Source of the DNA: Deltaproteobacteria bacterium
Lineage (GTDB): Bacteria; Myxococcota_A; Polyangia; Polyangiales; Houyiibacteriaceae
Direction: 5' to 3'
DNA: 32,916 nt
Assembly: GCA_004283055.1 (NCBI GenBank)
Contig: SHLP01000028.1
Location: 1 to 32,916, forward strand
The notes below the pieces were generated by a model. That model did not search any database and was not told the DNA's origin. It saw only the letters and a program-made list of their open reading frames with translations. Position 1 is the stretch's first letter. Each line of letters opens with the position of its first letter. Position numbers and translations under genes: made by a program. Shown one piece after another: positions 1 to 32,916 of the stretch.

Positions 1-62
1 GCGGTGGGTTCTCGGGTGGCGGCGGCAGCTTTGGCGGCGGGGGGTCGTCCGGAAGCTGGTGA
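1..62 (+). CDS. C-terminal end of a protein with a Gly/Ser-rich tail (TPM-domain or DUF2207-like)
   Basis: Only the last 19 codons are inside the window, with TGA at 60-62. In the frame that starts at base 3 they encode a tail made of Gly, Ser and Phe that ends in Ser-Gly-Ser-Trp. Low-complexity tails of this kind (runs of GGGG separated by FS or SF, closing in SGSW or SGGW) are typical of membrane-anchored TPM-domain (YgcG-like) and DUF2207 proteins. That is a pattern match from memory and no domain is visible here. The gene converges on the HNH gene with a gap of three bases. Any other secreted or membrane protein with a glycine-rich end is possible. Confidence 0.5.
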   Translation, partial: GGFSGGGGSFGGGGSSGSW

Positions 63-65
63 CCC

Positions 66-596
66 CTAGGGATCGCTCTCCAAACGGCCGTGCCAGTAGA
101 CCCAGTTGGCCCATGCCTCGGGTATCGAGCTCGCCGGGTCGACGCGAAATGCGACGACGGGCAGCCATTTGGGTTTGACCGGCCTGCGTCGAAGGCGAAG
201 CCCCGCCTGCCGGGGGGTGCAGTTGCCCTTCTTTTCGTTGCAGCCGTAGCAGGCCATCACGATGTTCTCCCAATTGGTCTTGCCGCCCTGGGACTTGGGG
301 ACCACGTGATCGTAGGTGAGCCCTCGAAGTCGATGGCGGACGCCGCAATACTGACACTTGAAGTCATCGCGCATCGCAACGTTGATTCGGGAGAACTTGA
401 TGGCGCGTTTGCGCCCCACGATCGTGCGAAGAAGCCGAACGACCGCTGGCATCTTGATGGTGATGCTGACCGAGCGGACGTCTTCGTCGTACTCTTCGAC
501 GACCTCGACCTTGCCATCGAAAATCATGCAGACGGCGCGCTGCCAGCTGATGATTCGGTGGGGCTGATAGCCCTGGTCTAAGACAAGGGTCCGCAT
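66..596 (-). CDS. HNH endonuclease family protein
   Basis: This 176-residue protein carries an HNH nuclease module in its second half. A first zinc knuckle (Cys81, Cys84) is followed by the Asp96-His97 of the catalytic beta-hairpin, Asn111, and a second knuckle (Cys116, Cys119) ending in Asn120. The first 75 residues form the N-terminal part seen in many stand-alone bacterial HNH proteins of this size, which open with a strand like VLDQGYQPH and carry a WQRAV motif. Such proteins are widespread in Myxococcota, Actinobacteria and Cyanobacteria. They probably nick or cut DNA, but the physiological role is unknown. It is transcribed away from tRNA-Arg, from a promoter-like element at 611-639. 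Nothing suggests a mobile intron or a restriction partner nearby. Confidence 0.85.
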   Translation of the reverse strand: MRTLVLDQGYQPHRIISWQRAVCMIFDGKVEVVEEYDEDVRSVSITIKMPAVVRLLRTIVGRKRAIKFSRINVAMRDDFKCQYCGVRHRLRGLTYDHVVPKSQGGKTNWENIVMACYGCNEKKGNCTPRQAGLRLRRRPVKPKWLPVVAFRVDPASSIPEAWANWVYWHGRLESDP

Positions 597-609
597 TCAG
601 TACGAGGAT

Positions 610-690
610 GCGTATAGCGCGAACGGGCGAAGAAGTGAACCGGATACCGGTTTTAGCTCCGTGATGTGCGACGAATCACATGCTATACGC
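610..690. promoter_or_regulatory. Divergent promoter pair for the HNH gene and tRNA-Arg
   Basis: The nonamer GCTATACGC occurs twice in outward-facing orientation: on the minus strand at 618-610, 14 bases before the HNH start codon, and on the plus strand at 682-690, just before the tRNA begins at 701. Each contains a TATACG -10-like hexamer. On the minus strand a TTCACT hexamer (639-634) sits 17 bases upstream and matches four of six bases of TTGACA. No convincing -35 is visible for the tRNA copy. The assignment rests on position and consensus only. Confidence 0.45.
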
Positions 691-700
691 CGCGACCGAA

Positions 701-774
701 GTCCTCGTAGCTCAGTAGGATAGAGCAGTGGTTTCCTAAACCGAAGGTCGGAGGTTCGAATCCTCCCGGGGACG
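701..774 (+). tRNA. tRNA-Arg (anticodon CCT)
   Basis: A complete cloverleaf can be drawn. The acceptor arms GTCCTCG and CGGGGAC pair over seven positions with one G-U. The D arm GCTC/GAGC is present, and the T arm GGAGG/CCTCC encloses TTCGAAT. The anticodon loop TTCCTAA gives anticodon CCT, which reads the AGG arginine codon. The discriminator base is G774. The 3' CCA is not encoded (CCC follows), so it would be added after transcription. A palindromic terminator-like element follows nine bases later. Confidence 0.93.
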
Positions 775-783
775 CCCCGAAAA

Positions 784-815
784 ACAAATGCGGGAGGCTA
801 GCCTCCCGCATTTGT
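784..815 (+). terminator. Perfect 32-bp palindrome downstream of tRNA-Arg, likely terminator
   Basis: Sixteen bases starting ACAAATGCGG are followed directly by their exact reverse complement. In RNA the hairpin would have a GCGGGAGG/CCTCCCGC core, and the 3' arm ends in TTTGT, preceded by an A-rich stretch on the 5' side. Its place just after tRNA-Arg suggests an intrinsic terminator, perhaps working in both directions because of its symmetry. The U-tract is short and partly paired. A protein-binding palindrome is the alternative. Confidence 0.6.
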
Positions 816-890
816 CACGGGGCTTTGCCCGTAGGCGGTTGACGCGATCGCCCGGCCTGTACTAGTTCTGGTCGACTCAGGAGCGGCTCC

Positions 891-2000
891 ATGACTGGCG
901 AAAGACGATACCCGGCCCCGCTGATTGCCGTTTCCAATCCTGCTGAGGAAGCGGACGTTGGGCGCACCAAACCGCCCACAGCCAAACGGCAGGGCACCCT
1001 GCCCGATGATCTCCTTTTTCGAAGCGACGAGGAGTCCGCTCGGCGACTTGCCCTCAAGAGCTTGGCGGCGGCGCGGACCGCCGAGCGTCGACTGGACGAT
1101 CGCAGCGACCGTGAGGCGCTGCATGATTTTCGGGTCGCGATCCGACGGCTGCGCAGCCAATTGCGCGCGTATCGGCCCCAGCTCGACAACGCCGTGCGAG
1201 CGAAGGACAGGAAGCGGCTTCGTGCCATTCAACGAGCGACAGGCGCCGGCCGCGAGGCCGAGGTAGCCCTCGAATGGCTCACGAAGCAACATGGCGACCT
1301 CGCGCCTGAGCATCTTGCAGGCCTGAACTGGCTTTCGTCCCTCATGCTCGAACGCCGCCGGACCTGTGCCGAGTCACTCGACTCGGAGCTGCGGACAAGC
1401 TTCAGGCGAACCGCCGAGAAGCTCGAAGAACGATTGGCGATCATGCGAAGCGAGCAAAACCTGCTCGCCGAACAGCCCCACGTGAGCTTTGCCCGAACGT
1501 TGGCGAACCAAGTCGAGGCGCACGGCACCGACCTCTTGGTGAATCTGGGGCAGATTGCAAGCGTCGAGCAAACCGAGCAGCTCCATCAAGCGCGGATCGT
1601 CGCCAAGCGACTGCGCTATCTCCTCGAGCCGGTTCGAGCGTATGCCGGGGAAGCTCAGCTGGTGGTGAAGAGGAGCAAGAAGCTACAGGAACTGCTTGGC
1701 GACTTGAACGATGTTCACGTGCTCATGCGTGAGATCGATCGGTCCTTTGAGGGCTCGATGCAGGAAAAGGCGAGGCGATTGCGCAACAGCGTGCGCGGAG
1801 GCGACCTCGAACGCGCGCGGCGCGAGGCATCGGTGAGCGAATGGGCGGGCCTCGTCGAGCTCTATAGTCGCCTCGAACGGGAGAGGCGTGAGCTCGTCGC
1901 AACCCTTCGCGACCGCTGGCTCGGTGGTGACCTCGATACGCTCGTCGCGCGCGCTCGTGAGCTCGCCCAAGAGCTACGCTCTGCCGATCGGCCGCGCTAA
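891..2000 (+). CDS. CHAD domain protein
   Basis: A 369-residue, strongly charged helical protein. The CHAD signature is clear at residues 76-88: His78-Asp-Phe-Arg-Val, then the basic cluster with Arg85, Arg86 and Arg88. A second, related stretch near residue 230 (LHQARIVAKRLRYL) is the internal repeat expected of the domain. CHAD domains are alpha-helical with a conserved basic surface, and in characterised members they bind inorganic polyphosphate, often at polyphosphate granules. The family is frequently linked to CYTH triphosphatases or polyphosphate kinase, but neither is in this window. The first 40 residues look disordered. The ATG is preceded by AGGAG at 879-883. Its end overlaps the convergent apt stop by four bases. 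Confidence 0.88.
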   Translation: MTGERRYPAPLIAVSNPAEEADVGRTKPPTAKRQGTLPDDLLFRSDEESARRLALKSLAAARTAERRLDDRSDREALHDFRVAIRRLRSQLRAYRPQLDNAVRAKDRKRLRAIQRATGAGREAEVALEWLTKQHGDLAPEHLAGLNWLSSLMLERRRTCAESLDSELRTSFRRTAEKLEERLAIMRSEQNLLAEQPHVSFARTLANQVEAHGTDLLVNLGQIASVEQTEQLHQARIVAKRLRYLLEPVRAYAGEAQLVVKRSKKLQELLGDLNDVHVLMREIDRSFEGSMQEKARRLRNSVRGGDLERARREASVSEWAGLVELYSRLERERRELVATLRDRWLGGDLDTLVARARELAQELRSADRPR

Positions 2001-2527
2001 TAGTCGAGGAGCGTGATGACGCGGCTTGGGGAAAGCTTTTCGGCGCCTCGGAGATCGACCAAGTTGACCAGAAAAACGAACGCCGCGACGTCTGCACCGC
2101 AGCGTTGAACGAGCTCTTTGGCGGCAAGCGCTGTGCCACCGGTGGCGATGAGGTCGTCCACAACCACGACCTGGTCGCCGCGCTCGAGGGCATCTCGGTG
2201 AATCTCGATGGCATCGCTGCCGTATTCGAGCTCGTACTCCGCTCGATGGGTTGCGGCGGGAAGCTTGCCGGGCTTTCGGACGGGAACGAAGCCGACTCCT
2301 AGCTTGTCGGCCAACGCCGCGCCGAACATGAAACCTCGTGACTCGATGCCCACGACAGCGTGCAGGACTTCTCCGTCGAACGGCTCCGCCATGAGAGCGA
2401 TACAAGCTCGGAAGGCCTCGACGTCGGCGAGGAGCGGAGTGATGTCCTTGAAGAGAATCCCCTCCGACGGGAAGTCCGGCACGTCCCGAATGCGCGAGCG
2501 CAGCAGGCTCCGGCGCTCCTCCGTCAT
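1997..2527 (-). CDS. apt: Adenine phosphoribosyltransferase
   Basis: A 176-residue cytoplasmic type I phosphoribosyltransferase that converts adenine and PRPP into AMP and pyrophosphate in purine salvage. The PRPP-binding loop VVVDDLIATGGT lies at residues 121-132. The hood region with DFPSEGILFKDIT near residue 18 and the GIESRGF motif near residue 60 are both typical of Apt. Length matches the family. The start ATG overlaps the surE stop in an ATGA, so the two are probably one transcript with coupled translation. Pairing a nucleotidase with a salvage enzyme makes a small nucleotide-recycling unit. Confidence 0.96.
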   Translation of the reverse strand: MTEERRSLLRSRIRDVPDFPSEGILFKDITPLLADVEAFRACIALMAEPFDGEVLHAVVGIESRGFMFGAALADKLGVGFVPVRKPGKLPAATHRAEYELEYGSDAIEIHRDALERGDQVVVVDDLIATGGTALAAKELVQRCGADVAAFVFLVNLVDLRGAEKLSPSRVITLLDY

Positions 2528-3288
2528 CGCTCCCCGTTGGATCCAGCGACGTACGCCGCAACCCCCAGATGGTCTGGCTGTGTCGCTTCGATGCTCAGAG
2601 GGGTGACGGAGATGTACCCTTCTTCGACCGCCTCGGTGTCCGCGCCTTGGACCGGCTCACTCGTTGCGCCGCCCGGACCGCCGATCCAGAGGTAGTGCCG
2701 GCCGCGTGGATCGTCGCGCACTTCCACGTCGTCGGAATAGAGCCGAAGCCCGAGACGAGTCGCGCGCACTCCTTGCGGTGGGACCGAAGGAAAGTTGATG
2801 TTGAGAAGAACGGCTTGGCCTGCCGGCGCCGTGGTCTGCAGGAGTTGCCTGCAAAACCGCTTGGCGTACTGGGCAGCGCCCTCCATGTCGGTCGACGAGC
2901 TTGACAAGGCGATGGAGCGCACGCCGCGAAGCGCCCCCTCGCGCGCCGCCGCGACGGTGCCGGAATAGTGCACGTCGTTGCCGAGGTTGGGCCCGTGGTT
3001 GATACCGGAGACGACCATGTCCGGCCTTCTGGGTAAGAGATCCTTCAAGAAGAAGGCCACATACACACAATCTGCGGGGGTACCGTTCACCGCCCAGACA
3101 TGCTCCTCGACCTCATGAAACCGAAGCGGATGATGGAGCGTGATCGAATGGCTCTTCGCGCTCTGCTCGGTCTGTGGCGCTACGGTGTACACGTCGGCAA
3201 ATGCGGCCAAGGCGGTTCGCAGCGCGAGGATACCAGGCGCGTCGACCCCATCGTCGTTGGAAACCAAGAGGAGTGGGCGGTCGGACAT
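2524..3288 (-). CDS. surE: 5'/3'-nucleotidase SurE
   Basis: A 254-residue survival protein SurE, a metal-dependent nucleotidase that removes phosphate from nucleoside 5'- or 3'-monophosphates. The N-terminal metal-binding signature is intact: SNDDGVDAPG with Asn11, Asp12 and Asp13. The later VSGINHGPNLGNDVHYSGTV segment, near residue 95, supplies the family Ser/Asn/Gly motif. In many proteobacteria surE sits beside pcm or rpoS; here it sits between tRNA-Pro and apt. It overlaps apt by four bases. The ATG at 3288 is directly followed by the conserved strand, so the start is safe. Confidence 0.95.
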   Translation of the reverse strand: MSDRPLLLVSNDDGVDAPGILALRTALAAFADVYTVAPQTEQSAKSHSITLHHPLRFHEVEEHVWAVNGTPADCVYVAFFLKDLLPRRPDMVVSGINHGPNLGNDVHYSGTVAAAREGALRGVRSIALSSSSTDMEGAAQYAKRFCRQLLQTTAPAGQAVLLNINFPSVPPQGVRATRLGLRLYSDDVEVRDDPRGRHYLWIGGPGGATSEPVQGADTEAVEEGYISVTPLSIEATQPDHLGVAAYVAGSNGER

Positions 3289-3371
3289 GCGTTGGACGAC
3301 CTATCGCGGAAGGGCGGTGGGAGCAACGGGATTGGCTTGCCGAGATGTCCGCCGTGAGTCCGTGAATTGAG

Positions 3372-3397
3372 GGAGGGCCGGCGGGCTTTCGCCCTCC
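3372..3397 (-). terminator. Stem-loop between tRNA-Pro and surE
   Basis: GGAGGGC (3372-3378) pairs with GCCCTCC (3391-3397). An alternative inner fold closes GGGC over TTTC with GCCC. It lies 10 bases downstream of the tRNA-Pro 3' end on the minus strand, where a processing or termination signal is expected. There is no T-run, so intrinsic termination is doubtful. Confidence 0.3.
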
Positions 3398-3407
3398 GGT
3401 CCGCCAT

Positions 3408-3484
<77 letters not shown>

Positions 3485-3572
3485 TCCAACCTCTCTACGA
3501 GAGGCAGCGGACTCTAACCCAGGGTGCCTGGAACGCAAACCAAAGCCCGCCCAAAGCGCCGAAAAGGCGGGT

Positions 3573-4028
3573 TCAGGCCTCTGGACCGCGCTTGACCGAA
3601 ACCGGGACCACTTGGTGCACCGTGACCTGGAGCGGCGCCGCTTGAGCCGGCTGGCTTTCCGCTCCGGAAAAGTCGTCGAGCAACTCAGACAGCTGCTGGC
3701 GTAAACCGAGGAGCTCGGCACGCAATGCGACTTCGCGCTGCGCGCGGGGCTCGGGAGGGCTGCTGCGCTGATGGCGACCCAGATCGCGGATGCGCTTGCG
3801 GGCTCCGGGAATCGTGTAGCCCTCGTCATGAAGGAGCTGGCGAATGAGCATGGCGAGCTCGACGTCCTTGCGGCTGTACTGCCGATGGGCACCGCGTGTC
3901 TTTTTTGGACGCAGCGCGGGGAACTCGGTTTCCCAGTATCGAAGCGCGTGAGGCTTCACGCCCACGATGTCTGCGACTTCGCCAATCTTGAAGAACAACT
4001 TATCAGGCAGTTGGGTGCGCCGTGTCAT
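3573..4028 (-). CDS. MerR-family transcriptional regulator
   Basis: A 151-residue regulator. The winged helix-turn-helix of the MerR family occupies about residues 12-80: [22 protein letters not shown] opens it, and the wing contains [12 protein letters not shown]. After residue 90 the protein is low in motifs, with no cysteine or histidine set like those of metal-sensing members, so the effector is unknown. The C-terminal 40 residues may form a short coiled coil for dimerisation, followed by an Ala/Pro-rich tail. It follows ihfA by eight bases. A MerR gene at this place after pheT-ihfA is common in Myxococcota and other proteobacteria, which suggests a housekeeping role. Confidence 0.85.
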
Positions 4029-4036
4029 GGTCTTGC

Positions 4037-4357
4037 TCAGATGTCTTCCGTCGAGCTCGCGCCGTGTTCGTCGGTGCGATGCGGGTTCAGCACGGTTTTG
4101 AGGACTTGACTGGGCTTGAAGGTCAACACGCGCCGCGCGCTGATAGGAATCGGAGCGCCAGTCTGCGGGTTTCGACCGATGCGCTCTTTTTTCTTTCGGA
4201 CCACGAAATTTCCGAACCCGGAGATCTTTATTTTCTCTCCCTCGGCCAACACGTCTTTCATCGTGTCAAAGACCGCCTCGACGACCTCCGCCGCTTCCTT
4301 CTTCGAGAAGCCCCCAACCTTCTCGTAGACGGCATCAATGATTTCCGCTTTTGTCAT
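4037..4357 (-). CDS. ihfA: Integration host factor subunit alpha
   Basis: A 106-residue HU/IHF-family DNA-bending protein. The conserved features are present: an N-terminal helical pair starting [13 protein letters not shown], the [14 protein letters not shown] beta-arm base, and GRNPQTG with the intercalating proline at the arm tip. The ATG at 4357 is chosen because the family begins here and a GGGAGGA ribosome-binding site lies nine bases upstream; the frame stays open for another 36 codons, but these encode no family sequence. The C-terminal 15 residues ([14 protein letters not shown]) are an acidic tail beyond the usual end. IhfA normally pairs with IhfB, which is not in this window. Its position after pheT is conserved in proteobacteria. 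Confidence 0.93.
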
Positions 4358-4480
4358 TCGGTCTGTTCCTCCCAGAGGCCCGGTATGGCGGAGAGAAGCA
4401 CAAATCGGTTTGAATCTCAAGGGTTTGGCGCGGCCTCGCCGATGGAAAGGTGCGTATTCCCTCACATCGTGAGATACGGC

Positions 4481-6961
4481 CTATCGGATGGTCGCTTCGA
4501 AGCGATCGCCGGCCAGCTTGGCGAGCGAGGCGTGAACTTTGTCCACGCGCTTATCGGTGAGTGTTCCCTCGGGATCGCGGTAAGTCACGCGGAACGCGAG
4601 GCTGCGGTGTCCGTCCGGCATCTGGTCACCGCGATAGAGGTCGAACAGACGAACCGACTCCGCCAGGCCTTTCGCTGCGTCTCGAAGCGCGTCGGCTATC
4701 TCGCCGGCGCTGAACTCGTCGCGAACCAGCATCGCGATGTCGCGTGTCACCGCCGGATACTTCGGAAGGCCACGAGCCTGCATCGGTCCTAGCTCCTCCG
4801 ATAGAGCGTAAAGAAGCTCAACGTCTAGCTCGGCGTAGATGACGCGGCCGACGAGCTCGAGATCGTCCCCGACGTCCGGATGTATTTCCCCTACGAAGCC
4901 GATGGGCCGAGAGGCGAGAGTAACGATCGCAGAGCGCTTTGGATGCAAGAAGCTCGGGACTTCGCCGATTGTGAGCTTAGGCGCCCGACCGAACGCGCGC
5001 GATAGGATCGCTTGGATGACGCCCTTGCCGTCGTACAGATCAAAGGATTGCTCGCCGCCGATCCAGCCCGCGTGCTCACCGGCAAGGGTAATGGCAAGCA
5101 CGCTGCTCTCGCGGGGAAGGGTTTCGTTCGTCGGTCGGAACGTCCGCGCAAGCTCGAAAAGCCTCACTTCGGTCGCACCGCGACGCTGCGCGCGTGTCGC
5201 CGCTGCGGTGAGCCCAGGCAGGAGCGACGTCCGCATTACGGAGCGCTCTTCGGAAAGCGGGTTTGCAAGTGGGACCGCATCGGTCGACACCCTGGCCTTC
5301 CGAAGGTCATCGATCGACACAAACCCGTAATTTACGGCCTCATAAAGCCCTGAGGCCATCGCCGCCTCACGCAGGCGGTCAACGAATTTGAGGAGGCCCG
5401 ATGTCCCGGCTTCAGACGGGTGGACGCGCGGGACGGCCGTTGGAATCTCTTCGTAGCCGCGCACGCGCGCGACCTCTTCGATCAGGTCGACTTCACGCCT
5501 GAGGTCTGGTCTCCAGCTCGGCACTTCTGCGATGAGCGCCTCATCTCCTTCTGGCGCGACTCGGCAGCCAAGGGACTCGAGGATGTCGAAACTTTCCTCT
5601 TTTGATACCGGCGTACCTAGAAGCTGGGCCGCGCGAGCCGGTCGAAAACGGATAGACGTTTGCTCGATGGGCTTCGCGATGCGATCGATCGCGGTCGTCG
5701 CTGCGGCTCCAGCACCGAGCTCGGCGATGAGGGAAGACGCACTTGCAAGAACGCGTGGCACCGCTCCCGGATCGACGCCTCGCTCGAAGCGATGACTCGA
5801 GTCGGTGTGCAGACCTAAACGCCGTGAAGTACGGCGAATCGAGCGCGGATTGAAGTATGCACATTCGATGAGGACATCGCTGGTCTCATCGCGAATCTCG
5901 GTATCGCGGCCGCCCATGACGCCGGCGACGGCGACGGGACCGTTCGCATCGCAGATCAGGAGGTCGTCCTCGGTGAACCTGCGCTCGACTTCATCGAGAG
6001 TCGCCATCTTCTCGCCCTCGGCCGCGCGCCGGACGACGACCTTGGGCCCAGCGAGGCGTGCGAGGTCGAAGGCGTGAATCGGGTGCCCCCACTCGAGCAG
6101 AATCAGGTTGGTGGCATCGACGACGTTCGAGAGCGCCCGAAGCCCGAGATTGTGAAGCCGGTAGCGGAGCCAAAACGGCGAAGGCGCGATTCTGACCCCC
6201 GAGACGAGCGCAGCGCCGTACCTGGGACAACGATCGCCGTCCGCAATTTCGAGAGAAATCGCAGGGAGCTTGGGCGTGTCGACCGCTTCGCTCTCGTTGT
6301 CCCATAGCGGCGCGAGCTTGCTCGTTGGCTCTCCTGCTTGGAACGCACCCGCCGCGGCGAACGAACGGCGCGGCCCAGCGGCCTTGCGGGGCTTGAAGCC
6401 CTGTCCGAAAAGCACACCGAGCTCCCTCGCGATCCCCACGTGTCCGAGGCAATCCGGGCGGTTCGGCGTGAGGCCGATGTCCAGAATCACATCGTGCAGG
6501 TCGAGAGCGTCCGCCACGCTCGTGCCTGGAAGAGCGTCGGTCCCGGGGTCTACGACGAAGATCCCGGCCGCATCGGTGCCGATCTCCAGCTCTGCCTCGC
6601 TGCAGATCATCCCGTTGGACTCGACGCCGGCGATCTTGCGCAGGCCGATTTCCATCCCATTGGGCAGAACGGCGCCAGCGCGGGCAAACAGGACTCGGCC
6701 GCCCGGCTCCGGCACATTGGGTGCGCCACAGATGACCTGCAGCTCGTCTTCTCCGTCGAAGACGGTGACGAGGGTCAGCTTGTCTCTCTTGGGATGCGGG
6801 CTCTTGGCGCGAATCTCGGCGATGACCACGCCGGCGAGGTTCGCGCCCTTCTCTTCGATCGCTTCGACCTCGAGACCGGCGAGTGAAAGGCGACGAGCAA
6901 CTTCGGCAACATCCGCATCGACGGGGCAGAGCTCTTGCAACCAACGAAATGAAACCAGCAT
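4481..6961 (-). CDS. pheT: Phenylalanine--tRNA ligase beta subunit
   Basis: An 826-residue beta chain of the heterotetrameric class II enzyme that charges tRNA-Phe. Domains in order are the N-terminal region beginning with MLVSFRWLQELCPVD, an EMAP-like tRNA-binding OB fold (about residues 40-150, with VICGAPNV), the B3/B4 editing module (centre, including WVxH-like GHPIHAFD), the B5 domain, the catalytic-like core, and a C-terminal anticodon-binding FDX-ACB domain ending in DRFEATIR. The ATG at 6961 has AGGAAGAG just upstream and is eight bases past the pheS stop. The frame is open for 86 more codons upstream, but they read over pheS and are not family sequence. Length is normal. Confidence 0.96.
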   Translation of the reverse strand: MLVSFRWLQELCPVDADVAEVARRLSLAGLEVEAIEEKGANLAGVVIAEIRAKSPHPKRDKLTLVTVFDGEDELQVICGAPNVPEPGGRVLFARAGAVLPNGMEIGLRKIAGVESNGMICSEAELEIGTDAAGIFVVDPGTDALPGTSVADALDLHDVILDIGLTPNRPDCLGHVGIARELGVLFGQGFKPRKAAGPRRSFAAAGAFQAGEPTSKLAPLWDNESEAVDTPKLPAISLEIADGDRCPRYGAALVSGVRIAPSPFWLRYRLHNLGLRALSNVVDATNLILLEWGHPIHAFDLARLAGPKVVVRRAAEGEKMATLDEVERRFTEDDLLICDANGPVAVAGVMGGRDTEIRDETSDVLIECAYFNPRSIRRTSRRLGLHTDSSHRFERGVDPGAVPRVLASASSLIAELGAGAAATTAIDRIAKPIEQTSIRFRPARAAQLLGTPVSKEESFDILESLGCRVAPEGDEALIAEVPSWRPDLRREVDLIEEVARVRGYEEIPTAVPRVHPSEAGTSGLLKFVDRLREAAMASGLYEAVNYGFVSIDDLRKARVSTDAVPLANPLSEERSVMRTSLLPGLTAAATRAQRRGATEVRLFELARTFRPTNETLPRESSVLAITLAGEHAGWIGGEQSFDLYDGKGVIQAILSRAFGRAPKLTIGEVPSFLHPKRSAIVTLASRPIGFVGEIHPDVGDDLELVGRVIYAELDVELLYALSEELGPMQARGLPKYPAVTRDIAMLVRDEFSAGEIADALRDAAKGLAESVRLFDLYRGDQMPDGHRSLAFRVTYRDPEGTLTDKRVDKVHASLAKLAGDRFEATIR

Positions 6962-6969
6962 CACTCTTC

Positions 6970-8058
6970 CTAAAACTGTGACAAGAACCGGACGTCGTTC
7001 TCGTAGAGGAGCTTGATGTTGGGGATCGCGTACTTGAGCATGGCGATCCGGTCGAGGCCCATGCCGAACGCGAAGCCGGTGTACTTCTCCGGGTCGTAGC
7101 CGACGTTTTCGAACACGACCGGATGAATCATCCCGCAGCCGAGGATCTCCATCCATCCAGTACCCTTGCAGACCCGACACAGGGCGGTGCGCTCTCGGTC
7201 GCCCTCCCACGCTCGGCAAAAGACGCAGCTCATGTCGACCTCCCCACCGGGCTCGACGAAAGGGAAGTAGCTTGCGCGAAAGCGAAGCGCGACGTGTTCG
7301 TCGAAGAGGCGACGCAGGAAGAGAGTGAGTACCCCCTTGAGCTCGGCGAAGGTGACGTCTTCGTCGACGAGGAAGCCTTCGAGCTGAAAGAACATGGGCG
7401 AATGCGTGGCATCATCGTCACGACGATAGACGGCGCCGGGCGATACGATCGCGAGCGGTGGCTTGCGCTTCATCATCTCTCGAATTTGGATCGTCGAGGT
7501 TTGCGTTCGAAGTAGAACGCTTTCGGAGTCGACGCTGCCGGCAGCACCGATGAAGAACGTGTCTTGTTCATCCGTCGCGGGATGATCCGGCGGGAATCCG
7601 AGCTTGTCGAAGCAGTTCTCGTACAACTCGACCTCGGGGCCGTCGGCGATGTCGAACCCAAGCGACACGAATATCTCGAGCACTTCGTTCCGAATTCGCG
7701 TGATCGGATGGAGCCTGCCGGGCATCTGCCAGCGACCCGGCAGCGTCACATCGAGCGGCGGACCGGTGAGCTCCGCTTCGCGCGCGCCGCGGAAGATGGT
7801 TTGAAGGGCCTCCTCGAACGTCGATTGGATCTCTTGCTTGAGCGCGTTGGCCGCCTGACCGAGCTGGCGCCGCTGCTCAGCAGGGAGCTTCGGCATGAGC
7901 TTGAGGAGTTTGGTGAGCTCGCCCTGGGGTCCGACGTAGCGACCGTTGATCAGGCGAAGCTCGGGTTCGCTTCGCGCAGCGCGCAGCGCTTCAGCGTAGG
8001 CGCCACGGATTTCGGCAAGCCCGGTCTCGAATGTCTGAACCGCATCAGGCTCTGCCAT
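6970..8058 (-). CDS. pheS: Phenylalanine--tRNA ligase alpha subunit
   Basis: A 362-residue catalytic alpha chain. An N-terminal coiled coil that contacts tRNA (about residues 5-95) precedes the class II core with HPITRIRNEVLEIF, the RTQTSTIQIREM motif 2 region, and the C-terminal GMGLDRIAMLKY motif 3 that binds ATP. A CxxC pair (CRACK... in the CVFC and CRVC stretches) falls in a short insertion before GCGMIHPVVF and could bind zinc. The start at 8058 (MAEPDA) follows AGGA and is 17 bases after rplT. It is transcribed with rplT and pheT. In E. coli this operon is attenuated by phenylalanine supply; no leader peptide is visible here. Confidence 0.96.
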   Translation of the reverse strand: MAEPDAVQTFETGLAEIRGAYAEALRAARSEPELRLINGRYVGPQGELTKLLKLMPKLPAEQRRQLGQAANALKQEIQSTFEEALQTIFRGAREAELTGPPLDVTLPGRWQMPGRLHPITRIRNEVLEIFVSLGFDIADGPEVELYENCFDKLGFPPDHPATDEQDTFFIGAAGSVDSESVLLRTQTSTIQIREMMKRKPPLAIVSPGAVYRRDDDATHSPMFFQLEGFLVDEDVTFAELKGVLTLFLRRLFDEHVALRFRASYFPFVEPGGEVDMSCVFCRAWEGDRERTALCRVCKGTGWMEILGCGMIHPVVFENVGYDPEKYTGFAFGMGLDRIAMLKYAIPNIKLLYENDVRFLSQF

Positions 8059-8075
8059 GGCGCGTCCTGACGGTG

Positions 8076-8420
8076 TTAGTCGATGGCTTCGACGACGGCT
8101 TTGAACCCGCCCGGATCGGAGTACGCAATCTCGGCGAGGACCTTGCGGTCGAGCGCGATGTTGGAGCGCTTGAGGCCCGAAATGAACTGGCTGTAGTTGA
8201 TGCCGTTGCTGCGTGCCGCGGCGTTGATTCGCGAGATCCAAAGGCGTCGGTATTCACGCTTCCTGGTGCGACGATGCTTGTAGGCATCTTGCCAGGCGTT
8301 GTGGACCTGTTCGATCGCAACGTGGAACGCTTTGCGTCGCGCTCCGTAATAGCCTTTGGCGTGCTTGAGCACACGATTGCGGCGGCGTCGGGCTTTGAAG
8401 CCTCGTCTGACTCTGGGCAT
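8076..8420 (-). CDS. rplT: 50S ribosomal protein L20
   Basis: A 114-residue basic protein of the large subunit that binds 23S rRNA early in assembly and, in E. coli, represses its own operon. The family opening MPRVRRGFKARRRRNRVLK and the later RRLWISRINAA and YSQFISGLK segments are clear. Length is normal. GGAGAAC precedes the ATG. It follows rpmI by 21 bases, the standard pairing. Confidence 0.98.
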   Translation of the reverse strand: MPRVRRGFKARRRRNRVLKHAKGYYGARRKAFHVAIEQVHNAWQDAYKHRRTRKREYRRLWISRINAAARSNGINYSQFISGLKRSNIALDRKVLAEIAYSDPGGFKAVVEAID

Positions 8421-8441
8421 GGGGCGTTCTCCTTCGAAGTC

Positions 8442-8642
8442 TTAGAGCTCGTAAGGAACCAAACGCCTGATGCGTGGTTCGTCGCTCGGGTGGACCATGG
8501 AGTTCTTCTTGAGCTTCCGAAGTCGATTGGCCGACTTACCACGCATGATGTGCTGCTTACCGGCTGTGGAACGACGAATCCGCCCTCCACCGGTAGCCTT
8601 GAACCGCTTCGCAGCAGCACGCTTTGTCTTCATCTTGGGCAT
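8442..8642 (-). CDS. rpmI: 50S ribosomal protein L35
   Basis: A 66-residue basic ribosomal protein. MPKMKTKRAAAKRFKATG is the canonical N terminus. The middle carries KQHIMRGKSANRLRKL and the end RIRRLVPYEL, all family hallmarks. The ATG at 8642 has GAGGA eight bases upstream; a longer open frame to 8669 adds nine residues outside the family. rpmI is the first gene after the promoter-like element at 8707-8734. In most bacteria infC would lie just upstream, but here a plus-strand gene intervenes. Confidence 0.96.
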   Translation of the reverse strand: MPKMKTKRAAAKRFKATGGGRIRRSTAGKQHIMRGKSANRLRKLKKNSMVHPSDEPRIRRLVPYEL

Positions 8643-8706
8643 CTGACTGTCCTCACTTTGAGCTCCCAAGCCAGCGGCACCCGCGGCCAGGGAGCGGAGA
8701 GCACGC

Positions 8707-8734
8707 GGTGTAGCGCGTGCCCCTCCCCGGTCAA
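8707..8734 (-). promoter_or_regulatory. Putative sigma-70 promoter of rpmI-rplT-pheST-ihfA
   Basis: On the minus strand TTGACC (8734-8729) and TACACC (8712-8707) are separated by 16 bases. The -35 matches five of six consensus bases; the -10 is of the GC-rich type. This would give an RNA leader of about 55-60 nt before the L35 start. A small hairpin (GCACGCG 8701-8707 with CGCGTGC 8714-8720) overlaps the -10. A local promoter is needed because infC is cut off from rpmI. Confidence 0.45.
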
Positions 8735-8875
8735 GGGGACACGCTCCACCTCCAAAATCCGTGTGGTTTCAAGTGCTTGAAAACCACACCGCGAAAACCG
8801 GGGCCGGGATCGGTTTTCGCGGTATGGCTCCTAAGTGCTTGAAAGGACTTCATTCTCGAAGGGGGAGCGTGTCCC
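8735..8875. repeat. Cluster of nested inverted repeats between rpmI and the plus-strand gene
   Basis: Three paired elements lie in 141 bases. The outer arms GGGACACGCTCC (8736-8747) and GGAGCGTGTCCC (8864-8875) are exact complements 12 bp long. Inside, GTGTGGTTTCAAG (8761-8773) pairs with 8776-8789 with one bulged A. Next, ACCGCGAAAACCG (8788-8800) pairs exactly over 13 bp with 8811-8823. The 12-mer AAGTGCTTGAAA is repeated directly at 8771-8782 and 8833-8844. The shape is of a multi-arm junction in RNA or a cruciform in DNA. It lies upstream of the presumed rpmI promoter and ends six bases before the next start codon. Function is unknown. Confidence 0.75.
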
Positions 8876-8881
8876 TACGCT

Positions 8882-9673
8882 ATGCTGCGTGTCGTGAGTG
8901 GATGGGGCTCCGATCGACGAACGGTGCTTGCGCTTTCGGTGGCGCTCGGCGCAGCGCTTTTGGTCATCGCATTCTTGCTGGGGCGTGATTCGGTGCGGAC
9001 AGTGCCGGGAAATGCCATCTTGGAGGAGGCTGCACGCCCGGCTGGCCTCGAACCTGACCCGGGCGAGCGCTCGACCGAAAAGGCGAGCCGCAGGCGCTGG
9101 CCCGCGTGGGCGGATTTGACCGATGAGGAGCCGTCAGAGCTTCGAGCGGCCGAAGCGGGCAGAGGCGTCGTCGAAAGGACCGAGGCGCATCCCACCGATC
9201 GTTTCGCGCTGACCCCGAGCTCAAGCCGACCGCAAACAGGAACTAGGCAAGACGCGCCGGCCGCCTCGCCGGCCAACCCGCAGGGACGGAGCGTGGGGTC
9301 CTATTTCCAAGAGGTCGACCTGATTCGGTCCGAAGAGGGTGCCGGGGATCCCAACGCGTTCGCGATGGATCTAATCAAGGGCGGCCTGGGAGGCGCAACG
9401 TCCGGGTTCGACCAGCTCATCGACGATACACGAGTGATGGAGCAGGAGATGCGGGGCGTGACCCCGCCCGCGTCCTGCGAGAACTATCACGAGGCCAGCA
9501 TCAAAGCTCTCGTCGAGAGCCGGGAAATGATCGAGCGCATGAAGCGCGCAATCGTCGGCCGAGACATCGGTGAGCTCAATGCGATCGCCTTTCAGTCCAA
9601 AGCGCTCCAGAGAAAGGCGCAGGCGCTGAAGGAGATGCGGCAAGGGATCCTGGCCGAGCAGGGCGCGAACTGA
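8882..9673 (+). CDS. Hypothetical membrane-anchored protein
   Basis: I do not recognise this 263-residue protein. One hydrophobic segment at about residues 14-34 (VLALSVALGAALLVIAF) follows a short basic N terminus, which suggests an inner-membrane anchor with the rest in the periplasm. Residues 40-140 are rich in Arg, Glu, Pro and Ser and look disordered. From about residue 145 a more ordered, helical domain follows, with YFQEVDLIRSEEG and a C-terminal heptad-like stretch (ALVESREMIERMKRAI). A single cysteine is at about residue 199. It points against the flanking infC and rpmI genes and ends nine bases before the infC stop. The ATG has no clear ribosome-binding site; a GTG at 8894 is an alternative. 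Confidence 0.7.
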   Translation: MLRVVSGWGSDRRTVLALSVALGAALLVIAFLLGRDSVRTVPGNAILEEAARPAGLEPDPGERSTEKASRRRWPAWADLTDEEPSELRAAEAGRGVVERTEAHPTDRFALTPSSSRPQTGTRQDAPAASPANPQGRSVGSYFQEVDLIRSEEGAGDPNAFAMDLIKGGLGGATSGFDQLIDDTRVMEQEMRGVTPPASCENYHEASIKALVESREMIERMKRAIVGRDIGELNAIAFQSKALQRKAQALKEMRQGILAEQGAN

Positions 9674-9682
9674 GGTAAGCGC

Positions 9683-10249
9683 CTACTTCGCCGTGTTCGT
9701 GGCTCTGACGCGCGGAGCGAGAATGGCGGTCATGGTGCGCCCCTCGAGGCGAGCGGAAGTCTCGATCATCCCGAGGTCCTCCACCGCTTCGACGATTGCG
9801 TCGATCTGGCGCTGCGCCGTCTCGGGGTGGGTGATCTCCCGGCCTCGAAAGCGGACGGTGATCTTTACCTTGTTGCCCTCTTCGAGGAACCGACGCACGT
9901 GCTTCGTCTTGAAATCGAGATCGTGGTCGTCGGTCTTCGGGCGAAGCTTGATCTCCTTGAGTGCGATCTGCGTCTGCCTCTTGCGGGTCTCCGCTTGCTT
10001 CTTTTTCTCTTCGTACTTGAACTTGCCGAAGTCCATGATCTTGCACACAGGCGGGCTGGCCTTCGGGTTTACCTCGACCAGGTCGAGGTCGAGCCCTCGA
10101 GCCATCCGACGTGCCTCGTCGGTGTTCAAGACGCCTAGCATTTCACCCTCAGCTCCGATGACGCGGATTTCGGGCACTCGAATGCGATCGTTGACGCGCG
10201 GACCGAAATCCCGCGGCCGATCGCGCGATCCAAAGCGCGGTCTAGCGAT
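9683..10249 (-). CDS. infC: Translation initiation factor IF-3, probable AUC start
   Basis: A 188-residue IF-3, the factor that keeps 30S subunits free and checks initiator tRNA pairing. The N domain has VNDRIRVPEIRVIG and GLDLDLVEVNP, and the linker is KFKYEEKKKQAE. The C domain has KEIKLRPKTDDHD and runs to AILAPR. No ATG or GTG lies between the thrS-overlapping region and the conserved sequence. An AAGAGGAG ribosome-binding site (10264-10257 region) stands six to seven bases before ATC at 10249-10247. The ATC start is chosen because infC is known to use rare start codons (AUU in E. coli) for self-regulation. An ATG at 10312 is in frame but would run 71 bases into thrS. Start and thrS stop overlap by eight bases. 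Confidence 0.93.
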   Translation of the reverse strand: MARPRFGSRDRPRDFGPRVNDRIRVPEIRVIGAEGEMLGVLNTDEARRMARGLDLDLVEVNPKASPPVCKIMDFGKFKYEEKKKQAETRKRQTQIALKEIKLRPKTDDHDLDFKTKHVRRFLEEGNKVKITVRFRGREITHPETAQRQIDAIVEAVEDLGMIETSARLEGRTMTAILAPRVRATNTAK

Positions 10250-12233
10250 GACTATCTCCTCTTGTTGAAGTCGTAGCAGAAGGCGGCTTGCTCTCCAGCG
10301 CGAGGCGGTCAAACACGTCCGATAGCGGGATGAACCCGAGATCCTTGTTTTCGTCTCGCGAACGGAGCGCCAATCCCCGTCCCTCTACTTCTTTTTGGCC
10401 AATCACACCAAGATACGGAATCCGCATCAGGCGAGCTTGGCGAATCTTTGCGCCCAGCTTGTCGCTGCTCAAATCGGCGGTGACCCGGAAGCCTCGTTCC
10501 TCGAGCTCTTGCTGCACGTTCTCCGCATACTCGTTGAACTTCTCGCTCACCGTCAACAGCGCGATCTGCTCCGGAGCGAGCCAGACGGGAAACGAGCCGC
10601 CCACGTGCTCGGTTAGAACCGCGAAAAACCGCTCGATGGACCCCAAAATTGCCCTGTGAAGCATCACCGGCCGGTGGGCTGTATTGTCCTCGCCGACGTA
10701 CGTCAGGTCAAAACGCTCCGGAAGGTTGAAGTCCGCCTGAATGGTGCCGAGCTGCCATGGCCGACCAATGGCATCTTTGAGGTGGAACTCGATCTTCGGT
10801 CCGTAGAAGGCACCTTCGCCCTCGGCGATTTCGTACGGCAGCCCTCTGGCTTTGACGGCCTGTTCCAACGCTCGTTCCGACTGGTCCCAGACCTCGTCGT
10901 CGCCAAGGCGCTTCTCCGGCCGCGTGGCGATCACGATGCGCACATCGGTGAACCCGAAGTCCCGATAGGCGTCGTACACCAGGTCGAGGAAGCTTTTGAT
11001 CTCGTCCTGCACCTGGTCGAGGGTGCAGAAGATGTGGGCGTCGTCTTGCGCAAACGTGCGAACGCGCGTCAGACCTTGCACCACCCCGCTTCGCTCGAAG
11101 CGATGGAGGCGACCAAAGTCGGCCATCCGCATGGGGAGGTCGCGGTAGCTGCGCCTGGTCATGCCGTACATGAGGCAGTGACTCGGGCAGTTCATCGGCT
11201 TCACGCCGAAGCGCAGGGACTCGCCGAACGCCTCCGTCCATTCCTCCGCGCTCTGCGGCGGCCTCTCTTCAATCCTATGCTGCAACTTCTCGAGGTTCTC
11301 AGACGTAGCCGCCATGTACATATTCTCTGCGTACGACGGCAAATGCCCGGAGGTGTGAAACAGCTCGTTGTCGAAGATCTGCGGCGTGATCACTTCTTCA
11401 TAGCCGTAGCGGACGTAGAGCGAGCGGACATAGCCTTCGAGGAGGTTGTAGATGGTGGAGCCGCGCGGTAGGAAAAACGGCGAAGCGGGCGCGTGAGGAT
11501 GGAACGCGAAGAGCTGAAGCTCCCTGCCGAGCTTGCGGTGGTCGCGCTTCTTGGCCTCCTCGAGCTGCTTGAGATGTGCGCGCAATGCCTTGGGCGAAGC
11601 GAAGGCCGTTCCATAAATGCGCTGGAGCATGGGGTTGCGCTCGTCGCCGCGCCAGTACGCGCCGGCGACACTGGTGAGCTTCACAGCCTTCAGGAAACCC
11701 GTCGAAGGAACGTGCGGCCCTTCGCAGAGGTCGACCCAGTCCCCGTGACGGTAGAGCGAAATCGGATCGTCGAGCCGCTCGAGGTGCTCCAGCTTGAAGC
11801 CCTCGTCGAGTGACTGCAAAATGCTCCGAGCTTCGTCCCTACTCACGACCTCACGGCGGAATGGGCTGTCGGCTTCGATGATCTCCGCCATCTTCTCTTC
11901 GATGGCACGAAGGTCCTCCTCGGAGAACGTGCCGTCGGGTCGGGCGTAGTCGTAGTAGAAGCCATCCTGCGTGGCCGGCCCGAACGCGACCTTGGTCCCG
12001 GGGAACAGCCGCTGCACCGCATCCGCCATGACGTGGGCACTGGAGTGCCGAATGATGGCGAGGGCGTCTGGATCGTGAGCCCCGATGGCCTTGACCTCAG
12101 ACGCAGCTTCGGGGACGGGGCTGTGCAAATCGTAGACTCTGCCGTCGACCCGAGCGGCGACCGTGTCCTTTCCAAGCGCGCCCCGCTCGTCGAGCGCCTC
12201 GCGCGCCGTATGCGCTTTCGCTTCGTTCGTCAT
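10242..12233 (-). CDS. thrS: Threonine--tRNA ligase
   Basis: A 663-residue class II synthetase that charges tRNA-Thr. A short N-terminal TGS-like region (to about residue 55) is followed by the editing domain with the HxxxH motif His63/His67 (HSSAHVMADA). The catalytic core has the zinc-binding Cys349 in MNCPSHCLMYG, the motif 2 region with RxFxRxGxxxGLxR-type sequence, and HRAILGSIERFF near the end. The C-terminal anticodon-binding domain contains PVWLAPEQIALLTVS. The ATG at 12233 fits the family but has a weak ribosome-binding site. thrS leads into infC, as in many bacteria. The upstream region 12234-12475 is shared with a divergent gene. Confidence 0.96.
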   Translation of the reverse strand: MTNEAKAHTAREALDERGALGKDTVAARVDGRVYDLHSPVPEAASEVKAIGAHDPDALAIIRHSSAHVMADAVQRLFPGTKVAFGPATQDGFYYDYARPDGTFSEEDLRAIEEKMAEIIEADSPFRREVVSRDEARSILQSLDEGFKLEHLERLDDPISLYRHGDWVDLCEGPHVPSTGFLKAVKLTSVAGAYWRGDERNPMLQRIYGTAFASPKALRAHLKQLEEAKKRDHRKLGRELQLFAFHPHAPASPFFLPRGSTIYNLLEGYVRSLYVRYGYEEVITPQIFDNELFHTSGHLPSYAENMYMAATSENLEKLQHRIEERPPQSAEEWTEAFGESLRFGVKPMNCPSHCLMYGMTRRSYRDLPMRMADFGRLHRFERSGVVQGLTRVRTFAQDDAHIFCTLDQVQDEIKSFLDLVYDAYRDFGFTDVRIVIATRPEKRLGDDEVWDQSERALEQAVKARGLPYEIAEGEGAFYGPKIEFHLKDAIGRPWQLGTIQADFNLPERFDLTYVGEDNTAHRPVMLHRAILGSIERFFAVLTEHVGGSFPVWLAPEQIALLTVSEKFNEYAENVQQELEERGFRVTADLSSDKLGAKIRQARLMRIPYLGVIGQKEVEGRGLALRSRDENKDLGFIPLSDVFDRLALESKPPSATTSTRGDSHR

Positions 12234-12475
12234 CGGGCAGCGGACCGAGATGCGCCGGCCGCGGTTGTTCTCGTCGGAAACGATGATGGCGAAGGATCAA
12301 ACATGGTCAAAACGGGCACTGCTGGGGGCTTTTTGACACACGGGGTCTCGATTGCAAGCCTCGCTCGCGACCGATGAATCGTGGGTCATCCGCGCACGCG
12401 AGCGGTACGACTGGTTCCAGCGACGGGAAGCCTGTACCTTAGGCACCTGGTTTTCACAGCGCGGGAAAAGCACCA
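12234..12475. other. Divergent intergenic region between thrS and the AAR-like gene
   Basis: These 242 bases must hold the promoters of both flanking genes. A TTGACA hexamer occurs on the plus strand at about 12336 with a weak -10, and a TTGACC on the minus strand near 12308. Neither has a persuasive -10 partner. I see no T-box, no leader peptide and no strong hairpin. Confidence 0.35.
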
Positions 12476-14575
12476 ATGAAAAACATCGCCAGTATCAGCC
12501 TGGGGCCGCTCAGTCTCGACTGTAACTTCAAGACGAACTTCCTCGGCCACGATTTCGAAGTCGTGCGCATCGGTACCGACAACGATTTCAAGGCAGCCGA
12601 AAAGCTCGTCGCCGAGTGGCGGGACAAGGTCGACGCCCTTGGGCTTGGCTTGGTGCACGACCACTACTGGGTCGGGACCCATTACTTCCATCAGCGCGAT
12701 ACCGCGAAGCTGGAAAAACTGGCGGGTGACACCCTGGTGAGCACTGGCGCACGACTGCGGGAGATTGTGCAGGAGTGGTCGCTGCGCTCGGCACAGCAAG
12801 AGCTCAACAGTTTCTTCAACAATGCAAAAGTCTTGTTCCTGTCGGGCACCACCAACTACCGCTTGGCGTCCGTGATGGGCGAATATACCGAGAACCTCTC
12901 CTTTGCCGATCCCGTGCTCCAGTTCGGCGCCCCGGGCCTCCTGCATTCGTTGAAAGCCCTAGAAAGGTATGCGGCGGGCAGTGACCCCGTGCTGAGATTC
13001 GGCCCCGAAGATCGAGTGCTGCCCTCGTTGGCGCCTGCAAAGCTGGTCAACAAGGTCTTGCTGAAGAGGGCGGTGCGAGATGCCGACGTCGTTGTCGCTT
13101 CGTACCATCAGCTGGAGCGCTACGGCCCCGAGGACTTGGACGGCAAGGTAGTGCTGACCTCTACGATTTCCCCCGACCGGCAGCAGGCCCTCAAAGAGCG
13201 GGGGGTTCGGGTCGTGATCGACTGCAGCATCCAGCTGTTTGAGCAGACCGTGGGCCTCAACATCATCGAGGCGATGATTCTGGCGGCTCTGGGCAAACCT
13301 GCGAAGGAGATCGCGCACGACGATTACCTCGAGATATTCACCGATCTGGATCTCAAACCACGAATCATCTACCCAATCGAGGGCAAGAAACAGATCAACC
13401 GGTTTGCGTTCGTCATTCACCCGCTCTCGCAAAAGTACCTGACGAACTTGAAGCCCCTGGAGATCCTATCGAAGGTATCACCGCCAGCGGTGATGGATGT
13501 GGTCGAGAAGGCGATCGCCCACACGCCGCCGATGGTGTACTCGCCCGTGGAGGGCATTCGGTCTCCCTCTGGGGTAGAGGCGAAGGGTTGGCTGATCACG
13601 GTCGGAGGTACGCCCAAACAGATCATGTCTCACAGCCCCGAGTTCACGTATCGCCAACTCCTGGCGGCCGCCGATATGGCCAAGAAAATGGGCGCCCAGA
13701 TCATGGGGCTCGGTGCCTTTACCAAAGTCGTTGGAGACGCGGGGGTCACCGTCGCCAAGCGGGCCCCCCTGCCGATCACCACCGGGAACAGCTACAGCGC
13801 CTCCGGCGCCCTTTGGGCAGCCCATGACGCCGCCGCGAGGCTCGGCTTGGTCGAGCTCGAGCACGGCAAGCGCATCAAGGGGAAGGCGATGGTGGTGGGC
13901 GCCACCGGTGCGATCGGCTCGGCCTGCTCTAGGCTCCTGGCCCGGACCGCCGAGGAAGTTCACCTCGTATCGCCCGAATCGGCAAAGCTTCTGGTGCTCG
14001 AGAAGTCTATTCTTCAGGAATCGCCCGAGGCGAAGCTGGTCCTGGCATCCTATGCAGACAGCGATCGGAGCATTGGCGACATGGACATGATCGTCACCGC
14101 AACCTCTGGAGCTGGCAAAAAGATTCTCGACATCATGAAGGTGAAACCGGGCTGTGTGATCACCGATGTGGCGCGGCCGCTCGACCTGCCCGCCGAAGAG
14201 GTGGCCAAACGTCCGGATGTGCTCGTCATCGAGTCAGGTGAGGTGTACCTGCCCGGCGAAGTACGCATGAAACAAATCGGTTTTGAAGACCACAACGTCG
14301 TGTACGCATGCCTTGCGGAGACCATCGTGCTCACTCTGGAGGGCCGGTTCGAGAACTTCACCCTGGGTCGGACGATCGAGTGGGAGAAGGTGCATGAAAT
14401 CTACAAGCTAGGGCTGAAGCATGGCATGCGCCTGGCTGCGATTTCGGGCGTAAATGGCGTCTTTTCGGATGAGGACATCGACAGGGTGCGGCGCTTGGCC
14501 TTGGAGGCGCGGGAGAAAGCAAAGCATCCGTCGGGCCAGCACGCTTCAGGACCGGACGTGGCGTTGGAAGAGTGA
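12476..14575 (+). CDS. Two-domain protein with a C-terminal acyl-ACP reductase (AAR)-like module
   Basis: A 699-residue protein. Residues from about 365 to 680 resemble the cyanobacterial long-chain acyl-ACP reductase: GLGAFTKVVGD near residue 411, TTGNSYSASGA at 435, the nucleotide-binding VVGATGAIGSA at 473-483, and VVYACLAETIVLTLEG with Cys612. The last motif matches the FACFAEAMLLEFEG stretch that carries the catalytic cysteine (Cys294 of Synechococcus AAR, from memory). A tail of the NFTLGRTIEWEKVHEI type follows. AARs reduce acyl-ACP to fatty aldehyde with NADPH. The first 350 residues are a separate domain; the opening (SISLGPLSLD, RIGTDNDF, KVDALGLG) recalls proteins annotated quinate 5-dehydrogenase, also from memory. 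No aldehyde-deformylating oxygenase is nearby. Substrate and function are unknown. Confidence 0.75.
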   Translation: MKNIASISLGPLSLDCNFKTNFLGHDFEVVRIGTDNDFKAAEKLVAEWRDKVDALGLGLVHDHYWVGTHYFHQRDTAKLEKLAGDTLVSTGARLREIVQEWSLRSAQQELNSFFNNAKVLFLSGTTNYRLASVMGEYTENLSFADPVLQFGAPGLLHSLKALERYAAGSDPVLRFGPEDRVLPSLAPAKLVNKVLLKRAVRDADVVVASYHQLERYGPEDLDGKVVLTSTISPDRQQALKERGVRVVIDCSIQLFEQTVGLNIIEAMILAALGKPAKEIAHDDYLEIFTDLDLKPRIIYPIEGKKQINRFAFVIHPLSQKYLTNLKPLEILSKVSPPAVMDVVEKAIAHTPPMVYSPVEGIRSPSGVEAKGWLITVGGTPKQIMSHSPEFTYRQLLAAADMAKKMGAQIMGLGAFTKVVGDAGVTVAKRAPLPITTGNSYSASGALWAAHDAAARLGLVELEHGKRIKGKAMVVGATGAIGSACSRLLARTAEEVHLVSPESAKLLVLEKSILQESPEAKLVLASYADSDRSIGDMDMIVTATSGAGKKILDIMKVKPGCVITDVARPLDLPAEEVAKRPDVLVIESGEVYLPGEVRMKQIGFEDHNVVYACLAETIVLTLEGRFENFTLGRTIEWEKVHEIYKLGLKHGMRLAAISGVNGVFSDEDIDRVRRLALEAREKAKHPSGQHASGPDVALEE

Positions 14576-14616
14576 AACGGGACTCAGGGACCGGACGCAA
14601 AGCTACGAAGCGACGC

Positions 14617-14637
14617 GGCTGAAAGTTGGGTTCAGCC
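14617..14637 (+). terminator. Stem-loop after the AAR-like gene
   Basis: GGCTGAA (14617-14623) and TTCAGCC (14631-14637) form a perfect 7-bp stem over a 7-base loop, 41 bases past the stop codon. The following bases are ATTCAT rather than a T-run, so it is a weak terminator candidate. It also lies between two convergent genes. Confidence 0.35.
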
Positions 14638-14655
14638 ATTCATCGGCCGTGTCCC

Positions 14656-15486
14656 TCACATCGCCTGCCGCAAAGAACCGTCGGGGGCTCGCTGCGTCCG
14701 GGTCTCGCTGCGTCGGGGTCTCGCAAAGGTATACTGAAACCCGAAGTAGGCACGAAAATCGAACCTCGACTGGCGAAACGATGCCAGCCCCGGGCTAATC
14801 GCGGCGATCAGCTCGAGCGTCTTATGCGCTCGCTGGAACATGAGATAGGTCAGGCCGAGGGATATACCGAGGTCGATCGTGCGCTCCGTAGTGGCGCCGA
14901 ATGAGAAGAACTCGCCCTGCAAGGTGAGATGCTTCGCGACGCTGGCCTGCGCGTAGACGGAGGCGAACCATTCATCGGGGGCGCGCCAAAATGAAACGTA
15001 GCCGGTATCGAATCCCAGCCTCACGGTTTTGTCACCCACGCCGAGCTCGCCCTGAAGAGGCAAGAGCAGCAACGGACTGCCCGGGTCCCTCGTACCGACT
15101 GCAAACGCCGGCGACAGGCAGAGAGAGCCGCGTTCGCGCCGAAAGAACTCCCACTTGAAGCCGGGCGTGAGCTCGCCCAGCCACTGCCACGCGGGCGATT
15201 CCATCTCACGGTGCACACTGTCGAACGACACGACCAGAGTAACGTCGAGCGAATCGACGACGCCCACGGTCAAGTCGAGAAGCGGTCCTCTGATTACGGT
15301 TTGATTTCTTCGGTTGAGCACGACCGTCGCGAAAATCGGTTGCGCATTGCCCACCCCGATCGTGTTTGGGTCATCAGCGATCAGAGGCGGGCCGGCCGAG
15401 GCCACGCTCGTTTGCCCGCCGAACGCAGTCCCGAGAACGGCGGAGGCCAGCAAGACCCGCTGTAGCGCAAGTGGCGCACGTCGCAC
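14656..15486 (-). CDS. Putative secreted outer-membrane beta-barrel protein
   Basis: A 276-residue protein with a signal peptide: a basic start (RRAPLALQR), a hydrophobic core (VLLASAVLGTAFGG) and an Ala-x-Ala cleavage site near residue 31 (SVASA). The mature protein starts GPPLIADDPNT, a motif common in proteins annotated as transporters or phenol-degradation meta-pathway outer-membrane proteins. It continues as alternating amphipathic strands with aromatic ends and includes LTPGFKWEFF and GELGVGDKTVRLGFDTGY. This fits an outer-membrane beta-barrel of 10-14 strands, although the C terminus (RAPDGSLRQAM) lacks the usual terminal Phe. The start is GTG at 15486; TTG at 15471 is an alternative, and neither has a good ribosome-binding site. 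No substrate can be named. Confidence 0.7.
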   Translation of the reverse strand: MRRAPLALQRVLLASAVLGTAFGGQTSVASAGPPLIADDPNTIGVGNAQPIFATVVLNRRNQTVIRGPLLDLTVGVVDSLDVTLVVSFDSVHREMESPAWQWLGELTPGFKWEFFRRERGSLCLSPAFAVGTRDPGSPLLLLPLQGELGVGDKTVRLGFDTGYVSFWRAPDEWFASVYAQASVAKHLTLQGEFFSFGATTERTIDLGISLGLTYLMFQRAHKTLELIAAISPGLASFRQSRFDFRAYFGFQYTFARPRRSETRTQRAPDGSLRQAM

Positions 15487-15539
15487 GGGCCCAAACGTGC
15501 ACGCAACGAGGTCAGGCTGCCATCTGAAACCTCTTTTCG

Positions 15540-15570
15540 AAAACCAAGGGACCGCGAAACGCGGTTTCCC
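15540..15570 (-). terminator. Hairpin terminator of tRNA-Val
   Basis: On the minus strand, directly after the tRNA, CCAAGGGAAACCGCG folds back on CGCGGTCCCTTGG with a TTT loop and a two-base bulge, followed by TTTCGAAAAG. The stem begins in the encoded CCA end of the tRNA. A short T-run follows, so it resembles an intrinsic terminator or a 3' processing structure. Confidence 0.5.
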
Positions 15571-15646
<76 letters not shown>

Positions 15647-15852
15647 GTTCATCATGTCCACCCAGGGTGGAAGCGGCGTCTTAACCCTGACCCCAAGGGG
15701 TGTCAACCCCGTAAAACCGTCGCTTCGCGTCGGCCACGGGGCTTTGCCCCACCCTCTCGTGAATGAGACCCTGCGACCGCTTTTGGACGACGCAGTCGCG
15801 TCACGGACTGGGCTTTGCTTATTGATTGGTGCGCTGATAAGCCGAGCGTTCG
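15647..15852. other. Intergenic region between tRNA-Val and the M23 peptidase gene
   Basis: These 206 bases hold the divergent start regions of tRNA-Val and the peptidase gene. A strong small hairpin GGGGC-TTT-GCCCC (15738-15750) is part of a 15-mer, CACGGGGCTTTGCCC, that also occurs at 816-830 downstream of tRNA-Arg. For the peptidase a TTGCTT...GATAAG pair near 15815-15840 is promoter-like but its spacing is short. No open reading frame is convincing. Confidence 0.45.
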
Positions 15853-17343
15853 ATGAGCGCCGATCCTTCGAGTCCAAAGGAGCCTAGCGGGCTGCGGCCG
15901 CTGCCTTCGGTGAAGATGGCGCTGCTACCGAGCGAGCTTCGGGCGCGACGCACTCGCCGACTCGTTGCGGGGGCCGTGCTGGGTGCCCTCGTCCTTGGCG
16001 CACTGCTGCTCTGGATCGCGCGCAGTGTCATCCCCAGCACCTGGGCATGGATGGAAGAGGCACTTGGGCGGCAGGATGCTCAGCTAGCGGCCGACCTCGG
16101 CGTCGGTGACGGGCTGTTGCCCGCAGAGCCGGACGGAGGAGTCGAACAAGCGCTTAGCGAGGAGGAGGCTATCGCGCTCGCCCGATCGCGGCCCAACGCG
16201 CGCTACGAGACTCCTTTCGGAGGCGTGCCGAGCTTTCGAGGCGCTCTCCTCGAGGCCGGGCTCGAACCCGAAGAGTGTACGGCGATCGAAGGCGCGCTGC
16301 AGCACATCGTCGACTTCCGGCGCTGCCGGCCGGAGCACAGGCTCATCGTCGAGCGTGACGAGAACGCCGACCTCGAGCGTTTCGAGTACCATCCATCGGC
16401 CACAGAGTTCGTCGAAGTCACACGCGGCGAAGATGGCGTGTTTCGAGCAGAACAAATCCGAGTGAAGGTCGAGCGAACGCCGATCGCGCGGGCCGGTTCG
16501 GTGGAAACCTCGATCGGCGACGGCCTGCTCGAGCTCGGGCTCCCCGCGGGGTTTGCGACCTTTTTCGTGGAAGCGTTCGAGGGTCAGATCAACTTTGCTT
16601 TGCAGGCGCGAAAGGGCGACGTCTTTCGAATCGTGGTCGACGAAGAGCGCGTCGATGGCGAGTTCCTTCGCTACGGCCGCGTACATGCGCTCCAGTACGA
16701 CGGGCAGCGTACCGGCAAGGTGCAGGCCTTCTACCACGAGGCAGGGGGCAAGGTCGGCCAGTTCTACGACGACACCGGGCGCGCGATGCAAGGGGGATGG
16801 CTGCGCACTCCGCTTCGATACGACCGGCTTTCGTCGCGATTCGACCCCCGCCGTTTTCACCCGATTCTCAAACGCAGGATTCCCCATCTCGGGCTCGACT
16901 ACGCGGCAGCCACCGGCACGCCGGTCTGGGCCGCAGCGGACGGACGGGTGACCTTCGCAGGACGCAGCGGCCCCAACGGAAACCTCGTCGTGCTTCGTCA
17001 CAGCGGCGGCTTCGAGACCGCCTACGCGCATCTCCACCGCATCAAGAGCGGTATTCGACCGGGAAGATACGTGAAGCAGCGCGAGCTCATTGGATTCGTC
17101 GGGTCGACCGGCCGCTCGACGGGGCCGCACCTGCACTTCGGCCTCAAGAAATACTCGAGGCCGCTCGATCCGCTCACCGAGCTCAACGGCCCAGGCCTGC
17201 GAATGGCCTCGCGCGATTTGCCTTCGTACAAGAGCGCCATGACGGAATGGAAGGTCCTGCTGGCCGGCATCGAAAACGTGCCGATGGTCGTTGCAGGCGC
17301 CGATGAGCCGCTCGTCGAGCAAGTCGACGAAATCATGGACTGA
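15853..17343 (+). CDS. Membrane-anchored M23 family peptidase
   Basis: A 496-residue murein hydrolase-type protein. A cytoplasmic stub with basic residues precedes one membrane helix at about residues 39-60 (LVAGAVLGALVLGALLLWIA). A periplasmic linker and N-terminal domain follow, about residues 100-320, and then the M23 (lysostaphin-like) domain from about 325 to 455. The zinc site is intact: His345 and Asp349 of HLGLD, His393/His395 of AHLH and His426/His428 of HLHF. These enzymes cut peptide cross-links in peptidoglycan, and the arrangement resembles MepM-like endopeptidases. The DGLLELGLPAGFA stretch near residue 220 and the RFHPILKRRIPH run are typical of this subgroup. A downstream glycosyltransferase follows at once and may be co-transcribed. 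Confidence 0.92.
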   Translation: MSADPSSPKEPSGLRPLPSVKMALLPSELRARRTRRLVAGAVLGALVLGALLLWIARSVIPSTWAWMEEALGRQDAQLAADLGVGDGLLPAEPDGGVEQALSEEEAIALARSRPNARYETPFGGVPSFRGALLEAGLEPEECTAIEGALQHIVDFRRCRPEHRLIVERDENADLERFEYHPSATEFVEVTRGEDGVFRAEQIRVKVERTPIARAGSVETSIGDGLLELGLPAGFATFFVEAFEGQINFALQARKGDVFRIVVDEERVDGEFLRYGRVHALQYDGQRTGKVQAFYHEAGGKVGQFYDDTGRAMQGGWLRTPLRYDRLSSRFDPRRFHPILKRRIPHLGLDYAAATGTPVWAAADGRVTFAGRSGPNGNLVVLRHSGGFETAYAHLHRIKSGIRPGRYVKQRELIGFVGSTGRSTGPHLHFGLKKYSRPLDPLTELNGPGLRMASRDLPSYKSAMTEWKVLLAGIENVPMVVAGADEPLVEQVDEIMD

Positions 17344-17371
17344 CACCGAAGCCAGGGCTAGGCTGGCTGCG

Positions 17372-19687
17372 GTGTGGGAGAGGTCCGTCGCGCTCGATCG
17401 ATTGGTGCTCGCGCTCGTCTCGCTGCTGACCGTTTGGGGAATCTGGTCCTTTGGAATCTGGGACCCATGGGAGCTCGACGCCGCGAATGCTGCCCGCCTG
17501 GCGTCGGAAGTCGGTCTCGATCCTTCTGTTCACACCGCCCTTTCGACCCGACTGATCGGAATTGCATTCGAGGTTTTCGGCATTGGCGAGTGGTCGGGCC
17601 GACTCCCGAGCGTGACCGCTGCGCTGCTGAGCTGCGCGCTGACGTTCATTCTGCTTCGCGCGCGCTTTGGGCAACGCACCGGCGTGATCGGTGTCGTCGT
17701 TCTGGCATCGACTCCGCTGTTCTTGCTCAACGCGCGGCTGCTCATGGGGGCCGCGGTCGAGGTCTTCACACAGTCCTGGGTCGGGCTGGCCGCGCTTGCC
17801 GTCTGGTCTTCGCCGCGGGCTAGTCGGCGTACGCTCGGGAGCTACGCGCTCCTTGCAGTCGGGCTCGCGTCGAGCATCCACGCGAGCGGGGTGCTCCTGG
17901 GCCCGCTTCCGCCGATCTTGGCGGTTGCAGCCCTGAGCCTGCTTTCTGACGATGACGGTCGCAGAAATCGCGTGGCTCGCTGGCTCGTACCCGCAATCGC
18001 CGCGACCTTGGCGCTCGGGGTGCTGCGGGCGGTGCTCCTGGACGGTCCGGCCTTCAGCATCTGGCTGGGCGGAGGGGCAGTCGGCGGCAACCCGCCAGAC
18101 TTCGACAAGGTGCTCGAGCTGATCTTCCACGGATTCGCGCCCTGGAGCGCCGCCCTGCCCGTGGCCGCGATATGGGCGCTGGCCCCTCGGCGTCGCCGGA
18201 GCGACAGCGCGCAGAACCTGGCCTGGATGCTTGCGCTCTGGGCCGCGTTCGAGGCCGCGTCGTGGACCATCGCGGCGTCGCGTTATGGGACTCCGCCTTA
18301 CCTCGCCCTTGTTCCTTTAGCTGGATTGGTCGCAATATGGATTTCGGAGGTGAGCGAAGAGCCGGCCGCGCGATGGCCGGCCGCCATCGTTGCCGTTCTT
18401 CTGATCGGCCTCCTCATTCGCGACTACGCCTTGTATCCAAACAGTCCCCTTGCAGCCCTCGCTGTCGATGGGCTCGAGGTTCCTGGGGTGTACAAGCCGG
18501 GCGCGCACTGGGCGCTGTTGCTCGGGATGAACGCGCTCCTGCTTTGCCTGATGTTGCTGAGCCATGAACAGATCGATCGACCCAACGCCGGCGGGGCCGT
18601 GAAGTGGCTTCGCGGCCAGTGGCGCCGCGGGGGCGTGCACGCTGCGTGGCTTCTTCTCGCATCGCTTCTTCTCGCTGCCGGTTTCGTGTTTGGCCTGATG
18701 TGCTTCCTGCTCGATCTGGGGATCGCGTCGCGGGCTCAGAGAGTAGGACGAGCGCTGCTGTTCGTTCCCCTCGGGCTGGCGGGCTTGGTGTGGATCTTGC
18801 CTTGGCTGCGATTCGCGTACGGGCGCCTTGGCAATCAACGCGTCTACCCGGTACTCGGAGCCAGCCTGTTGATGGCCGGGTTCATTGCTCTTTCATTTCA
18901 GCCCGCGTTGAGCCAGCATTTCTCGCCCAAACCGATCTACGACGCGTACGCGGAGCTGAGCGCGAGCAATCGAGAGCCCCTTGCCGCCTACAAGCTACCG
19001 TCCACCGCAGCACGCTACTACACCAGCGCGCCCGTCGAAGACGTCGAGCGCCAAGTCGACCTCTTCGACTTCCTCAGCAAAGGCGGCCAACGCTTTGCGG
19101 TCATCGAAGCCGCTAGCCTGCCGGGTCTCAATCGCGCATATCGCCGAAAGACGGGCGAGCACCTCTTCGTCGCCGATGCGCGGAGCGCGCGCCTGCTCTT
19201 GATCGCTGCGCGAGCAATCGATGGGCGTGCGAATCAGAGCTTCATCGCCGCTGCGCTCCTCGACACCGATCCCAAGCCTCAACAGCGAGTCGGCGCCAAC
19301 TTCGACGACCGAATCGAGCTGCTTGGATATGACCTCGAGCTCCCAGACGAAGACTCGGTCGGCGCAGGCCAGCGCTTCGCTGTCACCTGGTACTGGCGGG
19401 CGATTGGCGAAGCCCCCAGTGAGTACAAGGTCTTCGTGCACGTCGATGGCTTTGGCCTTCGTCTCAACGGTGATCACGTGCCCGTCGACGGTCGCTACCC
19501 GACGAAGCTCTGGGACGAGGGCGACCTGATCGCCGACACCCAAGAGCTCACCGTCCCTCCAAACTTCCGCGCGGGCGACTACGCGATCTACGTGGGCTTG
19601 TTCCGCGGCACAGAACGCCTCGAGCTGAAATCTGGCGCGAACGACGGAGAAAACCGGCTAAAGGTCGGCATGCTCCGAGTTCGCTAG
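17372..19687 (+). CDS. GT39/ArnT-like membrane glycosyltransferase
   Basis: A large polytopic membrane protein of about 771 residues. The first periplasmic loop starts WDPWELDAANAARLA, where acidic residues after the first helix are the catalytic-site hallmark of GT-C enzymes of the PMT/ArnT type that use lipid-linked sugars. About 10-13 hydrophobic helices span the first two thirds. The last 130 residues form a soluble beta-sandwich domain (DRIELLGYDLE, VTWYWRAIG, YKVFVHVDG, GDYAIYVGLF) often found at the end of such proteins. It probably glycosylates a surface protein or lipid; donor and acceptor are unknown. The start is uncertain. GTG at 17372 leaves a 28-base gap to the peptidase, while the frame is open to 17291 and offers an ATG at 17303 inside the peptidase gene. 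Confidence 0.8.
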   Translation: MWERSVALDRLVLALVSLLTVWGIWSFGIWDPWELDAANAARLASEVGLDPSVHTALSTRLIGIAFEVFGIGEWSGRLPSVTAALLSCALTFILLRARFGQRTGVIGVVVLASTPLFLLNARLLMGAAVEVFTQSWVGLAALAVWSSPRASRRTLGSYALLAVGLASSIHASGVLLGPLPPILAVAALSLLSDDDGRRNRVARWLVPAIAATLALGVLRAVLLDGPAFSIWLGGGAVGGNPPDFDKVLELIFHGFAPWSAALPVAAIWALAPRRRRSDSAQNLAWMLALWAAFEAASWTIAASRYGTPPYLALVPLAGLVAIWISEVSEEPAARWPAAIVAVLLIGLLIRDYALYPNSPLAALAVDGLEVPGVYKPGAHWALLLGMNALLLCLMLLSHEQIDRPNAGGAVKWLRGQWRRGGVHAAWLLLASLLLAAGFVFGLMCFLLDLGIASRAQRVGRALLFVPLGLAGLVWILPWLRFAYGRLGNQRVYPVLGASLLMAGFIALSFQPALSQHFSPKPIYDAYAELSASNREPLAAYKLPSTAARYYTSAPVEDVERQVDLFDFLSKGGQRFAVIEAASLPGLNRAYRRKTGEHLFVADARSARLLLIAARAIDGRANQSFIAAALLDTDPKPQQRVGANFDDRIELLGYDLELPDEDSVGAGQRFAVTWYWRAIGEAPSEYKVFVHVDGFGLRLNGDHVPVDGRYPTKLWDEGDLIADTQELTVPPNFRAGDYAIYVGLFRGTERLELKSGANDGENRLKVGMLRVR

Positions 19688-19695
19688 GGCGGCGC

Positions 19696-20307
19696 TCAGT
19701 CGGCGAACAGCGAGGCCGCCAAATCCAGGCCGCCGGTGAAGGCGCGCTCGGCTGGCTCTGCCGCGGGTGCGCGCGCCGGGGCCTTCTCGATCGTACGGGA
19801 CGCGGGGCCTTCGTACTCGACCGGGAGCGGCGGAGCGGCCCAGCCAGCGACGGTCCGACCGGGATGGAGCGCCGGCCGGAGGGGTTCCGGCACTCCGACG
19901 GGAACGCCCGTGAGCGTGCGTTGATCCAGAATGAAGGCTTCGTCTGCCGGAAGGCCACGCATGCTGAGCGTCAGACGACGTCGCTCGTCTCGCCGAAGCG
20001 CCTCGAACGCGACCCCCATGCCGACGGCGCTCCCCTCCCCGGGTCTTCGTTGGAGCTCGACGCGCTGGACGCGGCCCGCCACGTAGAGTGGCTCCTCCCA
20101 ATCGGGAGGATAGAACGTCAGGGTCACGTGGCTGCCAGGTTCGAGAAGCAGATCGGTTTGAATCCAGAGACCGTCCTCGCTGACATCGGTGACTCGATGC
20201 GGGATCGCCTCGCCCCAGATCTCCGAGTAGACCTCGCACTGGACGTCGACGAGCCGTCGAACCGCTCTTCGCGCCTCGCGTTTGGCCCCAAACTGGCGAG
20301 CTGCCAT
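19696..20307 (-). CDS. PilZ domain protein
   Basis: A 203-residue protein with an N-terminal PilZ domain, the common c-di-GMP receptor fold. The arginine cluster at residues 10-18 supplies the RxxxR element, DVSEDG (Asp41, Ser43, Gly46) the D/NxSxxG element, and GMGVAFEAL near residue 97 the closing strand. All the residues expected for nucleotide binding appear present. After residue 120 the chain is Pro/Ala-rich and probably disordered. It converges on the glycosyltransferase gene with an eight-base gap, and its 5' end is 38 bases after the phosphoesterase stop on the same strand, so the two may share a transcript. The target is unknown. Confidence 0.88.
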   Translation of the reverse strand: MAARQFGAKREARRAVRRLVDVQCEVYSEIWGEAIPHRVTDVSEDGLWIQTDLLLEPGSHVTLTFYPPDWEEPLYVAGRVQRVELQRRPGEGSAVGMGVAFEALRRDERRRLTLSMRGLPADEAFILDQRTLTGVPVGVPEPLRPALHPGRTVAGWAAPPLPVEYEGPASRTIEKAPARAPAAEPAERAFTGGLDLAASLFAD

Positions 20308-20345
20308 ACCAAAGCTTGTATGCGAGCAGACGCTCCCACGCCAAA

Positions 20346-21251
20346 TTACGGGTTGAGGTCGACGCGCCCGTCCGGTTCGAGCACGTAGCGTGTTTGATCC
20401 CAGCTTCCCGGCGTGGCCGTCGCCCGGCCACCGCCGATCTCATACACCCAGAGGCCCTCGCGGCCCGCGTGGGTCGTGCTGCCCGAGCAAAACAAGTCGA
20501 GCGGGGTCTCCGGGATGCGGACGTGGTAGCGCCAGTGAATGTGGCCGTGCAGGATTGCGCCGTTGCGCGCTGCGGCGCTGATCTGCAGAAGCTCGTCAGC
20601 GTTCTCGAGCCCGTGTGCCGGCCGGTCGGGTCGACCATTGGCGAGCCGAGGCGCGTAATGGGTGGCGATCATCACGAAGGGATCGAAGAGGCGCGGGTCG
20701 TCTAAGATCTGCGCCAGCGCGTCGAGCTGATCGTCCGGGATGCGCCCGCTCGAGTACGTGGGCTTCGGGTTTGCCCGGGCGCTGTTGATGCCGATCAGGG
20801 CCAATCCGTCGGCGGGGAACCAGACCTGGGGCCAAACGCCGTCGACCGAATACTCGGGAAGCTCGGTCCTCATGAGCGCTCCAAAATGCTGGTCGAACCA
20901 GCCCGCCTCGACGGTGTCCCGCAGATAGAGATCGTGATTGCCCGGAACCGTGAAGAAGCCGAGCGGCGCATGGGTCAGGGGCTCGATGATCTTCCGCGCG
21001 TACGCGATCTCCGGCTCGGTGCCGAGCGCGGTGTAGTCCCCGGTGCAGATCACGAGGTCGACCCCCTGTTCTTTGGAGAAACGCGCGAGCGCCTCGACCT
21101 TCTGCTCCGCGTCTGCAAAGACCCGCCGGCGCCTGAATCTGAGATTGGCCAGGCCGACGACCCGCTTGTTCAAAAAGCTGCTCAAGGGCACGCCCGGGAA
21201 GCCGTCCTCGAGGTGCACATCGCTCACGTGCAGAACCTTGGTCACGGCCAT
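20346..21251 (-). CDS. Calcineurin-like metallophosphoesterase
   Basis: A 301-residue phosphoesterase with the full set of binuclear-metal motifs: DVHLED (Asp11, His13), GDYTALG, GNHDLY, THYAP and GHIH. This places it in the calcineurin-like superfamily, whose members hydrolyse phosphomono- or diesters. The substrate cannot be told from sequence; cyclic nucleotides, UDP-diacylglucosamine-type lipids and DNA are all cut by relatives. There is no signal peptide, so it is probably cytoplasmic. The ATG at 21251 overlaps the end of argC by 10 bases and begins right at the first conserved strand (MAVTKVLHVSD). The open frame runs on for 271 codons inside argC, but these are not conserved sequence. 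Confidence 0.9.
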   Translation of the reverse strand: MAVTKVLHVSDVHLEDGFPGVPLSSFLNKRVVGLANLRFRRRRVFADAEQKVEALARFSKEQGVDLVICTGDYTALGTEPEIAYARKIIEPLTHAPLGFFTVPGNHDLYLRDTVEAGWFDQHFGALMRTELPEYSVDGVWPQVWFPADGLALIGINSARANPKPTYSSGRIPDDQLDALAQILDDPRLFDPFVMIATHYAPRLANGRPDRPAHGLENADELLQISAAARNGAILHGHIHWRYHVRIPETPLDLFCSGSTTHAGREGLWVYEIGGGRATATPGSWDQTRYVLEPDGRVDLNP

Positions 21252-22294
21252 AGTGCCGTTGCCTGCAGTCCGGCCCCTTCGTCGAGGCCGAAACGAACGT
21301 TGAGGCATTGAATCGCCTGACCGGACGCGCCTTTGACAAGATTGTCGATCGCGCTCATCGCAATGATCGTTCCGCCAGGCCGAGCTTGGGCGTAGCCGAT
21401 GTGTACCCTGTTCGACCCGCGCACCCAGAGGGTGTCGGGGTGAAGGCCTTCTTCGAGCACCAGTACCGACGGGGAACCCTGATAGAGCTCGCGAGCCACG
21501 TCGATGCACCGAGCCGCCGTCAGGTTCGGATTCGCAGGCTGCACATAGCAGGTCGCAAGAATCCCCCGCGTCATCGGAACGAGATGGGGGACGAAGGCGA
21601 TGCGAACGGGCGCTCCTGCGAGCCTGCTCAGCTCCTGTTCGATTTCGGGGCCGTGCCGGTGTGAGCCCGCCTTGTACGCCCGGACGCCTTCCGCAGACTC
21701 GGGGAAATGAGTAGCGCCCGAAACGCCGCGCCCCGCCCCCGATACGCCACTCTTGGCGTCTACCGCAATTCCGTCCAACTGGATGAGGCCGTTGTTCACC
21801 AGGGGTGCAAGGGCAAGCGTGGAAGCGGTTGGGTAGCATCCGGGCACTGCGACGAGATCGGCGTCGCGGAGCTCCTCTCGATGAAGCTCGACCAGGCCGT
21901 ACACCGCTTCGGACAAGCGCTCTGGGACGGGATGCTCGCCGTACCAGGCCTCGTAGACCGCAAGATCTTCGAACCGGAAGTCGGCTGACAAGTCGAACAC
22001 TTTTTGGCCTCGTTGACGCAAGGCGCTCACGGCCTTGGCGCTGGCCGCATGCGGGAGCGCGCAAAAGGCAACATCGGCCTGTTCCGCGATCGCGGCTGGG
22101 TCGAAGGGCTGCACCTGCCCGTGCACGACTCCGCGAAGACTCGGCAAAACCTCGGCGACCGGTTTGCCGGCACTGGCGTTACCCACGATCGAAGCCAGCT
22201 CCAACGACGGGTGACCGAGGACGAGACGCACGAGCTCTGCCCCGGTGTAGCCGGTTCCTCCAACGATGGTCGCGCGTATGGGCTTCGAGGTCAT
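21242..22294 (-). CDS. argC: N-acetyl-gamma-glutamyl-phosphate reductase
   Basis: A 350-residue arginine biosynthesis enzyme that reduces N-acetyl-glutamyl phosphate to the semialdehyde with NADPH. The nucleotide-binding loop VGGTGYTGAELVRL is at residues 11-24. The active-site cysteine is Cys153 in VPGCYPTAS. SGVSGAGRG and HRHGPEIEQ are further family motifs. A GGAG site precedes the ATG. Placement right after rplM-rpsI recalls the order in other Myxococcota, but a strong terminator stands between rpsI and argC, so it is probably transcribed from its own start. No other arg genes are in the window. Confidence 0.96.
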   Translation of the reverse strand: MTSKPIRATIVGGTGYTGAELVRLVLGHPSLELASIVGNASAGKPVAEVLPSLRGVVHGQVQPFDPAAIAEQADVAFCALPHAASAKAVSALRQRGQKVFDLSADFRFEDLAVYEAWYGEHPVPERLSEAVYGLVELHREELRDADLVAVPGCYPTASTLALAPLVNNGLIQLDGIAVDAKSGVSGAGRGVSGATHFPESAEGVRAYKAGSHRHGPEIEQELSRLAGAPVRIAFVPHLVPMTRGILATCYVQPANPNLTAARCIDVARELYQGSPSVLVLEEGLHPDTLWVRGSNRVHIGYAQARPGGTIIAMSAIDNLVKGASGQAIQCLNVRFGLDEGAGLQATALWP

Positions 22295-22345
22295 CTGCTC
22301 AACTCCATCCTGATACTGACATGTGCGTTGTCTACGCCATTAAGC

Positions 22346-22377
22346 AAAAAAGCCGCGGCACTGAAGGCGCCGCGGCT
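22346..22377 (-). terminator. Intrinsic terminator of rplM-rpsI
   Basis: On the minus strand AGCCGCGGC (22377-22369) pairs with GCCGCGGCT (22359-22351) over nine GC-rich base pairs and is followed by a run of six T. It sits 22 bases past the rpsI stop codon and before argC. This is the clearest intrinsic terminator in the window. Confidence 0.92.
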
Positions 22378-22399
22378 CGAGATTGAAGATCCGAAAGAC

Positions 22400-22807
22400 T
22401 CAGCGCTTGGAGTACTGGAACTTCTTGCGGGCGCCCGGCTGGCCTGGCTTTTTACGCTCCTTTTTGCGAGCGTCGCGGGTCATGTAGCCGGCCTTCTTCA
22501 GCACCGGCTTGTTGTCTTCGTCCATGCCTACGAGCGCGCGGGCGATGCCGTGCCGGACGGCCTCGGCCTGCGAGGAGACGCCCCCACCGGACACGTTGAC
22601 CTGCACGTCGAACTGACCTTGCTTGGACAGCGCAGCAAATGGCTGCATCGCGATGATCCGGAGGATTTCGCGGGGGAAGTAGTCTTCGAAGGTGCGACCG
22701 TTGACGGTCACGGTGCCGGTTCCCGCACTGAGGAAGACACGGGCGATCGCGTTCTTACGCTTCCCCGTACCGTAGTTGCGTCCGTCTATGACTTTGGCGT
22801 GTGTCAT
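22400..22807 (-). CDS. rpsI: 30S ribosomal protein S9
   Basis: A 135-residue small-subunit protein whose C-terminal tail reaches the P site. YGTGKRKNAIARVFL near the start, NVSGGGVSSQAEAVRHGIARAL in the centre and the basic end GARKKFQYSKR (usually ending SKR) are diagnostic. It follows rplM by 18 bases in the universal rplM-rpsI pair. GAGAG upstream of the ATG serves as ribosome-binding site. Confidence 0.98.
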   Translation of the reverse strand: MTHAKVIDGRNYGTGKRKNAIARVFLSAGTGTVTVNGRTFEDYFPREILRIIAMQPFAALSKQGQFDVQVNVSGGGVSSQAEAVRHGIARALVGMDEDNKPVLKKAGYMTRDARKKERKKPGQPGARKKFQYSKR

Positions 22808-22825
22808 CTAGAATTTCTCTCGAGA

Positions 22826-23254
22826 TCAAAGGGGAAAGGGCTCAGGCTGCTGGGCCACGTGAGGATGCGTGCCCTCTGCGTGGACTTTGAGCTTCCGAAA
22901 CATCTGACGGCCCAGGCTGTTCTTCGGGAGCATACCCTTCACGGCACGCTCGATCACGAAGGTAGGCTTACGCTCGAGCAGGTCACCGTACGTCTCGGTC
23001 GTGAGGCCGCCGGGGTAGCCGGAGTGACGCTGGTAGAGCTTGTTGGCGAGCTTGTTGCCCGTGAGACGGACCTGCGCTGCGTTGATGACGATCACGAAGT
23101 CGCCGGTGTCGACGTGCGGGGTGTACTCTGGACGGTGCTTGCCCCGAAGGACGTGGGCCACCTTGGACGCAAGGCGGCCGAGCGGTTGACCCGCTGCATC
23201 GACGACATACCATTTGCGATCGATTTCAGACGCTTTGGCACTCTGGGTAGCCAT
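22826..23254 (-). CDS. rplM: 50S ribosomal protein L13
   Basis: A 142-residue large-subunit protein. [34 protein letters not shown] and [18 protein letters not shown] are the family motifs. The ATG at 23254 has AGGAG upstream. It is the first gene of the rplM-rpsI transcript, with a promoter-like element at 23290-23318. Confidence 0.98.
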
Positions 23255-23289
23255 GAGATTCGCTCCTAAGACCCCGTTTAGGGGCGCGT

Positions 23290-23318
23290 TTCCTAGCCGC
23301 CGGTCTAGGCGGTGTCAA
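23290..23318 (-). promoter_or_regulatory. Putative promoter of rplM-rpsI with a dyad in its spacer
   Basis: TTGACA (23318-23313) is a perfect -35 on the minus strand. Exactly 17 bases on is TAGGAA (23295-23290), a weak -10. The spacer contains an inverted repeat, CCGCC (23297-23301) and GGCGG (23308-23312), that fills the gap almost fully. The position, about 35 bases before the rplM start, suits a ribosomal protein promoter. Confidence 0.55.
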
Positions 23319-23419
23319 GCAGGCAGAGCGAGAGAACGACGGGTCGAAACCCAAGGTTTTCGAACCCTCCCCAATCGACTGCCCACGCTGGGCATGAATT
23401 GCGGTACAAACGGTAAGAG

Positions 23420-23992
23420 GTGAGAATTCTTATTCAAACGGGTGGCGCGTCAGGGGCCCGATGGCTGCGGGTATCGATACCTTGGGTCGCGATCGCGGGC
23501 GTGCTCCTGGGTGCAGCGGGAGGCGCCAAAGCGCAATCGGGGAAGATCCTCTGCTCGGTCACCGAGAACGGCGCACCGGCCCGGGGCACCGTTGCGGTGA
23601 CGCAAAATGGCAAAGAGCTCGGTGCGGGCTCCTGCGGAACCAGCCTTCCGGTGCCGGCCGGAAAGTGCAAGGTCACCGTGAGGTTGGACGGCACACTCGA
23701 CAACCCATCACAGACCGTCGACGCGGAAGTCAAGCCGGGACAGACCCTACCGGTCAACGTCGACTTCAAAACCGGCGTGCTCGAAGTTCGAATCGAAAGC
23801 AAGGCGCAAAGCGGTACCGGACTCGTGACGGTCAATCGCGGGGCCACGCGCATTGGCACCCTCGGGAGCGGCGTCGCAGCCAGGCTGAGCGCGGGAATCT
23901 ACCAAGTCGTAGTTCGGCTCGGGGGCCAGGAGCGCCGTTACGAAGTCGAGCTGCGCCCTGGGCAACGCCGCATCGTTCGCGCACAGTTCTAA
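23420..23992 (+). CDS. Secreted protein with two PEGA-like repeats
   Basis: A 190-residue exported protein. A hydrophobic stretch at about residues 18-36 (VSIPWVAIAGVLLGAAGG) ends in AKA-Q, a likely signal peptidase site. The mature part appears to be a tandem duplication of one small beta domain. The first copy has TVAVTQNGKELG, VPAGKCKVTVRLDG and VKPGQT; the second has LVTVNRGATRIG, LSAGIYQVVVRLGG and LRPGQR. The Ala-Gly-x-Tyr/Cys-x-Val pattern resembles PEGA-type domains found in cell-surface proteins. The GTG start is the only choice in frame close to the signal sequence, but it abuts an AAGAG with almost no spacing. Function is unknown. It is followed by plsB, 85 bases away. Confidence 0.7.
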   Translation: MRILIQTGGASGARWLRVSIPWVAIAGVLLGAAGGAKAQSGKILCSVTENGAPARGTVAVTQNGKELGAGSCGTSLPVPAGKCKVTVRLDGTLDNPSQTVDAEVKPGQTLPVNVDFKTGVLEVRIESKAQSGTGLVTVNRGATRIGTLGSGVAARLSAGIYQVVVRLGGQERRYEVELRPGQRRIVRAQF

Positions 23993-24033
23993 GTCGCGTT
24001 TCGACGAAAAGGCGGAATCCAAACGAAACGACG

Positions 24034-24039
24034 TATACT
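24034..24039 (+). promoter_or_regulatory. -10-like element before plsB
   Basis: TATACT lies 39 bases before the plsB ATG and matches five of six bases of the -10 consensus in an otherwise GC-rich stretch. No good -35 is visible at the right distance. It could drive plsB independently of the gene upstream. Confidence 0.4.
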
Positions 24040-24077
24040 CGACCCGATCTCGCACACTGCTAGGGTCCCACTCAGCG

Positions 24078-26663
24078 ATGACCAATCTGCCGGAGCTCGC
24101 GCGGCGGTCACCGACGCCAGCGCCTTATTCGCCCAACGCGATCCTAAGATGGCTCTACCGGCGCTTCTTCGCACACATCCGCGTCGACGAGAACTGGAGC
24201 CGGGGCGTACGAGAGGCCGCGAGCCAGGGCGTCGTGGTCTACGTGATGCGATCTCTCTCGTTCCTAGACTTCCTCTGCCTCGACTTCCTCTTGAAAAAGT
24301 TCGGTTTGCCCTTGGTTCGATTCGTCAATGACCTCGGTCTGTGGATCCTCGAACCGTTTGGCAAGGGCGAGCGTAGGCTCAGTCTGAGGCGACAGATTCC
24401 CGAAGCGCAGGCGCTCGAGCAAACCGTCGGTGATGGGTACAGCGCGCTGCTCTTCCTTCGAAGGCCGCCAAAGTTTGGCAGCCAGGCCCGCCGTGGCCGT
24501 GAGCTCGACGTCGATTTGATCGAAACTCTCGTCGCAAAACAGCGAACCAACCCGCAGCCCATTCTTTTGGTCCCGCAAACGTTCGTCTGGAGCAAGCAAG
24601 CAGGGACTGCGAGTCCGAGCCTGCTCGATCTTCTCTTTGGACCGGTGCAGTGGCCAGGCCGGGTGCGTGTGTTTTGTCAATTCCTGCTGAACTATCGAGA
24701 CGCCAAATTGCGTTCGGGTGAGCCCTTCAATCTTCACGACTTTCTCGAGAAGAACCCCGAGCTGACGGACAGCGACGCTGCAGACAAGGTCCGATACGCC
24801 CTACTGCGGCGAATGGAGCGGGACCGGGCGGTGATCATCGGCCCAATGAAGAAGACGACCGCTCGCATCCAAGACGAGCTGCTGCGGAGCCCTCGAGTAC
24901 GGACTCACATCGAGCAGTATGCGCGGGAAAACGGGCTTTCGTACGCCAAGGCTGAGCAAGTTGCCCACAAACAGCTACGCAAGCTCTGCGCGAAGCCGAG
25001 CCTGTTCGTCGTAGACCTGATGCACCGGTTCCTCACCTGGGTCTGGTCGAAAATGTACGACGGCGTCGTCATCGACCAAGAAGGCGTAGAACGTGTCCGT
25101 GAGGCCGCCCGTGATGCCTCTCTCATCCTTCTACCCAGCCACAAGAGCCACATCGACTACCTCGTCTTGAGCGACATGCTGTACGGCAATGCGCTGATGC
25201 CGCCCGTGATCGCGGCCGGAGAGAACCTGAGCTTTTGGCCCATCGGCCCGATCTTGCGCCGGGGCGGCGCCTTCTTCATTCGACGAAGCTTTCAAGACGA
25301 TTCGCTGTACCCGGTGCTGGTCGAAGCTTACATGCGAAAATTGATCGCGGAGGGCTTCACTCTCGAGTTCTTCCTGGAGGGCGGCCGGTCGCGAACCGGC
25401 AAGGCGCTCCCTCCAAAGTACGGGCTCTTGTCGATGGCCTTCGACTCGGCGTCGAAGCTTCGCGGTACCAAGGTCAAGCTCGTTCCAATTTCCATTGGCT
25501 ACGAGCGAATCATAGAAGAACGCTCCTTCGTCCACGAGCTCTCGGGCGGCGACAAGCAATCGGAAAACGTCGGAGACCTACTCAAGAGCTCGAGCGTCCT
25601 CCGGTCGAAATGGGGACGGCTTTACGTTCAGTTCGGCGAAATCATCGACTTGAATGAATTCACCGAAAATGCGCTGAAGCGGGCAGACGGCGGGCTGCCA
25701 GAATCCGACACCGCGACGGGGGACCCGACACGGAGCGCGGTGCGCGCCTTGGCCCACAAAGTCATGTACTCGATCAACGAGGTGACGGTGGTGACGCCAG
25801 CGGCCTTGGTCGCTACGGCGCTCCTGAGTCATCAGAAACGCGGCATGACTCGAGCCTCGTTGCTCAGCGCTTGCCAAGACCTGCTGGTCACACTCGACAC
25901 GATGAACGCCCGCATCGCTCATCAGCTACGCATCGGCGATTCGCGCATTCGCGAAGACACGATCGACGAAGCGCTGCACTTGTTTCTGGACGCCCGGCTG
26001 ATCATCGCTCACGACACCGGTCCGGAGCCGATCTACACGATCGATTCTGAGCGCAGAATCGCCCTCGAGTACTACCAGAATACGATCATCCACTTCTTCG
26101 TGCCGCGTGCCCTGATCGCGGCTGGCCTGCTCGTGGACATGGATCAATGGGTCGACATCGCTCGCCTCAACGATCGCGTGCAGCAGCTGTCGCGGGTCTT
26201 CAAACACGAGTTCATTTACCGGACCGATGCCACGTTCGACCAGATCTTCGAGGATGCGCTCCACGAAATGGTCGAGGCGGGCGAGATCGAGGTTCGCAAG
26301 GGCTATGCGCAAGCGACCGAGGGGGCCATGCGACATCGGCTCGAGCGGTACGCCGTGATGCTGCAGACCTTCTTCGAAAGCTACCTACTCGCGCTGCGCG
26401 GCGCCGAAATCGTCCTCGATGGGCCGATACCGAAGAAGGACTGGTACAAACGTACCCTCGCGCTCGGGCAACAGATGTACCTGGCGGGCGAGATCGAGCG
26501 CCGCGAGTCTCTGTCCAAGCTCAAGCTCGAAACGGCGCTCAAGGCGCTCCAGGACTACGAGCTCGTCCGGCTGAACGATGACATTCTCGAGCGCGGCGAG
26601 GGCGTCGAAGGCGTGAGCGACCTGCACGACCTAGAGCCGAAGCTGACCGGGTTCCTTCGCTGA
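24078..26663 (+). CDS. plsB: Glycerol-3-phosphate 1-O-acyltransferase PlsB
   Basis: An 861-residue acyltransferase that adds the first acyl chain to glycerol 3-phosphate in phospholipid synthesis at the inner membrane. The four acyltransferase blocks are recognisable: HKSHIDYL at residues 355-362 (catalytic His355 and Asp360), GGAFFIRRSF, FLEGGRSRTGKALPPKYGLL and VPISIGYERI. The length and the large N-terminal and C-terminal regions match PlsB rather than the short PlsC/PlsY route. The ATG at 24078 fits the family start. Its last 33 bases overlap the convergent DUF2400 gene. In E. coli PlsB accepts acyl-ACP and acyl-CoA. Confidence 0.96.
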   Translation: MTNLPELARRSPTPAPYSPNAILRWLYRRFFAHIRVDENWSRGVREAASQGVVVYVMRSLSFLDFLCLDFLLKKFGLPLVRFVNDLGLWILEPFGKGERRLSLRRQIPEAQALEQTVGDGYSALLFLRRPPKFGSQARRGRELDVDLIETLVAKQRTNPQPILLVPQTFVWSKQAGTASPSLLDLLFGPVQWPGRVRVFCQFLLNYRDAKLRSGEPFNLHDFLEKNPELTDSDAADKVRYALLRRMERDRAVIIGPMKKTTARIQDELLRSPRVRTHIEQYARENGLSYAKAEQVAHKQLRKLCAKPSLFVVDLMHRFLTWVWSKMYDGVVIDQEGVERVREAARDASLILLPSHKSHIDYLVLSDMLYGNALMPPVIAAGENLSFWPIGPILRRGGAFFIRRSFQDDSLYPVLVEAYMRKLIAEGFTLEFFLEGGRSRTGKALPPKYGLLSMAFDSASKLRGTKVKLVPISIGYERIIEERSFVHELSGGDKQSENVGDLLKSSSVLRSKWGRLYVQFGEIIDLNEFTENALKRADGGLPESDTATGDPTRSAVRALAHKVMYSINEVTVVTPAALVATALLSHQKRGMTRASLLSACQDLLVTLDTMNARIAHQLRIGDSRIREDTIDEALHLFLDARLIIAHDTGPEPIYTIDSERRIALEYYQNTIIHFFVPRALIAAGLLVDMDQWVDIARLNDRVQQLSRVFKHEFIYRTDATFDQIFEDALHEMVEAGEIEVRKGYAQATEGAMRHRLERYAVMLQTFFESYLLALRGAEIVLDGPIPKKDWYKRTLALGQQMYLAGEIERRESLSKLKLETALKALQDYELVRLNDDILERGEGVEGVSDLHDLEPKLTGFLR

Positions 26664-27506
26664 GGGGCTCGCGCGGCTCGTCTTCCAGACGCTGCACACC
26701 TCTCGGAGAACGCACTGCTCGCACTTGGTCAGGTCTCGGCGGCTGGGGCAGTCTCGCGACACACCCAAGTGGCAGAGCGCGAAATCGTACTTGACCGGAT
26801 CCTCCGAATCGAACTCGCGTAGCGCGGCCGTGATTTCTTCGGCGGTCGCCCAAGTCGCAGTGCGGCGATTGGTCAGCCCGAGATTGCGGCTGATGCGGAG
26901 GATGTGAGTGTCGACGGGAATCAGCAATACCGAAGGGCCGATGGGCCAGAGGCCCAGGTCGACTCCATCGGCCGAGCGGATCATCCAGCGGGCATAGAGA
27001 GCCAGGCGCTTGCATGCGCTGCCAGCGCGGGGATCGCTGATGAGGTGGCGCAAGCTCCGGCTTTGAGTCTCGCCTCGGAGCGCGTCGGCCAAACGCGCCA
27101 GGCTCTCGCGAAAAACCCCATCGCTCGCGTCGTGAAACGCCGCGAACGCGTTGCCGATGCTCCCATGGTCGCGAACCAACGCGCCCGCACGAGCCAACAT
27201 CGCGGCAAGATGCTCGCCGCGATAGATGCGGTGCGCAAAACCCCGAAATCGATGGCGGAGCTCTGCCTCATCAGAGCCCGTGACGATTCGCGAAGGCTCC
27301 GGACCGAGAGCTGCGAGCGCTCGATCGATGCTTCGCCCTGCCGAGACGGCGTTTCCAAAGGCGAGGCTTGCGGAAATGAGGCCGACGATCTCCTGGTCGC
27401 GTGACTCTCGATAGCGGTGGACGAAATCGACCGGGTCGCGCCGGCGTCTAGACTCCATGTCGCATTCCGCAAGCAGTCCGTCGAGGTGTTCTTGGATGCG
27501 GTCCAC
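26631..27506 (-). CDS. DUF2400 (TIGR02757) family protein
   Basis: A protein of about 291 residues in the DUF2400 family of unknown function. Recognisable stretches are DPVDFVHRY near the N terminus, EIVGLISASLAFGNAVS, and LFIPVDTHILRISRNLGL-type sequence (here LLIPVDTHILRISR) near residue 200, which recalls the helix-hairpin-helix core of the HhH-GPD DNA glycosylases. The end carries a Cys cluster, C-x8-C-x8-C-x2-C-x5-C, like the iron-sulfur loop of endonuclease III, so a DNA-repair-like role is conceivable but unproven. GTG at 27506 fits the family start. The frame is open to a TTG at 27551, which would overlap the divergent lipoprotein gene. It overlaps plsB by 33 bases at the 3' end. Confidence 0.85.
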   Translation of the reverse strand: MDRIQEHLDGLLAECDMESRRRRDPVDFVHRYRESRDQEIVGLISASLAFGNAVSAGRSIDRALAALGPEPSRIVTGSDEAELRHRFRGFAHRIYRGEHLAAMLARAGALVRDHGSIGNAFAAFHDASDGVFRESLARLADALRGETQSRSLRHLISDPRAGSACKRLALYARWMIRSADGVDLGLWPIGPSVLLIPVDTHILRISRNLGLTNRRTATWATAEEITAALREFDSEDPVKYDFALCHLGVSRDCPSRRDLTKCEQCVLREVCSVWKTSRASPSAKEPGQLRL

Positions 27507-27520
27507 TTCGCTGAGGTTCT

Positions 27521-27529
27521 TGCTATATT
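27521..27529 (+). promoter_or_regulatory. Extended -10 promoter element before the lipoprotein gene
   Basis: TGCTATATT is an extended -10 (TGn followed by TATATT) lying 16 bases before the ATG at 27545. No clear -35 is seen, as is usual with extended -10 promoters. It would give a very short leader. Confidence 0.45.
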
Positions 27530-27544
27530 GCCGAGCTAGCCGCA

Positions 27545-28090
27545 ATGACAACGAACCGTCTTCCCAAAATCGCCCTGTGCCTCGTCACGATCCTCGTTTT
27601 GATCGCCGCGGGCTGCGCACGCGAAACGGGCAGCGCTCAAAAGACCACGCGGGCGTCGCAGTCGGCTCCCCGGCTCGACCTCAGCCTGCGTTTGACCGAC
27701 GGCCGCTGGGTGGAGCTGGCCGAGCTTCGCGGCACTCCCGTGCTTGTCTTCGTGTTCGCCACCTTCGACGCGGTCAGTCAGGCATCGCTCAAGTCGCTTC
27801 GACCCTTCGTGCCGCAGCATCCAGAGCTCGTTGTCGTTGGGGTTGCGGCACAACCAAGAGCAGGCCAACTCATCGAAGCGTGGGACTATGCGCTCGACCC
27901 GCCTTTCGTGCTCGGTTCAAATCCGTACGGTCTCGTCGAAAACGGAGAGAGCGCGCTCGGAAAGATCGAGACCGTACCAACGTACATTCTCTATGACGAC
28001 AATGGATACGAGATCGCCCGAACGACCGGCTTGCTGAGTGAAGCCGATCTCGCTCGACTCGTGAAACCCCTGTCCCGACCGGCCGACTAG
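27545..28090 (+). CDS. Thioredoxin-like lipoprotein without catalytic cysteines
   Basis: A 181-residue protein. The N terminus is a lipoprotein signal, with basic residues, a hydrophobic core and the lipobox LIAAGC ending at Cys24. The mature part follows the redoxin/TlpA pattern: LSLRLTDGRWVELAELRGTP, a core strand VLVFVFATF, and the cis-proline loop ETVPTYILYDDNG around Pro145. At the place where the CxxC motif is expected (residues 71-80, FATFDAVSQA) there is no cysteine, and the mature protein has none besides the lipid-bearing Cys24. It therefore cannot act as a thiol oxidoreductase, and a binding or scaffold role is more likely. The final residues overlap the convergent ptsI gene by four bases. 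Confidence 0.82.
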   Translation: MTTNRLPKIALCLVTILVLIAAGCARETGSAQKTTRASQSAPRLDLSLRLTDGRWVELAELRGTPVLVFVFATFDAVSQASLKSLRPFVPQHPELVVVGVAAQPRAGQLIEAWDYALDPPFVLGSNPYGLVENGESALGKIETVPTYILYDDNGYEIARTTGLLSEADLARLVKPLSRPAD

Positions 28091-29787
28091 ACGAGCCCTT
28101 GGGCTTTCCATAGGGCGCCGAGTGAGGGTTCGAGACGCTCCAGCAGCAGCTCTCGAACCTCGTCGGCAGAAACGCATTCGAGGGCGTCGTGCGCAGCCTG
28201 TCCCGCCGCCTCGAGATCGACGTTGCGAATCACGGCACGCGCGAGCGGGACGAAGCCAACCGGCACCGAGACGTGGCGGTAGCCCAGCCCTAGCGCCAGG
28301 CCCAGCGAAACGGGATCGGCGGCCATGCCGCCGCACATCGAACACGGAATCTCGGCAGCACGCGCGGCGGAGATGGCTCGTTCGAGGAGCGTGAGAACCG
28401 CGGGGTCGAGCGGCCCGGCAACACAGTGCCCGTGGTGCCGATCTACGGCCAGGGCGTGCTGGGCCAGATCGTTGGTGCCCACTGCGAAGAAGTCTGCATC
28501 CTTCGCAAAGCGATCGGCCAGCAGGGCCGCGGACGGCACTTCGACCATCATGCCCACCGGCAGAGGCGCGAGCCTGGCGGATTGATCCCGCAGCATGGCT
28601 CTGCATTGGTCGACCCGGGCTCGAGCCGCACGAAACTCCGTGAGGGTCGCGATCATCGGGAACATGAGCGCGACCGGCCCCTCCGCGCTCGCGCGCAGCA
28701 CCGCCCTGATCTGGGTCTCGAGCCACGCGTCTTCCTGTCCTGCAACGCCGTTCAGCCGTAGGCGCTTGTCTCCGCGCCAATCGAAGGTCCGGAACACGAC
28801 TCGCTTCGGAGTCATTGCCCGGATGACTCCGCGGTACAAGTCGAGCTGATCTTCTTCGGATGGCGGCTCGCGCCGATCGAGGCACATGAACTCGGTCCGG
28901 TAGAGTCCGATACCGTCGGCTGCGTTCTCGACAGCGGCCGCGACCTCGGTCGGAAGCTCGATGTTGGCGGTGACCGATATGGAAACCCCATCTTGGGTGA
29001 CTGCGTTCCTCGGGCGCTCGGCTTTCAAAAACGCGACGAACCGATCTCGCCGCCGCTCTGCCGCGCGCCTTTGCTCGGGAGACGCGTCCAACGTGACTTC
29101 GCCAGAGAAGCCATCGACCAGAACCAGGTCGCCGTCTTCGATGTCGGTTGGCAGCGGACCTAGTCCCACGACTGCGGCTACACCAAAAGTGCGAGCGAGA
29201 ATCGCGGTATGACTGCTGCCGCCACCGTGCTCCGTCACGAGCCCGACCGTTGGCGGCGCCAAGACGTGCACCGCATCGGCTGGCGTCAGGTCACGCGCGA
29301 TGATGACGGTCGGACCGTCGACGTTCAATTTGCGTGGCTGTTGGCCACTCAGGTGGCGAAGCAAGTGCTCTTTGACGTGATCGATGTCGCTCGCACGTTC
29401 TTGGAAGTACGAGGAAGGGTCCTCGAGGAGTGGCTTCTTGAGTCGCTCAGTGACTTCTGACAAGGCCCACTCCGCGTTGACTCTCTTTTCACGAATCACG
29501 TTCGAAACCGCGTCGACGAGGAGCGCGTCGCCATGCATCAGGAGGTGGACGTCGAGAATCGGCGCATAGGTCGGTCCGTGCTTTTGCGTCAGCTCCCGTT
29601 TGGCCGCTTCGATCTCCGCACCTGAGCTCGACACGGCACTCGCGAATCGCGCGAGCTCGGCCGAAACGGCTGCCGGCTCGATCTGTCGACGGGGGCAGCG
29701 GCGCCGTTCCCATCCGACCAGCCTTGCGCGGCCGACGGCTACCCCGAGCGACGCCGCCGTTCCGCGGAGATGGGATGGCTCACTCAC
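28087..29787 (-). CDS. ptsI: PTS enzyme I (phosphoenolpyruvate--protein phosphotransferase)
   Basis: A 566-residue enzyme I that autophosphorylates from phosphoenolpyruvate and passes the phosphate to HPr. The N-terminal half has the HPr-binding helical domain and the phosphohistidine His193 in GGGSSHTAILAR. The C-terminal PEP-binding barrel has GIGLYRTEFMCLDR, VFRTFDWRGDK, MMVEVPSAALLAD, GTNDLAQHALAVDR and the active-site cysteine motif PCSMCGGMA. There is no N-terminal GAF domain, so it is of the PtsI rather than the PtsP type. The GTG at 29787 has GGAG five bases upstream and overlaps the ptsH stop in GTGA; an ATG-like start 12 codons upstream is unnecessary. The usual PTS substrate enzymes are absent nearby. 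Confidence 0.93.
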   Translation of the reverse strand: MSEPSHLRGTAASLGVAVGRARLVGWERRRCPRRQIEPAAVSAELARFASAVSSSGAEIEAAKRELTQKHGPTYAPILDVHLLMHGDALLVDAVSNVIREKRVNAEWALSEVTERLKKPLLEDPSSYFQERASDIDHVKEHLLRHLSGQQPRKLNVDGPTVIIARDLTPADAVHVLAPPTVGLVTEHGGGSSHTAILARTFGVAAVVGLGPLPTDIEDGDLVLVDGFSGEVTLDASPEQRRAAERRRDRFVAFLKAERPRNAVTQDGVSISVTANIELPTEVAAAVENAADGIGLYRTEFMCLDRREPPSEEDQLDLYRGVIRAMTPKRVVFRTFDWRGDKRLRLNGVAGQEDAWLETQIRAVLRASAEGPVALMFPMIATLTEFRAARARVDQCRAMLRDQSARLAPLPVGMMVEVPSAALLADRFAKDADFFAVGTNDLAQHALAVDRHHGHCVAGPLDPAVLTLLERAISAARAAEIPCSMCGGMAADPVSLGLALGLGYRHVSVPVGFVPLARAVIRNVDLEAAGQAAHDALECVSADEVRELLLERLEPSLGALWKAQGLV

Positions 29788-30062
29788 TGGAGCTCCCCGA
29801 AACCATCGGCGACTAGGGCACACAGCGCCGCGAGGGCAGACTGCGCGTCCGCGCCGGTTGCCCGAAACGTAACGCTCGCGCCTTGCCCGCTGCAGAGCAG
29901 GAGCACACCCATGATGCTCTTCGCGTCAGCCACCTGATCGCCTTTGCTGATCTCAATTTGAGACTCGAATCGGTTCGCCAGGTTGACGAGCTTCGCCGCC
30001 GCCCTGGCGTGGAGACCCAGTCGATTTGGAACCTCGACGGTGCCGGACAAGGTCGCGGTCAC
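29784..30062 (-). CDS. ptsH: Phosphocarrier protein HPr
   Basis: A 92-residue HPr. The phosphorylated histidine is His18 in VPNRLGLHARAAAKL. The HprK target serine is Ser49 in DAKSIMGVLLL, so both phosphorylation sites are present. The GTG at 30062 is chosen because the family starts here and it overlaps the rapZ stop as GTGA. A longer frame upstream reads through rapZ and is not conserved. HPr carries phosphate from EI to EIIA-type acceptors, here probably PtsN. Confidence 0.94.
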   Translation of the reverse strand: MTATLSGTVEVPNRLGLHARAAAKLVNLANRFESQIEISKGDQVADAKSIMGVLLLCSGQGASVTFRATGADAQSALAALCALVADGFGELQ

Positions 30063-30928
30063 GAACCTGTCCGCTGGACGTCTCGATGAGACACCACGAC
30101 TTCGTGAGGCCCGCCGAGCTGATGCCCGAGCTCTTCGGCCATGGCCACGGACCTGTGCCTGCCCCCGGTGCAACCCACCGCCACCGTCAGGTACGCCTTC
30201 CCTTCTCGGGCGTACTGCGGAATGAGGTAGTCGAGCAGCGGCCTCAGGTGCCGAAGCAAATCTTGGGTCTCCGGAGCGTTCATCACGTAGGTAGACACCT
30301 CGGGGTCCATCCCCGTCTTCGGCCGAAGCGCATCGACGAAGTGGGGATTGGGCAAGAACCGAAGGTCGAAGACCAAATCGGCGTCTACGGGGACCCCGTA
30401 CTTGAAGCCAAACGAGAGGAGACGCACGAGCATGGACGGCCGGCCCGGATCGCGCCCGACGTACTCGATGAGCCGGCGGCGAAGATCGTGAACGCTGTAT
30501 TCGGTCGTGTCGACCACGACATCTGCGCGGGCTCGAAGTCCCGAGAGGCGCTCTCGTTCCCGACTGATCGCGCCGTGCAGGTCACCCGAGCGCGAAAGTG
30601 CGTGAGGCCGTCGCGTTTCGCTGAAACGGCGAACGAGAACGTCGTCAGCACAATCGAGAAAGATGACCTGTACTCGATGCCCGAGCGCCTCGAGCTCGGA
30701 GAGGGTTTCTTCGGCACCACTGAGAAAGGCGCCTGTTCGAACGTCGATGCCCAAACCAATTCGCTCGAGCTTCCCCTCCCGGTCGACGAGGCCGATCAGC
30801 GCCAAAGCCAAGCCGGGAGGCAAGTTGTCCACGCAGAAGAAGCCAGCGTCCTCGAGCACCCGGAGCGCTGTGCTTCTGCCGGCGCCCGAGAGACCCGTCA
30901 CCACGATGATGTGAGGGCGTGCGGTCAC
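30059..30928 (-). CDS. rapZ: RapZ family RNase adapter / nucleotide-binding protein
   Basis: A 289-residue protein of the RapZ (YvcJ/YhbJ) family. A Walker A loop, GLSGAGRST, is at residues 12-20, and FFCVDNLPPGL follows near residue 29. The C-terminal half contains YGVPVDADLVFDLRFLPNPHF and the GCTGGRHRSVAMAEEL signature. In E. coli RapZ binds the sRNA GlmZ and guides RNase E to it in response to glucosamine 6-phosphate; other members bind and hydrolyse nucleotides. The RNA role here is unproven. The GTG start overlaps the hprK stop, and its stop overlaps the ptsH start, both as GTGA. The hprK-rapZ-ptsH neighbourhood is typical of proteobacteria with regulatory PTS. Confidence 0.93.
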   Translation of the reverse strand: MTARPHIIVVTGLSGAGRSTALRVLEDAGFFCVDNLPPGLALALIGLVDREGKLERIGLGIDVRTGAFLSGAEETLSELEALGHRVQVIFLDCADDVLVRRFSETRRPHALSRSGDLHGAISRERERLSGLRARADVVVDTTEYSVHDLRRRLIEYVGRDPGRPSMLVRLLSFGFKYGVPVDADLVFDLRFLPNPHFVDALRPKTGMDPEVSTYVMNAPETQDLLRHLRPLLDYLIPQYAREGKAYLTVAVGCTGGRHRSVAMAEELGHQLGGPHEVVVSHRDVQRTGS

Positions 30929-31926
30929 CGGGCGGGCCCCCGGCCGGGCTCTTCCACGTCCTCCATCAAGGTATTGATGAACTTCTGCGCGCCGTGATGC
31001 CCAGCGGCCTTGAGGATGTGATTGCGTGCCGCGACCTCCAAAATGACGGCCATATTGCGCCCAGGACGAACCGGGATGCGCAGCATTGGGATCGGCACAC
31101 CCAATATCTCGATGGTGGAGTCGTCCAGGCCAAGACGCTCAAAGGGCTCGTCGTCGCTCCAGGGACAGATCTCGACTACGAGCTGCACCGTTTTTTCGGA
31201 TCGGACCGCATTGGCTCCAAATAAGTCACGAACGTTGATGATCCCGATGCCGCGGACCTCCAAGTGATTGCGGAGCGGTGCGGGGGCCCGACCGAGAACC
31301 CGCTCCGATGGAAGCAGCGAGAGGATGACCTGATCATCGGCGACGAAGCGATGCCCACGCTCGACTAGAAAGAGCGCGCACTCGCTCTTTCCGATGCCGC
31401 TCGGCCCGAGGAGCAGAGTCCCGATGCCGTGAACGTCCATGAGCACGCCGTGACGGGTTTCGGACGGTGCGAGAACGCCATCGAGCGCCAAATGAATCGC
31501 CTGAATCGTCCGGCTCGAGCGAGGCTCGGCGACGGCGAGAGGCGTAGACGTTGCCTTTGCTATCTCGATCAACGCGGGCGGCGGCTCGACGCCACGCGTG
31601 ACCACGACCAGCGAAAGCCCGAGCCCGAACAGTACGCGAAGGCGATCTCGCTGCTCCCGAGGCGACAAGCCCTCGAGAAACGTGATCTCGGTTTCTCCGA
31701 GAATCTGGACGCGTGTTGGAACCACGCCATGGGTGTGACCCACGAGCACGAGGCCCGGCTTCTGTACCCGTGGATGATCGAGTGTGCGGTCTTGCCCCTC
31801 CTCGCCGGCGACCAAGCGGATGATGGCATTGAGGCGCGGCTCGGCTAGCAAGCTCGCGACCGTAATACCGCGTTCGACGCGCATACTCGGAAGGCCGCCA
31901 TGCGGCGAAGAGGAGGACTGGGTCAC
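30925..31926 (-). CDS. hprK: HPr kinase/phosphorylase
   Basis: A 333-residue bifunctional enzyme that phosphorylates Ser of HPr with ATP or pyrophosphate and removes it with inorganic phosphate. The Walker A loop LLGPSGIGKS is at residues 172-181, preceded by MDVHGIGT. The family signature EVRGIGIINVRDLFG lies near residue 245. The N-terminal domain (about residues 17-145) has the usual receiver-like strand pattern. The start is read as GTG at 31926. An ATG at 31884, 14 codons in (MRVERGITVASLL), is an equally good start and neither has a strong ribosome-binding site. Target Ser49 of HPr is intact two genes downstream. Confidence 0.93.
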   Translation of the reverse strand: MTQSSSSPHGGLPSMRVERGITVASLLAEPRLNAIIRLVAGEEGQDRTLDHPRVQKPGLVLVGHTHGVVPTRVQILGETEITFLEGLSPREQRDRLRVLFGLGLSLVVVTRGVEPPPALIEIAKATSTPLAVAEPRSSRTIQAIHLALDGVLAPSETRHGVLMDVHGIGTLLLGPSGIGKSECALFLVERGHRFVADDQVILSLLPSERVLGRAPAPLRNHLEVRGIGIINVRDLFGANAVRSEKTVQLVVEICPWSDDEPFERLGLDDSTIEILGVPIPMLRIPVRPGRNMAVILEVAARNHILKAAGHHGAQKFINTLMEDVEEPGRGPAR

Positions 31927-31962
31927 GAGCGCATCATACGCGAGTGCGCGCTGACTGTCTGC

Positions 31963-32412
31963 TCATCGGCTCTCTGTGAGCACCGTGTAGGCGTCGGCCT
32001 CGTCGACGGCACGCAGGAGCGCGTTGCGCTTTTCTTCGCTTCGGAGAACTCGAGAGACGCCCGCAAGAGCTGCCAGATGCTTCTGAGGCATCGACTTCGG
32101 TCCCACGATGCCCACCAGTATTCTCACCGGCAAGCGGTCGACGGCGTCGAAGTCGACACCAGCGGGGCAGATGGCGACTGCCGCGCGAAGCTCTTCCACT
32201 CCGTCGTATCGGCCATGCGGAATCGCGACGCCGCTGCCGATGCCCGTGCTCGCCAGGCGCTCGCGCTCCTCGAGAACGTCATGGACGACTTCCTCGTTGA
32301 TCGCTCCTTCCGGCATCGTGAGCAGCGCAGCGATTGCGCGCAGGGCGGCGTCCTTGTCGCCGAGCGTCACGCCAATCCGGACGCGTTCAGGATGAAGGAG
32401 GTCAGCCAACAT
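31963..32412 (-). CDS. ptsN: PTS IIA component, nitrogen-regulatory type
   Basis: A 149-residue EIIA of the PtsN/fructose-mannitol family. The phosphohistidine is His66 in SGVAIPHGR. MLADLLHPERV is the normal N terminus, and the ATG at 32412 is preferred over one six codons upstream. It is the terminal acceptor of the phosphate relay and in other bacteria controls potassium uptake, sigma-54-linked and other regulators. It lies between hpf and hprK, the conserved place. Confidence 0.9.
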   Translation of the reverse strand: MLADLLHPERVRIGVTLGDKDAALRAIAALLTMPEGAINEEVVHDVLEERERLASTGIGSGVAIPHGRYDGVEELRAAVAICPAGVDFDAVDRLPVRILVGIVGPKSMPQKHLAALAGVSRVLRSEEKRNALLRAVDEADAYTVLTESR

Positions 32413-32456
32413 GACTGGCAGGCGATACACCAGCCATCAGATGGGTGCAACGCGCG

Positions 32457-32783
32457 TCAGTCTTCAGGATGGCGAAGAGACTCGCCGCTGTTCCGACGGC
32501 GATTGGTCTCTGTTGCCTTCGTGTCGCGAACTTGGCGGTCGATCTTGTCGACCACCTGGTCGATCGTCGTGTACATGTCATCGGACTGACCGTGCCCCGC
32601 GTATTGATGGCCATCGCCGGTCAGGGTCAGATCGACCCGGTGAAGGTGCCGCTCCATGGAGAAGGTAAACTCGGCGTGCAGAGGCGAGCGGATATACTTC
32701 TGGACTTTCGCGATCTTGTCGGATGCGTGGTTCTTGATGGCGTCCGACGACTCCATGTTGCGAAATGTGTAGCTAATGCGCAT
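32457..32783 (-). CDS. hpf: Ribosome hibernation promoting factor
   Basis: A 108-residue short-form HPF/RaiA protein that binds the 30S subunit in stationary phase and aids dimer formation or inactivation. The family opening MRISYTFRNMESSDAIKNHASDKIAKVQKY and the VDLTLTGDGH and DDMYTTIDQVVDKIDRQV stretches are clear. The chain lacks the C-terminal extension of long HPF. It follows rpoN by 14 bases, as in many proteobacteria. Confidence 0.94.
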   Translation of the reverse strand: MRISYTFRNMESSDAIKNHASDKIAKVQKYIRSPLHAEFTFSMERHLHRVDLTLTGDGHQYAGHGQSDDMYTTIDQVVDKIDRQVRDTKATETNRRRNSGESLRHPED

Positions 32784-32797
32784 CGAACCTCCAGCAG

Positions 32798-32916
32798 CTA
32801 AAAGTACTTCTTCCGTTTGGATGAGCTAAGAATCCCGAGCATCTCGCGATACTTCGCGACCGTGCGGCGGGCAATCTTGATGTCGTCTTGACCGAGTATT
32901 TCAACGATTCTTTGGT
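32798..32916 (-). CDS. rpoN: RNA polymerase sigma-54 factor, C-terminal end
   Basis: Only the last 38 codons are in the window, with the start beyond the right edge. They contain the RpoN box ARRTVAKYRE, the DNA-recognition helix for the -24 promoter element and unique to sigma-54, then MLGILSSSKRKKYF and a TAG stop. The rpoN-hpf-ptsN order downstream supports the call. Sigma-54 needs AAA+ activators and is used widely in Myxococcota. Confidence 0.95.
   Translation of the reverse strand, partial: QRIVEILGQDDIKIARRTVAKYREMLGILSSSKRKKYF

Follow-up and report, generated by a model that had tools for sequence, protein, structure and literature searches.

A palindrome beside rpmI as one copy of a small repeated element, apparently mobile, in a genus of uncultured myxobacteria

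Transposons of the TIRYT kind, in the passages of Di Nocera et al. (2013; PMC3733652) covered here, consist of a Y1 transposase gene framed by long terminal inverted repeats (TIRs), many of which carry the motif GGGGWSAS, and the families of TIRs are found singly, as dimers or in groups. In the part of this literature covered, 20 of the 26 published TIRYTs belong to subclass 2.1, with a C-terminal HTH/DnaA_C domain. The passages of Di Nocera et al. (PMC3733652) also report that the ends of GTAG REPs often supply a TAG stop codon; within those passages, no such statement is made for TIRs. REPINs, according to the covered part of their description (PLoS Genet. 2011; PMC3116915), are inverted doublets that act as the mobile unit, with singlets as likely remnants and a linked RAYT gene, and compensatory changes are called common. 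The structure in PDB entry 4er8 is that of E. coli TnpA-REP bound to a REP hairpin. Searches of the literature for TIRYT, TIRtron and GGGGWSAS found nothing beyond PMC3733652 and PMC6006769, and among the matches listed for RAYT in the Myxococc literature no title was on the subject; the TIR-flanked branch of the REP transposases has hardly been studied.

The window analyzed here is a stretch of 32,916 nucleotides, contig 64 of a 4.31-Mb, 293-contig genome (G000) of an uncultured myxobacterium. A palindrome in it is interpreted as a non-autonomous miniature transposon that consists of an inverted pair of terminal repeats of a TIRtron (with a REP-associated Y1/HUH tyrosine transposase, TIRYT kind), with a REPIN-like layout and moved in trans; the probability of this reading is put at roughly 0.8. 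The features are listed below, where R1 is a sequence-only model of the repeat unit built from 18 sequences.

8735 to 8876, no strand assigned: the whole element, 142 bp, two inverted units of 62-64 nt with 62-nt cores 16 nt apart
8736 to 8799, forward strand: left unit, tip at 8735/8736 and inner motif CACACCGCGAAAACC ending at 8799 (R1 match, E 1.3e-16)
8812 to 8875, reverse strand: right unit, inverted (R1 match, E 8.2e-15)
8735 to 8747, forward strand: left tip GGGGACACGCTCC, which fits GGGGWSAS (motif as given in the covered passages of PMC3733652); junction TCAA/GGGGAC
8864 to 8876, reverse strand: right tip AGGGACACGCTCC, one G shorter; junction GCGTA/GGGAC, with TAG across the junction
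8788 to 8800, forward strand: inner motif ACCGCGAAAACCG, left copy
8811 to 8823, reverse strand: inner motif, right copy (inverted)
8707 to 8734, reverse strand: the neighboring rpmI promoter, TTGACC (8729-8734), 16 nt, TACACC (8707-8712), from an alignment of 17 genomes of the genus
8882 to 9673, forward strand: a 263-aa ORF between the element and infC
9683 to 10312, reverse strand: infC

An earlier note on this DNA had described a 12-bp and a 13-bp exact stem, a bulged hairpin and a 12-nt direct repeat, and all of them are present in the sequence. The exact arms pair 8736-8747 with 8864-8875 (12 bp) and 8788-8800 with 8811-8823 (13 bp), the direct repeat AAGTGCTTGAAA occurs at 8771-8782 and 8833-8844, and the local hairpin within 8761-8789 has GTGTGGTTT/AAACCACAC as its longest exact part. 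Overall, the structure is one imperfect palindrome with 65-nt arms (8736-8800 and 8811-8875) that are 72% complementary and spaced by 10 nt. Each unit has a tip (GGGGACACGCTCC), a middle (TTTCAAGCACTT) and an inner part (CACCGCGAAAACC); compared with GGGGWSAS, the left tip reads GGGGACAC at 8735-8742 and the right tip reads AGGGACAC, one G short. The claim that the structure exceeds chance was borne out by shuffling, since folding as good as that of the palindrome was seen in 0 of 200 dinucleotide shuffles on either strand, and any 12-bp exact inverted pair was present in 16 of 2000 mononucleotide shuffles. The fold z-scores for the two strands were -7.8 and -8.3 as DNA and -6.6 and -10.3 as RNA, the last on the rpmI strand. 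The site had been described as the insertion point between infC and rpmI. The palindrome does lie between those genes, but the 263-aa ORF separates it from infC, and its position is between the rpmI promoter and this ORF. This ORF, which is divergent from rpmI, begins at a distance of 5-6 nt from the element; neither Pfam nor NCBIfam gave a match to it at E 0.01.

The strong predicted folding (RNA z-score of -10.3 on the rpmI strand) and the retention of the palindrome at the rpmI locus in five related species both speak for a structured RNA of the rpmI operon, whether leader, sRNA or attenuator, a possibility raised in the earlier note. Against this, the palindrome lies upstream of the -35 box of a conserved promoter, the unit is found again at unrelated genes, and Rfam gave no match at its gathering threshold or at E 1 (three tRNAs were the sole matches in the window, and 8400-9000 had none at E 1). 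Conservation of pairing in relatives was looked for, and no compensatory change above shuffles was found. Pairing in the five rpmI orthologues was 86.7% compared with 86.3% in shuffles, of which 76 of 500 were as high, and one pair had changed on both sides. Between the two arms of 17 elements, variable positions were alike in 37.1% of cases within an element vs 38.8% for randomly re-paired arms (p 0.815); conserved positions were slightly more alike within elements (82.6% vs 80.5%, p 0.017). For the tip hairpin GGGGA/TCCCC, examined in 52 units with a search pattern that itself favors a constant 5' side, the 5' side was constant while the 3' side drifted, so conservation of that pairing is unsupported. 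An RNA role for the palindrome appears extremely unlikely on this evidence, and the hairpin appears to be incidental to the presence of one recognized sequence in two copies.

Further copies in the same genome, which the earlier note had proposed to look for, were abundant: R1 identified at least 25 units in G000 (E up to 0.01, with 150 scored out of 1381 first-look candidates). With blastn, the palindrome matched its own genome 44 times at E up to 10, many of these matches being a single place counted on both strands, and the 13-mer tip occurred 12 times exactly and 31 times with at most one mismatch, vs 5 for the reversed pattern. Matches to R1 at E up to 0.01 were obtained in 17 of the 19 genomes of the genus, including at least 46 units in G007 and at least 135 in G009, these counts being lower bounds with at most 150 first-look candidates scored per genome; within the genus, the count per genome ranges from 0 to at least 135. 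Outside the genus, R1 matched in none of 14 genomes from ten other genera of the family (E up to 0.001). A plasmid or phage origin found no support, as blastn at E 1e-3 gave no match among 72,556 plasmid records or 50,697 phage records.

The units are uniform in length and layout. Among 57 units found by a pattern permitting 48-68 nt, 52 measured exactly 62 nt from GGGAC to CGCGAAAA, and the rest measured 61 nt (three), 63 nt (one) and 54 nt (one); the tip, middle and inner end are conserved and the stretches between them are variable. The 46 units found in the one-contig relative G007 form 10 close pairs, all with tips outward, and 26 singlets, and a redundant count over all loci examined gave 59 outward, 1 direct and 0 inward pairs. 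A spacing of 16 nt between the 62-nt cores was seen in 5 of 17 dissimilar full elements, that of the window included. Two further observations concern the surroundings of the units. Several unit pairs in G009 (L144-L163) enclose about 240-1470 nt with other nested repeats, such as GCATACGGGG ... CCCCGTATGC, and several contigs of that genome stop inside these stretches. In addition, an IS30-family insertion sequence (assigned in the L010 copy by NF033563 at L010:1634-2617, E 8e-91) adjoins the same position within the tip, after GGAGCG, in three copies inspected by eye, two in G000 and one in G018 (L010, L017 and L089); this insertion sequence may target the repeat.

Comparison of the rpmI locus among relatives (17 of 18 loci aligned, G004 left out) showed that five species (G000, G003, G012, G017 and G018) have the full dimer upstream of rpmI, G006 and G009 have a single unit, G007 has a degenerate one and the nine other aligned genomes have none. 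In the G018 copy, one tip holds what looks by eye like the end of an IS30-type insertion. The rpmI promoter (TTGACY-16-TAnAnn) is kept both where a unit is present and where it is absent, and the tip abuts the -35 box throughout the five-species clade, with one extra C in G012. Downstream of the promoter, the rpmI leader (8643-8706, reverse strand) contains a hairpin of 13 pairs, GCTCCC ... GGGAGC around an inner GC stem, in 16 of the 17 rpmI-aligned genomes (G018 left out). Eight of its pairs never vary, four change on one side and one on both, and 99% of cells are paired; covariation was not above shuffles and Rfam gave no match to it. This separate hairpin is a candidate ribosomal-protein leader.

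Units lie flush against stop codons and the rpmI -35 box, and in some cases against start codons, a placement that would suit a sequence that now serves the host as a promoter, terminator or protein-binding site and that was spread by selection. A terminator or promoter inside the palindrome was sought by a scan of 8600-8960, which called neither; the strict promoter scan also did not call the rpmI promoter. The absence of a terminator-like site from this interval counts against a host site, as do the preservation of the rpmI promoter without a unit in 9 of the 17 aligned genomes and a unit count that runs from 0 to at least 135 among species of one genus. Present-day host use is thus a very improbable account of the family.

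The transposon reading is linked to a specific type of enzyme by a gene in the same genome. G000 contains two Y1_Tnp genes above the Pfam cut-off (C82 and C95). The C82 gene (C82:54576-55226; domain match G000:C82:54618-54941) is framed by the unit, with the 5' tip at 54472 and the 3' tip at 55293, and its relatives in G003 and G018, 82-87% identical, also have a unit on both sides (three lineage-A loci). The H-V-H and Y-x3-N-P motifs are invariant across nine transposase proteins. The nearest PDB sequence is 4er8 (E 0.005), which is also the nearest fold (E 6.3e-7) to a predicted structure of the relative L240 (mean pLDDT 84.7), the protein folded in place of that of G000; the IS200/IS605 family (IS608 and ISDra2) is among the fold neighbors of this relative. 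The NCBIfam model REP_Tyr_transpos scored 52.8, below its cut-off of 80. Pfam at E 0.01 returned Y1_Tnp alone and no C-terminal HTH/DnaA_C domain of the subclass 2.1 type, and membership in that subclass is not claimed for the transposase. Its nearest named relatives are in metagenome-assembled genomes titled Polyangiaceae, Myxococcales or Deltaproteobacteria, and more distant ones are mostly from Burkholderiales. Ends were viewed at 18 of 33 relative loci: the 11 nearest have GGGACAC/G, on both sides in 10 and on one side in L249, and the seven betaproteobacterial loci have mostly other ends. The second Y1 gene of G000 (L058, C95) has different short ends, GGGGACAGTCCCC, on both sides.

A second transposase lineage, 45-53% identical, is found at a shared orthologous locus in eight species, immediately behind a presumed mglA gene and facing what is presumably leuS. 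Its ends are GGGGACAC/G-like with a different inner motif, and the 3' end was not seen in G006. Of 17 mglA loci, eight have the second-lineage gene, G007 and G009 have a unit dimer at that spot, G016 and G003 have a scar-like remnant, G000, G002 and G014 have nothing recognizable, and G011 and G013 have a different neighbor. The earlier note's proposal of a mobile palindromic element is supported by the dispersed copies, the unit-framed transposase gene and orthologous loci with and without the element. The resident transposase element is not a recent parent of the window copy, because the window arms match its ends at 38-41 of 62 positions, no better than they match each other (44 of 62).

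DDE-type elements, too, typically combine a tip with a binding site farther inside. That a DDE-type transposase rather than a Y1 enzyme moves the unit would fit its tip and inner motif at fixed spacing, and no Y1 transposase was detected in G007 or G009, the unit-richest genomes, which are 66% and 80% complete. On the other side, the sole unit-framed transposase gene found is Y1, in a search that covered Y1 alone, and inspection by eye of the flanks of full elements revealed no general target-site duplication, with CTAG on both sides of one copy (L008). A DDE enzyme is judged unlikely, and the element is probably moved by a REP-type transposase, as the framing of the C82 gene suggests.

The junctions carry a distinct signature. 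Among 150 distinct tips, with orthologues in different species counted separately and one tip without a clean G-run dropped, the dinucleotide directly 5' of the G-run was TA in 71 of 149 and AA in 32 of 149, the base before these being mixed; copies in different species are not independent. The background from 23,584 other runs of at least three G in the same loci was 2.0% TA and 6.3% AA. Where the outer flank was at least 330 nt long (111 tips), a GC3-supported frame ended within 60 nt in 59, and in 40 of these the stop was a TAG sharing the first G of the run. The other 19 stops lay just before the run in three cases (two TAA, one TGA) or elsewhere in 16 (seven TGA, six TAG, three TAA). A preference for TAG over other stops was considered (40 TAG of 45 flush stops vs a baseline of 113 TGA, 109 TAG and 33 TAA, p 1.4e-10) and dropped: a stop that shares the G of the tip can only be TAG, so the TAG excess among flush stops is partly forced and a comparison with overall stop usage proves nothing. 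These counts show that the first G of the tip very often completes a stop, and a choice among stops is not implied.

A clean empty site was not found among 11 joined flank pairs from 12 of 20 tabulated sites in four close relatives; where the unit is absent, a scar-like tip is left behind or the intergenic sequence is a different one. The few element-free loci are C267 in G012 and G018 and C89 in G018. At C89, G018 has the same TAG without the unit, and at C267, G012 and G018 have TAA where G000 has TAG; neither site is clean, and insertion at TA is compatible with both. The transposase site of G012 and G017 carries scars, so these look like losses and not empty sites. A tentative and rather doubtful extension of these observations is that TIRYT transposons cut and insert at TA, as a counterpart of the GTAG guide of REP transposases. 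An element entering the TA of a stop would rebuild TAG with its first G and so enter the very end of a gene harmlessly, a self-healing safe harbor that could have allowed more than 100 units to accumulate between genes.

By the transposon reading, the transposase would recognize the tip and the inner motif, as a single strand by analogy with TnpA-REP, would cut beside the TA(G) tag and would insert the dimer after a similar one. Copies that land flush behind a stop codon may survive because nothing is broken. The window copy would have inserted next to the rpmI promoter, on its upstream side, in a common ancestor of the five-species clade, with vertical inheritance thereafter. Several results weigh against the transposon reading: no Y1 transposase was detected in the two unit-richest genomes, both of them incomplete; the window arms resemble the ends of the resident transposase element only modestly; no clean empty site turned up; the flanks showed no general target-site duplication by eye; and the REP_Tyr_transpos score falls short of its cut-off. 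The genus, in which the number of units per genome varies from 0 to at least 135, a resident transposase occupies the same orthologous position in eight species and the tips show a sharp TA signature, lends itself to studying how such enzymes select their ends and targets and whether they share tag recognition with GTAG REPs.

The IS200/IS605 family (IS608 and ISDra2), which inserts behind a short sequence without duplication, resembles the present system through the fold of its transposases but differs in that the ends here are inverted repeats. With TnpA-REP and GTAG REPs, as portrayed in the covered parts of PMC8266576 and PMC6006769 and in PDB 4ER8, the system shares the HUH/Y1 fold and a short tag 5' of the recognized sequence, and TAG here resembles GTAG; it differs in having TIRs as ends and a tip hairpin that is possible in some copies only. 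As in REPINs, two REP-like units form an inverted pair, and 10 of 10 close pairs in G007 have tips outward. The units here, however, are about 64 nt, show no compensatory change above shuffles, in contrast to the covered account of REPINs, and have no constant GTAG beside them, the window having CAAG and GTAG. The closest likeness in the covered account of TIRtrons is a Y1 gene framed by TIRs and not GTAG REPs, a GGGGWSAS-type tip and single or paired units; the differences are that the hosts are a new group (uncultured Myxococcota), that the unit has a fixed length of 62-64 nt and carries a second motif, conserved at its inner end, and, relative to the same passages, that TA precedes the tip and in most cases gives rise to a TAG stop. 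The element thus appears to be of a kind already known, TIRtron/REPIN-like, and what is less described is the TA before the tip and the overlap of TAG with the first G of the tip.
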